From: Chitinophaga pinensis
GTDB lineage: Bacteria; Bacteroidota; Bacteroidia; Chitinophagales; Chitinophagaceae
Reading direction: 5' to 3'
Length of the DNA: 64,000 bases
NCBI RefSeq assembly: GCF_007896845.1
Contig: NZ_VOHS01000005.1
Span: 124,001-188,000 of the forward strand
Part shown: piece after piece, positions 1 through 64,000 of the stretch
Position numbering within the stretch: the stretch's first letter is position 1
Layout: every line of letters starts with the position of its first letter
Notes under the pieces: generated by a model
Told to the model about the DNA's origin: nothing
The model's input: the letters and a program-made list of their open reading frames with translations, nothing else
Database searches by the model: none
Position numbers and translations under genes: made by a program

Positions 1-868
1 CCTGTTTGCCTGTACGCTGGTAATTGACTGCCGGTGCTTTAAGTCCCATGGCTACATTCACGGCGTGTCTGTTCATCCATTGGGCATTATTGCGATAAGT
101 GGTGGTGTTGATCACCCAGTCCCTGTTACCAAACCAGGTAGTCCATGGAAATGATTGTTGTTCGATTGTTTCTGCCAGTTCGAGCAGATAATCATCTTTG
201 GTAATGCTGTATAGCCATTGGGCCATCATTACATTTTCCGCTCCGCGGGATTGGGCCCATTCGGTCCATTTACCCACCGGCGCTACTTTGAGTGCGTCCA
301 GCTGATAACGGAAGTAGCGGGACATGAACTTGATTACGCGTTTGTCTTCTGTAGCGGAATAATACTGCTGCAATACTTTCAGCATGACCATTTTAGGCCA
401 CCAGTCCTCTCCTTCTGCGGCATGTTCCGGATCAATATCGATCTGGCGGGTGATTTCTGCATTGGTCAGGGGACCGAAATAACCGCTTTTACGCTGATGA
501 TCCAGCGTCCAGTTGACATAGCGTAATACTTTTTCTTTCAGGACAGCGTCATCCAGCAGATAAGCGAGTGGCAATGCGCCGTCCAGCCAGTAAGGAGTTT
601 CCTCCCAGCCATCCCCGCGGCCACCTAGCCAGCCGTTATCATTTTTAATCTTGCCATAATACTCATCCAGATGACCAGATGATCCATGACGCATAATCTG
701 AAGCTGACGTTTGAGCCAGCCCGTGGGTTTAACATTACCCAGACGTAACGCTTCATACGCGGGAGGAGTGTAGGCGCCGGGTGAGACCTGTTTGATGCCG
801 GCTTGTGCCCCCAGTGGTAACATGAAAACCACTGGAAGTGCACAACACACCATCCATTTAATTTTCAT
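1..868 (-). CDS. GH127-like beta-L-arabinofuranosidase family protein (3' end outside window)
   Basis: Incomplete gene of at least 289 codons that reads off the left edge. I chose the ATG at 868 because it begins a clear signal peptide: Lys residues, then a hydrophobic stretch ending LPLGAQA. The mature N-terminus has the PTGWLKRQL and GHLDEYYG segments, followed by GRGDGWEETPYWLDGALPL. These match the DUF1680/GH127 family, (alpha/alpha)6-barrel glycosidases that remove beta-L-arabinofuranose from plant glycans. The product is probably periplasmic or secreted. The catalytic Cys/Glu cluster of GH127 lies in the missing part, so activity cannot be judged. Family placement comes from recalled motifs, and substrate is unknown. 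Confidence 0.7.
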   Translation of the reverse strand, partial: MKIKWMVCCALPVVFMLPLGAQAGIKQVSPGAYTPPAYEALRLGNVKPTGWLKRQLQIMRHGSSGHLDEYYGKIKNDNGWLGGRGDGWEETPYWLDGALPLAYLLDDAVLKEKVLRYVNWTLDHQRKSGYFGPLTNAEITRQIDIDPEHAAEGEDWWPKMVMLKVLQQYYSATEDKRVIKFMSRYFRYQLDALKVAPVGKWTEWAQSRGAENVMMAQWLYSITKDDYLLELAETIEQQSFPWTTWFGNRDWVINTTTYRNNAQWMNRHAVNVAMGLKAPAVNYQRTGKQ

Positions 869-1021
869 TTGCTTGACTTGAGTAGTGAGTAATATGGAAT
901 TTTAACGTGGGCTACAAAATAGGAAATCCTGCTTAATAATACACATTAAAAAGCAATAGAAATCCCCGCTGCTGCGGAGACAGTATAGGATGGTTACTCA
1001 GTAAAAATTACTGGTTACGGG

Positions 1022-1720
1022 TTACAACGATGGCGCGTACAACAATGGCAGTACGTCAGAAATATTGCTGACCTGTCTGAAATTCGGACTATCAATATGC
1101 ACATCTACATGTTCATGTTCCCATGTGATATGATAGGGAATATGAATAGCGCTTCCACCTATACCCAGTACCGGCAATACATCTGATTTCAGGGAGTTAC
1201 CGATCATCAGGAACTGGTCAGGTGTAATATCCAGATGCTTTAACAGCTTGCGGTAATCGGCCTCCTGTTTATCAGACATGACTTCCACATGGTGGAAATA
1301 ATGCAGGACGCCTGAATTGCGCAGTTTACGTTCCTGATCCAGCAGATCACCTTTGGTAGCAACAACAAGGCGGTAATGATCTTTCAGTACGGAGAGTACT
1401 TCGGGGACACCATCCAGTATTTCCACCGGTCTGGCCAGCAGGGCTTTTCCATATTCAATAATCTTTTCCACAGCACTGATATCAATGGTTTTATTGGACA
1501 CTGTCAATGCCGTTTCTATCATTGACAGCATAAATCCTTTAATACCATACCCGTACAGAGACAGGTTTTTGATCTCTGTCTGCAATAGTTCACGTGCGAC
1601 GGTATGCTGTGGTAAATAGCTCTCCATCAGTTGGCAAAAATCGGCTTCTGTTTCGCGGAAATAGGGTTCATTGATCCATAATGTATCATCCGCATCAAAG
1701 GCAATAACTTTTATACTCAT
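1022..1720 (-). CDS. HAD superfamily hydrolase
   Basis: 232 residues, cytosolic. Motif I is DADDT at residues 9-13, where Asp9 is the expected nucleophile and Asp11 the general acid. A helical cap region follows (about residues 20-95). Motif II is the Thr of VVATKGD (about 120), and motif III/IV is the Lys region plus MIGNSLKSDV, the GDxxxD-type metal-binding site, here with Asn replacing the first Asp of the usual GD. It is probably a small-molecule phosphatase of the pyrophosphatase/phosphoglycolate type; substrate is not predictable. It is divergent from the SDR gene starting at 1856, with a 135-bp shared upstream region. Confidence 0.85.
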   Translation of the reverse strand: MSIKVIAFDADDTLWINEPYFRETEADFCQLMESYLPQHTVARELLQTEIKNLSLYGYGIKGFMLSMIETALTVSNKTIDISAVEKIIEYGKALLARPVEILDGVPEVLSVLKDHYRLVVATKGDLLDQERKLRNSGVLHYFHHVEVMSDKQEADYRKLLKHLDITPDQFLMIGNSLKSDVLPVLGIGGSAIHIPYHITWEHEHVDVHIDSPNFRQVSNISDVLPLLYAPSL

Positions 1721-1855
1721 ATGTCTTCAAACTAGGGTTAATGAAACAAAAGTATCCAATAACTATGGGTTTTCCCTGTTTTTTAATCATAAAAGTTCAC
1801 TGCTGTACTGGTGCAGATTTTGTAGTATTTAAACTGTATATTAATACTATTCATC

Positions 1856-3304
1856 TTGAACATACTGCTTACAGGCGCCAATGGTTATATAGGTCAGAGA
1901 TTGATTCCGGTATTACTGGAACAGGGCCATCACATTACCTGTTGTGTCAGGGACAGGGATAGGTTTAACCAGCAGCATGACTATCCGGTATCTGTTATAG
2001 AGATCGACTTTTTGCAGCCGGGGGACACCACCTTCCCCGACAATATTGATGTAGCGTACTATCTGGTGCATTCGATGAGCAGTGGCGGGCAATTTGAGGA
2101 AAAAGAGGCGGTTTCTGCAAGAACATTTGTACGGTTAATCAGCAATACCAGCTGCCAGCAGGTCATCTACCTGACCGGAATAGTCAATCAACAGGACCTT
2201 TCCAGACATCTTGAGTCACGGCTGATGGTAGAGAATATCCTGAAAGAAGGCCCTGTTCCCCTGACAGCATTAAGAGCTGGTATCATCGTTGGCTCCGGCA
2301 GTGCTTCTTTTGAAATTATCCGGGATCTGGTAGAAAAATTACCCGTTATGATCACTCCCCGATGGCTGAACACCCGTTGCCAGCCCATCGGTATCAGAGA
2401 TGTTATATTCTTTCTATGTGGTGTGCTGGGGAAAGCGGCCACCTATCACAGAAATTATGATATAGCAGGGCCTGAAGTACTTACCTATAAGCAGATGTTA
2501 TTGCAATATGCAAGGGTCAGAAAGCTGAAAAGGTATATTATCACCCTGCCTGTCATGACACCCCGGCTATCCTCCTATTGGCTTTATTTCATCACATCTA
2601 CCTCCTATAAACTTGCCGTTAATCTTGTTGATAGTATGAAAGTAGATGTAACAGCAAGGCCTAACAGTCTGGCAGCAGATCTGGGCATCACTTTACTTAC
2701 TTACCAACAGGCGGTTGAACTGGCATTTGGGCGAATAGAACAAAACCTTGTCGCAAGTAGCTGGAAAGATTCATTTTCGTCAGCGAACACACCTCAGACA
2801 TGGATGGACAATATTGAAGTCCCCAGTTTTGGTTGTCTGAAAGATGAGCAAAGCATTCCCATCAATCAGGATGAAACTTTCGTCCTTAATAATATCTGGA
2901 AAATCGGAGGTAACACTGGCTGGTATTATGCCAATACGCTATGGCGGATACGGGGTTTTCTTGATAAACTTGCCGGCGGTGTGGGACTACGGAGAGGCAG
3001 ACGGGACCCGGTAGATATACATGCGGGCGATGCACTGGACTTCTGGCGGGTGCTGGTTGCCGATAAAAAACAACGGAGGTTGTTATTATTTGCAGAAATG
3101 AAACTTCCGGGAGAGGCCTGGCTGGAATTCCAGATAGTAGAAAAAGATAAACAATCTATATTAAAACAAACCGCCACATTTCGGCCACGCGGCTTATGGG
3201 GCAGGCTCTACTGGATGATAATGCTTCCTTTCCACTATTTTATTTTCGGAGGGATGATCCGCCGGCTATCAAACGGAATTTCGAAGCAGACAAAAAAACA
3301 GTAA
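1856..3304 (+). CDS. SDR-family NAD(P)-binding protein with C-terminal DUF2867
   Basis: 482 residues. The start is a TTG: no ATG exists in frame upstream, and the Rossmann motif TGANGYIG begins at residue 6, so a later start would destroy the fold. Residues 1 to about 290 form an atypical SDR/NmrA-like NAD(P)-binding domain. The C-terminal part (about 330-470, with WRIRGFLDKLAGG and LPGEAWLEF) corresponds to DUF2867, an SRPBCC-like ligand-binding region often fused to such SDRs. The biochemical role of this fusion is not established; a redox or quinone/lipid-related function is only a guess. A TerC-family gene begins 32 bp downstream. Confidence 0.8.
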   Translation: MNILLTGANGYIGQRLIPVLLEQGHHITCCVRDRDRFNQQHDYPVSVIEIDFLQPGDTTFPDNIDVAYYLVHSMSSGGQFEEKEAVSARTFVRLISNTSCQQVIYLTGIVNQQDLSRHLESRLMVENILKEGPVPLTALRAGIIVGSGSASFEIIRDLVEKLPVMITPRWLNTRCQPIGIRDVIFFLCGVLGKAATYHRNYDIAGPEVLTYKQMLLQYARVRKLKRYIITLPVMTPRLSSYWLYFITSTSYKLAVNLVDSMKVDVTARPNSLAADLGITLLTYQQAVELAFGRIEQNLVASSWKDSFSSANTPQTWMDNIEVPSFGCLKDEQSIPINQDETFVLNNIWKIGGNTGWYYANTLWRIRGFLDKLAGGVGLRRGRRDPVDIHAGDALDFWRVLVADKKQRRLLLFAEMKLPGEAWLEFQIVEKDKQSILKQTATFRPRGLWGRLYWMIMLPFHYFIFGGMIRRLSNGISKQTKKQ

Positions 3305-3336
3305 GATTGCTGTATCAAACTTAATGCGAACTAAAC

Positions 3337-4143
3337 ATGGAAAATATTTTTTCCGCTGAAGGCCTGTTTACTATAGACTCGTTGATCAGCCTTTTAACCT
3401 TAAGCGTACTTGAAATTGTACTGGGAATTGACAATATTGTTTTTATCTCCATCCTTGCAGGCAAACTGCCTGCAGAAAAACAGAAAAAGGCCCGCCGTCT
3501 TGGCCTGACACTGGCGATGTTTGTCCGCATACTGCTCTTATTATCTATCAGCTGGATCATGTCTCTCACTACCCCTCTTTTTAACGTGGGGGAATGGATC
3601 GGCATTCATTCAGAAAAATGGCTGGAGGCAACAGCTATTTCCGGCAGGGATCTTATCCTGTTGATTGGCGGTCTGTTCCTGATCTATAAAAGCACTGCTG
3701 AAATCCATGAGAAGCTGGAGGGCGGTGAACATACAACTGGTCCGGTTAAACCGGCAAATTTTACCCGGACGATCATCCAGATCCTGTTGCTGGATATCGT
3801 GTTTTCCCTTGATTCTGTGATCACGGCGGTGGGTATGGCCGACCATATTCAGATTATGATCTGTGCAGTAATTATTGCGGTAGGCGTCATGGTAGTGGCC
3901 GCAGAAGGTATCAGCAATTTTGTGAATAAACATCCAACAGTTAAAATGCTGGCGCTTTCTTTCCTCTTACTGATAGGGGTATCACTTATTGCAGAAAGCT
4001 TTGAGCAGCATATTCCTAAGGGGTATATCTATTTTGCAATGGCATTTTCGGTATTTATTGAAATGCTGAATCTGAAGATGAAATCGAAGAGTACAAAGCC
4101 GGTGCAATTACATCAGCCAAGACTGAAAGACAAGGATCAATAG
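3337..4143 (+). CDS. TerC family integral membrane protein
   Basis: 268 residues with about seven hydrophobic segments. The family signature acidic motifs sit in membrane helices: EIVLGIDNIVF near residue 30 and DIVFSLDSVITAVG near residue 150. TerC proteins (Alx/YkoY/MeeF types) are linked to Mn2+ export during metalation of exoproteins and to tellurite resistance. For this member the manganese role is an inference from the conserved intramembrane Asp residues. The C-terminal tail is basic and cytosolic. It follows the SDR gene by 32 bp and may be cotranscribed; no terminator is seen between them. Confidence 0.88.
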   Translation: MENIFSAEGLFTIDSLISLLTLSVLEIVLGIDNIVFISILAGKLPAEKQKKARRLGLTLAMFVRILLLLSISWIMSLTTPLFNVGEWIGIHSEKWLEATAISGRDLILLIGGLFLIYKSTAEIHEKLEGGEHTTGPVKPANFTRTIIQILLLDIVFSLDSVITAVGMADHIQIMICAVIIAVGVMVVAAEGISNFVNKHPTVKMLALSFLLLIGVSLIAESFEQHIPKGYIYFAMAFSVFIEMLNLKMKSKSTKPVQLHQPRLKDKDQ

Positions 4144-4246
4144 CCCGGTGGCCGGCCTCATCTCCCGGAATTTACTTACATTAGCTCGTTATTCTTATAC
4201 CCTACAACCTGAGATTATAGCCGTACTGTAAGCGGATTACAGTACC

Positions 4247-4921
4247 ATGAACATTATGAGGTATCTGTTATATTTTATTTACATCGGATGGCATTGGGGC
4301 ATTGACCTGGCTTTCTTCATTATCAGACATGAGATCCGTGGAGAGAGGAAGTATGGTATCCGTACCATCGGCACGGACAGTCTGGCGGCAGAAGTATCAG
4401 AAGAAGACAGGAAGCATGTAGCCATGTATGAACCTGTCAATTACTACACGGCGACGTGGTTACTTGACCATGTGCAGCCTACAGACCTCGCTACTACCTT
4501 GCTGGATGTTGGTTGTGGCAGAGGGCGGGTACTGGCGATGGGCGCAGCATATGGCTTTCAGGCATTGGCGGGTATTGACTTTTCCCCACGTTTGTATCAG
4601 GCATCCATCCGGATGCGTGACACCTTATATGATCGCTATAAAAACATACAGATCAATGTATCCTGTGAGGATGCCCGTGAATATATCATTCCCGAAACGG
4701 TAGGTGTTATCTTTCTCTTTAATCCTTTTGATGAAACAATCATGGAAGCATTCATCAGTAAAGTGAAAGAAAGCCTTCAACGGCGGCAGCGTCCACTGAA
4801 AATACTCTATGCTAATCCACAGTGTAAGCAACAATGGATAGATGCCGGTTTCCGCGAAACCGATTCTTTTGTCAAAATGGAGATCCTTAAAGGGTGTGTA
4901 TTGGTAAATACCCCTTCTTAG
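4247..4921 (+). CDS. Class I SAM-dependent methyltransferase
   Basis: 224 residues. Residues 1-25 are hydrophobic (RYLLYFIYIGWHWGIDLAFF) and could anchor the protein to the membrane. The SAM-binding motif I is LLDVGCGRGRVLAMG at about residues 84-98, followed by an acidic post-I position (AGIDFS) and a motif IV-like IFLFNPFD. The last matches the FNPF variant seen in some small Bacteroidota methyltransferases. Substrate is unknown. The stop codon is 2 bp from the stop of the convergent thioesterase gene, so the two transcripts must overlap or share a bidirectional end; no hairpin fits between them. Confidence 0.8.
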   Translation: MNIMRYLLYFIYIGWHWGIDLAFFIIRHEIRGERKYGIRTIGTDSLAAEVSEEDRKHVAMYEPVNYYTATWLLDHVQPTDLATTLLDVGCGRGRVLAMGAAYGFQALAGIDFSPRLYQASIRMRDTLYDRYKNIQINVSCEDAREYIIPETVGVIFLFNPFDETIMEAFISKVKESLQRRQRPLKILYANPQCKQQWIDAGFRETDSFVKMEILKGCVLVNTPS

Positions 4922-4923
4922 TA

Positions 4924-5319
4924 TTACTCATCTTCGCGCAGACGCTCATCTGTATAGGTGATCTTTGTACGACCGTGCGGCCATGGAGTGCCGTTTTCAT
5001 CAAGGCTGACAAATACCATTTTATCAACGGTGAGGATTACTTTCTGTGTAATCTTATTTCTTACCTGACAGGCTAAAGTCAGGGAAGTACGTCCGAAGTG
5101 AGTTGCCTTTATCCCCAATTCTACAATATCGCCCTGTTTGGCAGAACTCACGAAATTGATCTCTGACATGTATTTTGTCACACATCTGTTGGTACCCAGC
5201 TGTATAATGGTATAGATAGCTGCCTCTTCGTCTATCCAACGCAGCAGACTGCCTCCAAATAAAGTTCCGTGTGCATTCAGGTCTTCAGGTTTTACCCATT
5301 TACGCGTATAGAAATTCAT
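4924..5319 (-). CDS. Acyl-CoA thioesterase, hotdog fold (YciA/BACH type)
   Basis: 131 residues, a single hotdog domain. The start region contains the typical DLNAHGTLFGGSLLRWIDEEAA, where the Asn-His-x-Gly-Thr-x-Phe-Gly-Gly block on the central helix holds the catalytic acidic residue, followed by KYMSEINFVSSAKQGD. These features match the hexameric YciA/acyl-CoA hydrolase group, which cleaves acyl-CoA to free fatty acid and CoA in the cytosol. Upstream, a CAAAATTA sequence (read TAATTTTG on the coding strand) could be a -7 box, and an 8-bp inverted repeat (GCTCAATA/TATTGAGC) lies in the leader. Confidence 0.9.
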   Translation of the reverse strand: MNFYTRKWVKPEDLNAHGTLFGGSLLRWIDEEAAIYTIIQLGTNRCVTKYMSEINFVSSAKQGDIVELGIKATHFGRTSLTLACQVRNKITQKVILTVDKMVFVSLDENGTPWPHGRTKITYTDERLREDE

Positions 5320-5430
5320 TGCTCAATAATTTAACCGTCCCCGGATATTGAGCGCAAAATTAAAATACAACAAGAGAAATTACGAATCAATTTCAGGGAG
5401 GCCTCTTCAGGGGAGAAAAATATGGGCATA

Positions 5431-5459
5431 AAAAAAACCGCTGCGAGAGCGGTTTTTTT
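5431..5459 (-). terminator. Terminator of tRNA-Gln
   Basis: Perfect stem of 12 bp (AAAAAAACCGCT pairing with its complement) and a 5-nt loop. It lies 3 bp beyond the 3' end of tRNA-Gln, and its A/T tails make it intrinsically bidirectional. Confidence 0.85.
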
Positions 5460-5461
5460 CG

Positions 5462-5532
5462 TTGTCCTACCAGGATTCGAACCTAGACAGTCTGAACCAA
5501 AATCAGATGTACTACCATTATACTATAGGACA
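5462..5532 (-). tRNA. tRNA-Gln (anticodon TTG)
   Basis: 71-nt cloverleaf on the minus strand. The acceptor TGTCCTA pairs with TAGGACA, T8 A9 are present, the D arm contains TAATGGTA, and the anticodon arm TCTGA/TCAGA encloses TTTTGGT (anticodon TTG). The T arm has TTCGAAT and the discriminator is A. CCA is not encoded. It is a solitary tRNA gene with its own terminator. Confidence 0.95.
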
Positions 5533-5703
5533 AACTGTATCTTTAAAATATCTTCTTTCCTATTCAGTCAAAAAACGATGCTTTCTTTTGCAGAAGTGAT
5601 AAACAGATCCGTACCTATCGTACTCCCTATATACCGCGGCTCACCGTGTTTTGGGATGGCGAAATTAGTATTTTTATTAATCTACAAAAAAAGTTTTAAA
5701 AAT

Positions 5704-6756
5704 TTAGCTTTCTCCGACCACTTTTGTCACTTTCTCAGCTATTGCAGCAGGTGGAATCCATTCCATACAGGCATGATCACCACGGAAACAGGGCTTGTTG
5801 CCAAATATAGAACAAGGGCGGCAGGAAAGGCTTTCCAGCTGTACCGCATTGTCTGTTGACTGCCCAAAACCCATAAAACCGGCAAAAGGATGAGTAGCTC
5901 CCCAGATGGAAACAACCGGCACACCAAAAAGAGAAGCCAGATGCATATTAGCTGAATCCATACTGATCATGGTATCCATATTGCTGATAATGGCCATTTC
6001 TTCCGGCAGACGGAATCTTCCTGCGACGATGATTGCTTCAGGGTATTTTACGGCCAGCGTTGTCAGTTGTGCCACTTCTGCTGCTCCCCCACCCATCAGC
6101 AATACTTTTGTCTGTTTCTTTTTCACAAGTACGGCCAGCACTTCTTCCATTTTAGCCAGAGGATACGTTTTCTCCTTATAGGTGGCAAATGGCGCCAGTC
6201 CGATCCACTTATCTCCATTTTTCGGTCCTGTCACTTCCAATATGGCCTCTGTTAACTCCTGACGGCCAAATACAGGCTGTTTTGGATAAATAGTGACCGG
6301 GAGCCCCAATTTCCTGAAAACGTCCGCATATCGCTCTATAGTGCCCGTAAGGGGTATCAGTATCTTTTCTTCCGGACGGGCAAGAGCTTTCTTTTCTGCC
6401 CTGCCTTTATCAATCGCAGCAACTTTTCTGCCACTCAGGCGGAAAAAAGAGCGTACAATCTGTGAGCGCAGCACATGATGCAGGTCGGCAACGGCATCAA
6501 TTTTATGCGCTTTGCTGATTTCCCGGAAAAGCTGGTACAATCCTTTAAATCCCTTGTGGGTTCCTTTCAGATCAGCAGGGAAAAAGACCAGACGGGGAAT
6601 ACCGGCACAGAGGGCACCCCAGTTTTTGTTGGATACGAAAACGATCTGTATACCGGGATTTTGCTCCAATACCTGCTGCATCACGGGAATGGTCATAGCC
6701 ACGTCTCCCATGGCAGAAAACCGGATCGCCAGTATTGTTCTCAGTTTTTCAGGCAT
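5704..6756 (-). CDS. Glycosyltransferase family 9 (LPS heptosyltransferase-like)
   Basis: 350 residues, cytosolic or peripheral to the inner membrane. The N-terminal segment LRTILAIRFSAMGDVAMTIPVMQQV is the GT9 signature with the Gly-Asp pair of the acceptor domain. The C-terminal half carries the nucleotide-sugar domain with LMGGG, SMDSANMHLASLFGVPVVSIWGATHP and the GT9-conserved CSIFGNKPC region. GT9 enzymes add heptose or similar sugars to the LPS inner core; the exact donor is unknown. It starts 3 bp after the stop of the DUF4254 gene, forming a two-gene operon. DUF4254 next to GT9 is a recurring Bacteroidota pairing. Confidence 0.88.
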   Translation of the reverse strand: MPEKLRTILAIRFSAMGDVAMTIPVMQQVLEQNPGIQIVFVSNKNWGALCAGIPRLVFFPADLKGTHKGFKGLYQLFREISKAHKIDAVADLHHVLRSQIVRSFFRLSGRKVAAIDKGRAEKKALARPEEKILIPLTGTIERYADVFRKLGLPVTIYPKQPVFGRQELTEAILEVTGPKNGDKWIGLAPFATYKEKTYPLAKMEEVLAVLVKKKQTKVLLMGGGAAEVAQLTTLAVKYPEAIIVAGRFRLPEEMAIISNMDTMISMDSANMHLASLFGVPVVSIWGATHPFAGFMGFGQSTDNAVQLESLSCRPCSIFGNKPCFRGDHACMEWIPPAAIAEKVTKVVGES

Positions 6757-6759
6757 AAA

Positions 6760-7362
6760 TTATTTTCCCTTGTAGAGCACCGGATTTAAGGAAGGATCGT
6801 TGTACATCTTCATCTGCTTGTACACTTTCATGTATTTTCTGCCTGCAGCGATGTCTTCAAGTAATTGTGTAATAGCACTTCCCAGATCCTGACGTTGTTC
6901 CAGCAGAATGTCCAGCTTACGCTGACAAGCTTCACGGTGTTCCGGTGTAGCATCCGGGCGGGTCGCCTCTTCACGCATGTGATAGATCTTGAGTGCCAGA
7001 ATGGAAAGACGGTCGATCGCCCATGCCGGACTTTCAGTATTGATCGTTGCGCCGGCAACCGGAGCGATATTTTTGTATTGTTCGAGGAAATAGCTGTCAA
7101 TATATTCTACCACATCGGTACGTTCCTGATTGGAACGATCAATCCAACGTTTGATTTCCAATGCTTTTACCGGGTCAATCAATGGATCACGGATGATATC
7201 CTCCAGGTGCCACTGTACAGTGTCAATCCAGTTTTTCAGATACAGCAGGTGTTCAAAAGCTGACTTTTCATGAGGATTGCTGATAGGCTGATGCACACTA
7301 TTGTGCACATGATAATCAGCAATACACTGATCAAATATTTTATTGTACAATTCTGTAGACAT
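6760..7362 (-). CDS. DUF4254 domain-containing protein
   Basis: 200 residues. The ATG at 7362 was chosen because DUF4254 proteins begin just before the conserved YNKIFDQCIADYHV block; a longer reading frame up to 7461 adds 33 residues unlike the family. Mostly helical and Arg/Glu rich, with INTESPAWAIDRLSILALKIYHMREE conserved. Function is not known; neighbourhood with GT9 suggests LPS assembly. A -7-like box (TACATTTG on the coding strand, 7367-7374) ends only 4 nt before the start codon, suggesting a leaderless mRNA, although no good -33 TTTG is visible. Confidence 0.82.
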   Translation of the reverse strand: MSTELYNKIFDQCIADYHVHNSVHQPISNPHEKSAFEHLLYLKNWIDTVQWHLEDIIRDPLIDPVKALEIKRWIDRSNQERTDVVEYIDSYFLEQYKNIAPVAGATINTESPAWAIDRLSILALKIYHMREEATRPDATPEHREACQRKLDILLEQRQDLGSAITQLLEDIAAGRKYMKVYKQMKMYNDPSLNPVLYKGK

Positions 7363-7516
7363 GAGGCAAATGTATATAAATTGATGAAATTGTTTATAAC
7401 AGACCATTACTCTACCGTTTCCATCCGCTGAAATCCCCTGCAGTTCAAGCTTAACATTCAAGTAACATGTACTACTTACATTTATTTTCCATTATAGCAA
7501 CCATATATCAAACGCT

Positions 7517-8035
7517 ATGTCTGATAACCCATCAAGGATACTCTTTGGTCAATTATTTGAAGCCAACAGGGAAAAGGTGTACCGGTTCGCATTCAAACTT
7601 ACCGACGACCGGCAACGGGCGGAGGAAGTGACACAACAATGTTTCATCAAACTATGGGAAAACATCCATAAGGTACAAAAAGACCAGGATGTATTCCCCC
7701 TTCTATTTGTATTTGTAAAACATATTGTGATTGATGAAACGAGAAAACTATACCGTGAAAGAAAATCATTATCACAACTGTCATCCACCCAGATATCAAC
7801 AGACAAGGGGGATGAAGAAACACTGATGCGTAAAGAATTCAGTGAACAGGTCCACAAATTAATTGAACAGATGCCGGAACAACGCCGGAACATCTATCTG
7901 CTTAGCCGTGACAAAGGGAAAAGTCACAAAGAAATTGCAGACCAGCTAAGTCTGTCGCCCATGACTGTAAGAAATCACCTCAACCTCGCCCTGCAATACA
8001 TCAGGCGGGAGATGATGGCCCACTACGATATGTAA
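7517..8035 (+). CDS. ECF-type RNA polymerase sigma-70 factor
   Basis: 172 residues. Region 2 (about residues 10-80: LFEANREKVYRFAFKLT, QQCFIKLWENI) and region 4 (about 118-168: MPEQRRNIYLLSRDKGKSHKEIA, then the helix-turn-helix SPMTVRNHLNLAL) are joined without region 3, as in the Bacteroidetes ECF group that partners FecR anti-sigma factors. An S41 protease lipoprotein follows 20 bp downstream. No FecR gene is adjacent; the only FecR in the window is the minus-strand gene at 15154-16128, about 8 kb away. It may be the displaced partner of that FecR, but this is inference. Confidence 0.92.
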   Translation: MSDNPSRILFGQLFEANREKVYRFAFKLTDDRQRAEEVTQQCFIKLWENIHKVQKDQDVFPLLFVFVKHIVIDETRKLYRERKSLSQLSSTQISTDKGDEETLMRKEFSEQVHKLIEQMPEQRRNIYLLSRDKGKSHKEIADQLSLSPMTVRNHLNLALQYIRREMMAHYDM

Positions 8036-8055
8036 TTCAATCAACCCAATCTGAT

Positions 8056-9438
8056 ATGTACCGCAAGCCCCTTAATGCCCTTGCCTTATCTCTATTGATA
8101 ATTGCCTGTAAAAAAGACGACGTGATCAGGCCGGCGGTCCCTACCGGACCCGTTACCCGGCAGGAGACCAATACCTGGATACTGGATAGTATGCGGTATT
8201 TCTATTTGTGGAATAACGGACTACCTGCGCTGGCGGATAGTCAGCCTGCTGCGGCAGCATTCTTTGCCGGCCTGAAAGACAAAGCGGATCGGTTTTCCGT
8301 GATCTATCAACAGGATGATCCATCCAGTCTTCCCAGATATATGCTGTACTCCTTTGGTCTTACGTTCAACGTCATCAGTTACCCTGCGGCTCCCGGCGGG
8401 GCTATCGGAGTGACCGGTCTTGTTGTACCGGGTTCCGGCGCAGCTATACTGGGTATCAAAAGAGGCGATTATTTTACGGCTATCAACGGTACCACTCTGA
8501 CGACTGCCAATGCGGCTTTGCTCAGTCAGGAGATATTAAACAGTGGTAATGCAGTACTGACGATGGCAACCGTCAATGGAAATACGGTTGTAAAAGGAGA
8601 AGATATTACCCTGACAGCAAGAACGATCCGTGAACAACCTATATATAAACAAAACACACAGCAGGTAAACGGAAAAACAGTTGCGTATCTGTTTTACAAT
8701 GCGTTCGATGACTACTATAACGCGAATGTGCTGAACGCCTTCAAGCAGTTTAAGGCTGCCGGCGCAACAGAACTCATAATTGACTTACGTTATAATGCCG
8801 GTGGCAGTGTGGCCGGCGCTGCTTTACTGAATGCCCTGATTGCCCCGGGGATCAATGAGAATAGTGTATTTGCAAAATATAGCGGCAACAATAACATGGG
8901 GCAGCGTACGGTTTCATATCAGTCAGCACTCTCGGTTCCAGAAACTGGTGGTCCGCTGACATTCAGCAGCCTGACAGCCGGCAGGCTTTCCCTGCAACGT
9001 GTATTTATTCTGACGGGTCCGCAGACAGCTTCTGCTGCCGAACTGACCATCAACACACTAAAGTCTTATATGCAGGTCGTACAGATCGGATTAAGTACAT
9101 TAGGAAAGGACAAGGCGGCAGTTATTATCACAGACATGCGCTCTCCACAGCGTATCCCTTATACGATGCTGCCACTTACTTACAATCTTGCCAATGCAAA
9201 AGGTGAAGGCGGCTATGTGAATGGTATTACACCTGATTACCGTATAGATGAACTATCGGCATTACCGCTATCTCCCGTAGGGCATGCCGGAGATCCACTG
9301 ATTGCAAAAGCAATATCGATCATATCAGGCGGAGGCAGGGAAAGCGTATATCCTGAGACAGTGGTACAAAGATATTTTGACGCGCAGGCGTCAATGGCGG
9401 ATAAGCAGGTATTGAAGATACCAACTGCGTTGAGATAA
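8056..9438 (+). CDS. S41 family (C-terminal processing) peptidase, lipoprotein
   Basis: 460 residues. A short signal peptide ends in a lipobox-like LLIIAC followed by KKDD, typical of surface or periplasmic Bacteroidota lipoproteins. A PDZ-like region lies at about 95-190 and the S41 core at about 200-400. The catalytic Ser is Ser326 in TASAAE and the Lys is Lys351 in TLGKDK; the 25-residue spacing equals that of Prc/CtpA Ser-Lys dyads, so the enzyme should be active. It is probably cotranscribed with the sigma gene 20 bp upstream. This coupling suggests a role in regulated proteolysis or in a sigma-dependent envelope response; the substrate is unknown. Confidence 0.87.
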   Translation: MYRKPLNALALSLLIIACKKDDVIRPAVPTGPVTRQETNTWILDSMRYFYLWNNGLPALADSQPAAAAFFAGLKDKADRFSVIYQQDDPSSLPRYMLYSFGLTFNVISYPAAPGGAIGVTGLVVPGSGAAILGIKRGDYFTAINGTTLTTANAALLSQEILNSGNAVLTMATVNGNTVVKGEDITLTARTIREQPIYKQNTQQVNGKTVAYLFYNAFDDYYNANVLNAFKQFKAAGATELIIDLRYNAGGSVAGAALLNALIAPGINENSVFAKYSGNNNMGQRTVSYQSALSVPETGGPLTFSSLTAGRLSLQRVFILTGPQTASAAELTINTLKSYMQVVQIGLSTLGKDKAAVIITDMRSPQRIPYTMLPLTYNLANAKGEGGYVNGITPDYRIDELSALPLSPVGHAGDPLIAKAISIISGGGRESVYPETVVQRYFDAQASMADKQVLKIPTALR

Positions 9439-9450
9439 ACTGATTTAAAT

Positions 9451-9480
9451 AAAAAAGGTATGCTGTAGATACAACATACC
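9451..9480 (-). terminator. Terminator of the FecR/TonB operon
   Basis: Imperfect hairpin (GGTATG, one mismatch, TGT, loop AGAT) followed on the minus strand by a T run. It lies between the convergent S41 gene and the minus-strand lipoprotein gene ending at 9583 and fits termination of the latter. A second 9-bp hairpin without T run is at 9502-9523. Confidence 0.65.
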
Positions 9481-9582
9481 ACTTCGTGAAACATTCTAGG
9501 AGATGTTATCAGCGGATAACATCGTATTGTATAAAGGGGTTAATGTCCGTCTTTTAAGTCGAGCTTTTTATGCGCATCGATT

Positions 9583-10335
9583 TTAGTAAGCTGCAGCTTC
9601 GGAATAAAAACGCCATTTACCTCTTGTCAGTCTTCCTTTAACTGACACTATCTGCCGCTGTCCGGGAAGATAGCTGAGAGAAACGTCTGCCAATCCGAGT
9701 CCGTCGGGCAGGAATTCGCCTGTACTTCTATCTTTTAATCTGATAATATATCTGATCGGTGTCTCATCTTCGACAACCGCTATTTTTTTCTGATCCGGAT
9801 GTAGTTTGTTTTTCTCCAGATTTGTCCACGAAACGCCGGCATCTACATAATCAGTACCATTGAACCTGAAGAGAATTGCATCTACATTTACATCATCTGC
9901 CTGCAACTCTACGGGCAGCTGATTAAAGAGGAAAAATACAGCTGAATCGGCTGGAATATTTCCTTCACTGGCTGTTATAAAACTGCGAATACCCAACTCT
10001 GTGCTGTACGCCAGTTTTAAAGGTATCTTCTGACCGGGAGCAGGGTTCAGTACGGTATCGAGTAATAGGCTGTCGGTCCCTGCTTTTTTAAACAGAATTC
10101 TATTTGTCTGGTCTGCTGCCAGCATCAGCGGAGTAGCCAGACCTTTTGTAATGCCGGGTGTCAGAGAATCTAACATGTTATCTCCAACATAAATATCTAT
10201 ATTACTTGTACCTGGTAATGCAATTAATTCTGCTGTAAAAGAAGCAAAATGAAATTCATTAACAGGATCCCCCTTTTTGCAAGCTGCGAACAATATAACA
10301 GCAGCTAATAAAATAACCTTTGAAAATCTCAGCAT
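9583..10335 (-). CDS. Hypothetical lipoprotein (last gene of TonB operon)
   Basis: 250 residues. The N-terminal signal peptide ends in LFAAC with KKGD following, a standard type II lipobox and Bacteroidota +2 charge pattern. The rest is predicted beta-rich, with a possible Ig-like or DUF4397-like start (FTAELIALPGTSNIDIYVGDNML). I do not recognise a named family with confidence. It is the third gene after the TonB receptor and beta-helix lipoprotein, 63 bp beyond the latter, and a strong hairpin sits in the gap. It is probably an outer-membrane accessory protein of this uptake system, by context only. Confidence 0.7.
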   Translation of the reverse strand: MLRFSKVILLAAVILFAACKKGDPVNEFHFASFTAELIALPGTSNIDIYVGDNMLDSLTPGITKGLATPLMLAADQTNRILFKKAGTDSLLLDTVLNPAPGQKIPLKLAYSTELGIRSFITASEGNIPADSAVFFLFNQLPVELQADDVNVDAILFRFNGTDYVDAGVSWTNLEKNKLHPDQKKIAVVEDETPIRYIIRLKDRSTGEFLPDGLGLADVSLSYLPGQRQIVSVKGRLTRGKWRFYSEAAAY

Positions 10336-10354
10336 GTTTTATTTGTTTTTAAAG

Positions 10355-10381
10355 AGTGTGGAGAGCAATGCTCTCCACACT
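10355..10381 (-). promoter_or_regulatory. Intercistronic hairpin (12-bp perfect stem)
   Basis: AGTGTGGAGAGC pairs perfectly with GCTCTCCACACT around a 3-nt loop. It lies between the stop of the beta-helix gene and the start of the next lipoprotein gene, with no clean T tract. It is more likely an mRNA-stabilising or partial-attenuation element than a full terminator. Confidence 0.5.
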
Positions 10382-10398
10382 GTAATAGTGACTATATC

Positions 10399-11793
10399 TT
10401 AGTTTCCGAAACGGGAGAAACCAGCAGTCCAGTCAGCATCACCAATCTTGAATGCACCAGCTTTATATACATCAGCTTCACCAGAAGGCTGAGGATAGAA
10501 ACCGGCAGCAGTAGTACCAAATGGAGCAACCAGTTGGATATCATTGTTTGGATCAGTAGTATTGAAACCGCCATTCAGTGCGCTTGCCAGGTTATAGAAA
10601 GCGTTTGAATTCAGACATGCACTTGTACCTTCGATAGTGAAAGGAGCAACTGTGCTGCTGAAAGCATGTACCAGGTTGTTATCCAGTACTGACAGGCCTC
10701 TGAAGTAAGCACATGGAGTGTTGCTTGCAGTAGCACCTGTACCAGAACCTACGCTGGCATCAAGAGAGATACCAGTGTTGAAACCCATGAAGATTGAGTT
10801 TCTTACGTCGAAACGGGAGCCTCTTCTGAAATGAGCACCACGACCGTATCTACCTGTACCAGATGGAGCACCTGTTGTAGTAGAAGCCAGTGTAGCGTTA
10901 GGCAGACCGATGATGGTCATGTGGTTGATAACTGGTTTAGTGATCGGAGTTTTGGTTGAATCACCTGTAGCCAGGTTATCACACTCGATACCATTAGACT
11001 GGCTCTTGTCAGCGCGAGTCTGGTCAGACAGACCTAATGCATAGTTGATAGTACCGCTGAAGCTGTTGTCGAAATCGAACATGTCATCCAGTGGGTAAGC
11101 AGCGATCAGGTAAGAAGCGCTAACAGAACCACCAAAGAATTCGAATGCATCATCTTTTGATTTGTACACTTCAACGTGGTGAACTGTAGTACCGGAACCA
11201 ACACCAGCAAGTGTCAGACCATTCAGTTCGTTGTCAACAGACAGTTCGTAACCAGCGTACTCGATTCTAACATAAGTCAGTACACCTGAGTTGTCATTAG
11301 TTACTGTACCGCCATAATAAGCACTGGCAGGAGGTGTACCACCGATACCTTCTACGAGCGCAGAATCGCCTTGGTTGATGTTAGCTTTACCTAAAACTAC
11401 GATACCACCCCAGTCACCAGAAACAGGAGATGCCTGATCAGAAGTGAACAGAATTGGAGCAGTCTGAGTACCAGCAGCGTTGATTTTAGAACCACGGGTG
11501 ATAACCAGTGTACCACCTGGAGCTCCTTTGATACCCTGAACCAGCGCACCTGGAGCGATAGTCAGTGTAGCGTTGTTAGAAACGTACACAATACCGCTCA
11601 GTTTGTAAATTTTACAGTCGCCGAGATACAGGTTAGAAGTGATTACACCTGAGATAGTACTATCACCGCAAGTGTGGGCTGCTGCAGCAGCGGTCAATGG
11701 ACGATCGTTTACGACATTGTTTTCTTTCTTACAAGCAGTGCTGAAAGCGATCAGCGCTACTGCAACGGAAAGAATCAGAGATTGTTTTCTCAT
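10399..11793 (-). CDS. Parallel beta-helix surface lipoprotein paired with TonB receptor
   Basis: 464 residues. The signal peptide with lipobox FSTAC is followed by KKEN. The mature protein is rich in Gly, Ser, Thr and Asn, with repeated strands such as GDWGGIVVLGKANIN, TYVRIEYAGYEL, NELNGLTLAGVGSGTTVHHVEV and DDAFEFFGGSV. This set recurs in extracellular right-handed beta-helix lipoproteins encoded beside TonB receptors in Bacteroidota and Proteobacteria. Codon use appears restricted and even, as in the ribosomal protein genes nearby, hinting at high expression. It starts 93 bp after the TonB receptor stop. The ligand is unknown; it may be the surface-exposed binding partner of the receptor. 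Confidence 0.8.
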   Translation of the reverse strand: MRKQSLILSVAVALIAFSTACKKENNVVNDRPLTAAAAAHTCGDSTISGVITSNLYLGDCKIYKLSGIVYVSNNATLTIAPGALVQGIKGAPGGTLVITRGSKINAAGTQTAPILFTSDQASPVSGDWGGIVVLGKANINQGDSALVEGIGGTPPASAYYGGTVTNDNSGVLTYVRIEYAGYELSVDNELNGLTLAGVGSGTTVHHVEVYKSKDDAFEFFGGSVSASYLIAAYPLDDMFDFDNSFSGTINYALGLSDQTRADKSQSNGIECDNLATGDSTKTPITKPVINHMTIIGLPNATLASTTTGAPSGTGRYGRGAHFRRGSRFDVRNSIFMGFNTGISLDASVGSGTGATASNTPCAYFRGLSVLDNNLVHAFSSTVAPFTIEGTSACLNSNAFYNLASALNGGFNTTDPNNDIQLVAPFGTTAAGFYPQPSGEADVYKAGAFKIGDADWTAGFSRFGN

Positions 11794-11886
11794 GGGTTCT
11801 CGTTTTGAGTTTGTTTGTTTTTTGGTTTGTGTCTGAGTTTTACCTGATCAGGGTTTTATCTCGGGTTTACGCGTATGCAAAAAGGC

Positions 11887-14800
11887 TTAAAAATTATATG
11901 TCAAAGTTGCGCTGAAAGTCCTGCCCGGCTTAGCCTGATAATCTATACGGTCTGTATCTTTCTGATAAAGCAGGTCTTTAATGCTGGGGTCCTTTCTATT
12001 ATTACTGATGTCTTCGTCTTTATAAAAGTTGCGGTATACGATTGAATAACTATTTAAGAGGTTGGACACATTCAAACGCACCAGCATTTTCTCTTTTAAC
12101 AGTTTGATACCCAGTTGTGCGTCCAGTGCTTCCAGCGGACGTTCAAAAAGTGATTCGCTGTAATATTGTGCTGGTCTGAACATTCTGTTACTCACATAAT
12201 TGTATACGAGGCTGAATGAAGCAGGTTTTACATCATAATAAAACCCTGCATTGACCATATAGTTACTGGCGCCGGTCTGAGGTCTTTTTTCTTCTTTTCT
12301 GACAGCTTCTGTCGGCAGTACTTTATTCGGGTTGTTTGGATCCAGTCTGTTGAAGTCTATATCCAGCGGTGTCACACGTGCATCCAGTGCTGTAAAGTTT
12401 CCATACAGGGTGATGTTTTTAATCACTGGTACCTGTGTAAATGCGAGTGTTTTTCTTACTTCTATTTCCAGTCCGTAGTTTTTGGCAGTTTTATTATTCT
12501 TCAAATGGTATAACCTGATGTCTCCCTGTTTGTAGATTTCCATCGGATCTCTGAAGTTTTTGTAGAAAAGCGATGCGGAAATAATTTCACCAGGACCCGG
12601 ATACCATTCGTAACGGAAGTCAAAGTGTTGTACGGTAGTTGATTTAACCAGTGCACTTTCATAAGCACCACCCAATTCGAAGTCATATTCACGGAAGAAG
12701 GACAGTTCTCTCAGGTCAGGGCGGATAATACTTTTCGCATAAGACAGACGCAGGTTCATTGCCGGTGTCAGGCTATAGGTCAGGTTCGCTGAGGGGAACA
12801 AATGCCAGTTTGGTTCACGGTTTGTCAGTGCGCTATAGTCCAGCTGTGCACCGGGTCTTGAAGCATTGATCTCTCTGAATACAGAATCAAGTACACCGTT
12901 GATACCATTGAGGTTAAAGTACTCTGCTCTTACGCCCCATACCAATCTCCATTTTTCATTTATCTTATTGTCCAGCATTGCATACATACTATGCAGTGCT
13001 GCTGTTTTATGAAAATCATCTCCGAAGCGGCCCATGTAAATTTCACCAGCTCTTTCAGGTGAAAATGCTTCAGACAATGGCGGGAAATCATCTGTTTTAA
13101 ATCCTTTGGTACCGGTGTTCAATACATAGAACAATCTGTTTTTGCTCCATCCTGCATATCCTGCTTTAAACGTATTGTCGGTATTGAAATTTCCTGTACC
13201 AAATTTGAATGGTGCTGATATTGAAACATCCCAATTATAGTCTTTTTCATATGCGCGGCTCCACCAGCGGAGTACACCTTCACTGATACCACTGCTGATC
13301 GGTGCTCTCACATTAAATTCGTTGGAGGGCAATTTTGAATCACTGATTGTTTCAGCTAGCAGCTGATGGTTATCTGGTCTTAATTTGTCAAGAGATACAT
13401 AACTTCCCAGCCATTTCAATTTGACACCACGTTTTCCCAATGCCTGCTCACCTTTGAATTGTGTCTGCCAGAGAGATGTCTGATTTGTCAGATCATAATA
13501 ACCCAGCATATGTCCACTCGGGTCAACGTGATCCCCAACGCCTATCAGCAATTGCTGGTCCAGTGTACGAATATATAAACTCTGTAAGCTCAGTTTAGTC
13601 CGGTCACTTCTGTAACCTATACCCAGTAATCCTCCCAGATTGGTTGTAAAACCGTAACGTTTACCAGTGAATCCATAATCAAAACCATCTCTGGTCATAA
13701 TGATATCCTGTGTCTGAAAAGTATTTCTATAGCTGGCAGAAGCAACAATGCCCAATTGTTTTGTACCGGCAAGCTTCATTACTTTTCCACCTGACAGCTG
13801 GTAGTTCTGGGACGCCGGCGCTTTCATTTCATATACACCCCAGTTATTGCTGAACTGTTTAAAATCTTTATTGCTGGCGTCAAATTTGGCAATGATGTCT
13901 GTTGTATTATTCCATTTGGTCTGACCCAGGAGGTTACGATGATCGGCGGCTTTTCCCCAATATTCTTTTCCTTCCAGTTTTAGTGTACGGAAGTTCTCAC
14001 CTGTAGTCAGGTTATTCACACTACCTCCGATACCTATATTAAGAAAGTTCTGTGTAGGCATATCAAGTGTATTCACTTCTACCAGACCACCACCAAATTC
14101 TGCACTACGATCAGGAGTTAAGGTTTTTACTACCGTTACGTTTTCAACAATGTTTGAAGGCACGATATCAAAGCTGAAGTTCTTTCTGTTCAACTCTGTG
14201 CTTGGCATAATCTGTCCATTCAACACTGCCTGATTATAACGTTCACTTAATCCACGTACTACAACATATTTATTATCTACAGTAGAGAGACCAGTTACAC
14301 GTTTCAGCACTTCACCGATATTTTTATCCGGTGTACGGCTGATCTGTTCAGCACTAATACCGTCTGTGATTGCGGCGTTATTTTTCTGTATAGCATATAA
14401 TCCTTCCACAGAAGCGCGTTTATAACTTCCTGTAACGGTCACCTCTTTCAATCGGGAGCTGCTGCTCTTGAGTATGATATCCAAAGGGGTGATGCCGCCT
14501 TCTTTTACAACTACTTCTGTTACTTTACGCGTATCGTAAGACACAAAGCTGAAGGTAACGGTATAGGTGCCCGGTGCCAGATTCAGTTCATAAGAACCAT
14601 CAATACCTGACACGACACCTGTTCCTCCATCTACCTGTATAGTTACACCCGGTAGTGCTTCATTTTTATTATCAACAATCTTCCCTTTCACACGTCCTTT
14701 TTCTTTCACAGCAGATTTTTCCTGCTTACCCTGTTTGAGGGCGACTGTATTGTTAGCAAATGCGATGTCGATAGGCGCATACAAGTCGAGGTAATTCAAT

Positions 14801-15081
14801 ACCTGCGCCAGTGGCTGTCCATTGAACTTTACTGCTTCCAGTGAGCAATGGGCCAGATAATCCGGATCGTAAGCGAACGTATAAGATGTTTGCTGCTCAA
14901 GTGATTTAACAACGGCTGCTGCATTTGTGTGTTGCAGATTCACAGACACTTTGTCCCCTAATGATTGATAAGATTGTCCCACCAGTACAGCAGGGAAACC
15001 CGCTGCACCAAAACATAACAGGAAAGCTTTCCAACTGTGCATAACTCCCCCATTACAAAATCTGTTTGTAGATTTTTGCAT
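11887..15081 (-). CDS. STN-domain TonB-dependent outer-membrane receptor
   Basis: 1064 residues. Signal peptide (ATG at 15081; a second ATG 13 codons in, MHSWKAFLLCF, is also possible), STN domain at about 45-115, carboxypeptidase-regulatory-like beta-sandwich at about 128-215, plug domain (RTPDKNIGEVLKRVTGLSTV, VVVRGLSERYNQAVLNG) to about 370, then a 22-strand barrel ending in ...FSATLTYNF with terminal Phe. The STN domain signals to a FecR anti-sigma factor, and the FecR gene lies just upstream. The receptor imports a TonB-dependent substrate, identity unknown. It is not a canonical SusC because no SusD gene follows; a beta-helix lipoprotein takes that position. Confidence 0.92.
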   Translation of the reverse strand: MQKSTNRFCNGGVMHSWKAFLLCFGAAGFPAVLVGQSYQSLGDKVSVNLQHTNAAAVVKSLEQQTSYTFAYDPDYLAHCSLEAVKFNGQPLAQVLNYLDLYAPIDIAFANNTVALKQGKQEKSAVKEKGRVKGKIVDNKNEALPGVTIQVDGGTGVVSGIDGSYELNLAPGTYTVTFSFVSYDTRKVTEVVVKEGGITPLDIILKSSSSRLKEVTVTGSYKRASVEGLYAIQKNNAAITDGISAEQISRTPDKNIGEVLKRVTGLSTVDNKYVVVRGLSERYNQAVLNGQIMPSTELNRKNFSFDIVPSNIVENVTVVKTLTPDRSAEFGGGLVEVNTLDMPTQNFLNIGIGGSVNNLTTGENFRTLKLEGKEYWGKAADHRNLLGQTKWNNTTDIIAKFDASNKDFKQFSNNWGVYEMKAPASQNYQLSGGKVMKLAGTKQLGIVASASYRNTFQTQDIIMTRDGFDYGFTGKRYGFTTNLGGLLGIGYRSDRTKLSLQSLYIRTLDQQLLIGVGDHVDPSGHMLGYYDLTNQTSLWQTQFKGEQALGKRGVKLKWLGSYVSLDKLRPDNHQLLAETISDSKLPSNEFNVRAPISSGISEGVLRWWSRAYEKDYNWDVSISAPFKFGTGNFNTDNTFKAGYAGWSKNRLFYVLNTGTKGFKTDDFPPLSEAFSPERAGEIYMGRFGDDFHKTAALHSMYAMLDNKINEKWRLVWGVRAEYFNLNGINGVLDSVFREINASRPGAQLDYSALTNREPNWHLFPSANLTYSLTPAMNLRLSYAKSIIRPDLRELSFFREYDFELGGAYESALVKSTTVQHFDFRYEWYPGPGEIISASLFYKNFRDPMEIYKQGDIRLYHLKNNKTAKNYGLEIEVRKTLAFTQVPVIKNITLYGNFTALDARVTPLDIDFNRLDPNNPNKVLPTEAVRKEEKRPQTGASNYMVNAGFYYDVKPASFSLVYNYVSNRMFRPAQYYSESLFERPLEALDAQLGIKLLKEKMLVRLNVSNLLNSYSIVYRNFYKDEDISNNRKDPSIKDLLYQKDTDRIDYQAKPGRTFSATLTYNF

Positions 15082-15153
15082 ACTTTAGAAATTGCTATTT
15101 GATAGTAAATAAATACAGGCTAGGGTATCCCCGATAAATTATGTTGTGACCTT

Positions 15154-16128
15154 TTAATTTTTTCCCGTAGTTATCTCATACGTGTTATCATCCTTTTTAA
15201 TCACCTGAAAACCGTGTACATATTGTATGGCTTCCAGTATAGTCTGTACCGGTGCTCCTGCACGGAATACGCCGGATACCTTGTACGATTTTGCGACATT
15301 TTTACCGACTACGATCTTACATCCATAGCGGGCTTGTAATTTTGCGAATACATCTTCCAACGCGGTCTTATCGAAGATCAGCTTACCATTTCTCCAGTCC
15401 ATTACTTCTCTGATGCCGAATTCTACAGGTTGGGATAAGCGGGTTCCGTCATAACGCACCATTTCTCCGGGTTTTAATATCAGGGAGAATGATTGGCTGG
15501 TAACAGCTACTTTCCCTTGTATCAGACTGACCTGTATACTGCCATCAGCATAGTTGCCGGTGGAAATATTAAAGGAAGTACCGAGCGCAATAGTTTTCAG
15601 GTCACCGGTGTGTACGCTGAAAGATTTTGTCTGATCCTGCGCTACTTCAAAGAATGCCTCTCCCTTCAGCCAGACTTCCCTGCTGGTGTCGTTATAGTTA
15701 TTGGGATAAATTACTGTCGAATGGGGCGCGAGCCATACGCGGGACCCATCGGTCATCGTCATCAGCTTGATACTTTTATCATTATTGGCAAGGGTATCCC
15801 ATGTAAGGGCCAGGTTTGCTTTTCCACCATTACGTTGTCTCATTTGAAACAACCAGGTGCAAACGCCCAGCAACATAACAACGGCTGCCGCGATACTATA
15901 CCATCTGCTATATATTGGTGTGCCTTTCTTTTCTTTTGTGATAATCTGACTTACGGGCAGTATTGTTTCCTGAGGAATTTCTTTTTCTACCTCTTCATAC
16001 ATTGCCTGAAACCACTCATCTGCTTCCGGCGTCTCTGACTGATCAAGATAAGCCGCAACCTGTGCAGCCTCTGCAGCTGTACAGTCACCTTTGAAGTATT
16101 TTTCCAATAATTGCTTATCTATTTTCAT
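15154..16128 (-). CDS. FecR family anti-sigma / transmembrane signal protein
   Basis: 324 residues. A cytosolic N-terminus (about 1-72) with the FecR helix motif EKYFKGDCTAAEAAQVAAYL is followed by one membrane helix (SIAAAVVMLLGVCTWLF, about 77-95). The periplasmic FecR beta domain comes next (MTDGSRVWLAPHSTVIYP, REVWLKGEAFFEVAQ, FSVHTGDLKTIALGTSFNI), and then a C-terminal STN-like segment (about 255-320) that binds the receptor. It precedes the TonB receptor by 72 bp. The usual ECF sigma gene immediately upstream is missing; the closest ECF gene is at 7517 on the other strand. Confidence 0.92.
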   Translation of the reverse strand: MKIDKQLLEKYFKGDCTAAEAAQVAAYLDQSETPEADEWFQAMYEEVEKEIPQETILPVSQIITKEKKGTPIYSRWYSIAAAVVMLLGVCTWLFQMRQRNGGKANLALTWDTLANNDKSIKLMTMTDGSRVWLAPHSTVIYPNNYNDTSREVWLKGEAFFEVAQDQTKSFSVHTGDLKTIALGTSFNISTGNYADGSIQVSLIQGKVAVTSQSFSLILKPGEMVRYDGTRLSQPVEFGIREVMDWRNGKLIFDKTALEDVFAKLQARYGCKIVVGKNVAKSYKVSGVFRAGAPVQTILEAIQYVHGFQVIKKDDNTYEITTGKN

Positions 16129-16546
16129 TTCCGGTGTTCGTAGTCCTGATTATTTCAATTTACAAAAAGAGTACGCCGGAGAAAAAGGGATGTACCAATC
16201 AGAAAACCTGACTTCATAATTCCTTAACATTGACCATATTTATACGAAAACAAAGTACCCTGATCATCTTTATGGTATGTTTAAATGACGGACAGAATAA
16301 AGCCGGTTTATGGGCAGGATAAATCGCAGGGGATACAGATCTTAGCTGCGGGGAGATAATGGAATTATAAGCGGCTAACGGGCATAAAAAAAGCGTATGG
16401 TAGATACCATACGCTTGTTGTTAAGATTGTCATGTGAATGTTCGAGAATGCAAATCGTATAGGCTTTTAATGGTCATTACAGGGTGCTAAGATTTTTTCA
16501 AATCTTCTTCACCTCACCTAATGAGAAATAATTGCCTTATAATTAT
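16129..16546. other. Intergenic region without recognised gene (promoter side of FecR operon)
   Basis: About 420 bp, AT-rich, no convincing coding frame on either strand. The part next to 16128 must hold the FecR operon promoter, but no clear TTTG-N19-TAnnTTTG pair is seen, as expected if an ECF sigma with different specificity is used. A terminator hairpin is at 16386-16416. Confidence 0.5.
16386..16416 (-). terminator. Terminator for minus-strand transcripts from the right
   Basis: Perfect 11-bp stem AAGCGTATGGT / ACCATACGCTT with loop AGAT, followed on the minus strand by a T7 tract. It would end transcription from the permease or from the small frame at 16547-16804. Confidence 0.8.
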
Positions 16547-16804
16547 TTATGATGAATATTTTTTTTGATGTCGTTTGTCGGCATATAGTCTTCTAATGTT
16601 AACCTTCGTTTTTCTGTACGCGATACCTATCTTCAAACAATGTTGACGAACAATCGTTCCTACATATCCATACCGGATGTCTGAACTTATATTCTTCCTA
16701 ACTACTCCTATGCTAAACGGGCTTCCAATTGTAGTGTTAATATGATAGGTTCCCTCCCCATTTTTCACTGCTTCCTGTGGCAAAGCAGCGCTCTTAGTTG
16801 ACAA
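16547..16804 (-). CDS. Doubtful small protein, 85 residues
   Basis: Open frame of 85 codons beginning with TTG at 16804 and rich in basic residues (KTKVNIRRLYADKRHQKK at the C-terminus). I recognise no family. In favour: it lies in an otherwise empty interval, downstream of the permease on the same strand, and upstream of a strong minus-strand terminator. Against: TTG start, no promoter box or ribosome site visible, AT-rich region, and a composition that could occur by chance. It could also be a remnant of a longer gene. Confidence 0.2.
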   Translation of the reverse strand: MSTKSAALPQEAVKNGEGTYHINTTIGSPFSIGVVRKNISSDIRYGYVGTIVRQHCLKIGIAYRKTKVNIRRLYADKRHQKKYSS

Positions 16805-16997
16805 AGGGTTTTCTATTCATACGTGTCGTTGCGTCAAGGGTTACACACAAATCAATCCTCTAATTCGGAAGTCTTCATGCAAATTACATCAATTCACTGA
16901 AAGTTCCACAGCAGTAGGATAAATTTTCAACCATTTTACATACAACTTTTGTGTAAGAATGAACTATTTATTGTCCATTCTAGTCTTCCGTTGCCTA

Positions 16998-18419
16998 TTA
17001 CGCGGTTTTTTGTGTCTTCATGGCCAGATAATACAACGGGAAACCTATAACAATGATTAACAAACCTGATAAAGCGTAGCCACTTTCAAACATCAGCAGT
17101 AATAACGCCAGTGCAGAAGCTACCACAATATAGATCATAGGTAATACCGGATAACCAAATGCCTTGTAGGGACGCGGAATATCCGGACGTTTGCTACGTA
17201 ACACAAAGATACCAGCAATTGTGATAACATAAAATATTAATACACCAAATATTACCATTACCAGCAAATCATTGTATTTACCAGTCAGACAAAGCAATGA
17301 TGCCCACAGACATTGTATCCATAAACCATTTGCCGGCACGTTATGCTCATTTAATGCGCCTGATTTTTTAAAGAACAGTCCATCCTGTGCCATTGTATAA
17401 TAAATACGTGCACCTGCCAGGATCAGTCCATTATTACAGCCGAAGGTAGATACCATGATCATTACAGCGATCACATATGCACCGCTGTTACCAAAGATCT
17501 GCTGTGCAGCAACTACTGCAACACGATCCTTTGCAGCAAAAGCGATATCATGCATAGGTACTACAGCCAGATACATGAGGTTTGCACTTACATATACGAT
17601 GGTCACCAGCAAGGTACCAAGGAACAATGCTCTGCCGATATTTTTCTGCGGATTTTTAATCTCCGCTGCAATGAATGTAATGTTATTCCAGGCATCACTG
17701 CTGAACAATGAGCCCTTCATCGAAATAGCTACAGCGCCACACAATGCCAGTCCTGACAATAAGGTAGTCGTTACCTGTCCCCCACTCTGGGTAAGGCTTA
17801 CAGCCTGCCATGCATTTGTCCAGTTTGCATTCCAGATCTCCTGTTTAGCACCCAGCAGAAAGCCGAAGATAATCAGTCCGAAGAGCGATAAGAGTTTAGC
17901 CAGTGTGAAAACTGTCTGAATAATCTTACCATTTTTAATACCTCGTGTATTGATCCACGTTAGGAGTATAATAGATATGATTGCTACGACCTGTGCCGCG
18001 GATATTTTCAGGAAACCGAGATCCAGCAGATAATTCTCTTCGCTGAATGCGGGAATCATATAAGAGGAAAACTTTGCGAAGGCGACCGCTACTGCAGCGA
18101 TCGTACCGGTCTGGATTACACTGAACTGCGTCCAGCCAAACAGAAATGCCACCAGAGGGTTATAAGCCTCACGCAGATAGACATACTGTCCTCCCGCTTT
18201 AGGATACATACCAGACAACTCTCCGTAGCTTACTGCTGCGATAATGGTAACGATACCGCCCAGTACCCACATCAGGGTCAGCCAGCCAGCAGAGCCAACA
18301 TTACGTGTGATTTCCGCAGAAACGAGGAAAACGCCGGAACCGATCATAGAACCGGCAACGATCATGGTTGCGTCCAGCAGACTAAGACTGGGACGAAAAG
18401 CTGTGTTTTGGTTGTCCAT
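16998..18419 (-). CDS. APC superfamily amino acid permease
   Basis: 473 residues with about 12 membrane helices. The first helix has the substrate-binding GSMIGSGVFLVSAEI loop, the classic Gly-rich TM1 break of APC transporters, and GQYVYLREAYNPLVAFLFGW marks TM3, as in the LAT/SteT-like exchangers. It is an inner-membrane amino acid (or polyamine) transporter; substrate cannot be fixed from sequence. No operon partner is evident: the upstream OmpH gene has its own terminator at 18434-18466. The start is the ATG at 18419, with an 88-bp spacer to the neighbour. Confidence 0.9.
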   Translation of the reverse strand: MDNQNTAFRPSLSLLDATMIVAGSMIGSGVFLVSAEITRNVGSAGWLTLMWVLGGIVTIIAAVSYGELSGMYPKAGGQYVYLREAYNPLVAFLFGWTQFSVIQTGTIAAVAVAFAKFSSYMIPAFSEENYLLDLGFLKISAAQVVAIISIILLTWINTRGIKNGKIIQTVFTLAKLLSLFGLIIFGFLLGAKQEIWNANWTNAWQAVSLTQSGGQVTTTLLSGLALCGAVAISMKGSLFSSDAWNNITFIAAEIKNPQKNIGRALFLGTLLVTIVYVSANLMYLAVVPMHDIAFAAKDRVAVVAAQQIFGNSGAYVIAVMIMVSTFGCNNGLILAGARIYYTMAQDGLFFKKSGALNEHNVPANGLWIQCLWASLLCLTGKYNDLLVMVIFGVLIFYVITIAGIFVLRSKRPDIPRPYKAFGYPVLPMIYIVVASALALLLLMFESGYALSGLLIIVIGFPLYYLAMKTQKTA

Positions 18420-18433
18420 ACATCGAGGATTAC

Positions 18434-18466
18434 AAAAAATCCCGCCTCAGTTTACGAGACGGGATT
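18434..18466 (-). terminator. Terminator of ompH-like gene
   Basis: 11-bp stem with one mismatch (AATCCCGCCTC against GAGACGGGATT), 7-nt loop, T5 run on the minus strand. It lies 42 bp after the OmpH-like stop codon and just before the permease start. Confidence 0.8.
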
Positions 18467-18507
18467 CCAAGATATATTATTTTTTAATGTTTTTGCTATA
18501 GCAACTA

Positions 18508-19131
18508 TTATTTTTTCTCAGATGCTTCTTTGCTTGCTTCGTTTAAGCCCTTAATTACTTCATTAGTAATGTCATACTTCTCATCTTTGTATAAAACGTT
18601 GCTGGCGCCTGTACGATATGACAGGATATAGGCATAACGTTTATCGGCGTTGTATTTAGCCAGGAAGTCATTCAGTCTCTTCTGCAGCTCTTCATTGAAC
18701 TTATTCTCCTGTTCAGCATACTCAGAACGCATGTTCTGTGCTTTACCTTCCAGTTGTTGTTGTTTGCTATACAAAGCACGCTGTGTTGCTTCACCTTCTG
18801 CCTGTGTTACACTGTTAGCATTTACACGACGTTGGAAATCAGCGGCCTCGTTCTGTAATGCGCGTGCGTTAGCATTTAATTCATTATCAATCGCCTGTTG
18901 TTTCTTCTCGAGTTCTGCTTTCTTTACTTTAAAATAGTCGTAATGAGCTTCAACGGTATCGATATCCACATAAGCAATGATAAAGGCGCTATTAGCAGCA
19001 GCACCGCCATCTTTTGCAGCAGCCGCCGGGCTACTGTTACCCTCATTTTTAGTCTGCTGACAAGCAATAAATGTTCCGGCTGTTAATACCGCTAATAATC
19101 CGCTTTTCACAAATTGTTTAGTAGTGCGCAT
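18508..19131 (-). CDS. OmpH/Skp family periplasmic chaperone-like lipoprotein
   Basis: 207 residues. A signal peptide with Cys at FIACQQTK suggests lipidation. After a low-complexity Ala/Gly linker comes the Skp/OmpH core: IAYVDIDTVEAHYDYF, a long charged coiled coil (about 75-165, KKAELEKKQQAIDNELNA onward), then the C-terminal beta strand YAYILSYRTGASNVLYKDEKYDIT. Skp proteins are trimeric periplasmic holdases that deliver beta-barrel proteins to the outer membrane. The lipobox makes this a membrane-tethered variant, common in Bacteroidota. It is a single-gene unit ending at the hairpin beyond its stop codon. Confidence 0.88.
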   Translation of the reverse strand: MRTTKQFVKSGLLAVLTAGTFIACQQTKNEGNSSPAAAAKDGGAAANSAFIIAYVDIDTVEAHYDYFKVKKAELEKKQQAIDNELNANARALQNEAADFQRRVNANSVTQAEGEATQRALYSKQQQLEGKAQNMRSEYAEQENKFNEELQKRLNDFLAKYNADKRYAYILSYRTGASNVLYKDEKYDITNEVIKGLNEASKEASEKK

Positions 19132-19276
19132 GTTGTTGAGTGGATTTTGAATCCTTGAATACGTTTTAAAATTTGAACGGCTAAAATAAGGTTTTTAGAT
19201 GATTATACTTAGTCCCTCCCTATCTTAACAACACTTTCACATATGAAATTTGCTATACAGGTCATTCTCAGGCGAA

Positions 19277-19999
19277 TTAATGTATAAAAGTGGCGATTTT
19301 AAAGGAGTCCGCCTTCAAAGCATTCCCATATCCGATAAAGGTATATAGCTTCTGATCGTCCACCTGAATGGCCTGTCCGTTGCCATTAAGCGATAGTGTA
19401 GAATCCGGGTAAGTAACAACCAGCGAATGCGGTCCGGTAGGTACATCCACGAAATCAGTAGCCGCCAGATAACTAAGGCGACGGAAATAACGCGCTGTAT
19501 CCTGTCCGGCATCTGAAGTGGTAAATGTTTTGATATCAATTGTCAGCCTGCTGGCACGATTGATATAAGAATCACTCAGATTGATATAGCGCATTTTGCC
19601 AAAACCTACACGGGTACCGCCTAAAGCATCTTCCACCAACAGCGCCTGTGGTACATTATTATTATTTAGCGACAGGAATACGGAATAATAATGTCCATTA
19701 CGGAGACTGATCTGACCAGCTATATAAGGTGAGTCGGGTTGACCCGCCAGACGGATCAGCAGGTCATAGCGTTTTGCTTCGAAAGCGTGATAGCCGGAGC
19801 TTTGTCCATAGGCAAGCTCTGTTGTCATCGTCATCGTATCGATAAGTACGTCAAACAGTTTACCTGGTACTGCCTGAAAGACATTGATATTAGAACTGGT
19901 AACGGGTATAGATTCGTCACTATCCTTATTACAGGCAAAAAAGCCTGCGGTAACAAGTATTAACAATAAATAATAACGCCAGTGCTTCATAATAATCAT
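19277..19999 (-). CDS. DUF4397 domain-containing lipoprotein
   Basis: 240 residues (a start four codons later, MKHWRYY, is equally possible). The signal peptide ends GFFACNKD, a lipobox with acidic residues close by. The DUF4397 segment starts at SNINVFQAVPGKLFDVLIDT, with GYHAFEAKRYDLLIRLAG and YYSVFLSLNNN typical of this Ig-like fold. DUF4397 proteins are often anchored or secreted and of unknown function. It stands alone between the ompH-like gene and the rpoC terminator. Confidence 0.8.
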   Translation of the reverse strand: MIIMKHWRYYLLLILVTAGFFACNKDSDESIPVTSSNINVFQAVPGKLFDVLIDTMTMTTELAYGQSSGYHAFEAKRYDLLIRLAGQPDSPYIAGQISLRNGHYYSVFLSLNNNNVPQALLVEDALGGTRVGFGKMRYINLSDSYINRASRLTIDIKTFTTSDAGQDTARYFRRLSYLAATDFVDVPTGPHSLVVTYPDSTLSLNGNGQAIQVDDQKLYTFIGYGNALKADSFKIATFIH

Positions 20000-20031
20000 C
20001 CGATGATTTTAATTGGCCGAAAGTTACACGT

Positions 20032-20070
20032 AAAAAAAATGTCCCGACGTAGTGCCGGGACATTTTTTTT
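20032..20070. terminator. Terminator at end of rplK-rpoC operon
   Basis: Stem ATGTCCCG/CGGGACAT extended by A/T tails on both sides. It lies 20 bp past the rpoC stop codon and ends the ribosomal protein-RNA polymerase transcript; the structure is symmetric. Confidence 0.9.
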
Positions 20071-20089
20071 ATACATGAGTGTATCTGTT

Positions 20090-23000
20090 CTATTCTTCTT
20101 CGTCAAACTGGAACACTTCTTTAGAAGAGGCCAGGATGTCGTATTCTTCTTTGGAACCTACGATCATGTTTTCGAACTCACGCAGACCAGTACCTGCAGG
20201 GATCAGGTGACCGGTGATCACATTCTCTTTCAGGCCAAGCATGTCATCTATCTTACCGTTGATGGCTGCAGAAGACAGTACTTTGGTTGTTTCCTGGAAG
20301 GATGCGGCAGAAATCCAGCTGTGAGTACCCAGGGACGCTTTCGTGATACCCTGTAACAGCGGGCTGGAGGTAGCCGGTTTTGCATCGCGGAATTCCACCA
20401 GTTTCTTATCTGCGCGGCGCAGCAGGGAGTTTTCTTCCCTTACCTGACGCAGGGTAACGATCTGACCAGCTTTCAGCACGCCAGAGTCACCAGCTTCGGT
20501 AACGACCTTCTTATCAAAGATGTTATCGTTTTCTTCAAAGAATTCGAATTTATCGGTAGTGTCACCTTCCAGGAAGCGGGTATCGCCCGGATCCTCGATG
20601 TTCACTTTACGCATCATCTGACGTACGATTACCTCGATGTGCTTATCGTTGATTTTCACACCCTGTAAGCGGTATACCTCCTGGATCTCATTTACCAGGT
20701 ATTCCTGTACTGCAAACGGTCCTTTGATGGACAGGATGTCAGCCGGAGTGATAGAACCGTCAGACAGTGCAGTACCTGCTTTCACGAAGTCACCGTCCTG
20801 TACCAGGATGTGACGTGTCAATGGCACCAGGTATTTCTTGATGTGACCTTCACGGCTTTCGATGATGATCTCACGGTTACCACGTTTGATGTTACCGAAT
20901 GCAACCACACCATCGATCTCAGATACGATAGCCGGATTGCTTGGGTTACGTGCTTCAAACAGTTCAGTTACACGTGGCAGACCACCCGTGATATCTCTCA
21001 GTTTACCGAGGATACGTGGGATCTTCACGATTACCTGACCAGCTCTCACACCTTCACCTTCTTCGATAACGATGTGGGAACCTACTGGTAAGTTGTAAGA
21101 TTTCACCTCTTTATTACCATCTACATAGATAGACGGGATCTTATTCTTGTCTTTGGTTTCGATAACCACTTTCTCACGGTGACCAGTCTGTTCGTCAGCC
21201 TCTTCACGGAAGGTGATACCTTCGATGATGCTGTCGAAACGGATGGAACCAGCGATTTCAGATACGATAACGGCGTTGTATGGATCCCATGTACAGATCA
21301 TGTCACCTTTTGCAACTTTCTGTCCGTCCTTCACCAGCAGTGTAGAACCGTAAGGAATGTTGTTAGTGATCAGTAATCTGTCATTTTTCACGTCCACGAT
21401 ACGTAATTCACCGGTACGGCCAATTACCACCTGAACTTTTTCACCTTCGTTGTTTTCGTATGTAGTGGTACGCAGACCGTCGAACTGGATAGTACCATCG
21501 AATTTAGCCTGTAAGCCGGTTTCAACAGATGTAGAACCAGCCACACCACCCACGTGGAAGGTACGGAGGGTCAACTGTGTACCAGGTTCACCGATGGACT
21601 GTGCTGCGATGATACCAACTGCATCACCACGCTGGGTGATATAACCCGTAGCGAGGTTTTTACCGTAACATTTCACGCACACACCTCTGCGGCTTTCGCA
21701 GGTCAGTACGGAACGGATTTCAACGGTATCGATCGCGCTGTCTTCGATACGATGAGCGATATCTTCAGTGATCTGAGCACCTGCTTCAACAATGATTTCC
21801 TCTGTATGAGGATCGAATACGTCGTGCAGTGAAGTACGGCCGAGGATACGGTCATACAATGGCTCAACCACCTCTTCATTATCTTTCAGTGCGGAAGTCG
21901 CAATACCACGCAGGGTACCACAATCTTCTTCATTGATTACAACATCCTGCGCAACGTCCACCAGACGACGGGTCAGGTAACCTGCATCCGCCGTTTTCAG
22001 TGCCGTATCCGCAAGACCCTTACGGGCACCGTGCGTAGAGATGAAGTATTCCAATACGTTCAGACCATCTTTAAAGTTGGACAGGATCGGGTTTTCGATG
22101 ATCTCTGAACCGGTAGATCCACTCTTACGCGGTTTAGCCATCAGACCTCTCAGACCAGCCAGCTGTTTAATCTGCTGTTTGGAACCACGCGCACCGGAGT
22201 CAAGCATCATGTACACAGAGTTGAAGCCCTGTTTATCATTTGCCAGTTCACGGATCAGCGTTTCTGTTACTTTGGTATCCACACGAGACCAGATATCAAT
22301 GATCTGGTTATAACGTTCGTTATTCGTGATCAGACCCATGTTATAGTTATCCCATACTTCGTCAACTTCGCTGGCAGCACCATCGATCATGTGCTGTTTC
22401 ACCTCTGGGATGATCAGGTCATTGATGTTGAAGGACAGACCACCACGGAATGCAGTACGGAAACCAAGCTGTTTGATATCATCCAGGAACTTCGCAGTTT
22501 TAGGGATATCAGTATACTTGATGATGTCACCGATGATTTCACGCAGTGATTTCTTTGTCAGCAGTGCGTTCACATAACCAGCTTCTTTTGGAACGTGCTG
22601 GTTAAAGATCACACGACCTACGGTTGTTTCGATCAGTTTGTTCACCAGCTCACCTTTCTCGTCACGAACATTTGCTTTTACGCGGATGTTCGCATGCAGA
22701 TTTACTCTCTGCTCGTTGTAAGCGATGATTACTTCTTCCGCAGAATAGAAGGCTTTACCTTCACCTTCTACTTTTTCGGTAGGGGTAGATTTCTTGCCTT
22801 TAGTGATGTAGTACAGACCAAGTACCATGTCCTGTGAAGGCAGGGTGATTGGCGTACCGTTCTGCGGGTTAAGAATGTTATGTGAAGACAGCATCAGTAA
22901 CTGTGCTTCCAGTATCGCAGCATTGCTCAGCGGTACGTGCACAGCCATCTGGTCACCGTCAAAGTCAGCGTTGAACGCAGAACACACCAGTGGGTGGAGC

Positions 23001-24385
23001 TGGATCGCTTTACCTTCTACCAGTTTAGGCTGGAATGCCTGAATAGACAGACGGTGCAGGGTCGGAGCACGGTTCAGCATTACCGGGTGTCCTTTCAGTA
23101 CATTTTCCAGGATATCCCAAACAACTGCTTCTTTTCTGTCAACCAGCTTTTTAGCTGATTTCACCGTTTTCACGATACCTCTTTCGATCAGTTTACGGAT
23201 GATGAACGGTTTAAACAGTTCAGCAGCCATATCTTTCGGCAGACCACACTCGTGCAGTTTCAGTTCAGGACCTACCACGATAACGGAACGACCGGAGTAG
23301 TCCACACGTTTACCTAACAGGTTCTGACGGAAACGACCTTGTTTACCTTTCAGTACGTCAGACAGGGATTTCAGTGCACGACCACCTTCTGCTTTTACCG
23401 CATTTGATTTACGGGAGTTATCGAAGAGGGAGTCAACTGCTTCCTGCAGCATACGTTTTTCGTTACGTAAGATCACCTCTGGCGCCTTGATCTCGATCAG
23501 ACGTTTCAGACGGTTGTTACGGATGATCACCCTGCGGTACAGGTCGTTCAGGTCAGAAGACGCGAAACGGCCACCATCCAATGGAACTAACGGACGCAGT
23601 TCTGGTGGTACTACAGGGATGTATTGCATTACCATCCATTCAGGACGGTTTTCAACACGACCATTTGCTTCACGGAAAGCTTCCACCACGCTCAGACGTT
23701 TCAGCGCTTCCGCTTTACGTTGCTGGCTGGTTTCAGTTGCCGCCTGGTTACGCAGCTGGTAAGAAAGGCTATCCAGATCGATTCTGGCCAGCATCATTTC
23801 TACCGCTTCAGCACCCATTTTAGCGATGAACTTGTTTGGATCCTCGTCAGGCAACAGCTGGTTGTCTTTCGGCAGGGTATCCAGTATATCAAGATATTCT
23901 TCTTCAGTTAACAGATCGCCATAGTTCAGGCCTTTCTCCTGTTTGGCGCCTGCCTGTATGATCACGTACCTTTCGTAGTAAACGATGGTTTCGAGTTTTT
24001 TAGAACTCATACCCAACAGGTAACCGATCTTATTTGGCAATGATTTGAAGTACCAGATGTGAACAACAGGCACAACCAGACGGATGTGACCCATTCTTTC
24101 GCGACGTACTTTTTTCTCAGTTACCTCCACACCGCAACGGTCGCACACGATACCCTTATAACGGATACGTTTGTATTTTCCGCAATAGCACTCATAGTCC
24201 TTTACGGGGCCGAAGATCCTTTCACAGAATAAACCATCACGCTCCGGCTTGTAAGTACGGTAGTTGATGGTTTCCGGCTTCAGCACTTCCCCGTATGAGC
24301 GCTCCAGAATTGAATCCGGAGAAGCCAGACTGATGGTAATGCTGCTAAAGTTTGATTTAGGACGATTTTCTTTCTTGATGGCCAT
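20090..24385 (-). CDS. rpoC: DNA-directed RNA polymerase subunit beta-prime
   Basis: 1431 residues, typical for Bacteroidota. The N-terminal zinc ribbon has Cys66, Cys68, Cys81 and Cys84. The absolutely conserved Mg2+-binding NADFDGD is near residue 470, and the bridge and trigger helix region follows, with [20 protein letters not shown]. The second zinc site has [11 protein letters not shown]. The subunit forms the active site and clamp of RNA polymerase with RpoB. It is last in the operon, after a 144-bp spacer from rpoB carrying two hairpins, and ends at a strong terminator. No SD-like sequence precedes the ATG, as usual in this phylum. Confidence 0.99.
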
Positions 24386-24433
24386 TGTATGTTGTTTAAA
24401 GAAAATTCACATGTAATTCAGTGCGCGGGTCAT

Positions 24434-24508
24434 AGACAAGTCCATGGACCGTGTCTGACTATCTAAAGCCTAAGGCCCATAGTCCCAGGCGGCTGCCAGG
24501 GACTATGG
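24434..24508 (-). promoter_or_regulatory. Paired hairpins in the rpoB-rpoC spacer
   Basis: Hairpin A (24434-24456): AGACA, GTCC/GGAC and TGTCT form a near-palindrome. Hairpin B (24477-24508): 10-bp stem CCATAGTCCC/GGGACTATGG plus three inner G-C pairs around a 4-nt loop. Neither has a T tract, so they are unlikely to be terminators. They may be RNase processing or mRNA stability elements between the two polymerase genes. Confidence 0.5.
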
Positions 24509-24529
24509 ACCATCACTTATGGACAAATA

Positions 24530-27500
24530 TTAATCAAATTTCAAATCCAGACCCAGACCACGGAGCTCATGTATCAATACATTGAAGGACTCCGGTACGC
24601 CTGCTTTCGGTATGTTATCGCCTTTAACGATAGACTCATATGCTTTGGCACGGCCTACAATGTCATCAGACTTAATGGTTAACAGTTCCTGCAGGATATT
24701 GGATGCACCATATGCTTCCAGTGCCCACACCTCCATCTCACCAAAACGCTGACCACCGAACTGCGCCTTACCACCCAACGGCTGCTGTGTGATGAGACTG
24801 TATGGTCCGATAGAACGGGCGTGCATTTTGTCATCAACCATGTGGCTCAATTTCAGCATGTAGATAACACCCACGGTAGCTTTCTGGTGGAAACGCTCAC
24901 CGGTTTCGCCATCATACAGATAAGTATGGCCAAAGCTTGGTAAACCTGCTTCGTCGATATATTCGGCTATTTCTTCAGTAGTAGCACCGTCGAAGATAGG
25001 TGTCGCAAATCTTACACCGAGTTTCAGACCAGCCCAACCCAGTACAGTTTCGTAAATCTGACCAAGGTTCATACGGGAAGGTACGCCCAATGGGTTCAGT
25101 ACGATATCTACCGGTGTACCGTCTTCCAGGAATGGCATATCTTCATCACGAACGATCTTCGCAACGATACCCTTGTTACCGTGACGACCCGCCATCTTAT
25201 CACCCACTTTCAGCTTACGTTTGCTGGCCAGATAAACTTTAGCCAGTTTCAGTACGCCTGCTGGTAACTCATCACCGATAGAGATGTTGAACTTCTCACG
25301 TTTGTAACGTCCGAGTTCTTCATTGTACTTGATGTTGTAGTTATGCAACAGTGTGTTGATCTGATCGTTGGTTACCTCGTCGGTAGTCCAGCCGAGCGGA
25401 TTCACATTCTGGAAGTCGATGTTTGCCAGATTCTTGGAAGAGAATTTAGAACCTTTGGAGATCAGTACTTCACCGTAAGTGTTGGTGATACCCTGAGAAG
25501 TTTTATCCTTCAGGAGTGTCAGCAATTTACCCATGAGTACTTCCAGCAGGTCTTCTTCATTCTTCTGGTGTACTTTTTCAAGTTTCTCCAATGCCGCTTT
25601 TTCACGGGTCTTAGAGTTCTTGTCTTTCTTGGCGCGGCTGAACAATTTCTTGTCGATTACCACACCTTCTGTGCTTGGAGGTGCCTTCAGGGAAGCATCT
25701 TTCGCATCAGAAGCCTTATCACCGAAGATCGCACGGAGCAGTTTTTCTTCAGGAGAAGGATCAGATTCACCACGAGGAGTGATCTTACCGATCAGGATGT
25801 CACCTTCTTTGATGTGTGCACCAACACGGATGATACCGTTCTGATCCAGATCTTTGGTTGCTTCCTCACTTACGTTTGGAATATCTGGTGTCAGTTCTTC
25901 TTCACCCAGTTTAGTATCACGTACTTCCAGTTCGTATTCATCGATGTGGATAGAAGTGAAGAGGTCTTCACGTCCTACACGCTCAGAGATTACGATCGCA
26001 TCCTCGAAGTTGTAACCTTTCCATGGCATGAACGCCACTTTCATGTTACGACCCAGTGCCAATTCACCACCACGTGTAGCGTAACCTTCTGTCAGGAAGT
26101 CGCCAAACACGAGCTGCTGCCCTTTCTTCACTGCAGGACGCAGGTTGATACAGGTGCTCTGGTTGGTTTTAACGAATTTGGTCAGCTGATATATTTTCAG
26201 GTCATCCTCAAAGGAAACCAGTTTCTGCATTTCATCACGCTCGTAACGAACATGAATTTCGTTTGCATCCACGAATTCAACCACACCTTTACCTTCAGAA
26301 GTGATCTGCAGACGGGAGTCGCGTGCAGCCTTTCCTTCCAGACCGGTACCTACGATAGGCACCTGTGGGTTGATCAATGGAACTGCCTGACGTTGCATGT
26401 TCGATCCCATCAACGCACGGTTGGCGTCATCATGCTCGAGGAACGGAATCAGGGAAGCACTCAGACCAACGATCTGGTTAGGTGCAACGTCCATGTATTC
26501 CACTTCTTCTCTGTCGAGGATAGGGAAGTCACCGGTTTCACGGGATTTCACCTTATCATTTACAAAGTGACCTTCTTCGTCGAGTGGCGCGTTTGCCTGT
26601 GCGATCTTTACAGAATCTTCTTCTTCAGCACTCAGGAAGCGTACATTATCCATGTCAACTTTACCTTCATTCACCTTACGGTAAGGTGTTTCGATAAAGC
26701 CCATGTCGTTTACTTTCGCGTGTACGCAAAGTGTAGAGATCAGACCGATGTTCGGACCTTCCGGTGTTTCGATCGTACAAAGACGGCCGTAGTGGCTATA
26801 GTGTACGTCACGCACCTCGAAACCTGCTCTTTCACGGCTAAGACCGCCGGGACCGAGGGCGGAGATACGACGCTTGTGCGTGATCTCAGACAACGGGTTC
26901 GTCTGATCCAGGAACTGGCTCAGCTGGCTGGTACCGAAGAAGGAGTTGATTACAGAAGAAAGTGTTCTTGCATTGATCAGATCTACCGGCGTAAATACCT
27001 CATTATCACGAACGTTCATTCTCTCACGGATGGTACGGGCCATACGGGCCAGACCAACACCAAACTGCGCATATAACTGTTCGCCCACGGTACGCACCCT
27101 ACGGTTACTCAGGTGATCGATATCATCGATCTCCGCTTTACTGTTGGTGAGCTGTACCAGGTATTTAATGATCGCGATGATGTCTTCTTTGGTCAACACT
27201 TTCATGTTGAGCGGCGTAGGCAGACCGAGTTTTCTGTTGATCTTATAGCGACCAACATCACCCAGGTCATAACGCTTGTCAGAGAAGAACAATTTATCGA
27301 TGATACCCCTTGCTGTTTCATCATCCGGCGCATCGGCACCACGCAATTGGCGGTAGATGTGCTGAACGGCTTCCAGTTCGGAGTTAGATGTATCTTTATT
27401 TAAAGTATTGTAGATAATTGAGAAGTCGCCGCTCACCTCCTCTTTCTGCACAAACACGCTTTTCACGCCCATATCCACGATGGTTTCGATATTCGCTTCA

Positions 27501-28339
27501 TCGAGGATACTATCACGCTCGAGCATGATCTCATTACGTTCAATGCTCACCACCTCACCGGTATCTTCATCTACGAAATCTTCCACCCAGCTTCTGAGTA
27601 CGCGTGCACCCAGCTTCTTACCGGCGTATTTTTCCAGGCTCTTCTTATCTGCTTTCACCTCGTCAGCCATTCCGAAGAGCTGGAGGATATCTTTATCTGT
27701 CTCGTAGCCAATCGCACGCAGCAGGGTAGTTACAGGGAACTTCTTCTTACGGTCGATATAAGCATACATTACGTTGTTTATGTCGGTTGCAAACTCCATC
27801 CAGGCCCCTTTGAACGGAATCACTCTTGCAGAGTAGATTTTCGTACCGTTTGGATGTATGGATTGTCCGAAGAATACACCAGGAGAACGGTGGAGTTGGG
27901 ATACAACCACGCGCTCCGCGCCATTAATCACGAATGTACCTCTAGGAGTCATGTAGGGTATATTCCCGAGGAATACATCCTGCACAATCGTCTGGAAGTC
28001 AACGTGCTCCTCATCGTTACAGCTCAGGCGTAATTTAGCCTTCAGCGGTACAGAATAGGTAAGCCCACGTTCAATACATTCCTCTATCGTATATCGCGGA
28101 GGGTCTACAAAGTAGTCCAGAAACTCCAGATTGAAGATATTGCGGGTATCTGTAATCGGGAAGTTCTCCTTGAATACTTTAAAAAGGCCTTCATTGTTAC
28201 GTTTGTCTGGTGTGGTTTCTAACTGGAAGAAATCCTTGAAAGATTGGATTTGGATAGCCAACAGATCCGGTGTCTCAGTAACTTGTTTGATCTTTCCAAA
28301 ATTTACTCTTTCGTTTGCTTGGGCTTTTTTTAGAGACAT
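24530..28339 (-). CDS. rpoB: DNA-directed RNA polymerase subunit beta
   Basis: 1269 residues. The rifampicin-binding region (about residues 460-510) reads [18 protein letters not shown] followed by [20 protein letters not shown], so the Asp, His and Ser positions most often changed in resistance are wild type. The switch and active-site segment [17 protein letters not shown] is near residue 1050, and the C-terminus pairs with beta-prime. It follows rplL after a 245-bp spacer that carries hairpins. A 577-codon frame antisense to this gene is a composition artefact and was not annotated. Confidence 0.99.
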
Positions 28340-28511
28340 ATTCGAAGTTAGCAGTTATATTAACTTATATAATATTGTGAAGTAAATCACAACATGAATC
28401 GGGGAAATTAAGACATCTTTGCCAAATACCCTCAAAATTTCTGTCTTCGCTTGTTGTGTCAGACTCCACCGTCCTGGTGATTTCCTCTTATTGACGCTCC
28501 AAAAAGACACT

Positions 28512-28558
28512 TTCCCAAAGGGAAGAAGGCCAAAAGTGCCAGAAGCACTTTTGACCTT
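28512..28558 (-). promoter_or_regulatory. Hairpins in the rplL-rpoB spacer (possible attenuator)
   Basis: Two stems lie shortly after the rplL stop. In transcription order the first is a 14-position stem 28526-28539/28545-28558 (AAGGCCAAAAGTGC with one wobble mismatch) and the second a short TTCCC/GGGAA stem. The downstream sequence is only moderately T-rich. In E. coli a partial terminator at the same place lowers rpoBC relative to rplL; the same role here is inference. Confidence 0.5.
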
Positions 28559-28584
28559 TATAAAGAGGTATCTTTAAGCAAAGA

Positions 28585-28959
28585 CTACTGAATTTCAACT
28601 TCAGCACCAGCTTCTGTCAGCTTAGCTTTCAGATCTTCTGCTTCAGCTTTGGAAACGCCTTCTTTCAGAGACTTAGGAGCACCGTCTACCAGTTCCTTAG
28701 CTTCTTTCAGACCAAGACCAGTCAGGTCTTTAACGATCTTAACTACGTTCAGTTTGCTAGCACCTGCATTTTTCAGGATAACGTTGAAGGCAGTTTTTTC
28801 TTCAGCAGCAGCAGCGCCGTCGCCACCACCTGCAGCAACTACAACTGCAGCAGCAGCTGGTTCGATGCCGTATTCGCTTTTCAGGAAATCTGCGAGTTCC
28901 TGAACTTCCTTAACAGTTAAACTTACTAATTGTTCGGCTAATGCTTTAACGTCTGCCAT
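28585..28959 (-). CDS. rplL: 50S ribosomal protein bL12 (L7/L12)
   Basis: 124 residues, standard length. The N-terminal dimerisation region ([20 protein letters not shown]) is followed by an Ala/Gly-rich hinge (about 35-52) and the C-terminal factor-binding domain, with [20 protein letters not shown] and [11 protein letters not shown]. It forms the multimeric stalk with L10, recruiting EF-Tu and EF-G. It is 96 bp downstream of rplJ and followed by the hairpin-bearing spacer to rpoB. Confidence 0.99.
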
Positions 28960-29055
28960 TGTATAGTGTTTTTAAGAATTTTAAGTATTGTAATTATTTA
29001 TATTGTGACTTGGAAGCCAGTGTTGTTATATAAGCCGGTAAAGGCTTTTAGCTGA

Positions 29056-29589
29056 TTACTCAGCAGCAGGTGCTTCAACTTCTGCACCAGCGCCTTCTTT
29101 CTTAGCTTTTTCAAGCAAGCCAGCGAGTACGCGTTTTGCAGGAGATTGCAACAGACCAATAACGTCTCCGATGAGTTCGTTTTTGGTTTTGATTTTCACC
29201 AGGTTAGCCAGTTGAGCATCACCAGTGTAAATTTCATCACCTACGAAAGCAGCTTTCAGCTCAGGTTTCTCAACCTTCTTGTTTTCCTTACGGAAAGCAG
29301 AGATGATCAGTGCTGGTTCTTTCGGGCTGTCAGAGAACATCAGGGCAGTTACGCCATTCAGTGCATCATAGATACCGGTGTATTTCTCAGCATCCAGAGA
29401 TTCCAACGCCTTGCGGATCAGGGTGTTTTTAGCCACCTTCATTTCCACGTTCTTGTCGAAACAAACCCTTCTCAGGTTGTTCACCTGTGCAACGGTCAGA
29501 GACTCGGTGTTGGTGATGTAGAAGTTGTTATATTGAGAGAACTTACTTTTCAGCAGTTCAATCACGTCATTTTTTTGATCTTTGTTCAT
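29056..29589 (-). CDS. rplJ: 50S ribosomal protein uL10
   Basis: 177 residues. The N-terminal rRNA-binding domain includes the NNLRRVCFDKNVEMKVAKNTL block. The C-terminal helix, which binds L12 dimers (PAKRVLAGLLEKAKKE), ends in a short Ala/Glu tail. It is the scaffold of the L12 stalk and, in other bacteria, with L12 autoregulates translation of rplJL. The 40-bp rplA-rplJ gap is too short for the large E. coli-type leader, so any autoregulation must use a smaller structure or include rplA. Confidence 0.99.
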   Translation of the reverse strand: MNKDQKNDVIELLKSKFSQYNNFYITNTESLTVAQVNNLRRVCFDKNVEMKVAKNTLIRKALESLDAEKYTGIYDALNGVTALMFSDSPKEPALIISAFRKENKKVEKPELKAAFVGDEIYTGDAQLANLVKIKTKNELIGDVIGLLQSPAKRVLAGLLEKAKKEGAGAEVEAPAAE

Positions 29590-29629
29590 AGCTTTTTGTC
29601 AGTTTGTTGATCTGCCAACCGGCCAATCA

Positions 29630-30319
29630 TTAGTTTTGAACTGATTTTGTGTCAACTGTAATGCTCGGGCTCATTGTGCTCGCCATTGACAGTCCTTTCA
29701 GGTAAGTACCTTTCGCTGTAGCTGGTTTCAGCTTAATGATAGCGTTGATCAGCTCCTGAGAGTTCTGCTCAAGCTTATCAGAAGCGAAGGAAACGCGACC
29801 AATAGAAGCGTGAATGATACCTGCCTTATCCACTTTGAAGGTGATTTTACCACCTTTAACCTCATTAACAGCAGCTGCTACATCATTAGTAACAGTACCT
29901 GTTTTAGGGTTAGGCATCAGGTTACGTGGACCCAGGATCTTACCCAGTTTACCGATTTTCGGCATTACAGCAGGCGTAGCTACGATAACGTCGATATCAG
30001 TCCAACCAGCTTCGATCTTCTGGATAAACTCGTCCAGACCAACATGATCAGCACCAGCCTCTTTTGCAGCAGCTTCTTTATCAGGAGTGCAAAGAACCAG
30101 TACACGTTTAGTTTTACCAGTACCGTGGGGAAGCGTTACGGAACCACGGATAGCCTGGTCTGCTTTCTTGGGATCAACGCCCAGACGGATATGAATATCG
30201 ACAGAGCTGTCGAATTTAGTGCAGTTAATATCTTTTACAAGTGCGGAAGCTTCTTTCAGGCTGTAAACCTTGTTTTTGTCCACCTTTGTATCGGCTGCTT
30301 TTCTTTTCTTAGTTGCCAT
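29630..30319 (-). CDS. rplA: 50S ribosomal protein uL1
   Basis: 229 residues. Two-domain L1: [15 protein letters not shown], the [18 protein letters not shown] signature and the [20 protein letters not shown] strand are all present. It binds 23S rRNA at the L1 stalk and in many bacteria represses its own rplK-rplA mRNA. It lies 45 bp after rplK. Confidence 0.99.
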
Positions 30320-30364
30320 TGCAAAATGTTTTAAAAGTTAACCTGCTTGTACAGGGTGACACAA

Positions 30365-30808
30365 TTAGTTACTCCAGGGAGCGTTACCTTCAACAGTAAT
30401 ACCCATAGAACGGGCAGTACCAGCGACCATTTTCATAGCGCTTTCTTTGGTGAAGCAGTTCAGATCAGGCATCTTGTCTGTCGCGATTGCTTCTACCTGT
30501 GCCCAGGTAACTTTACCCACCTTGTTACGGTTAGGTTCTTTAGAACCACTCTGCAATTTGGCAGCTTCCAGCAGCTGTACAGCAGCAGGAGGCGTCTTGA
30601 TTACGAAATCAAATGATTTGTCAGTGTAAACTGTCAGCAATACAGGCAATACCTTACCCGCTTTATCCTGGGTACGGGCATTGAACTGCTTACAGAACTC
30701 CATGATGTTCACACCTTTGGAACCCAGCGCTGGACCAATTGGAGGAGCTGGGTTGGCCGCGCCACCCTTAACCTGCAATTTCACGTACGTAGCGATCTCT
30801 TTTGCCAT
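30365..30808 (-). CDS. rplK: 50S ribosomal protein uL11
   Basis: 147 residues from the ATG at 30808, the usual L11 length; a reading frame extends 17 codons further upstream but is not conserved. Sequence shows [27 protein letters not shown] (the Pro-rich stringent-response face), then the rRNA-binding C-terminal domain. First gene of the rplKAJL-rpoBC operon. A full promoter (30896-30927) lies 88 bp upstream, which matters because a transglutaminase gene and a DUF1579 gene separate it from nusG. Confidence 0.98.
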
Positions 30809-30895
30809 GTTATAAAGTTTAATTTGGTTAGAACGTCTCGTTTCTGGCGAAACTCCCAAAACTAAAAGGAGAAAATTTACCTTTTAAAGGGGATG

Positions 30896-30927
30896 CAAAG
30901 GTATATAATAATGTATTAAATCTCAAA
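30896..30927 (-). promoter_or_regulatory. Promoter of rplK operon (TTTG-N20-TACCTTTG)
   Basis: On the coding strand, TTTG (30924-30927) and TACCTTTG (30896-30903) are 20 bp apart, matching the Bacteroidota -33/-7 consensus. The implied start site is near 30889, giving a leader of about 80 nt before rplK. Confidence 0.8.
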
Positions 30928-31077
30928 AAGAATTTGCTTTCGGGCATTCTTTTTGCTATTATAATCAGTTCGGGGCAAAAATTTTACAATTCTATAACAA
31001 AACTATTTTATCTTAACCCTGTTAGGTAAAAACCATAGGGCAACTTTTCGGTCTTAATGGTTAGCAACAAATCTAAT

Positions 31078-32286
31078 TTAATTTAATGGAATTCCCATCC
31101 ATGTCGTCTTATAAAATAAAGATTTTCTGAACAGCTTGCCAGTCTTAATGTATTTGTCCACAAATGCCTGCTCCTCCACTACCCGCTTCTCCAATACCGA
31201 CAAGGACTCCTCCAGCTCCGTTATATTATGCTTCAATGAAGGCTCATTCCTGTTCAGGCCCGCCAGCCCCTGCTTACTGTCAGACAATTTCTTACTGATC
31301 GCATCTACCATCTCCTTAATCGCCTGATCCGTCTTAGCCGGCTTAAACTGGTTATTCTTGAACTGTACATATTCATTAAACAGGTTCACCGCCCTGTTAT
31401 ACCTGCTGCTACTTGCGTTAAATTCATCAACCGCCTTGTTCTGCGCCACCACCTTGCGGTTCTCCGCAATGAATGTCACCAGATTTTTATAATACACCAG
31501 CTCATGGCTGATCATCTGATTAGTGATGCCCGCGCCCTCGATCCTGTTAATCACCTGCTGGTACTTCAACAAATCATCTTTCATCGTATTGTAAGTATCC
31601 AGCGAGTCCTTATAATGAAATACACTCCGCCCCGCCGCAGCCGTCCAGTTGTTATCCCTGAACTCTTCATTTCTTACCGGACGCTCCAGCAACTGCCACA
31701 AGGGATCAAAAGGCATATGTGTTTTGATAAATGCAGCAGGCGTTATGAGGAAATAACTGTCAACCGGCTTGCGGACAAACTTATTATTATTCACAACTCC
31801 CGCTCCCCATGTCGGATCACTCATATACCATACACTATCTGGTCTTACTGCCACCCACGCATGACTCGCATTATCTATCCTTCCCTGTGTCTTTGTATAT
31901 CCACCAATCAGCTGCACCGGAATCCCTGCTTCCTTACAAGTCAGATAATACAGATTAGCATAACCCTGACAAACGGCGGTTCTGGTAGACAAAGTCTTGT
32001 TCGCTGCATCAAGGGTATCCTTATAATAGCTGGGATTGTACATATTAACCACATCATAACTGATATTCCAGACGATCCAGCTATAGAGCTGACGCACAAA
32101 CTCCCTGTCTGATGCAGTATGTGCTCTCAGGTACTGACTGAGCGCTGCAGGTGTACGACTATCTCCTTCCGGAATATTCAGTGAAGCTGGTGCCGGATGT
32201 TCAGTGCTGATTCTTTCTTTAGGCTGGGCGTATACAGAAACAGAAAATGATATAATGACCGCTAACAATAGGTATACAGATCTCAT
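31078..32286 (-). CDS. Transglutaminase-like (papain-fold) secreted protein
   Basis: 402 residues from the ATG at 32286, chosen because a signal peptide starts there (MRSVYLLLAVIISFSVSVYAQ). A transglutaminase core domain follows with a complete triad: Cys106 in TAVCQGYANLYYL, His142 in SHAWVAV and Asp157 in MSDPTW. The C-terminal half (about 230-400) is helical and coiled, rich in Lys/Glu/Asn. Likely periplasmic; it may be a protease or cross-linking enzyme, substrate unknown. It lies between nusG and rplK on the same strand as both. A close AT-rich spacer of 111 bp separates it from the divergent DUF1579 gene. Confidence 0.85.
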   Translation of the reverse strand: MRSVYLLLAVIISFSVSVYAQPKERISTEHPAPASLNIPEGDSRTPAALSQYLRAHTASDREFVRQLYSWIVWNISYDVVNMYNPSYYKDTLDAANKTLSTRTAVCQGYANLYYLTCKEAGIPVQLIGGYTKTQGRIDNASHAWVAVRPDSVWYMSDPTWGAGVVNNNKFVRKPVDSYFLITPAAFIKTHMPFDPLWQLLERPVRNEEFRDNNWTAAAGRSVFHYKDSLDTYNTMKDDLLKYQQVINRIEGAGITNQMISHELVYYKNLVTFIAENRKVVAQNKAVDEFNASSSRYNRAVNLFNEYVQFKNNQFKPAKTDQAIKEMVDAISKKLSDSKQGLAGLNRNEPSLKHNITELEESLSVLEKRVVEEQAFVDKYIKTGKLFRKSLFYKTTWMGIPLN

Positions 32287-32397
32287 ATATATAACGAAAG
32301 TAGTCACGAAGGTAGCGATAATCAATCATTTAGGGCCTTTATACATCAACCTTATCCGTTTTAAAGCGTTATTTCTAAATAAAAAACTCCACCAATT

Positions 32398-32973
32398 ATG
32401 AGACGTCTATTGTTATTTTCAGCCTCAGCTATTGCCATCTGCCTTTCTTTCAACACAAAGGTACAGGCACAATCTGCCGAAGAAAAAGCCTGGATGGAAT
32501 ATATGAAACCAGGTCCTGTTCACGAGATGATCGCAAAATCAGATGGTGAATGGAGCTATGAAATGTCTATGTGGATGGATCCGAGTCAGCCGCCCACCAA
32601 AGGCAATGGTACCACGGTGAATAAAATGGTGCTGGGTGGTCGTTATCAGGAATCCGTTCACAAGAGTACGATCATGGGGATGCCATTTGAAGGACATGGA
32701 CTCATGGCTTATGACAATGCAAAGAAGATCTTCCAGAGCAGTTGGGTTGACAATATGGGTACTGGTATTATGAATATGGAAGGTACCTGGGATGACGCTA
32801 CTAAATCCATCACATTTACCGGTAAAATGTATGAGCCAATGAGTGGCAAAGACATGGGGGTAAAAGAGATCTTCAAGATCATTGATGATGATCATCACCA
32901 TATGGAAATGTATATGGTGAATGATGGAAAAGAAGTTAAGACAATGGAAATCGACTTTACCAGAAAGAAATAA
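32398..32973 (+). CDS. DUF1579 domain-containing secreted protein
   Basis: 191 residues. Signal peptide up to VQAQS. The rest is DUF1579: GPVHEMIAKSDGEWSYEMSMWMDP, MVLGGRYQESVHKSTIMGMPFEGHGLMAYDNAKK, then a Met- and His-rich strand region (IDDDHHHMEMYMVNDGKEV). It folds as a lipocalin-like beta barrel by family analogy; function unknown. Met plus His clustering could bind metal, but that is speculation. It runs against the ribosomal operon direction, next to the transglutaminase gene and before the shared terminator with nusG. Confidence 0.85.
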   Translation: MRRLLLFSASAIAICLSFNTKVQAQSAEEKAWMEYMKPGPVHEMIAKSDGEWSYEMSMWMDPSQPPTKGNGTTVNKMVLGGRYQESVHKSTIMGMPFEGHGLMAYDNAKKIFQSSWVDNMGTGIMNMEGTWDDATKSITFTGKMYEPMSGKDMGVKEIFKIIDDDHHHMEMYMVNDGKEVKTMEIDFTRKK

Positions 32974-32991
32974 CTGCCGGTTTACAGCAAT

Positions 32992-33024
32992 AAAAAAACG
33001 CCTCGCTTGAAACGAGGCGTTTTT
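32992..33024. terminator. Bidirectional terminator between DUF1579 gene and nusG
   Basis: Stem ACGCCTCG/CGAGGCGT, loop of 7 nt, A7 on one side and T5 on the other. It ends the DUF1579 transcript (plus) and the tRNA-tuf-secE-nusG transcript (minus). Confidence 0.92.
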
Positions 33025-33043
33025 AATATGATTACTGAAATAG

Positions 33044-33634
33044 TTAGCTGATTTTTTCTACCTGCATGAAGTTCAGTTCTACAGGAGTAGCACGACCGAA
33101 GATCTTCACAGTTACTTTCAGTTTCTTCTTGTCTTCGATTACCTCTTCGATAATACCATTGAAGTCGTTGAAAGGACCATCGATGATCTTGATTGTTTCG
33201 CCAACGATGAAAGGTTCGCTCATGGTCAGTCCGTTGTCAGACATTTCATCCACTTTACCTAACATCTTGTTCACTTCAGCCTTACGGAGGGCGATTGGCT
33301 TGTCTTTACCCAGGAAGTGAATAACGCCTGATACGTTGCGGATGGATTGAATAACTTCGTCAGTCATTTTACCATCAATCGCTTCGATCATTACGTAACC
33401 TGGGTAGAAGTTTTTCTCGCGCATCACCTTTTTACCTGCCTGCACTTTGTAGACTTTCTCTACTGGTAAAAATATCTGGGTGATCACGTTACCCCAATCG
33501 GAGCGGCGTACTTCGATATCCAGGTATTCTTTAACCTTTTTCTCTTTACCACTCACTACGCGCAGAACGTACCATTTGGTGTCCTGGGTCGGAATGTTTG
33601 TTTCTTCTGCAGGGTTATTGGATGCATCGATCAT
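33044..33634 (-). CDS. nusG: Transcription termination/antitermination factor NusG
   Basis: 196 residues. The N-terminal NGN domain has [18 protein letters not shown] and [10 protein letters not shown]; the C-terminal KOW domain has [21 protein letters not shown]. It binds RNA polymerase and couples with Rho or S10. Last gene of the tRNA-tuf operon: it starts 12 bp after secE and ends at the bidirectional hairpin. In most bacteria rplK follows directly; here that link is broken. Confidence 0.98.
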
Positions 33635-33646
33635 TATGAAATTATT

Positions 33647-33838
33647 TTATAGCATTTTATAGTACTGAGTCATCACGAGATGCGATAGGGCGTCCATACC
33701 CCAGACCATCGCAGTTATAACTATAGTAGCGATTAATACGATCATTGTGGAAGACTGCAGTTCCTGCCATGTTGGCCAGGATACTTTATGCACCAGCTCG
33801 TGATAGGACTCCCGGAAGTATGCTCTAACCTTATTCAT
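33647..33838 (-). CDS. secE: Preprotein translocase subunit SecE
   Basis: 63 residues, single membrane helix (STMIVLIATIVITAMVWGMDAL), preceded by the conserved amphipathic stretch YFRESYHELVHKVSWPTWQELQ. It stabilises SecY in the inner-membrane translocon. Located between tRNA-Trp and nusG, the standard Bacteroidota order. Confidence 0.97.
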   Translation of the reverse strand: MNKVRAYFRESYHELVHKVSWPTWQELQSSTMIVLIATIVITAMVWGMDALSHLVMTQYYKML

Positions 33839-33905
33839 TGGTTTTAAAAATTAACCGTTTGAAAACATGAAAGGTGAAAAGCCTTCACTTTTCACCATTT
33901 TTTAG

Positions 33906-33976
33906 CACGGGCACTAGGATTCGAACCCAGATCAAAGGTTTTGGAGACCTCTATTCTACCATTGAACTATGCCCGT
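33906..33976 (-). tRNA. tRNA-Trp (anticodon CCA)
   Basis: 71-nt cloverleaf: acceptor ACGGGCA/TGCCCGT, T8 A9, anticodon arm AGGT...ACCT with loop CTCCAAA, T loop TTCGAAT, and discriminator G, which is normal for tRNA-Trp. CCA is not encoded. It lies between tuf and secE. Confidence 0.97.
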
Positions 33977-34093
33977 GTATAAGACCATTAGCTTTTAGCT
34001 TTATGAAATCCGGAGAACAAATTTACAAAATTTAAATCTATTATCCAGCCGCAATTTACTAATTGCTAATGGTCTTTAATTATATCAAAGTGA

Positions 34094-35281
34094 TTACTTG
34101 ATGATTTCAGTAACCTGACCAGCACCTACGGTACGTCCACCTTCGCGGATAGCGAATTTCAGACCTTTTTCCATAGCGATTGGAGCGATCAGTTTAACGA
34201 TCAGACCTACGTTATCACCAGGCATTACCATTTCAACACCAGCTGGTAATTCAACTTCACCTGTTACGTCAGTTGTACGGAAGTAGAACTGAGGACGGTA
34301 TTTGTTGAAGAACGGAGTGTGACGGCCACCTTCTTCTTTGCTCAGTACGTATACTTCACATTTGAATTCAGTGTGCGGAGTGATGGAACCAGGTTTAACG
34401 ATAACCATACCACGACGGATCTGAGATTTTTCAATACCGCGGAGGAGCAGACCAGCGTTGTCACCAGCTTCACCTTCATCCAGTAATTTTTTGAACATCT
34501 CAACACCAGTACAAGTAGAAGTCAGTGGTTTTTCGATCAGACCAACGATTTCAACTGCTTCACCAACTTTAATCTTACCACGTTCGATACGACCTGTAGC
34601 AACAGTACCACGACCAGTGATAGAGAATACGTCTTCTACAGACATCAGGAACGGCAGATCAACCGGACGAGGAGGCAGTGGGATGTATTCATCTACTGCG
34701 GTCATCAGTTCATCAACTGCAGATACCCATTTTTCTTCACCAGCCAGAGCGCCGGTTGCAGAACCTTTGATGATTGGTGTGTTATCACCATCGTAGTTAT
34801 ATTTGCTCAGCAGTTCGCGGATTTCCAGTTCAACCAGTTCCAGCAGCTCAGGATCATCAACCAGGTCAACCTTGTTCATGAACACAACGATACGAGGAAC
34901 GCCTACCTGACGAGCCAGGAGGATGTGTTCTTTAGTTTGTGGCATCGGACCATCTGTAGCGGCAACCACCAGGATAGCACCGTCCATCTGCGCAGCACCA
35001 GTGATCATGTTTTTCACATAGTCAGCGTGACCAGGACAGTCAACGTGCGCGTAGTGGCGGTTAGCTGTCTGATACTCAACGTGTGCTGTATTGATGGTAA
35101 TACCTCTTTCTTTTTCTTCAGGAGCGGCATCGATCTCATCATATCCTTTCTTCTCTGCCAGACCTTTGCTTGCCAAAATGTTGGTAATGGCAGCAGTCAA
35201 GGTAGTCTTACCGTGGTCAACGTGGCCGATGGTACCAATGTTTACGTGGGGTTTATCCCGCTTAAAGGTTTCTTTTGCCAT
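34094..35281 (-). CDS. tuf: Elongation factor Tu
   Basis: 395 residues. GTPase motifs: GHVDHGKTT (G1), DCPGHADY (G3), NKVD (G4) and SATGALAG (G5 region). Domains II and III complete the fold, ending [14 protein letters not shown]. It carries aminoacyl-tRNA to the ribosome. It lies directly between a degenerate tRNA-like gene and tRNA-Trp; cotranscription with tRNAs is typical. The only tuf in the window. The ATG at 35281 has an A-rich leader without an SD. Confidence 0.99.
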
Positions 35282-35351
35282 TGTATTTTTTTTAGATGGT
35301 TTGTAAAGATTGTATTGATAGTTGTTTTTAAAAAACGGTTTTACAAACTTG

Positions 35352-35424
35352 TATCGCTGATGAGAATTGAACCCACGTCCTTCCCGGTATCAACCGGTAC
35401 GCTCTGCCACTGAGCTACAACGAA
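35352..35424 (-). pseudogene. Degenerate tRNA-like gene with collapsed anticodon arm
   Basis: 73 nt on the minus strand. D arm (GCTC AGTGGCA GAGC) and T arm (GTGGG TTCAATT CTCAT) are intact and closely match the neighbouring tRNA-Thr(GGT). The acceptor pairs only at positions 2-7, since 1-72 is T-T. The anticodon region (CCGGT TGAT ACCGG) folds best as a 5-bp stem with a 4-nt loop, or as a stem with a 6-nt loop; no register gives a canonical 7-nt loop closed by 5 bp. A tRNA-Ile(GAT) or tRNA-Ser(TGA) reading would need non-pairing stems. Probably a decayed tandem duplicate; a special function is not excluded. Confidence 0.6.
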
Positions 35425-35455
35425 ATCCGGATCCCGGATGTTTGGAAATCCGTTG

Positions 35456-35527
<72 letters not shown>

Positions 35528-35597
35528 ATTGAAAATCTTTTAAAGAACTTTCATCTCACATAATACTAATGAACAAAGTCCATCCGTATTATTTGTG

Positions 35598-35670
35598 AGC
35601 GGGAGACGAGGTTCGAACCCGCGACCTACAGCTTGGAAGGCTGTCGCTCTACCAACTGAGCTACTCCCGC
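35598..35670 (-). tRNA. tRNA-Gly (anticodon TCC)
   Basis: 73-nt cloverleaf: acceptor GCGGGAG/CTCCCGC, anticodon arm ACAGC/GCTGT with loop CTTCCAA, T loop TTCGAAC, discriminator T. Confidence 0.97.
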
Positions 35671-35759
35671 ATATAATTAATAATGGTAAACATTATAAAG
35701 AACTTCTGATCTTACTCACCTTCTCCTCTATTTATGGAGAACCTGCACTTAACAGACAA

Positions 35760-35790
35760 GTTCCGCCTTTGCGAGGGGCAAAGGCGGAAC
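35760..35790 (-). promoter_or_regulatory. Perfect hairpin between tRNA-Tyr and tRNA-Gly
   Basis: 13-bp perfect stem GTTCCGCCTTTGC / GCAAAGGCGGAAC around a 5-nt loop, in the 132-bp spacer. There is no T tract, so this is not a standard terminator; it may be a processing or stability structure of the tRNA precursor. Confidence 0.5.
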
Positions 35791-35802
35791 ATTTGCGCTA
35801 CG

Positions 35803-35884
35803 TGGGCAGGAGAGGATTCGAACCTCTGAAGTCGTAGACAGCGGATTTACAGTCCGCCCCATTTGGCCGCTCTGGAACCTGCCC
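35803..35884 (-). tRNA. tRNA-Tyr (anticodon GTA)
   Basis: 82-nt class II tRNA with long variable arm. Acceptor GGGCAGG/CCTGCCC, anticodon arm GCGGA/TCCGC with loop CTGTAAA, T loop TTCGAAT, discriminator A. Confidence 0.97.
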
Positions 35885-35951
35885 ATTTTTCCTTAAACTC
35901 CTTTCCCAAATCTCGTCCGTCCGGACCATTTTTGCTTCGGAATTTATCCGG

Positions 35952-36025
35952 AGCCAGCAGAGGGATTCGAACCCCCGACCCACTGATTACAAATCAGTAG
36001 CTCTGGCCAACTGAGCTATGCTGGC
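35952..36025 (-). tRNA. tRNA-Thr (anticodon TGT)
   Basis: 74-nt cloverleaf: acceptor GCCAGCA/TGCTGGC, anticodon arm ACTGA/TCAGT with loop TTTGTAA, T loop TTCGAAT, discriminator T. First gene of the tRNA-tuf operon, about 40 nt downstream of the proximal promoter's start site. Confidence 0.97.
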
Positions 36026-36072
36026 TTATCTTATATAAGAATCTTATAAATGATATCCGTTATAAGAGGGTG

Positions 36073-36103
36073 CAAAGATAGTTGATTTATTTTAACTTCC
36101 AAA
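36073..36103 (-). promoter_or_regulatory. Proximal promoter P2 of tRNA-tuf operon (TTTG-N19-TATCTTTG)
   Basis: Coding-strand TTTG at 36100-36103 and TATCTTTG at 36073-36080, 19 bp apart, an exact consensus match. The implied start near 36066 is about 40 nt before tRNA-Thr. Confidence 0.85.
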
Positions 36104-36187
36104 TCTTTTTTTATCTTTTTTTCAGCACCTGCATACAACCTTTTTAAGACTTGTATATTCGGCTAAAACACCCTACTGTAAAGAACT

Positions 36188-36237
36188 TTACTACCTTCGC
36201 CGATCCCTTTTTTCGATCGGGATGGCAAAGGTAGTAA
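36188..36237. repeat. Long inverted repeat overlapping distal promoter
   Basis: Arms TTACTACCTT and AAGGTAGTAA pair perfectly, one mismatch follows, then GC(C) and ATCCC/GGGAT with one bulge; loop of 11 nt. The right arm contains the -7 box of P1. It could bind a regulator or form a leader hairpin. Confidence 0.6.
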
Positions 36238-36256
36238 TCAGATATTTAATTCCAAA
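36226..36256 (-). promoter_or_regulatory. Distal promoter P1 of tRNA-tuf operon (TTTG-N19-TACCTTTG)
   Basis: Coding-strand TTTG at 36253-36256 and TACCTTTG at 36226-36233, 19 bp apart. The implied start is near 36219, 153 bp upstream of P2's box, and it lies inside the inverted repeat. It immediately follows the hpf stop codon; the -33 element is only 15 bp from the hpf coding region. Confidence 0.75.
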
Positions 36257-36270
36257 ATATTTTTAAGATT

Positions 36271-36570
36271 TTATTGAAATTTTTTCTCTTTCGATCTCTT
36301 TATCTGGTTAACAACTGAGTCAAAGGCGAGATCAAATGACTCCTCGAAAGATTTGGATTCGTGCTTTACAAATAAGTCTTGGCGCGGGATGTGGACTTTT
36401 ATTTCGGCTATTTTATCCTTCACCTGATGAGCTATTCCATCAAGTTTTAAAAATACCTCTACGCTGATAATCCGATCATAGAAAGTATTGAGTTTCTGAA
36501 GTTTTTTACTCACATGATCAATCAATTTGGAGTCAGCGTCGAAGTGTACTGTTTGAATTTGAACGTTCAT
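36271..36570 (-). CDS. hpf: Ribosome hibernation-promoting factor, short HPF/YfiA type
   Basis: 99 residues from the ATG at 36570; an upstream extension to 36624 lacks conservation (HPF proteins begin MxVQIQxVHF). The fold has the beta-alpha-beta-beta-beta-alpha pattern with VDH-like SKLIDHVSKKLQKL and the basic VKHESKSFEESFDLAFDSVVNQIKRSKEKK helix. It lacks the long C-terminal dimerisation domain, so it is a short form that blocks the decoding region of the 30S subunit in stationary phase. It lies downstream of xerC but is separated from it by the decayed repeat array of about 360 bp. Confidence 0.92.
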   Translation of the reverse strand: MNVQIQTVHFDADSKLIDHVSKKLQKLNTFYDRIISVEVFLKLDGIAHQVKDKIAEIKVHIPRQDLFVKHESKSFEESFDLAFDSVVNQIKRSKEKKFQ

Positions 36571-36755
36571 AGCACTAATTTTTAGTTTTAACAATCTTGT
36601 ACATGCTCGTAACATTACGTCCATAGGCTTTCATTGTGTTAATGGTCATGGATATCGACTAATGAAAAAAGTATACAAAGAACTCATTACTAATTTAATG
36701 AACTTTCAACTCTTTTGCATAACCATTTAGTAATATTTTGTTAAAGCTTTCCGAC

Positions 36756-37115
36756 TTCCCTCTTCGCCCTTCAACTGTTTCCTCCGGTACGCCACCTTCA
36801 ATTGCTCAATAATGCTATGTGTAACTCCCCTGCCCGCCCACCAGATGCACCCTCCGGTACGCTTCCTTCAATTGCTCAATACTATCATGTACATGTATCT
36901 CCGTACACACCAGACCAGCACGCGACCGGCAGCTCCTTCATTGCATGGAGGTCCGCACTATGTATAACGCCTCTATTCATTCTCCGGATGCACCCTCAGA
37001 TACGCTTCGCGCAATTGCTCAATACTATCATGTACATGTATCTCCGTACACACCAGACCCGCACGCGACCGGCAACTCCTTCATTGCATGAAGACCCACG
37101 CTACATGCAACGCCC
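36756..37115 (-). repeat. Decayed tandem copies of the xerC 3' end (143-bp period)
   Basis: Three extra, diverged, partial copies follow the xerC stop codon. An anchor (ATTGCTCAAT) occurs at 36801, 36871 and 37014 and matches ATTTCTCAAT inside xerC at 37157, giving spacings of 70, 143 and 143 bp. On the minus strand each copy encodes remnants of the XerC tail (for example DSIEQLREAYLRVHPE against NSIEKLKEAYRKAHPK), in shifting frames because 143 is not a multiple of 3. The catalytic Tyr position is not Tyr in the copies. A plus-strand 172-codon frame over this region is a by-product. Confidence 0.85.
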
Positions 37116-38060
37116 CTACTCGCCCTTCGGATGTGCCTTCCTGTACGCCTCCTTCAATTTCTCAATACTGTTATGTGTATATACCTGCGTGGACGCCAGA
37201 CTGGCATGCCCCAGCAGCTCCTTTACTGCATTGAGGTCCGCGCCGTTATTGGTAAGATGGGTAGCAAACGTATGCCGCAGTATATGCGGACTCCTGCGAC
37301 TGATCGTCGTGATCTCGTGATCTGTGAGGTAACCTTTTACAACGTTATATACATAACGGGGGTATAACTTCTTTCCGCTACGGGGATTCACCAGCAACAC
37401 CTCTTTATCCGGCATTTCCAGCTCTTTATTGCGCATATCCCTGTATGCCCTGATCTCGTCCCGTAAGTTTGTACTAATGGGAATAATGCGCTCCTTATTC
37501 CCTTTTCCCAACACTTTCAATGTCAGATTGGAGATGTCTACATGCCGCTCCTGCAAACCTATCAGCTCTGACAACCGTATGCCCGTATGATACAACAACT
37601 CAAATATCAACCGGTGCGTCTTCCCCTCAAGGTCATCCGTAAATATAGGCCGGTCCTCCTGTCCACGACGCATACTCCGGTTATCCTCCACCGCCTGCAT
37701 CCCCTTCTCATCAATAAAACCCGGTAAACGCTTTCCCGTTTTGGGCGCAGTCACTTTTGTCATCGGTGAAGTCGCTACTACACCATGACGCATCGCATAC
37801 TTGAAAAATGATTTAAGTGTGGAAATCTTGCGGTTAACACTTTTGGCAATAATGCCCTCCTCCATCAGCCACGCCAGCCAGGTACGGACATGCAAATGCG
37901 ATATGCCTTGTAGAGACACATCGCCATATTGTGATCTGAGGAAAATAAAAAATTGTGTAAGGTCCTGCTGATATGCAGTGAAAGTATGCGCAGAATAGCG
38001 CTTCTCCAGTTGGATATAAGCCAGAAATTGATTGGCTACCGGGTGTAAAACTTCACTCAA
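37116..38060 (-). CDS. xerC: Tyrosine recombinase XerC/XerD
   Basis: 314 residues. The N-terminal SAM-like core-binding domain (about 5-95) is followed by the catalytic domain with Arg of LYHTGIRLSELIGL, Lys of LGKGNKERIIPI, the HxLRHTFATHL box (HILRHTFATHLTNNGADLNAVKELLGHASL) and the Tyr nucleophile in TQVYTH. It resolves chromosome dimers at dif with a partner recombinase. The start is a TTG at 38060: there is no ATG in frame and the N-terminal domain is complete from there. It begins 11 bp after the rpsU terminator hairpin. Its last 40 codons are the source of the downstream repeats. Confidence 0.95.
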   Translation of the reverse strand: MSEVLHPVANQFLAYIQLEKRYSAHTFTAYQQDLTQFFIFLRSQYGDVSLQGISHLHVRTWLAWLMEEGIIAKSVNRKISTLKSFFKYAMRHGVVATSPMTKVTAPKTGKRLPGFIDEKGMQAVEDNRSMRRGQEDRPIFTDDLEGKTHRLIFELLYHTGIRLSELIGLQERHVDISNLTLKVLGKGNKERIIPISTNLRDEIRAYRDMRNKELEMPDKEVLLVNPRSGKKLYPRYVYNVVKGYLTDHEITTISRRSPHILRHTFATHLTNNGADLNAVKELLGHASLASTQVYTHNSIEKLKEAYRKAHPKGE

Positions 38061-38071
38061 AATAAAAAAGT

Positions 38072-38109
38072 TGATGATTGTAAAGTTAAAACAAACCTTA
38101 CAATCATCA
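38072..38109 (-). terminator. rpsU terminator overlapping xerC leader
   Basis: Perfect 12-bp arms TGATGATTGTAA/TTACAATCATCA, loop of 14 nt, followed on the minus strand by a T6 run. Its end touches the xerC start codon region, so xerC expression depends on read-through or an internal promoter. Confidence 0.7.
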
Positions 38110-38142
38110 GATATTTTGCGCGGGGAATTACTCCCGATAGAA

Positions 38143-38337
38143 TCAATCTAATTTACCACTGGCCAACTGCTGTTTGTAAACAGCTTTCAGCACTTCAGTA
38201 CGACGCTTAACGGATGGTTTTGTGAAAGACTGACGTGACCTGAGTTGAAGCAGGATGCGGGCTTTCTCAAATTTCTTTTTATATTTTTTGAGCGCCTTGT
38301 CAATGTTTTCGCAATCTTTGGAATCGATGATCAACAT
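38143..38337 (-). CDS. rpsU: 30S ribosomal protein bS21
   Basis: 64 residues, basic, with the KALKKYKKKFEKARILLQLRSRQSFTKPSVKRRTEVLKA pattern of bS21. In Bacteroidota bS21 sits near the anti-SD of 16S rRNA and, in some members, autoregulates through an SD-bearing rpsU mRNA. Here the leader has only AAAAGG-like purines, no strong SD. A perfect promoter lies 30 bp upstream and a hairpin terminator follows. Confidence 0.96.
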   Translation of the reverse strand: MLIIDSKDCENIDKALKKYKKKFEKARILLQLRSRQSFTKPSVKRRTEVLKAVYKQQLASGKLD

Positions 38338-38364
38338 AATTAATAGCCTTTTTTTTCAGGAAGG

Positions 38365-38395
38365 CAAAAGTAAAACATTCTTTTTAATTATCAAA
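38365..38395 (-). promoter_or_regulatory. Promoter of rpsU (TTTG-N19-TACTTTTG)
   Basis: Coding-strand TTTG at 38392-38395 and TACTTTTG at 38365-38372, 19 bp apart. The implied start near 38358 gives a leader of about 20 nt. Confidence 0.8.
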
Positions 38396-38452
38396 ATAAT
38401 GTGAAAGCCACCCTGTCATACCCGTCTCCTCATTATTACTTAAATTAGCCCC

Positions 38453-39043
38453 ATGTTTACAGGAATAATAGAATCACTAGGAGAAGTAATAGCTACCAGG
38501 CAGGAAGGCAGCAATATGGTCATCACCATCCGCTCTTCCCTCGCGCCTGAACTGAAAATTGACCAGAGTGTGGCTCACAACGGTGTTTGTCTGACAGTCA
38601 CCCGCGTAGATAACGAGACATATGATATCGTTGCCGTAGCCGAAACCCTGATTAAAAGTAATATCGGCCAACTGACGCCCGGCCAGAAAGTCAATCTGGA
38701 AAGAGCCATGATCTTCAATGGCAGAATTGACGGCCACCTCGTACAAGGCCACGTCGATAGCACCGGTGAATGCGTGTCCGTAACACCGCAGAACGGTAGC
38801 TGGGAATTCCGCTTCCGCTACCCCGAACAGTTCGCCGGCCTCATCGTGGAAAAAGGCTCCATCTGCCTCAACGGTATCAGCCTGACCATATATAATGTGA
38901 CCAATACGGAATTCACCATCGCCGTGATTCCTTATACATACGAACACACAAATATCTCAGCCGTTCAACCCGGGCACACCATCAACCTGGAATTTGATAT
39001 TCTGGGTAAGTTCGTGGCCCGACAGCTTGCTGTCAGATCATAG
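38453..39043 (+). CDS. ribE: Riboflavin synthase, alpha subunit
   Basis: 196 residues, two lumazine-binding repeats (about 1-97 and 98-195), start MFTGIIE with the conserved N-terminal Phe. Signature segments are NGVCLTVTRV and, in the second repeat, GSICLNGISLTIYNV. It converts two 6,7-dimethyl-8-ribityllumazine molecules to riboflavin. No FMN riboswitch is visible in the 115-bp leader. The box TAAATTAG ends 4 nt before the ATG, resembling the leaderless arrangement seen at other genes here. The next gene starts 15 bp downstream. Confidence 0.96.
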   Translation: MFTGIIESLGEVIATRQEGSNMVITIRSSLAPELKIDQSVAHNGVCLTVTRVDNETYDIVAVAETLIKSNIGQLTPGQKVNLERAMIFNGRIDGHLVQGHVDSTGECVSVTPQNGSWEFRFRYPEQFAGLIVEKGSICLNGISLTIYNVTNTEFTIAVIPYTYEHTNISAVQPGHTINLEFDILGKFVARQLAVRS

Positions 39044-39058
39044 CTCAAACATCCACTT

Positions 39059-40063
39059 ATGCAATTAACCTCAGCCCTTGCCATCCGCCATCCGGTTATC
39101 ATGGCGCCCATGTTCCTCGTCAGTAATGAAAAAATGGTCCGGGCAGCCATGTACAGCGGGATCGCCGGTACCTTCCCCACCCTCAATTACCGGAAGGAAG
39201 GGGAACTAAAACAGGTACTCGGCCAGCTGAACCAATACCGGGCACAATTGCCCGCCGGACAAGGCACCTATGGCGTTAACCTGATCGTCCAGAAGACGAA
39301 TCCGCTCTATGCAAAACACCTGAAAGATTGTGTAGCAGCAGAAGTACCTTTTTATATTACCTCATTGGGCAATCCCCGGGAGGTAATCGCCGCCGCCCAT
39401 AGCTATGGCGCGAAAGTACTCTGCGATGTCACCAATATTCAGCATGCAGAAAAAGCGGCACAGGAGGGCTGTGATGGATTTATTGCAGTCTGCGTAGGCG
39501 CAGGTGGCCACGCCGGCCCCTACCCTATGCATATTCTCGTACCAGCCCTGCAAAAAGCCTTCCCGGATAAATTGCTGGTCGCCGCCGGTGGTATCGCTAC
39601 CGGACAACAACTCGCCAGTGCCATGGTACTCGGCGCACACGGCGCCTCCATCGGGACTCGTTTTATCGCCAGTGAAGAAGCCAGCGTAAGTGACGCTTAT
39701 AAAAATGCCATCCTCGACTACGGTATGGAAGATATTGTACTGACAGAACGCCTCTCAGGCACGCCCTGCAATGTCATCAACACACCGGCAGCCAAAAAAA
39801 TGGGCTATAAGCAGAATTGGCTGGAAAAACAGCTGAATAAAAATGCCAGTACCCGCAAATACTTTAAAATGCTGGTACAGTTAAAAGGCATGAAAAAGCT
39901 GGAACAGGCCATCAAACCGGGTAATTATCAACAATTATGGACCGCCGGCCAGAGCGTGGAAATGGTGGAAGATATCAGCCCGATTAGTGACATCGTTGCC
40001 CGGCTGGTACAGGAACTGGATGAAACACTGGAAAAAACCAGTCAGTTACTCACCCGGTCATAG
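39059..40063 (+). CDS. Nitronate monooxygenase (2-nitropropane dioxygenase family)
   Basis: 334 residues, FMN-dependent TIM barrel. Motifs: GVNLIVQKTNPLYAKHL, the catalytic-His segment GFIAVCVGAGGHAGPYP, the phosphate-binding VAAGGIATGQQLASAMVLGA, and GTRFIASEEA. It oxidises toxic nitronates, or may act on related substrates. Being 15 bp from ribE, it is probably cotranscribed and so linked to flavin supply. A strong bidirectional hairpin follows. Confidence 0.9.
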   Translation: MQLTSALAIRHPVIMAPMFLVSNEKMVRAAMYSGIAGTFPTLNYRKEGELKQVLGQLNQYRAQLPAGQGTYGVNLIVQKTNPLYAKHLKDCVAAEVPFYITSLGNPREVIAAAHSYGAKVLCDVTNIQHAEKAAQEGCDGFIAVCVGAGGHAGPYPMHILVPALQKAFPDKLLVAAGGIATGQQLASAMVLGAHGASIGTRFIASEEASVSDAYKNAILDYGMEDIVLTERLSGTPCNVINTPAAKKMGYKQNWLEKQLNKNASTRKYFKMLVQLKGMKKLEQAIKPGNYQQLWTAGQSVEMVEDISPISDIVARLVQELDETLEKTSQLLTRS

Positions 40064-40085
40064 TAAATAATAACTTATACACATG

Positions 40086-40126
40086 AAAAAGGGCTTGTCT
40101 ACCATTACAGCAGATAAGCCCTTTTT
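40086..40126. terminator. Terminator after nitronate monooxygenase gene
   Basis: 15-bp stem with one G-T pair (AAAAAGGGCTTGTCT), loop of 11 nt, T5 tail. It may also end the convergent SDR transcript. Confidence 0.88.
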
Positions 40127-40159
40127 CTTTATTATAATCTTTATCTCCGCTGCCACTCA

Positions 40160-41020
40160 TCAGGCAGTCACATCATCGTGATCTGTTCCTACAATCACAT
40201 CATGCCATGCCGTAATCTCCTGTTCAAAAGCAGCCGTTTTTTCCCTGAACCTTGCCAATGTATCACTACCTAATGGCAGATGCACCGGCGGCTTTTCTGT
40301 ATGACCGAGTTTAATAAATGCCTGCGCCAGCTTTGCCGGATCACCGGGCTGTTTCTTGTTGGCATGGGTCATCGCTGTGCGCATCTCTCCCACCGTAGCA
40401 GCATAATCAGCTATTTCATTACTGGTTCTGGTCAGAGAAGCTTCATCCAGAAATTCTGTCCTGAAGAAACCGGGCGCCACTACCGTGGCATGAATGCCCA
40501 ATGGCGCCAACTCCTTCGCCATAGCTTCTGTAATACCTTCTATCGCAAATTTTGTTGAACCATAGATGCCCCATCCCGTAAAACCGGACAGTCCACCGAT
40601 AGAAGAGACATTAATCACATGACCGGCACCCTGCGTCCTCATATAAGGCAATATTGCACGGGTAACATTCAACGTACCAAATACATTCACTTCATAATTC
40701 TGTTTTACCTCGGCAGCTGTTCCTTCTTCGACGCCTGCCAGCAAACCGTAACCTGCATTATTGACCAATATATCTATACGTCCAAAGACCTCAATCGCTT
40801 CTGCCGCGGCTTTACGTACCTGTTCTTCATTCGTCACATCCATCACTACCACTGCCAGATCCGGATGATTGCCCAGCTGTGCTTTCAAATCCTCCGGTTT
40901 GCTACGTACAGTACCCACCAGTTTATCTCCGGCCGCAAGCACCGCCTTTGATATTTCCAAACCAAAACCTCTGGATGCACCAGTTATAAACCAAACTTTC
41001 TGTGTTTTTGTGTTTTTCAT
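40160..41020 (-). CDS. Classical short-chain dehydrogenase/reductase
   Basis: 286 residues from the ATG at 41020; an in-frame TTG at 41044 is less likely. The cofactor motif TGASRGFG, the structural NNAGYG, the catalytic Ser of VINVSSIGG and the YGSTK tetrad are all present. It is an NAD(P)-dependent oxidoreductase, substrate unknown. It lies 82 bp downstream of the AraC-type regulator on the same strand, which suggests that the regulator controls it. Confidence 0.88.
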   Translation of the reverse strand: MKNTKTQKVWFITGASRGFGLEISKAVLAAGDKLVGTVRSKPEDLKAQLGNHPDLAVVVMDVTNEEQVRKAAAEAIEVFGRIDILVNNAGYGLLAGVEEGTAAEVKQNYEVNVFGTLNVTRAILPYMRTQGAGHVINVSSIGGLSGFTGWGIYGSTKFAIEGITEAMAKELAPLGIHATVVAPGFFRTEFLDEASLTRTSNEIADYAATVGEMRTAMTHANKKQPGDPAKLAQAFIKLGHTEKPPVHLPLGSDTLARFREKTAAFEQEITAWHDVIVGTDHDDVTA

Positions 41021-41101
41021 TTTGTGTCTGTTTTTGTGATACAAAGATGAAAAGAAGCCATGGGCTGGCTGTTAGCAATAACACTGAAAGTATTATGAAT
41101 T

Positions 41102-42025
41102 TCAAAGATGATAGTTCTTCCTGAATTCAGCGGGTGTCAGACCGGTATTCTTCTTAAAGAAAGCGTTGAAGTTGGGTTGCTCCGCAAATCCAATACTATA
41201 GCCGATCTCCTGCAATGACCAGTCGGTCTGCAGTAACAATACCTTGGTTTCGTCCAGTAATCTGTTTTTGATATGAGTGCTCACATTCTGCCCTGTATGC
41301 TTCTTTAACAAGGCATTCAGGTGATTAGGATGCACAGAAAGACCAGCAGCAAATTCTTTGGCAGTCCTGATCCTTATCGGATTTTCCCTGTTAATGCCAC
41401 CAGTTTCCTCTTCCAGCAATCTGAAAAAGTCATGCACATGACGATATTCATCGGAGACCGTGTCTGGTGGTGGGAAACTGGCTCTCTTCACACTCTCCAC
41501 CATAATCAATTGCAGGTAAGCCTGCAGCGAATCACCGCTTAATTTACTACCTGCCAGTTCTTCCTCTTTCATTCTGTCAAAAAGCTGTTCCAGCACCGGA
41601 ACATCTGTTGCCGCAATACGGATTACACTCTTCGACTTATCAGTAAACAGACTAAATTTATCCATACCCGCTTTCAGCATGGGAAATTCAGCCAGAAAAG
41701 AGCGCCTGAACAGGCAATAATACCCTCCGGATTCCTCTGAAAGGTTCCGCCAGGAAATAATATCATTCGGATGTATAAACAAAATAGACGGCTCATCCAG
41801 ATAATAGGTATTCAGGCCCATCGTAAACACACCTGCGCCCTTTGTCGTAAAAAGGATCTTGTAAAAATCCCGGCGGTTAGGAGAAAGATAATTCCGGCAT
41901 TCATGTATCTCCCGGTTGAATACCCGGATGCTCCAGTCCTCAAAATATTCTCTGAATACGGGGATAAGATCGGGAAGATCTCTCAATGTATCGATCGTGC
42001 GGCTGTCCAGTGTCTGAGATGACAT
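41102..42025 (-). CDS. AraC family transcriptional regulator
   Basis: 307 residues. An N-terminal cupin-like ligand domain (about 30-165) is followed by the C-terminal double helix-turn-helix (about 215-300): AAGLSVHPNHLNALLKKHTG and WSLQEIGYSIGFAEQPNFNAFFKKNTGLTPAEFRK. It probably activates the downstream SDR gene. It is divergent from the DinB-like gene, with the ATG at 42025 and the plus gene's true start at 42149, leaving a 123-bp control region. Confidence 0.9.
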   Translation of the reverse strand: MSSQTLDSRTIDTLRDLPDLIPVFREYFEDWSIRVFNREIHECRNYLSPNRRDFYKILFTTKGAGVFTMGLNTYYLDEPSILFIHPNDIISWRNLSEESGGYYCLFRRSFLAEFPMLKAGMDKFSLFTDKSKSVIRIAATDVPVLEQLFDRMKEEELAGSKLSGDSLQAYLQLIMVESVKRASFPPPDTVSDEYRHVHDFFRLLEEETGGINRENPIRIRTAKEFAAGLSVHPNHLNALLKKHTGQNVSTHIKNRLLDETKVLLLQTDWSLQEIGYSIGFAEQPNFNAFFKKNTGLTPAEFRKNYHL

Positions 42026-42148
42026 AACTATATGGTGTTGAATACGAATTTACGCTGTTTGTCACAAATACCCCCTATAATTGGCTGCTTTACCGACCCG
42101 TTCCTGCGGACGAATGACCTACCTTGGACTACACCAATACTATTAACG

Positions 42149-42643
42149 ATGGAAGTACAAACAGTTAGCAGCAGAACCTATGGCTTCATGGTATTGTATG
42201 ACATGCATACTACGTTTTTCTCCAAAGTCATCGTGGATATTTCTGAAAAAGATGCCGGCGAACGTTTAGGTACAAAAGCCAACCATATGGCATGGCTGGC
42301 GGGCAGTCTTGTACAGGAAAGATTTGAACTGGCGAAATCTTTCGGCATAGATAAGCAACAACAGGCCTATGAATTATTCAAAGATCATAAGGGGATACAG
42401 GAAGGAGTACAATATCCCTCTTTGCAAACACTTGAGCAGGACTGGAAGATCATCTCTCCTTTGCTGAGAAAAGCACTGCTGGAAGCTGATGATGAGAAAC
42501 TGGATGAGCCTTTTGAAATGCCGGGTATGAAAATGACCCTATTGGAACTCATTTCGTTCCAGATTTACCGGGAAGCAAATTGTATCGGACAACTGGCCCT
42601 GTGGAGAAGATTGTTGGGCTACGATGCCATGAAGTATATGTAA
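42149..42643 (+). CDS. DinB superfamily protein
   Basis: 164 residues from the ATG at 42149; the frame is open back to 42032, but the extra N-terminus is unconserved and lies in the shared promoter region. Four-helix bundle features: HTTFFSKVIVDISEKDAGERLG, GTKANHMAWLAGSLVQER with a metal-type His, and FQIYREANCIGQLALWRRLLG. DinB/YfiT-like proteins bind metal ions or transfer thiols (bacillithiol transferase relatives). The expected third His at the end of the last helix is not obvious, so metal binding may be partial. A terminator follows. Confidence 0.75.
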   Translation: MEVQTVSSRTYGFMVLYDMHTTFFSKVIVDISEKDAGERLGTKANHMAWLAGSLVQERFELAKSFGIDKQQQAYELFKDHKGIQEGVQYPSLQTLEQDWKIISPLLRKALLEADDEKLDEPFEMPGMKMTLLELISFQIYREANCIGQLALWRRLLGYDAMKYM

Positions 42644-42671
42644 ACCGCCTCCGCCATTCTGATTATATAAT

Positions 42672-42700
42672 AAAAAAGGCTCCTTACGGAGCCCTTTTTT
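42672..42700. terminator. Terminator between dinB-like and azoR
   Basis: GGCTCC/GGAGCC stem with TTAC loop, A6 and T6 flanks, serving both convergent genes. Confidence 0.88.
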
Positions 42701-42718
42701 ATTATGCAGTGAAAGTAT

Positions 42719-43321
42719 TTATGCAATTACAACCTGCTCCAATCCTTTCTGTACCGCAGTTTCCTGTAAACCTGGAATACTACAACCTTCTGCTCTCACC
42801 AGCTGCACATCTGTCAATCCGATGAAACCCAGCATACCCAGCAAATATGGAGAAGCAAAATCAAATGCCTGTGCAGGTCCTTCAGAATAAACACCGCCTG
42901 AAGCCAGCGCGATATATACCTTTTTATCCTTTAACAGACCTTCAGGTTTACCTGTGGCATAAGAGAATGTTCTGCCTGCACGTACCACGTGATCCAGCCA
43001 TGCTTTCAGCGTAGACGGAATATGGAAATTATACAGCGCTACTCCCAATATGATGATATCCGCTTCTTCCACTTCTTTAATAGCTGCTTCTGATAATTTG
43101 TCCGCTATAGCGGCTGCTTCTGCTGTAGCATCTCCCGCACCACGGAATGCCAGTAAATGTGATGCATCAAAATGGCCCAAAGGATCTTTTGCAAGGTCTT
43201 TCACGGTCACTGTGCTACCCGGATAACGTTCCTGTAACTGAGCAATAATGCCATCTGCCAGCTGTGTACTCTTAGACGCAGCACCACTCACACTGGATAC
43301 AACTTTCAATATCTTTTTCAT
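42719..43321 (-). CDS. azoR: FMN-dependent NADH:azoreductase/quinone reductase
   Basis: 200 residues, flavodoxin-like. MKKILKVVSSVSGAASKSTQLAD is the FMN phosphate loop and ALYNFHIPSTLKAWLDHVVRAGRTFSY the AzoR signature (P-x-Y-N-F-x-I-P-type). It performs two-electron reduction of quinones and azo dyes, limiting redox cycling. It lies 10 bp after the DoxX gene and shares a promoter region with the divergent HxlR regulator, as in YodB-regulated azoR systems. Confidence 0.92.
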   Translation of the reverse strand: MKKILKVVSSVSGAASKSTQLADGIIAQLQERYPGSTVTVKDLAKDPLGHFDASHLLAFRGAGDATAEAAAIADKLSEAAIKEVEEADIIILGVALYNFHIPSTLKAWLDHVVRAGRTFSYATGKPEGLLKDKKVYIALASGGVYSEGPAQAFDFASPYLLGMLGFIGLTDVQLVRAEGCSIPGLQETAVQKGLEQVVIA

Positions 43322-43331
43322 ACGATTATTT

Positions 43332-43694
43332 TTATTTTTTGAGCTTATGATAAGTAAAATAAGAGGCGGCCAGTATTCCGAGGAATACCACCGGTACTAC
43401 CGGATTAGGCATCGGATCGCCGGAAGCTGCATGTGCAATAGCGGCCGATACAAACGTGAAGGCAAAGCCTGCATACGTCCATTCTTTCAGGCGGCCATGC
43501 ACAAGCGGAAGTACTAAAAGCACCACTCCGATCAGCTTGGCGATCGCCAGTTCAATCCTGAAATACGCGGGATACCCAATATGCCGGAAAGCCTGATCCA
43601 TTTCTGGTTTTGTCAAATAGGCATAGGCGGAATAGGTCATCATTAACGCAATAATTGCGGTGGTGGCCCAATAAGTAACTTTGATTGCTTTCAT
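43332..43694 (-). CDS. DoxX family membrane protein
   Basis: 120 residues, four membrane helices (about 8-26, 46-66, 73-90, 97-114). The ends resemble DoxX-like/DUF4499 proteins, with HIGYPAYFRIELAIAKLIGVVLL. DoxX proteins associate with redox enzymes and thiol stress, though their activity is unclear. First gene of the doxX-azoR unit. Its -7-like box (TAGTTTTG, 43713-43720) lies 19 bp upstream and overlaps the operator region of HxlR. Confidence 0.85.
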   Translation of the reverse strand: MKAIKVTYWATTAIIALMMTYSAYAYLTKPEMDQAFRHIGYPAYFRIELAIAKLIGVVLLVLPLVHGRLKEWTYAGFAFTFVSAAIAHAASGDPMPNPVVPVVFLGILAASYFTYHKLKK

Positions 43695-43731
43695 CTAAAA
43701 AAATTGATGAAGCAAAACTATTCACAATTGC

Positions 43732-43768
43732 TAGTAAATAGTTAGTAGTATACTAAAGGTTAGTAGTA
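43732..43768. promoter_or_regulatory. Candidate HxlR operator
   Basis: Contains the 10-bp palindrome TAGTATACTA (43746-43755) and two direct repeats TTAGTAGTA (starting at 43742 and 43760, 18 bp apart). Located in the 104-bp divergent region, over the -33 area of the doxX-azoR promoter. Operator identity is inferred from position and symmetry. Confidence 0.55.
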
Positions 43769-43798
43769 ACCTGTTGGATAGTTATTTACCTTCGGGAA

Positions 43799-44194
43799 AT
43801 GGAAACACAGGTAGCTGAAAAAGTAAAAAGAAGTGCGAAAGAGTGCTCCGCCAGATTATCAGCCATTCATGACGCCCTTTACGCCATTGGTGGTAAATGG
43901 AAGCTGAAGATCATCATCGTGCTTCGCGAAGACGGTAATAAAAGGTTCAATGAACTGCAGCGTGCGGTATCCGGTATCTCTGCAAGAGTACTGTCTAACG
44001 AACTGCGTGAGCTGGAATTAAACGGCTTTGTCAGGAGAAAGGTATATGAAGGACGTCCTGTAGTGGTGGAATATGAACTGACAGAATATAGCGATACACT
44101 TGGTGCAGTATTACATTCACTGAATGACTGGGGTACGATGCATAGAGAAAAGATCCGCAAGGAAATGTCGTCCTCACATACCCCTGATCTCTGA
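43799..44194 (+). CDS. HxlR-type winged-helix redox-sensing regulator
   Basis: 131 residues. HxlR fold (about 20-115): ALYAIGGKWKLKIIIVLREDGNKRFNELQRAVSGISARVLSNELRELELNGFV then the wing KVYEGRPVVVEYELTE. The only Cys is Cys16, near the N-terminus. YodB, QsrR and HypR, quinone/diamide sensors of this family, likewise use an N-terminal Cys. Its gene faces a DoxX-azoreductase unit, so it is probably their repressor. TACCTTCG ends 4 nt before the ATG. Confidence 0.9.
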   Translation: METQVAEKVKRSAKECSARLSAIHDALYAIGGKWKLKIIIVLREDGNKRFNELQRAVSGISARVLSNELRELELNGFVRRKVYEGRPVVVEYELTEYSDTLGAVLHSLNDWGTMHREKIRKEMSSSHTPDL

Positions 44195-44225
44195 TCAGGA
44201 ATCAGGACTTTGCCGCAATAAGAGG

Positions 44226-44633
44226 TTAACGGGACATATACTGATCGTCCCGCTGAGCATATCTTATGCGTAAAAATGTGTACTTGATTGAAAGCAGCAA
44301 TAACATCATTACCGGATTCCACAAATCAGTCATTGCAGCATCCGGTTTATCCAGAAATGGGTGGATGAATAATACAAGCAGCATACTTGCAGCGTAAATC
44401 AGCACATCAATACCCAGATGCAGCACCCATATGCGGTTGGACTCTCTTTTTACAGAGTTGAAAGTCTTCTTATTTCCCCAGAAAAAACCAAGCGTACCAA
44501 ACAGCATAAACATGATCAATATCCACGAACGCTCACTGAGATTATCGCGATAAACACCATGCCCTATAGTGCCGGCAAGCAGCCTGATGTAAGGCACCGT
44601 AAACAGATTAATCAATGTAAAAAGGTAATACAA
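44226..44633 (-). CDS. Small integral membrane protein of unknown function
   Basis: 135 residues with four probable membrane helices (about 3-25, 38-56, 72-92, 105-120). A basic loop GNKKTFNSVKRESNR lies between helices 2 and 3. I do not recognise the family. Convergent with the HxlR gene (stop-to-stop gap of 31 bp). The only upstream neighbour is a 450-bp interval. Confidence 0.6.
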   Translation of the reverse strand: MYYLFTLINLFTVPYIRLLAGTIGHGVYRDNLSERSWILIMFMLFGTLGFFWGNKKTFNSVKRESNRIWVLHLGIDVLIYAASMLLVLFIHPFLDKPDAAMTDLWNPVMMLLLLSIKYTFLRIRYAQRDDQYMSR

Positions 44634-45084
44634 TATAACACGCGGGAAAGATACGCGGGAGTGCTTTTAATGTATTGAAGTTGTTTTGACATAAGGGGAA
44701 TATTTCTTACAACGAATGGTTCCCTAATTTAACATTTTTTTATGGCATCGCTTGCTGTTTTTTCACTACTGAACGCCCCTACATTCCATTGCCCTTCATT
44801 AGTCACTCCCAGCCTTATTCCCCGTAATTGACCTGCCCGGAACGTGGACCTGACGTGGACTTGATCTGCTGCAGATAAATAGCATATTGCGTACAAAGTG
44901 GACATATACCCCTACTTGTCAATCATTTACAGATCGAGTGAAAACAAATACCTGCAATATATCATTCGAACAACTTTTCCACATTCCAATATAGCTGTTT
45001 TTTCAGTTCAGCAATGATCCCGCAGCTATTACATCGCACTGTTAATATCTGTTAAGAATTAATAATAGCCCGCTCTACTTGTAA
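44634..45084. other. Intergenic region with no recognised gene
   Basis: About 450 bp without convincing coding potential. One direct repeat ACGTGGAC (44842-44849 and 44853-44860, 11-bp step) could be a binding site for a regulator of the divergent genes. No ncRNA structure was recognised. Confidence 0.5.
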
Positions 45085-45762
45085 ATGTGGAATGATTTTT
45101 TCAGCTTTCAGGTAAAAAACAAATTGAAAGCTTTCTTAATCATTGCGCTGTTATTCCTATTCACACCAACACAGGCGCAACAAAACAATATCAGCAGCAT
45201 CAAAGCCAGTTATGATCCGGGCGCGATTGCAGAGCTATATGACCGTATACCACTAGGTCTCGAATTTAAATATGAAAACGGACAAACAAGAAAAACAGAA
45301 GGATATTTACAAGGGCCTTACCGATGGAGAAATATCAAAATAAGCAGCTCCAATGGGAGTATACAGAATGGTTATCTGTTAGTCAACAGGCAACAGCTGG
45401 CCAGTCAGCAGTATATCATCGAACTGACCATTTCCGTTCCGGAGTCAGCCACACCTATCACTACGAAACTCGAACTTCCTCACCTGACAGGTATCCGTTT
45501 TAATCATTATGCAGATAGTCTGAAAAGAGGCTTCCGCTTTTATCTGAATGTGGAAGGTACTTTCACGAGTGGAAAGGTGTATCCGCTGGATACAGCCACG
45601 ATAAAATTTGAAACAAATGCAGGGAAACTATTGGGTCAGGACCTGCTGTTAAACAGTAATGATGGTACTACCCGTTCCATTACTGTTACAGCTGTCAATA
45701 AAAACGATCCCGGTATGTCTGTCACCAGTACCATACCCGTCAAACAATTATCAGATCAATGA
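45085..45762 (+). CDS. Hypothetical secreted protein
   Basis: 225 residues. The hydrophobic signal segment KAFLIIALLFLFTPTQAQ begins after a polar 14-residue N-tail, so an internal start is possible. The mature part is beta-rich and polar: GLEFKYENGQTRKTEGYL, HLTGIRFNHYADSLKRGFRFYLN. No domain recognised. Its stop codon overlaps the 3' end of the convergent DUF58 gene by 12 bp. Transcriptionally separate from the MoxR module. Confidence 0.65.
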   Translation: MWNDFFSFQVKNKLKAFLIIALLFLFTPTQAQQNNISSIKASYDPGAIAELYDRIPLGLEFKYENGQTRKTEGYLQGPYRWRNIKISSSNGSIQNGYLLVNRQQLASQQYIIELTISVPESATPITTKLELPHLTGIRFNHYADSLKRGFRFYLNVEGTFTSGKVYPLDTATIKFETNAGKLLGQDLLLNSNDGTTRSITVTAVNKNDPGMSVTSTIPVKQLSDQ

Positions 45763-47040
45763 TCTTGATTTCAATTCCAGATACTTATTCACCACATTCA
45801 GTGTTAATTGCTCTGGTGTAGTCAGCAATGACAGAATACCATAGCGGGTCAGTTCCCTTACCATCAGTTTCTTTTCATAAGCAAACTTCTGCGCAATCAC
45901 CTGACGATAGATATCTTCCACTGTATGCACATTGTCTTTCGTGAACTTTTTCAGTTCTGTATTCTCGAAAAATACAACGAGCAATAAATGATACTTAGCC
46001 AGTTTTCGCAGGTAAGGTAACTGTCTCTGCAACCCTGTCATGGATTCAAAATTGGTAAACAGGATCAGCAGGGAACGCTGTGAGAACAGACTACGCAATG
46101 ACACACTCAGTCGTTCATAGTCACTTTCCTCCCATCGCGTTTCCTGTGCATACAAACGCTCCAGCAACAGGTTCATCTGCGTCTTCTTACCGGAAGCAGG
46201 TAATACATCTACCTGTTGCGCAGCCAATGTCACCAGTCCGGTTTTATCACCTTTCTGTAAAGCTATATTGCTGAATACAAGAGAAGCATTAATGGCATAA
46301 TCCAGTAACGTAAGACCATTAAACGGCATCTTCATCGCACGTCCTTTATCAATCACACAATATACCTGCTGAGACTTTTCTTCAACATAGTTATTCACCA
46401 TGAATGTACCTCTCCTTGCTGTCGCCTTCCAGTTTAAAGTACGCACATCATCACCACGAGTATATTCCTTGATATGATCAAACTCCATACTGTGTCCTAT
46501 CACCCGTTTCTTATGTACACCCAGTTCTGCCAGGCGATTATTAAAAGAGAAAAATTCATAGTTATGTAAAGCAGCAAAAGAAGGATACACCTTCACGACT
46601 GTTTCATTTGCCGCTGTTATATGACGTTGCGCCATGCCTAACAGACTCCGTACAAAAGCATTGGTTTTTCCAAAGTTATATTCCCCTCTTTCCACCGGGC
46701 GTAAGGTATAGCTCATGTCCCGCTCTTCACCGGGTTTCAGCTGTACCTTTTTCCGAAAATCCCGGATCTGAAACTGTACAGGTAATTCTTCCAGTACTAT
46801 CACGGTAACGGGAAAACGATAATTATTCTGCAGCTTGAGATGAATATCATTTTCCTCTCCGTTGCTAAAGCGACCGGCCATACTACGGGAGATCAGCACA
46901 GGTTGTTTTCCCGCTACATACAGAAAGAAAAGATCCAGCAACAGCAGGAATAATAAAATACCTACCATCAGTTTTGCCACGATAAACAATAAAGGGAAAA
47001 AGAAGCTGATCACAAAAAAGATCGCTGTGCTTCCCATCAA
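45751..47040 (-). CDS. DUF58 domain-containing protein (VWA-like), MoxR partner
   Basis: 429 residues. The N-terminus has two hydrophobic segments (about 2-45). A beta-sandwich region follows, then the DUF58 signature RVIGHSMEFDHIKEYTRGDDVRTLNWKATARRGTFMVNNY and a von Willebrand-like domain starting VYCVIDKGRAMKM. The MIDAS DxSxS motif is DxGxA here (Asp-Lys-Gly-Arg-Ala), which would weaken metal binding. Last gene of the SpoIIM-DUF4129-DUF4350-MoxR operon, 60 bp after MoxR. DUF58/VWA proteins act with MoxR AAA+ ATPases in envelope or cofactor maturation. Confidence 0.9.
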   Translation of the reverse strand: MMGSTAIFFVISFFFPLLFIVAKLMVGILLFLLLLDLFFLYVAGKQPVLISRSMAGRFSNGEENDIHLKLQNNYRFPVTVIVLEELPVQFQIRDFRKKVQLKPGEERDMSYTLRPVERGEYNFGKTNAFVRSLLGMAQRHITAANETVVKVYPSFAALHNYEFFSFNNRLAELGVHKKRVIGHSMEFDHIKEYTRGDDVRTLNWKATARRGTFMVNNYVEEKSQQVYCVIDKGRAMKMPFNGLTLLDYAINASLVFSNIALQKGDKTGLVTLAAQQVDVLPASGKKTQMNLLLERLYAQETRWEESDYERLSVSLRSLFSQRSLLILFTNFESMTGLQRQLPYLRKLAKYHLLLVVFFENTELKKFTKDNVHTVEDIYRQVIAQKFAYEKKLMVRELTRYGILSLLTTPEQLTLNVVNKYLELKSRSLI

Positions 47041-47100
47041 TGTATAAAAGCGTGTCGTAAAGAATAAAGAGAGAAAAAACGTTTCAACATAACATTGCGT

Positions 47101-48081
47101 TTACCTTGGCACTTCCACTGCTTTCACAATCTGTGCGATCACTTCATCTGTTGTAATACCTTCCATTTCACGTTCGGGCGTCAGTACAATACGATGGCGC
47201 AATACATGCGGCAGCATACTTACAATATCATCAGGCGTTACAAAATCACGGCCGGTCATAGCGGCAGTCGCCTTTGCACAGTTCATGACTGCCAATGATG
47301 CACGTGGAGAAGCACCCAGATATAATGAAGCATTATTACGCGTTTCATGAATCAGTGCAGCAATAAAATGCAACAATTTATCTTCGATATGCACCTTACG
47401 TACGAGCGCCTGATATTCGATGATCTGTGTCGCTGTCACCACCCGCTGTATCAGTTGCGTGAGATCAGCAAGACCATTATATTGATGCATGGCCTGCAAC
47501 ATTGCTACCTCTTCCGTTAAAGAAGGGTATTTCACTTCTATCTTAAAGAGAAAACGATCTAATTGTGCTTCAGGCAAACGATAAGTACCCTCCTGCTCTA
47601 TCGGATTCTGGGTAGCTACTACCATAAAAGGAGCCGGCAGCGGATGTGTAATACCATCATTGGTAATTTGTCTTTCTTCCATCACCTCAAACAATGCTGC
47701 CTGTGTTTTTGCAGGAGCACGGTTGATCTCATCTATCAGTACCAGATTACCAAATACAGGTCCGCGTTTATATTCAAACTCTCTCTTCTCAGGATTGAAT
47801 ACAGATGTACCTACCACATCAGCCGGCATGATATCCGGTGTGAACTGCAATCTGGAAAAGTCTGCATCAATGCAACGCGCCAGTAATTTGGCAGTAAGTG
47901 TTTTTGCAACACCCGGTACGCCTTCAATCAATACGTGGCCATGCGTAAGCAGACCTGCTATTAAAAGGTCAATCATTTCATGCTGACCAACGATTACTTT
48001 TCCTATCTGTTGACGGATAGCATTTACTGCTTCGTGAAGCGCTGTAAAGTCCGTGCGATGCTGGAATATAGTTTCTTCCAT
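47101..48081 (-). CDS. MoxR family AAA+ ATPase
   Basis: 326 residues. Walker A GVPGVAKTLTAK (about 54-65), Walker B LVLIDEINRAPAKTQAALFEVMEE (about 113-135), sensor 1 Asn in VVATQNPIEQEGTYRLPEAQLDRF, and sensor 2/lid with GASPRASLAVMNCAKA. MoxR ATPases remodel VWA-domain client or metal-cofactor proteins; the DUF58 protein directly downstream is the probable partner. The gene overlaps the DUF4350 gene by 1 bp, so the two are translationally coupled. Confidence 0.95.
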   Translation of the reverse strand: MEETIFQHRTDFTALHEAVNAIRQQIGKVIVGQHEMIDLLIAGLLTHGHVLIEGVPGVAKTLTAKLLARCIDADFSRLQFTPDIMPADVVGTSVFNPEKREFEYKRGPVFGNLVLIDEINRAPAKTQAALFEVMEERQITNDGITHPLPAPFMVVATQNPIEQEGTYRLPEAQLDRFLFKIEVKYPSLTEEVAMLQAMHQYNGLADLTQLIQRVVTATQIIEYQALVRKVHIEDKLLHFIAALIHETRNNASLYLGASPRASLAVMNCAKATAAMTGRDFVTPDDIVSMLPHVLRHRIVLTPEREMEGITTDEVIAQIVKAVEVPR

Positions 48082-49322
48082 TATTTCGTATTTATATAAA
48101 ACGCCTGTATTTTCTTATAAAACTGTTGCAGGAACTCATCTGAGATAGTTTGTGTATCCTGCATCTGCCGGATATCCTGCAATATTCCTTTTACCTGTTC
48201 AACCGGCATCACTGCCTTCCGCGACAAAGCATCTGCAAAAGCATGATCCATATTATTCGTACTCAGATAATAACGTGTACGTATAAACTCCTGCCATTGC
48301 AGAATAATCTTTTGTATCAGATTACGGTTATCATGTTGCTGATAATAAAGTTGCCCCAATGCATCTACAAACTCCAATGAATTATTCTCCAGTGGTGGTC
48401 TTTCAGGAACAATGCGTTGTCTGCGCTTACTTTCAAACAGGATATACAGCAATAACAAACCGACGCCCAGCCACAATGCCCATCTCATAGCAGGATAACG
48501 CATCAGCACCTGCCATTCACTGAAATCAGATGATTGTCTGCTATACTGATATTTATAAAACTCATCCCAGTACACATGATCCATGTAGTGATTGGTATAT
48601 GACAGCTGTCTTTCCAGCGATACCATATTACGACCATGCATCAGAAAATAATTGGTCAATGTAGATGGTTGTAACAAAACAAAAACAGCTCCTTCACTGA
48701 CTGTTATTTTCACAAAGTTTGGCCGGTTAAAAGCATCTGTTCCTAATATAGTTGTAGCACTGGAATCCATTCCTGTGATATAGCTGCCACCCCTGATCCC
48801 TTTACGCGAAAAGGCGGTATCAGGCGCCAGATGCTTGTTGACATAACGCTGATCTGCATTGGTCATTGACTGGAAAAATCCTTCATCATCTACCGTCAGA
48901 TGCAGGAGATCCAATAGTATACTATCGGGTCTGTTGACGGCTAAGAACAACTGATTACCGGCAGCCGCAAATTTTATCATATTAGCGGCGTCTTCCGGAG
49001 AAGTATACAGATTATCTGCGACCAATATATACAGATTATAATCTGTCGAAGACAAAGTAGCATCCTTTGTATAAGTACGCGTAAATGGCTTGGTAACGAC
49101 CTGTGGTTTGATGTCATAATAAAACAATTGCGACATTGCTTTAAACATGGCATAACATCCCCCCGGCCGCTTATCCTTATAAGAAAAGCTCTGCCGCGCC
49201 AGTTCCTGTTCGTCGATATTTTTATTATCAACCATTCCATCACGGACTGATATAGCCATGAGGGCTATAAAGATCAGGACAACGGCGCTGATTACTATTA
49301 TTGCTACTGTTTTTGATTTCAC
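48081..49322 (-). CDS. DUF4350 domain-containing membrane protein
   Basis: 413 residues. One N-terminal helix (VAIIVISAVVLIFIALMAI), an extracytosolic DUF4350 domain (about 45-270; RPGGCYAMFKAMSQLFYYDI, LFLAVNRP), a second helix near 285 (WALWLGVGLLLLYILFES) and a cytosolic C-terminus. DUF4350 usually precedes MoxR in actinobacterial and Bacteroidota clusters. The overlaps on both sides (4 bp with DUF4129, 1 bp with moxR) make this a tight operon. Confidence 0.87.
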   Translation of the reverse strand: MKSKTVAIIVISAVVLIFIALMAISVRDGMVDNKNIDEQELARQSFSYKDKRPGGCYAMFKAMSQLFYYDIKPQVVTKPFTRTYTKDATLSSTDYNLYILVADNLYTSPEDAANMIKFAAAGNQLFLAVNRPDSILLDLLHLTVDDEGFFQSMTNADQRYVNKHLAPDTAFSRKGIRGGSYITGMDSSATTILGTDAFNRPNFVKITVSEGAVFVLLQPSTLTNYFLMHGRNMVSLERQLSYTNHYMDHVYWDEFYKYQYSRQSSDFSEWQVLMRYPAMRWALWLGVGLLLLYILFESKRRQRIVPERPPLENNSLEFVDALGQLYYQQHDNRNLIQKIILQWQEFIRTRYYLSTNNMDHAFADALSRKAVMPVEQVKGILQDIRQMQDTQTISDEFLQQFYKKIQAFYINTK

Positions 49323-50176
49323 CGGGTATAGCCTAATTCGTTCATAAATTGACGGAACTCTCTGTGCAGATCATTGAACTGTTGATTATTCACAGGAGCT
49401 TCTCCGTACCAGATGTATTCATAATTCAATGTCAGTGCGGCAAATTTCTTATACCACGGTGTTGACAACATACTGCGCAGATAAGCCGCATTTGTTTTTT
49501 CCCTGCTATAGGTGACAACCTCTTTATCTATCAATACACGCAGTGTTTGCAGATAAAGCAGTCTCACTGCCTGTCTGAACCTGCCGGCTGCAATGGCTTC
49601 TTCTATCTGTTGCTGATAGGTTTCCACGTCCTGCTCTTCTTCCATTATTTTCACCACTTTTCCGGCATCGTCTGAAGTCTTCCGGAAGAGATAACCATTC
49701 TGTTTCAGATAGAGATATAATAACCAGCCAAGACAGGCTACTACAATTGCAATGATCAGTTTGTGTATAGCTGCGATGAAATTGAAAACAGCGTTCAGAA
49801 AATCATTCCAGCCGGAGCGGCGGGGCGGCTCTTTCTTTTTAAGCGCATATTGCAGTTTCTTATCAGCCTGCAGCACTTTCATCATAGTGTCCGGCACGCT
49901 GCGCACTACCAGTGGATAATCTGCATAAGATTCTATAGTATCTGCGATGACCGGCGCAGCCTGATCCCATAGGTAGTGTTCCTGTACGGCCTTATCAGCT
50001 GCGGCTGCCAGTACTGAATCATCCGCTATTTCATCCGCTTCTTTTTTTGTAACTGTCTGTTCCATATCTGCTGCTACCATGGAATCCCATTTCTCAGCCG
50101 GTACAGACTTTTGTGCGTTTGCACATAATGGCAGGATCAGTATAATCAGGATATAATAAACACGCATTTTCCTCAT
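49319..50176 (-). CDS. DUF4129-like membrane protein
   Basis: 285 residues. Signal peptide (YYILIILILPLCANAQ), a periplasmic charged region, one central helix (about 137-156, LIIAIVVACLGWLLYLYL) and a C-terminal cytosolic domain with EEAIAAGRFRQAVRLLYLQTLRVL and TNAAYLRSML, the typical DUF4129 C-terminal motif. DUF4129 has transglutaminase-linked relatives; here it stands alone as the partner of the MoxR cluster. It overlaps DUF4350 and SpoIIM genes by 4 bp each. Confidence 0.85.
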   Translation of the reverse strand: MRKMRVYYILIILILPLCANAQKSVPAEKWDSMVAADMEQTVTKKEADEIADDSVLAAAADKAVQEHYLWDQAAPVIADTIESYADYPLVVRSVPDTMMKVLQADKKLQYALKKKEPPRRSGWNDFLNAVFNFIAAIHKLIIAIVVACLGWLLYLYLKQNGYLFRKTSDDAGKVVKIMEEEQDVETYQQQIEEAIAAGRFRQAVRLLYLQTLRVLIDKEVVTYSREKTNAAYLRSMLSTPWYKKFAALTLNYEYIWYGEAPVNNQQFNDLHREFRQFMNELGYTR

Positions 50177-51156
50177 TTCACCGGCTTTATAATATTTGCT
50201 TTCAGACCGAGCTTATATCCTTGTTTGTGCAGGTAGATCGGGTAAACAATGAAATATCCGACAATAAATATCAGTGATAGCAATAAGATACTGATGCTGG
50301 CCCATAAAGGCATGGCTGTATGGCGGGTAACAAATCCTTCCAGAAATGCTGCCACTATAAAGATGGGGACCAGTGTGATCATAATCTTTACGCCATCACG
50401 CGCTGTTTTCTTCAGCGCGTCCAGCCGTTTTCTGGTACCGGGAAAGATAAATCCGCTGATCATGACCAGTCCGGCACAACCAGCTATCACGATAGCTGAT
50501 ATTTCCAGTGTACCATGAATCCATATCACCAGTACAGATTTAAAACCCAGTCCTTTGGAAAAGAAATAATATTGAAAGGAGCCCAGCATTACACCTGTCT
50601 TCAGCATATACCAGAGTGTACCGATACCAAAGAAGATACCTCCCATGAAGGTCATCATGGCCACCGTGATATTGTTTTTGGCGATCCATAAAAACATCAC
50701 GAGTTCGTTTTCCTGTTTATATACGCCGAAGGGATCCCCATTATTGATATTCTGCTCTGTCATACTTACATATTCATCACCCAATACACCACGAACGAAT
50801 GTTTCATCGTGTGCGGCAGAAAATGCGGCGATGATACAGAAGAGTAGAAAGAACAAGAATGTAAACAGGAATAAACGGTGATATCTGCGGAACAGCAGAG
50901 GCAATTCATATTTGAAGAAGTTGCGGAATCTGCCATCCTGCTCTTTACGATTGCCGTAGATGCTGTGATAAATATTGGCGGCCAGACTGTTAATATAGCT
51001 GGTCACTTTACTGAAACTATAGAAGGTTTTGGCATAAGCCAGATCATCCAGAAGGCTTGTAAAGCGTTCTGCCATTTCATCCGGATCTTCTGCGGGTTGA
51101 TCCTGATACTTTTTCCAGCGCTGGAGATTCTTTTTTATGAAGGTTGATTCACGCAT
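50173..51156 (-). CDS. Stage II sporulation protein M-like membrane protein
   Basis: 327 residues, five or six helices in the C-terminal two thirds. The SpoIIM family helix LRRYHRLFLFTFLFFLLF and GIFFGIGTLWYMLKTGVMLGSF with IHGTLEISAIVIAGCAGLVM are characteristic (the H-G-x-x-E motif is present). SpoIIM proteins recruit cell-wall hydrolases in spore formers; in non-sporulating bacteria such as this one they occur with MoxR and RDD genes, role unknown. It opens the operon, divergent from RDD at 51389. Confidence 0.9.
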   Translation of the reverse strand: MRESTFIKKNLQRWKKYQDQPAEDPDEMAERFTSLLDDLAYAKTFYSFSKVTSYINSLAANIYHSIYGNRKEQDGRFRNFFKYELPLLFRRYHRLFLFTFLFFLLFCIIAAFSAAHDETFVRGVLGDEYVSMTEQNINNGDPFGVYKQENELVMFLWIAKNNITVAMMTFMGGIFFGIGTLWYMLKTGVMLGSFQYYFFSKGLGFKSVLVIWIHGTLEISAIVIAGCAGLVMISGFIFPGTRKRLDALKKTARDGVKIMITLVPIFIVAAFLEGFVTRHTAMPLWASISILLLSLIFIVGYFIVYPIYLHKQGYKLGLKANIIKPVK

Positions 51157-51388
51157 GGGCTGTCTGTTAGTCCGTCATCCTGGTGCAGGGCCATAAATTC
51201 CAAAGTCTACATGCCTGTTTACCGGAAGTCAATGTGCGACGTTTCTGCTCATCAGTCGGATATTCGTTTAGAATATACAAAAAAATGTGCCGATAAAATT
51301 TTATATTAAGGAAATGTAGCTAGATTAGTCTGTTATCTGTGTGGAACAGACTGCTTACAAACATATCGATTAATCACTAAATTTATAC

Positions 51389-52114
51389 ATGGCCAATATA
51401 AAAATACCCACTTCCTTTAATATAGATCTGGAGTTCGAAACAGCCAATATTTTCCAGCGGTTGATGGGACTGCTGATTGACGGTACTATCAAGATCCTGT
51501 ATATTATTGTGTTAGGGTATACCGTTAAGAACCTTCAACTGGGACAGGTGGCCAGTTATGTAGTATATTTCTTCCTCGGAGGCCTGCCGATGACCTGTTA
51601 CTACCTTGTATTGGAGATCATAATGAACGGACAAACGCCGGGTAAGCTGCTGATGAATATCAGGGTCAGGAATATGCAGGGAGGCCGGCCGAGCATGAGT
51701 CAGCATCTGATCCGCTGGTTATTCCGCATTATCGAGACACCGTATTTCCTTATCAATGGGCTTATTCCATTGATTGCCATGTTAAGGTCTCCTTATTATC
51801 AGCGGCTGGGAGATGTGGTGGCAGGAACAATCGTTGTGAGTACGAAAACCAAAGCGAGCCTGAATGGTACTATATTCAGGGATATGTCGGCAGTGGATTA
51901 TACACCTCGTTTCCCACAGATATTACGCCTGTCAGACAGAGATATGAATAAGATCAAGAACCTGATGGATCAGGCAGTCAAATCCAATAATCCTGAACTG
52001 ACAGCGCGTGTTGCTTACCGGGTAAGAGATGTGCTGGATATTCAGACGGACATGATGCCCGGAGAATTTCTCGAGACAATCTTAAACGACTATAACTACT
52101 ATACTACCAGATAG
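51389..52114 (+). CDS. RDD family membrane protein
   Basis: 241 residues. RDD core (about 15-155): ANIFQRLMGLLIDGTIKIL, LEIIMNGQTPGKLLMNIRV and RLGDVVAGTIVVS. Three or four helices; the C-terminal 80 residues are a charged cytosolic tail (LSDRDMNKIKNLMDQAVKSN). RDD proteins are suspected Na+ or compatible-solute transporters. It belongs to the MoxR neighbourhood, being divergent from the SpoIIM gene, and its stop abuts that of another RDD gene with zero spacing. Confidence 0.87.
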   Translation: MANIKIPTSFNIDLEFETANIFQRLMGLLIDGTIKILYIIVLGYTVKNLQLGQVASYVVYFFLGGLPMTCYYLVLEIIMNGQTPGKLLMNIRVRNMQGGRPSMSQHLIRWLFRIIETPYFLINGLIPLIAMLRSPYYQRLGDVVAGTIVVSTKTKASLNGTIFRDMSAVDYTPRFPQILRLSDRDMNKIKNLMDQAVKSNNPELTARVAYRVRDVLDIQTDMMPGEFLETILNDYNYYTTR

Positions 52115-52585
52115 TTATCTTTTGATCACCATGGTATGTGTCCACTGGTCATGCCATGGTGCATCTGCGAACCCTGAAAAGCGCATAAAAGGTACAAGAC
52201 GACACAGAGAACGCAGCAATGCGTCCTGTAAGGTCAGCGGACTGCCATCTATACGTACAGCGTAAGTGGCGGTAATCATTTTACCGATAGTGCGGCCGCC
52301 ATTACCATATTCAAAGCCTGTGTAATACGCTACGAAACCTCCGATCATCGCTAAATAAAATATGCCTGCGAAATCATTTGACTCGTCAAATTGTGTATCA
52401 CTCAGTGCGCTTACCATGAGTATGATCCCCAGCGAAAACAGCAATCCTATTGATACCGCGATGATATAATCCACCACATAATTGACAAAACGCTGTGTCT
52501 TTTCAGCTTTTCTGGTATACTGGATAGCGTGCAGATCTTCTATCAGTCCTTTTTCATGGATATTGTCCCCAAATTGGTTTTGCAT
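52115..52585 (-). CDS. RDD family membrane protein, short
   Basis: 156 residues. Three helices: NYVVDYIIAVSIGLLFSLGIILMVSAL, GIFYLAMIGGFVAYYTGFEYGN, and a region with GRTIGKMITATYAV, where RDD normally has Arg-Asp-Asp at the first helix; only RFVNYVVDYI is present, so the first Asp is replaced. Independent of the 241-residue RDD protein in sequence. It converges with that gene stop to stop. Confidence 0.8.
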   Translation of the reverse strand: MQNQFGDNIHEKGLIEDLHAIQYTRKAEKTQRFVNYVVDYIIAVSIGLLFSLGIILMVSALSDTQFDESNDFAGIFYLAMIGGFVAYYTGFEYGNGGRTIGKMITATYAVRIDGSPLTLQDALLRSLCRLVPFMRFSGFADAPWHDQWTHTMVIKR

Positions 52586-52676
52586 ATAGAAAGTAAAAAT
52601 TAATGAACAACGCTAAAAAAAACTGCCGGTTGCATTTGAATCACAACCGGCAGGTAACTAATTATGGCAAAAGTTG

Positions 52677-53126
52677 TCAGACGGCCGGCGTACCGATACT
52701 TCCTATCTGATTATCAAGAGATGAGCCTGAAGGACGACCTCCCGGGCCGATATATCGGATATCACTGCTGAACGCCATGATAGGAATAAAGATGAAACTC
52801 AGGAAAATGAGACCGAGCGTAAACCCGATATCCTTTCCAAAACTTTTGCTGAACTCATGTGTAAGAATGATCGGCAAAATGAACCATCCATAAATAGGAA
52901 TTAAGAACATAAATATATACCACCACGGCTTGCCGATAATCTCCAGCATCACGATGGTGCTATATATAGGGACGATACTTGCCCAACCCGGTTTACCTGC
53001 TTTCTCGAATATCCTCCAGCTACAGTAGATGTAAAATACGACAAAGGCTAACCAAATTAAAATAAATACAGCAGAAACTCCGGCAAGTATGCCTCCGGAA
53101 GAATCATACGACGAATAGTCTTGCAT
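52677..53126 (-). CDS. DUF5684-like small membrane protein
   Basis: 149 residues from the ATG at 53126; the frame opens further back to 53234, but the extra residues are AT-rich and unconserved. Four helices: ILAGVSAVFILIWLAFVVFYIY, then GWASIVPIYSTIVMLEIIGKPWWYIFMFLIPIYGWFILPIIL. The GWASIVPIY and GKPWW segments match DUF5684, proteins often near signal peptidase I genes. Role unknown. The spacer to SRP RNA is about 250 bp. Confidence 0.75.
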   Translation of the reverse strand: MQDYSSYDSSGGILAGVSAVFILIWLAFVVFYIYCSWRIFEKAGKPGWASIVPIYSTIVMLEIIGKPWWYIFMFLIPIYGWFILPIILTHEFSKSFGKDIGFTLGLIFLSFIFIPIMAFSSDIRYIGPGGRPSGSSLDNQIGSIGTPAV

Positions 53127-53342
53127 AATTAAAAGGTTTAGGTGAAAAATTGAGGTATGTAAAACGATCAGAATGTCCCATAGTTTTCGATAACAGATGA
53201 ATTTCTTGTAAAAATGGAGCTCAACAGGGGCCAACAGTCACATTATATAGCTTTTATAACATCATAAATTACAGAATTGATCACTGTTAACCACATTTTT
53301 ATTTACTTTTTTTCAAAAAATCACAAATTTTCCTGAATAATA

Positions 53343-53373
53343 TTTGTTAGTTATTTCAAATGGTGTACATTTG
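53343..53373 (+). promoter_or_regulatory. Promoter of SRP RNA (TTTG-N19-TACATTTG)
   Basis: TTTG at 53343-53346 and TACATTTG at 53366-53373, 19 bp apart; the implied start at about 53379-53381 coincides with the RNA 5' end. Confidence 0.85.
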
Positions 53374-53377
53374 CACC

Positions 53378-53474
53378 CGGCAAGTCTTATACGACCAGCT
53401 CCTACTGAACTCCCCCAGGACAGGAATGTAGCAAGGGTAGGTGGTTGTAGCGGTGCGATGTAAGTAACTTGCCG
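53378..53474 (+). ncRNA. ffs: Signal recognition particle RNA (small bacterial 4.5S type)
   Basis: About 97 nt. The terminal helix CGGCAAG/CTTGCCG closes the structure, the apical region includes AGGACAGGAATGTAGCAAGG, whose GGAA loop is the Ffh-binding SRP tetraloop segment, and the T9 run after 53474 is the terminator. It forms the SRP with Ffh and targets nascent membrane proteins. Confidence 0.95.
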
Positions 53475-53706
53475 TTTTTTTTTCTTTTTATTCCCGGTCA
53501 TCAGGCGTCATTCAGACACTATTCAACTCTCTTTAAAATAAAGATGCCCGGAGAATCTGCCCAATGCTTTCCAACTGTTTATTCGCGTGATTGTCCGGTT
53601 TCTGTATTCATTAAAAGATGAATAGTTGAATACTGTTGATTATGTATTATTTGTTGCGTACTATTGTACCGGCAATTTTATTTAAAAAGGACTAAATCAT
53701 TTCACA

Positions 53707-54357
53707 ATGAAATTCTTCATAGATACTGCAAACCTTGCACAGATAAAAGAAGCAAACGACCTTGGCGTTCTTGACGGTGTTACCACCAACCCTTCCCTGA
53801 TGGCTAAAGAAGGCATCAAAGGGGAAGCTAACATCCTCAAGCATTATGAAACAATTTGCGAGCTGGTAGATGGTCCTATCAGTGCAGAAGTACTGTCTAC
53901 TGACTTCAATTCAATCATTGAAGAAGGTAAGAAACTGGCTGCTATTCACCCAAACATCGTGGTGAAAGTGCCAATGATCAGAGATGGTGTGAAAGCGCTG
54001 AAATGGTTCACTGACAACGGTATCAGAACAAACTGTACGCTGGTATTTTCTGCAGGTCAGGCAATCCTGGCTGCTAAAGCAGGCGCCAGCTTCGTATCTC
54101 CTTTCATCGGTCGTATCGATGATGCTAACTGGGATGGTGTAGATCTGATCGCTCAGATCTCTCAGATCTATGGTGTACAGGGCTTCAAAACTGAGATCCT
54201 GGCTGCCTCTATCCGTAGCCCATTGCATATCATCAAATGTGCTGAAGTTGGTGCTGACGTTTGCACCTGCCCGCTGGATTCTATCCTCGGCCTGCTGAAA
54301 CACCCGCTGACTGACATCGGTCTTGCCAAATTCCTGGAAGACGCGAAAAAAATGTAA
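53707..54357 (+). CDS. fsa: Fructose-6-phosphate aldolase / transaldolase family
   Basis: 216 residues, short TIM barrel of the MipB/FSA type. N-terminal MKFFIDTANLAQIKEAN and GVTTNPSLMAKEG, Schiff-base lysine Lys87 in IVVKVPM (Lys85 in E. coli FsaA), and QAILAAKAGASFVSPFIGRIDD. It either cleaves fructose-6-phosphate or acts as a transaldolase; the FSA/TalC split cannot be decided here. It has a clear terminator 20 bp after the stop. Confidence 0.93.
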   Translation: MKFFIDTANLAQIKEANDLGVLDGVTTNPSLMAKEGIKGEANILKHYETICELVDGPISAEVLSTDFNSIIEEGKKLAAIHPNIVVKVPMIRDGVKALKWFTDNGIRTNCTLVFSAGQAILAAKAGASFVSPFIGRIDDANWDGVDLIAQISQIYGVQGFKTEILAASIRSPLHIIKCAEVGADVCTCPLDSILGLLKHPLTDIGLAKFLEDAKKM

Positions 54358-54378
54358 TCGTACTTTTAGATGGTATAC

Positions 54379-54413
54379 TCCCCGGTGCAGGCCATGCATC
54401 GGGGATTTTTTTT
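54379..54413 (+). terminator. fsa terminator
   Basis: 11-bp stem with one G-T wobble (TCCCCGGTGCA), loop of 5 nt, T8 tail. Confidence 0.92.
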
Positions 54414-54604
54414 GCCCCGAAATCCTCTTTTCCTTCCTATTTTTGCATATTCTTTATCACTTTCATAATAAACTTTCATTCTTTTCTGAAAGTATTGTAA
54501 ATTTGATATGCATTTATAACTTCCGGCGTTTGAATACATAGTGTTGCAAAGAGAACAACACGATCATTTCTGATTTATTTCTCTGACTGCTAAATGATTG
54601 TATT

Positions 54605-55921
54605 ATGATTCAACCGAATATTCCGGAAACTGGTAAACCTCGTGTGGTAATTGTTGGTGGTGGCTTTGGTGGTATCAACCTCGCTAAGAAACTCAAACAC
54701 GCCCCTGTTCAGGTAGTCATGCTGGACAGAAACAACTATCACCTCTTCCAACCCCTCCTATATCAGGTATCTACAGCCGGTCTTGAAACAGATAGTATTG
54801 CATTCCCACTGCGCGGTATCTTTAAAAATCAATCCAATTTCATTTTCAGAATGGCAGAAGTAACCGGCGTACGTCCGGCTGAAAACATATTGGAAACAGG
54901 GATTGGCGAACTGAAATACGACTACCTCGTATTTGCAACCGGTAGTAATACCAACTTCTTTGGTAACAAAATCATTGAAGAACATGCTATCGGTATGAAG
55001 TCACTGATAGAAGCAGTGCAGATCCGTAACTATGTGATCAAACAGTTCGAAGAAAGTCTGCTGCTGAAAGATGAAGCACAGATCAAAGCAAAACTGAGCT
55101 TCGTAATGGTGGGTGGCGGTCCTACCGGTGTTGAACTGGCAGGCGCATTCGCTGAATTACGTAAATATATCATGCCGAAAGATTATCCGGAACTGCCGGT
55201 ATCTCTCATGAATATCTATCTTATTGAAGGTAGTAACCGTATTCTGAACGGTATGAGTGAACACTCTTCTCAGAAATCACTGGAAAGTCTGCAGAAACTG
55301 GGCGTAAACGTACTGTGCAATGCTGTTGTAAAAGAATATGACGGTAAAACACTTGTGTTAAGCAATGGCGAAACCCTCAGCACACAGTCCCTCCTGTGGG
55401 CTGCTGGTGTAAAAGGCGTTCCTGTAGCAGGTATTCCGGCAGAAGTAATCCTGCCAAACGGCCGTATACAGGTGAATGAATTCAACCTTGTAAATGGTAC
55501 GCAAAATATCTACGCGATCGGTGATATCGCTCAGATGGTGAACGATCCTAAGTTCCCGAGAGGTTATCCGATGGTAGCGCAGGTAGCTATTCAACAAGGG
55601 GGGAATCTTGCTGAGAACCTGCTGAAAACAATCAATTCTTCCGGACAAGGCCTGCAACCATTTAAATACAAAGACCTTGGCAGCATGGCTACCATCGGTC
55701 GTAACCACGCAGTAGCTGAATTCGCAGGTATGAAACTGAGCGGATTTATGGCATGGATGGTATGGATGGCTGTACACCTGATGAGCCTTTTAGGCTTCAG
55801 AAATAAACTGGTTGTGTTCAGTAACTGGTTCTACCGCTACTTTACATTTGATCGTGGTACACGTATTATTATTAAACGTGGAGCGGCGAATATTGTGAAG
55901 TTGCGCCAGACGGTCAACTAA
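54605..55921 (+). CDS. ndh: Type II NADH dehydrogenase (NDH-2)
   Basis: 438 residues. FAD site VVIVGGGFGGINLAKKL (about 14-30), NAD site FVMVGGGPTGVELAGAFAEL (about 166-185), quinone-oxidoreductase patterns GNKIIEEHAIGMKSL and NIYAIGDIAQM. The C-terminal 60 residues are amphipathic, with MAWMVWMAVHLMSLLGF, for membrane association. It oxidises NADH and reduces menaquinone without pumping protons. A TAAATTTG box at 54498-54505 with a weak -33 (TTTC) could be the promoter. Confidence 0.93.
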   Translation: MIQPNIPETGKPRVVIVGGGFGGINLAKKLKHAPVQVVMLDRNNYHLFQPLLYQVSTAGLETDSIAFPLRGIFKNQSNFIFRMAEVTGVRPAENILETGIGELKYDYLVFATGSNTNFFGNKIIEEHAIGMKSLIEAVQIRNYVIKQFEESLLLKDEAQIKAKLSFVMVGGGPTGVELAGAFAELRKYIMPKDYPELPVSLMNIYLIEGSNRILNGMSEHSSQKSLESLQKLGVNVLCNAVVKEYDGKTLVLSNGETLSTQSLLWAAGVKGVPVAGIPAEVILPNGRIQVNEFNLVNGTQNIYAIGDIAQMVNDPKFPRGYPMVAQVAIQQGGNLAENLLKTINSSGQGLQPFKYKDLGSMATIGRNHAVAEFAGMKLSGFMAWMVWMAVHLMSLLGFRNKLVVFSNWFYRYFTFDRGTRIIIKRGAANIVKLRQTVN

Positions 55922-55975
55922 GAATCAGGAATGATAGAGAAAGTGTAGCAAAGGGAATTCCTGACTGAATAAAAT

Positions 55976-56023
55976 AAAAAGCCGAAGGCAAATTGGTAGA
56001 TACCAATTGGCCTTCGGCTTTTT
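55976..56023. terminator. Long terminator between ndh and T9SS plug gene
   Basis: Stem of about 22 bp (AAAAAGCCGAAGGC, one mismatch, AATTGGT) with AGAT loop and T5 tail; symmetric, serving both convergent genes. Confidence 0.93.
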
Positions 56024-56039
56024 ATTTTCGGTGGATGAG

Positions 56040-57332
56040 TTATTTACGGCTTAATATAGAGTTTAGTGTGGTAGTTGTCACCAGTTCATCCGCACGACCA
56101 CCTAATGCACGATAGTAAACGAGAATGGTATAGTTGTTCTCTGTTTCCCACCAGTCGCCTTCCGTCAGTTTTGTATCTGCCTTGCTGCCTGCAATCGTAT
56201 TATCCACTAACGCATATACGTAGTTATAAAAACCCTGTTTCAGAAACAGCGAACCTTCATAGGCTTTGGTCGCAGGATTGAAGACCATACGTGTGTAATC
56301 ATTACACTCATAATTGGTCAGTTCTCCCAATATATACATGTTGTAGCCTGCATATGGCTCCGGTACCGGAAAAGAGAAATGTACAGTAGCATAATCTCCT
56401 TCGAAGAAAGGATTGTAGTCATCCAGTGTTGCCAGATAGTACAAGCCATTAATATCTTTGATAAACTGATACATCTTCCCTCCTCTTTCGAAATCCGGCA
56501 GCGCGAAAATGTTGGTATGATCTTTTGCATACTCTGTATTTCGCACACGTTCTGTCTGTAAACGGAAACTACGCAGATCGATCCAACGCCACTCCTTACC
56601 GGCAGGCATTACACAATCTACTTCCCAGTTATACTCGAGGATATTTCCTTTGATGAATAGCGGACGTGGAAACTTGATGGCATTATCCCAACGGTAGTTC
56701 TGCAGGATCACTACTTTCATCTGATCGAAAGGATTCACCACATTCAGACCGCCCATATTTACAGAAAAGTTGATCTTCTGGTGAGTACGGAAAATCTTTG
56801 GCGTAACAGGCTGCTGAATGAAGCCACTTACCCCTGCTTTATTACCCACCACCAGCATACGACGTGTAAATGCCAGCTGACTGGTATCACTGTCCATGTA
56901 TACTTTTAACAGATAGTTACCAGACCTCGTAGGATAACAGTTCTGATTAGGCAGTTGTACCGTCCAGTGTGTATACTTCTGTAAAGCAATACTGGAAAAG
57001 CGATAATCCTGTATTCTGTTTTCTGAGAAACCGCGCAGGTATTCCACCTGTGTGATCTGCGCAGGTGTCCAGTCAGCATTACACAAAACGAATGTATAGA
57101 AGTAGTTCTTTACATCATTGTCCAGATCATCAAAGCTGAGTTCCAGCTTTTCCTCACCATTCAGCGTAATGATAGGATAACTCAGCTGGTCGCCGGCCTG
57201 ATTCAGCTTAACTGACTGAATATTATTGTAGTATATGTGGTCAGGCCCAATGGTATTTTCCTGCGCCGCTACAGGCAGAACATATACCAGCAAACACATT
57301 ACAGGTATACAGAAGAGGGATTTTAACTTCAT
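56040..57332 (-). CDS. Type IX secretion plug protein (DUF5103)
   Basis: 430 residues. Signal peptide to VLPVAAQ. Early segment YYNNIQSVKLNQAGDQLSYPIITLNGEEKLELSFDDL and later FVLCNADWTPAQITQVEYLRGF match the DUF5103 family (T9SS plug). In Flavobacterium johnsoniae the homologous plug closes the empty SprA translocon in the outer membrane. The C-terminal region (YNMYILGELTNYE) completes the family. Its presence implies that this organism has a type IX secretion system elsewhere. Confidence 0.9.
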   Translation of the reverse strand: MKLKSLFCIPVMCLLVYVLPVAAQENTIGPDHIYYNNIQSVKLNQAGDQLSYPIITLNGEEKLELSFDDLDNDVKNYFYTFVLCNADWTPAQITQVEYLRGFSENRIQDYRFSSIALQKYTHWTVQLPNQNCYPTRSGNYLLKVYMDSDTSQLAFTRRMLVVGNKAGVSGFIQQPVTPKIFRTHQKINFSVNMGGLNVVNPFDQMKVVILQNYRWDNAIKFPRPLFIKGNILEYNWEVDCVMPAGKEWRWIDLRSFRLQTERVRNTEYAKDHTNIFALPDFERGGKMYQFIKDINGLYYLATLDDYNPFFEGDYATVHFSFPVPEPYAGYNMYILGELTNYECNDYTRMVFNPATKAYEGSLFLKQGFYNYVYALVDNTIAGSKADTKLTEGDWWETENNYTILVYYRALGGRADELVTTTTLNSILSRK

Positions 57333-57480
57333 AATCGCATTTCAAGTAAGCAGTAAGGTACTATTTTTTCAACTTGTACAACGCGCTGGCCCTGTTCTTT
57401 CGTATGATGAGCCTACCGATGGTCCCGTGTGTGCAAGGGGGAATAGAACTGTTTAGGATTATATTCAATACATTTGTTAC

Positions 57481-58713
57481 ATGCGTTTATCTCTATTTAT
57501 CGCCAGACGGATCGCATTTAACCGGTCCTCTTCCTTTTCGAGGTTTATCATCAACATAGCTGTTGTCGCTACCGCTATCAGCGTAGCGGTCATGATACTG
57601 GCGGTAGCACTGGTAAATGGCTTTCAACAGGTAATCCAGCAGAAAATATTCAGTTTCTGGGGACATATCCACATTACCCAGTATCAGCCAAATGCCGGTC
57701 CGCTGACAGAGCAGGTACCTTTTACGGGTGACAGCACCGTTGTGGAGCGGCTGAAAAAGATCAAGGGTATTACCACGGTCAATGCATATGCTACTAAATC
57801 GGCTATTGTAAAAGCTGAAAAAGATCTGGAAGGCGTTATTTTCAAAGGTGTGGATCGTCATTATAACTGGAACAATCTGCAGCAATTCCTGCAGGAAGGG
57901 AGCCCTATTCGCTATAATGACAGTAGTTATGCACCCGAAGTGATGATCTCTGTGAGCCTGGCGAAAGAATTAAAGCTGAAGCTCCATGATCCTCTGATTG
58001 TCTATTTCATTCAGGGCGCAGGGCAGCCACCCAGAGCACGTAAACTCACAGTAGGTGGCATTTTTAAGACAGGTATTGAAGAATATGATAAAACATATGT
58101 TCTGGGAGATCTGGAACTGATACGCAAACTGAATGACTGGAAGCCAGGCAGCATCGCAGGATATGAGATATTTACAGATGACTATCGCAATATTCAGCAG
58201 GTTGCTACCGAGGCCTACGATGTGATTCCGGAAACTTTGTTCATGCGTTCCATTCAGGAGATATACCCCAATATCTTCGCATGGCTGCGTCTGCAGAATA
58301 AAAATGAGGTCATCATACTTGTGATCATGTCTATCGTTGCAGTTATTAACATGATCACTGCCATCCTCATATTGATACTCGAGCGCACAAATATGATTGG
58401 TATTGTGAAGGCACTGGGAATGCGTGGTTTCAATATTCAGAAAATCTTCATTTATCAGGCGGGTTATATTGTGCTGGCAGGGATTATCCTCGGTGATATA
58501 TTGGGTATCGGCATTGCCATTCTGCAGCAAACGACCGGTTTCTTCAAACTGCCGGAAGAATCCTACTATATGTCAGTGGCTGCTATTTCCCTGCATTGGT
58601 GGGAAGTTTTAGCGATAAATGCAGGTACACTGCTGATATGTTTGCTGGTACTTATCATACCTTCGCGTGTGATCCGGAGAATTACCCCGGTAAAAGCTAT
58701 TCAGTTCAAATAA
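57481..58713 (+). CDS. FtsX-like ABC transporter permease (LolC/E type)
   Basis: 410 residues. N-terminal helix at about 22-45, a large periplasmic MacB_PCD-like domain (about 55-260), three C-terminal helices (about 275-395) with the FtsX signature LILERTNMIGIVKALGMRGFNIQKIFIYQAG, and the cytosolic ITPVKAIQFK. LolCDE-type permeases release lipoproteins; the ATPase gene is not adjacent, so function may differ. The start codon follows a TACATTTG box by 4 nt, a leaderless arrangement. Confidence 0.88.
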   Translation: MRLSLFIARRIAFNRSSSFSRFIINIAVVATAISVAVMILAVALVNGFQQVIQQKIFSFWGHIHITQYQPNAGPLTEQVPFTGDSTVVERLKKIKGITTVNAYATKSAIVKAEKDLEGVIFKGVDRHYNWNNLQQFLQEGSPIRYNDSSYAPEVMISVSLAKELKLKLHDPLIVYFIQGAGQPPRARKLTVGGIFKTGIEEYDKTYVLGDLELIRKLNDWKPGSIAGYEIFTDDYRNIQQVATEAYDVIPETLFMRSIQEIYPNIFAWLRLQNKNEVIILVIMSIVAVINMITAILILILERTNMIGIVKALGMRGFNIQKIFIYQAGYIVLAGIILGDILGIGIAILQQTTGFFKLPEESYYMSVAAISLHWWEVLAINAGTLLICLLVLIIPSRVIRRITPVKAIQFK

Positions 58714-58756
58714 GGCCCTTTTCCGGCTGGCTGATATTTGTTCAGATGCCGTTTTA

Positions 58757-58820
58757 ATAATGCTTATCCTACGTTCATCCTACGTTCATGAACGTAGGAT
58801 GAACGTAGGATAAGCATTAT
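58757..58820. repeat. Perfect 64-bp palindrome
   Basis: Two 32-bp arms meet without spacer (centre between 58788 and 58789). Each arm contains the unit ATCCTACGTTC twice (or its complement), so it is also a direct repeat. Located between the FtsX-like gene and the terminator of the convergent SpoU gene. As RNA it would fold on both strands. Not a known element to me. Confidence 0.9.
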
Positions 58821-58853
58821 ATAAGCAATATCAAACCGGCTACAAAAGCACAT

Positions 58854-58893
58854 AAAAAGGCGGCTGATCTTCTATGGATCAGCCGCCTTTTTT
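58854..58893. terminator. Bidirectional terminator after FtsX-like and SpoU genes
   Basis: 16-bp stem including AAAAAGGCGGCTGATC, loop of 7 nt, T6 tail. Confidence 0.92.
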
Positions 58894-58910
58894 GTTATGA
58901 AAAAGTGAAT

Positions 58911-59657
58911 TTATATCAATAATCTGCCACAGATAATACCTGCTGCTACACCTGCATTCAGGGATTCTGCGCCTCCCAGCCGGGGAATAGTGATCTTGTG
59001 GGTACTGGCTGCGATGACCCCTTCACTGAGTCCGCGGGACTCATTTCCAATCAGGATAATCCCCTCTTCCAGCTTCGAAAATTCCGTAATATCGCGCCCA
59101 TGCAGCGTGGCCGCATAAGAAGGCACACCTGCTTCCTTTATGAGGGTACTGATGTCACTTTCCAGTATGCTGACACGGGCAATACTTCCCATGGTAGCCT
59201 GAATAGTTTTTGGATTGTAGGCGTCTACACAGTCAGGCGAACAGATAATCCGGCGGATACCGAACCAGTCGGCTATACGAATGATGGTACCCAGATTACC
59301 GGGATCCTGAATGGTTTCCACGGCCAGCGATATAGTACCTTTCAGTGATCCTGGCGCTATAGCGGGCGATGCAGGAATATCCAGCAGGGCAATCGCCTGA
59401 TTAGGTGTGGTCAATGCAGACAGCTGCTTTAAGACATTTTCGTCTACTTCCGTTACTTTCACATCAGCAGTACGATCCAGTAATGCACTGTGAGTAGCGA
59501 TCCAGGCTGAAGTTGCATATACTTCTTTTACCGGAACGCCCTCCTGTAGCAGCTCAGGAACGATCTTATCACCTTCTGCCATGAACTGGCCGGATTTTTG
59601 ACGGTATTTTTTATGCTGTAATGATTGAATATACTTAATTTGCGCCTTCGACAACAT
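58911..59657 (-). CDS. TrmH/SpoU family RNA 2'-O-methyltransferase
   Basis: 248 residues. N-terminal substrate-binding domain (about 1-90; LQHKKYRQKSGQFMAEGDKIVPEL) and C-terminal SPOUT knot domain with motif 1 VETIQDPGNLGTIIRIADW, motif 2 IILIGNESRGLS and motif 3 IPRLGGAESLNAGVAAGIICGRL. It binds SAM in a trefoil knot and methylates rRNA or tRNA ribose; the exact target is uncertain (rlmB or trmH like). A consensus promoter ends 5 nt before the ATG, so the mRNA is probably leaderless. Confidence 0.92.
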   Translation of the reverse strand: MLSKAQIKYIQSLQHKKYRQKSGQFMAEGDKIVPELLQEGVPVKEVYATSAWIATHSALLDRTADVKVTEVDENVLKQLSALTTPNQAIALLDIPASPAIAPGSLKGTISLAVETIQDPGNLGTIIRIADWFGIRRIICSPDCVDAYNPKTIQATMGSIARVSILESDISTLIKEAGVPSYAATLHGRDITEFSKLEEGIILIGNESRGLSEGVIAASTHKITIPRLGGAESLNAGVAAGIICGRLLI

Positions 59658-59662
59658 AGAGC

Positions 59663-59693
59663 CAAACCTACATGAATTCTTTTAATCGGCAAA
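59663..59693 (-). promoter_or_regulatory. Promoter of SpoU gene (TTTG-N19-TAGGTTTG), leaderless
   Basis: Coding-strand TTTG at 59690-59693, TAGGTTTG at 59663-59670, spacing 19 bp. The start codon at 59657 lies 5 nt beyond the -7 box, so transcription should begin at or near the ATG. Confidence 0.8.
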
Positions 59694-59767
59694 GCCACCC
59701 GGATCTGGTCTCTATGGAAATAAACTGAAAACAAAGCTTCTAACTATTAATAATTGTATTGACTCTG

Positions 59768-62200
59768 ATGCAGCAGCGGCCACATAGTTCCCTTTTTATT
59801 TATCTGAACTATTCAATCATCCTGATGATCTCACTCGCGCTGGCTGCATGTTCCAATACAAAATACCTTCAGAAAAATCAGCTCTTATATATTGACGCAG
59901 ATGTAGACGTCAAAGGGGAAGCCTCTTCTGTTGATAAACAGGATATCCGCAGCTCCCTTTACTCCAAACAGCTGATGATGCAACAGCCAAACACCCTCTT
60001 TGTTGGTACCCGTTTCAAAATATGGCTCTATAACCAGAAGCATAACGAGAAAAAATCCAACTGGTTCTGGAACCTGATGCTGTCGCCCCGCAACCTCGAA
60101 GAGCCCGTGCTCTACGATTCTACCAAAACCAAAGAATCTATCAAACGCATGGTAAGCTACCTGAATAATCAGGGGTATTTCTATGCAACCATAGACCGGG
60201 TAGAGTCCATCAAAAGGCAGAAAGTCAGTGTGACCTACAAGGTGAATACCGGCAAAAACTTTGTTATCAATAAGATCTACTACGAAATACCAGACACCAA
60301 TCTGCTGAAAATCGTAAAAGACAACGAAAAACTGGCGCTGATCAAAACCGGTCTGCCTTATAAACAGGAAGTATTGGGTAGTGAAAGAGAGCGACTGATG
60401 CGTGTGATACGTAATGCCGGTTACTATAAATTTGATCGTGATGCAATAGAATTTGAGATAGATACCCTCCATAAAAGCCTGTTCCGCAACCTCATGAACC
60501 CATTTGAAGGTATCGTGAATGTGTACAACGAACGTAAAGGACAGGACAGACCGAAAATGGATATTTCCGTCCGCATCTGGCATCCGGAAGATTCTTCTAT
60601 CCGCTATCAGAAATATGTACTGGACAGCATTGTCGCTTATCCTGATTTTCCGGTGTATGGTAATAATGCAGATTCCATCTTCAAAACTACACAACGGAAA
60701 GAACTGACTATCCGCTTCCGCCAGAATATTCTGAAGCCCTCCGTATTATACAGATCTATCCTGTTAAAAAGCGGAGACACTTTCTCTCAACAACGTACGA
60801 ATGATGCCATCAACAGATTGTATGATCTGGGCGCATGGCAGTTTGTAACATTGCAATACCGTGAAAGAAAAGATACGCCCAATACACTCAATACCTACAT
60901 CTACCTGACACCTAAACGCCGGCAGGAAATAGGCGTCAACTTTGAGGTCAGCACGAGCTCGGATTACCTCGTGGGTAGTGGTATCAGTTTAAACTATAAA
61001 CACCTGAATATAGGTCACTCCGCCACGCAGCTGAATGTGAGCCTGAATACCGGTGTTGAGCTGATCCGTTCACAAGGTACATGGATGCTGCAATCACAGG
61101 AGATCGGCGGACAGGTCAGTCTGATATTCCCGCGTTTTATCACGCCATTCCATATTGCACAGGGTACACGTTCGGCAGTAAGAACGAGACTGACCGCAGG
61201 GGTTGATTACCTCACCCGTTCTTCTAAATTTTACATTTCCAACGTGAATGCGTCTTTTGGTTATGAGTGGAATGCATCTCCTTATAAACGCTGGATTGTA
61301 AAGCCGATCTCACTCAACTATGTAGGCGTAAACCTGAATGAGGTATTCCGTGAGACGGTGGTAAATCTGAACCCTTACCTGAAACGTAGTTTTGAACCAG
61401 CATTTATCGGGGGAGAAAACGTCACCTACATTTATAGCAATAACGATGCACTGCATAAGAATCACTATTCCTATTTCCGCGCAAACGTAGAAGAGTCCGG
61501 CGCATGGCTGAACGGCATTAACAGTTTGTGGGGAACGATTGCCAGCAATGGAAATGATCTGGAAAAGATGACCAATATGCCGATTGCAAACTTCATAAAA
61601 CTGGAAGCAGATTACAGACATTACTGGACACTGACCAGTCATACTGTACTCGCCACCCGTGCTTATGGAGGTACCGGTATTCCTTATGGCAAATCGGATG
61701 TAATGCCTTATATCCGTCAGTTTACAGCCGGCGGTCCTAACAGTATCCGTGCATGGCGACTGCGTACGCTGGGTCCGGGTATCTTCAAAGACAGTTCTTT
61801 AACAGCCAGTACATTCCCTGATCAGACGGGTGATATGAAGCTGGAAGCCAATATAGAATACCGTTTTGACCTGCTTCGTCTTTTTGATGGCAGTATCAAT
61901 CTGAAAGGTGCCACCTTCCTTGACATGGGTAATATCTGGATGCTGAAAAAAGATACGACGCGTCCCGGAGGTGAGTTCAGATTACAGAATCTGTACAGGG
62001 ACATGGCAATAGGCACCGGTGCAGGTCTGAGACTGGATTTCTCTTTCTTCCTCATCAGACTTGACTGGGGTGTACCCGTCAAAGTGCCTTACTTCAAAGG
62101 CAACAAAAATGGCTGGTATCTGGGAGAATGGCAGCTGGGAGATGCCACATGGCGTAGAAACAATATTATCTGGAACATTGCGATTGGTTATCCGTTCTAA
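59768..62200 (+). CDS. TamL-like BamA/TamA family outer-membrane lipoprotein
   Basis: 810 residues from the ATG at 59768; an in-frame TTG at 59759 is less likely. A signal sequence ending LALAACSNTKYL gives a lipidated Cys, unusual for BamA-family proteins and typical of Bacteroidota TamL. POTRA-like repeats cover about 30-400 (VSTYKVNTGKNFVINKIYYEI among them). The C-terminal 16-strand barrel has FGGPNSIRAW-like TAGGPNSIRAWRLRTLGPG, the BamA family loop, and ends in terminal YPF. It inserts or assembles outer-membrane proteins with TamB-like partners not seen here. Confidence 0.93.
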   Translation: MQQRPHSSLFIYLNYSIILMISLALAACSNTKYLQKNQLLYIDADVDVKGEASSVDKQDIRSSLYSKQLMMQQPNTLFVGTRFKIWLYNQKHNEKKSNWFWNLMLSPRNLEEPVLYDSTKTKESIKRMVSYLNNQGYFYATIDRVESIKRQKVSVTYKVNTGKNFVINKIYYEIPDTNLLKIVKDNEKLALIKTGLPYKQEVLGSERERLMRVIRNAGYYKFDRDAIEFEIDTLHKSLFRNLMNPFEGIVNVYNERKGQDRPKMDISVRIWHPEDSSIRYQKYVLDSIVAYPDFPVYGNNADSIFKTTQRKELTIRFRQNILKPSVLYRSILLKSGDTFSQQRTNDAINRLYDLGAWQFVTLQYRERKDTPNTLNTYIYLTPKRRQEIGVNFEVSTSSDYLVGSGISLNYKHLNIGHSATQLNVSLNTGVELIRSQGTWMLQSQEIGGQVSLIFPRFITPFHIAQGTRSAVRTRLTAGVDYLTRSSKFYISNVNASFGYEWNASPYKRWIVKPISLNYVGVNLNEVFRETVVNLNPYLKRSFEPAFIGGENVTYIYSNNDALHKNHYSYFRANVEESGAWLNGINSLWGTIASNGNDLEKMTNMPIANFIKLEADYRHYWTLTSHTVLATRAYGGTGIPYGKSDVMPYIRQFTAGGPNSIRAWRLRTLGPGIFKDSSLTASTFPDQTGDMKLEANIEYRFDLLRLFDGSINLKGATFLDMGNIWMLKKDTTRPGGEFRLQNLYRDMAIGTGAGLRLDFSFFLIRLDWGVPVKVPYFKGNKNGWYLGEWQLGDATWRRNNIIWNIAIGYPF

Positions 62201-62220
62201 GCATGTTCTTTTTACAATAG

Positions 62221-62250
62221 AAAAAGCCTGATCAGACGATCAGGCTTTTT
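62221..62250. terminator. Terminator between tamL-like and truB genes
   Basis: 13-bp perfect stem AAAAAGCCTGATC, AGAC loop, T5 tail; symmetric between convergent genes. Confidence 0.93.
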
Positions 62251-62277
62251 TATACGTACTAATACACTATTGTCCTG

Positions 62278-62976
62278 TTAAACTTTCGGTTTAAATGTAC
62301 CGCCCAGTTCTTCTACAAATTTTTCTATCTCCCAGGCATCTTCCAGCTTAAACTGACCGATTCTCGTTCTGCAAAGACTGCTCATATAACCACCTACGCC
62401 CAGCGCTGCACCGAAATCATTGGCAAGCGAACGAATATAAGTACCAGTACTGCATACTACGCGGAAATTAATTACCGGCAATGCAATAGCTGTAATTTCA
62501 AATTCTTTGATAACGATGGTACGGGGTTCTACTTTTACCTCCACTCCTTTTCTTGCCAATTCATAGATGGGTTTACCATTCTGCTTGATAGCGGAGTGAA
62601 TCGGTGGCAGCTGCTGCAATTCACCAAGGAACTGTTTTGTCGTATCATGTATCAGTTGTTCTGTAATACTGTCCAGTGGTTTAAAATCTGTTGGTTCAGA
62701 TTCCAGATCGTACGTAGGCGTTGTTGCACCTATCGTGAAAGTGCCGGTATACTCTTTTTCCTGTGCCTGGTACTCGTTGATCTTTTTTGTCATTTTACCT
62801 GTACAACAGATCAGCAGACCAGTTGCCAGCGGATCGAGTGTACCTGCGTGACCAGTCTTGGCTTTTGTCGTATTTCTGATCTTTCTTACGATATCGAAAG
62901 ACGTCCATTTCAAAGGCTTGTTGATCAATACCACCTGTCCTTCTTCGTAAATATTTTTTTCAGCAGTCTGATTCAT
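62278..62976 (-). CDS. truB: tRNA pseudouridine(55) synthase TruB
   Basis: 233 residues from the ATG at 62976; an open frame extends to 63069 but those residues are unconserved and cross the divergent promoter. Catalytic Asp48 in GHAGTLDPLATGLL (same number as E. coli). LPPIHSAIKQNGKPIYELARKG is the Y-motif with Tyr76-like, and VCSTGTYIRSLANDFG marks the end. The TATCTTTG box ends 4 nt before this ATG, supporting it as the true start. Length is shorter than E. coli TruB because the C-terminal PUA domain is missing. Confidence 0.95.
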   Translation of the reverse strand: MNQTAEKNIYEEGQVVLINKPLKWTSFDIVRKIRNTTKAKTGHAGTLDPLATGLLICCTGKMTKKINEYQAQEKEYTGTFTIGATTPTYDLESEPTDFKPLDSITEQLIHDTTKQFLGELQQLPPIHSAIKQNGKPIYELARKGVEVKVEPRTIVIKEFEITAIALPVINFRVVCSTGTYIRSLANDFGAALGVGGYMSSLCRTRIGQFKLEDAWEIEKFVEELGGTFKPKV

Positions 62977-63079
62977 CCCGCAAAGATAATAGAAACACAG
63001 GATGCAGCGTTCAACGGATGAAACAGTGCAAGCGTAGAAAATATGCGCTTTTTCAGTATTTTCACGCAATTTTCATAAT

Positions 63080-63877
63080 ATGTCTTTAGTACAACACAGC
63101 AACGCGAATGTCAGATACCAGCAACAGGTGGATAATTCCATTCACTATGTGCTGCCTTTTATCGATGCAGCCATGCCGGTAACACCTGATCTCCGGATAA
63201 TGGAAATAGGCTGTGGTGAAGGAGGCGTATTGATACCTTTCCTGGAAAGAGGTTGTCATTGTGTGGGTGTGGATCTGTCGGATGACAAGATCGCGCTGGC
63301 GCATGATTATCTGAAAGAATATGTAGATGCGGGCAACCTGCAGCTGATCAACAAAAATATCTATGATGTTGATTTTCTGGGTGAGTTCAAACATTCTTTT
63401 GATCTTATCATTCTGAAAGATGCGATCGAACATATTCCTGATCAGGCGAAGATCATTGGCTATCTCAAGAACCTGCTTACTCCCCGCGGACAGGTATATT
63501 TTGGTTTTCCGCCCTGGTATATGCCACATGGTGGTCATCAGCAGACCTGCGTAAGCAAGGTACTGAATGTGATGCCTTATATACATCTGCTTCCTAACCC
63601 GCTCTACAGAGGGGTTTTACGTGCCTTTGGGGAACCACCTAATATTATTGCCGAACTGATGGAGATCAAGGAAACCGGTATTTCCATTGAGCGCTTTGAG
63701 CGGATCGTAAAACAGCAGGGATATAATATCACGAAGAAGCAGTTCTATCTGATCAATCCGATCTACAAATACAAATTTGGTCTGAAACCCAGACTGCAAT
63801 GGGGGCCGGTAGCGGCTGTACCGTTTGTGAGGAATTTCTTTACGACGTGTGTTTATTATATGATAAAGGCACAATAG
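63080..63877 (+). CDS. Class I SAM-dependent methyltransferase
   Basis: 265 residues. Motif I IMEIGCGEGGVLIPFLERGC (about 35-54), post-I VGVDLSDDKI, motif III-like DLIILKDAIEHIPDQ and GQVYFGFPPWYMPHGG. It resembles sugar or surface-polymer methyltransferases, but the substrate is unknown. It is divergent from truB, with 103 bp between starts. It ends 21 bp before a very long terminator stem. Confidence 0.88.
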   Translation: MSLVQHSNANVRYQQQVDNSIHYVLPFIDAAMPVTPDLRIMEIGCGEGGVLIPFLERGCHCVGVDLSDDKIALAHDYLKEYVDAGNLQLINKNIYDVDFLGEFKHSFDLIILKDAIEHIPDQAKIIGYLKNLLTPRGQVYFGFPPWYMPHGGHQQTCVSKVLNVMPYIHLLPNPLYRGVLRAFGEPPNIIAELMEIKETGISIERFERIVKQQGYNITKKQFYLINPIYKYKFGLKPRLQWGPVAAVPFVRNFFTTCVYYMIKAQ

Positions 63878-63897
63878 ATACGTTATCAGATCTGATT

Positions 63898-63962
63898 ATA
63901 AACAGACATAAAAAAGAAAGAGGCGGTGATTGACCGCCTCTTTCTTTTTTATGTCTGTTTAT
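63898..63962. terminator. Very long bidirectional terminator (30-bp perfect stem)
   Basis: 30-bp arms with no mismatch and a 5-nt loop (63928-63932). A6 and T6 runs are embedded in the stem. The right arm overlaps the stop codon (63959-63961) of the following minus-strand gene. Confidence 0.92.
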
Positions 63963-64000
63963 TGTTCGTTCCAGATTTCCCAGCTGGCTTCCGCCTGCAG
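63959..64000 (-). CDS. C-terminal end of an unidentified gene (start outside window)
   Basis: The last 13 codons before TAA read LQAEASWEIWNEQ. Assigned because a strong bidirectional terminator sits next to it and the frame is open to the edge. Too short for identification. Confidence 0.5.
   Translation of the reverse strand: MQAEASWEIWNEQ

Follow-up and report, generated by a model that had tools for sequence, protein, structure and literature searches.

A decayed tandem array of the xerC gene end between xerC and hpf in Chitinophaga pinensis

The end of xerC in Chitinophaga pinensis is followed by further copies of itself, which separate it from hpf. The array probably formed by small tandem duplications of the gene end in this species' own lineage, and the extra copies have since been decaying as presumably nonfunctional DNA. 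The window, meaning the whole stretch analyzed, is 64,000 nucleotides of contig NZ_VOHS01000005.1. Within it, the final 41 xerC codons and a further 15 nt recur on the minus strand in two complete copies of 143 bp and a partial one of 70 bp, the order being xerC end (u0), u1, u2, u3, hpf leader, hpf (Table 1). The xerC gene remains intact, since the upstream copy stays whole when the duplicated segment takes in the stop codon.

Table 1. Features of the xerC–hpf region, in window coordinates.
Feature	Coordinates	Strand	Basis
xerC, tyrosine recombinase, 314 aa, TTG start as listed, intact	37116..38060	-	ORF, NCBIfam, orthologues
u0, functional xerC 3' end plus 15 nt past the stop; upstream array member	37101..37243	-	unit alignment, translation
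u1, first decayed full copy; gapped identity 98/142 to u0	36958..37100	-	unit alignment
u2, second decayed full copy; gapped identity 108/142 to u0, 120/143 to u1	36815..36957	-	unit alignment
u3, partial copy and old xerC end, running on into the conserved hpf leader	36745..36814	-	comparison with nearest species
hpf leader or promoter region, conserved	36571..36744	-	97-98% identical in two nearest species
hpf/yfiA, ribosome hibernation factor	36271..36570	-	TIGR00741, orthologues

The initial annotation reported that the xerC end recurs three times downstream of the stop codon, with anchors 143, 143 and 70 bp apart, and this is what we find. The units abut with nothing in between, u0, u1 and u2 are in register, and the spacings are 70, 143 and 143. 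The partial unit has 66 matched nt at 36758-36823; u3 agrees with the xerC end at 53/66 positions, or 50/68 with gaps. When 36745-37243 is compared with itself without gaps, the best 143-nt match scores 121 and falls at offset 143, far above 200 dinucleotide shuffles (mean 58.1, maximum 67); over 100 nt, the score is 93 versus a shuffle maximum of 53. Tandem Repeats Finder (TRF) reports a period of 143 with a score of 456, the next best score within the window being 52. An assembly artefact is unlikely because the window is interior to a 314,777-base contig and the copies diverge from one another by 16-40%.

XerC matches NCBIfam model TIGR02224 (recomb_XerC) at E 5.5e-87 with 291.9 bits, under the curated cut-off of 335.15, and its orthologues in the two nearest species (G068 and G035) are 96% identical. 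The hpf product matches TIGR00741 at E 2.7e-10 with 40.6 bits, slightly below the cut-off of 40.9; its identity is 98% in both nearest species, and its reading frame is undisturbed. The hpf leader of about 170 bp is 97-98% identical not only in G068 and G035 but also in L011, and 95% identical in L005, despite XerC being just 78-79% identical in L011 and L005. The motifs GCCTAT and AGATTG are invariant in the leader in 30/30 loci, and RNAalifold returned an empty structure for it. Elsewhere in the window, a small SRP RNA of the Bacteroidales type (Rfam RF04183, E 1.4e-20) is found at 53371-53478 on the plus strand.

The relationship of the array to the original gene end is seen by comparison with relatives. 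Between the xerC stop and the hpf start lie 545 bp in this genome, versus 189 bp in G068 and 191 bp in G035. The excess over G068 is 356 bp, exactly 143+143+70, and over G035 it is 354 bp, so that the short interval of the relatives fits an empty site lacking the summed copies. The end of u3 runs on into AGCTTTAACAAAATATTAC, the stretch that follows xerC in G068 and G035, and u3 and the two nearest species have the post-stop sequence and the hpf leader in common. Given this shared continuation, u3 is the old gene end, and the working end of xerC is the upstream copy, u0. The initial reading of the array is thereby corrected on one point: the original downstream DNA continues from the copy beside hpf rather than from the one on xerC.

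The array is confined to this genome among the loci compared. A search of 79 genomes of the genus with a 556-nt query gave matches in 70 and none in 9. Loci from 30 were compared, the window's included, the other 40 matching genomes being without a fetched locus. The xerC–hpf interval ranges from 147 to 493 bp across the 29 other loci, and none of them has a copy of the xerC end (17 judged by blastn, 10 by reading, and L011 and L026, with intervals of 191 and 162 bp, by length alone). The nearest thing in the blastn set of 17 is a 38-nt antisense match in L020 (E 0.056), and nothing stands out; no own-xerC copy was detected in the longer intervals of other species. Outside the window's genome, no genus match extends past query position 187 (the xerC stop is at 185), and six additional matches, located elsewhere, are partial and weak. 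No genus-wide hotspot at the xerC end is seen in the 29 other loci examined. When the 41-residue XerC tail was sought in 294 genomes of the family, 290 matched, most with two matches. The 24 with three or four tail matches, besides the window's, were inspected for position, and among these and the window's genome, extra tail matches within 1 kb of the best xerC match occur in the window's genome only. One genome (G300) has two weak tail matches 0.8 kb apart on another contig. A family-wide hotspot is likewise not seen among those 24.

The extra copies carry the marks of lost coding function that had been noticed at first inspection. Where xerC reads TQVYTHN, u1 and u2 both read TEIHVHD; the tyrosine in this motif is the nucleophile of the recombinase family. 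A single 1-nt insertion common to u1 and u2 shifts the frame, and u3 ends short of the tyrosine region. The terminal stop is retained in u1 and gone in u2 and u3. As they stand, u1 and u2 are unable to restore XerC. Relative to the inferred ancestor, u1 has 42/128 changes, u2 31/128 and u3 16/57, compared to 7/129 in u0. Transitions predominate (32/42, 24/31 and 9/16 in u1, u2 and u3), and all four bases are affected. At columns 84, 102 and 106, u1, u2 and u3 agree against u0 and both nearest species, and because of these three common states, the copies appear to share a decayed ancestor or to have exchanged sequence. The middle copies had been described as closer to each other than to xerC. 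That is so over the whole unit (120/143), but the closeness is confined to one 79-bp stretch with 2 differences, and 21/64 positions differ in the rest (Fisher p 8e-7; 0/20000 permutations). The near-identical stretch points to a later conversion or unequal exchange between u1 and u2.

The descent of the copies was examined with an alignment of 11 of the 29 other xerC genes and a tree of the 4 units plus 10 relatives (L017 omitted; columns up to 139). The topology is (u0,(u3,(u1,u2))), with support of 90/86 for the four units, 94/90 for the three copies and 93/72 for u1 with u2; u0 sits on a branch of 0.013, and u1, u2 and u3 are on long branches. On its 137 columns, no branch hits the program's strong-support mark, and two named outgroup rows failed to group. 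Neither u1 nor u2 has a closer match than u0 among the 11 other aligned xerC genes, and a foreign origin of the copies is not favoured. Descent of the copies from the local xerC is supported by these sequence comparisons, the units and u0 appearing on one side of a branch of moderate support. The shared states are mixed. At columns 4, 68, 86 and 87, the units (where present) match u0 against both nearest species, but each of those states is also found in some more distant species and may thus be an old state that was kept. Every full copy sides with the two nearest species against u0 at column 19, as do u1 and u2 at column 110 and u2 at column 1.

The timing sits uneasily with an origin in this lineage. 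The synonymous distance (dS) of xerC is 0.47 to G068 and 0.48 to G035, or about 0.24 per lineage. Setting the copy changes against this half of dS, the copies appear as old as, or older than, the species split, and both nearest species are without the array. That leaves three options: the array may have begun near the split, the copies may outpace synonymous sites, or an older array may have been lost in the relatives. The last of these is the foremost alternative to an origin after the split. It supposes the same tandem duplication before the split, followed by recombination between u0 and u3 in the nearest species that restored the short interval. It draws on the decay of the copies beyond half of dS and on an AU test in which u0 grouped with the two species, apart from the copies, was not rejected (p 0.099). 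The states shared by the units and u0 are present in more distant species too, which raises its odds and lowers those of the favoured reading. However, the tree joins all the units with u0, and a loss would be required in every examined descendant of the array-bearing ancestor, with 0/29 other loci showing the array. We regard this older origin as rather unlikely, and we take the array to have arisen after the split from the nearest species.

Small tandem partial-gene duplications in bacteria arise by replication slippage or short-homology joining, and a series of such events would produce the array. In the first, some 70 bp between a point within the final codons (near ACACATA) and a point just past the stop would be duplicated in tandem, leaving the old end (u3) joined to the hpf leader. 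A 143-bp tandem duplication would follow, with one end near codon 274, where it starts, and the other in the newly formed junction. A further 143 bp would be gained via unequal exchange between copies, with conversion of the 79-bp stretch of u1 and u2. Finally, coding would be lost in u1 to u3 by the 1-nt insertion, the change of Tyr to His and the lost stops. We infer this order, with the 70-bp duplication before the 143-bp steps, because the u2/u3 junction has ACACATA, which is also inside the unit, at an offset of 70 bp once two periods are subtracted. The initial proposal of tandem duplication and decay, with the middle copies amplified or converged later, is supported by the spacing, the alignment, the tree and the 79-bp mosaic. 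Of the two mechanisms then suggested, slippage, or short-homology joining, stands as the simplest presumed cause, and together with exchange between copies it is enough for the observations, the age question aside.

A function for the array, for instance shielding hpf from transcription of xerC or folding into a DNA or RNA structure, is very improbable. The near identity of u1 and u2 over 79 bp could be taken as a sign that the array was retained, but conversion accounts for that identity. Furthermore, no Rfam family reaches its gathering threshold in the array, the minimum-energy folds of u0, u1 and u2 differ (as computed without a shuffle control), and the examined relatives manage without the array. 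We presume that it has none.

The other mechanism initially suggested, strand exchange by the recombinase on its own gene, found no support. It would make the xerC end an unstable spot at which copies were made by XerC or XerCD, or by a mobile element reusing the gene end as an attachment site. Gene ends are favoured targets of integrative elements, the duplicated part is a gene end, and the units lie head to tail. However, there is no dif-like core with up to 3 mismatches in the window. This is a weak test, since the exact core of the E. coli-like pattern used is absent from 5/5 genomes searched and the pattern may not fit this lineage. In addition, the units abut without anything between them, and u1 and u2 have the disabling changes described above. 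Either form of this idea is extremely unlikely. A diversity-generating retroelement, whose template and variable repeat pairs resemble the array in placing a repeated segment of roughly 140 bp at the 3' end of a gene, is rejected since the substitutions in the xerC array are not limited to adenines (12/31 changes in u2 are at A, and the rest are at G, C and T).

The array was also placed among the other tandem repeats of the genome, using a non-random sample of 81 pieces (1,624,109 bases, mainly contigs C1, C2, C3 and C5) in which ORFs are greedy calls of at least 80 codons and not annotated genes. In the TRF output, 27 rows had a period of at least 40. Merging these by hand left 20 arrays, and 15/20, the xerC array included, are not wholly inside called ORFs. 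The three other arrays checked, all three, also differ in the nearest species in the distance between flanking matches. For L087, it is 133 bp in G035 versus 537 here, and 490 versus 502 in the case of G068, which has no match in between; for L085, 186 (G068) versus 744 and 364 (G035) versus 756; and for L056, 219 (G068) versus 448, the flanking matches overlapping in G035. When 1269 ORF ends were compared to up to 1000 bases downstream, 7 reached 60 bits or more: xerC, five short ORFs of 108-129 codons that lie inside or beside arrays and are unlikely to be genes, and a long ORF with an end similar to part of the long ORF that follows it. Comparing 1218 ORF starts to upstream DNA gave 4 at 60 bits or more. 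The xerC array sequence has no match elsewhere in the sampled part. The TRF and ORF-end surveys place the xerC array within the common run of non-genic tandem arrays of this genome, from which it is set apart by its inclusion of a gene end.

Some other repeats in the sample are of note in themselves. Large arrays with periods of 276, 205, 290 and 312 lie at L106:16417-18796, L078:4632-5682, L059:9716-10512 and L059:11010-11893. The two in L059 are mutually related, and sequences related to the L078 unit occur in L051. A segment of some 34 bp that immediately precedes a gene start (L085:12245-12278) recurs in both orientations; of the matches to the query, 15/17 in G035, 5/7 in G068 and 3/7 in G000 are short ones at this segment.

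An abstract-level literature search for tandem repeats at xerC in Chitinophaga gave no match, and we do not claim absence from print. Like known tandem partial-gene duplications, the array has direct copies in register beside the parent gene, abutting head to tail, with the upstream gene intact and the extra copies decaying; it differs in apparently having undergone three steps in one place, gene end included. It resembles intergenic minisatellite-like arrays in having a period of tens to hundreds of bp, and the three of these checked vary in the nearest species; unlike it, no other array in the sample was seen with a recognised gene end. The array has the look of an ordinary duplication of DNA that then decayed neutrally, and it brings no new mechanism. 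It is a tidy natural case of gene-end tandem duplication, in which the working and the discarded copies stand side by side and close relatives have the empty site.
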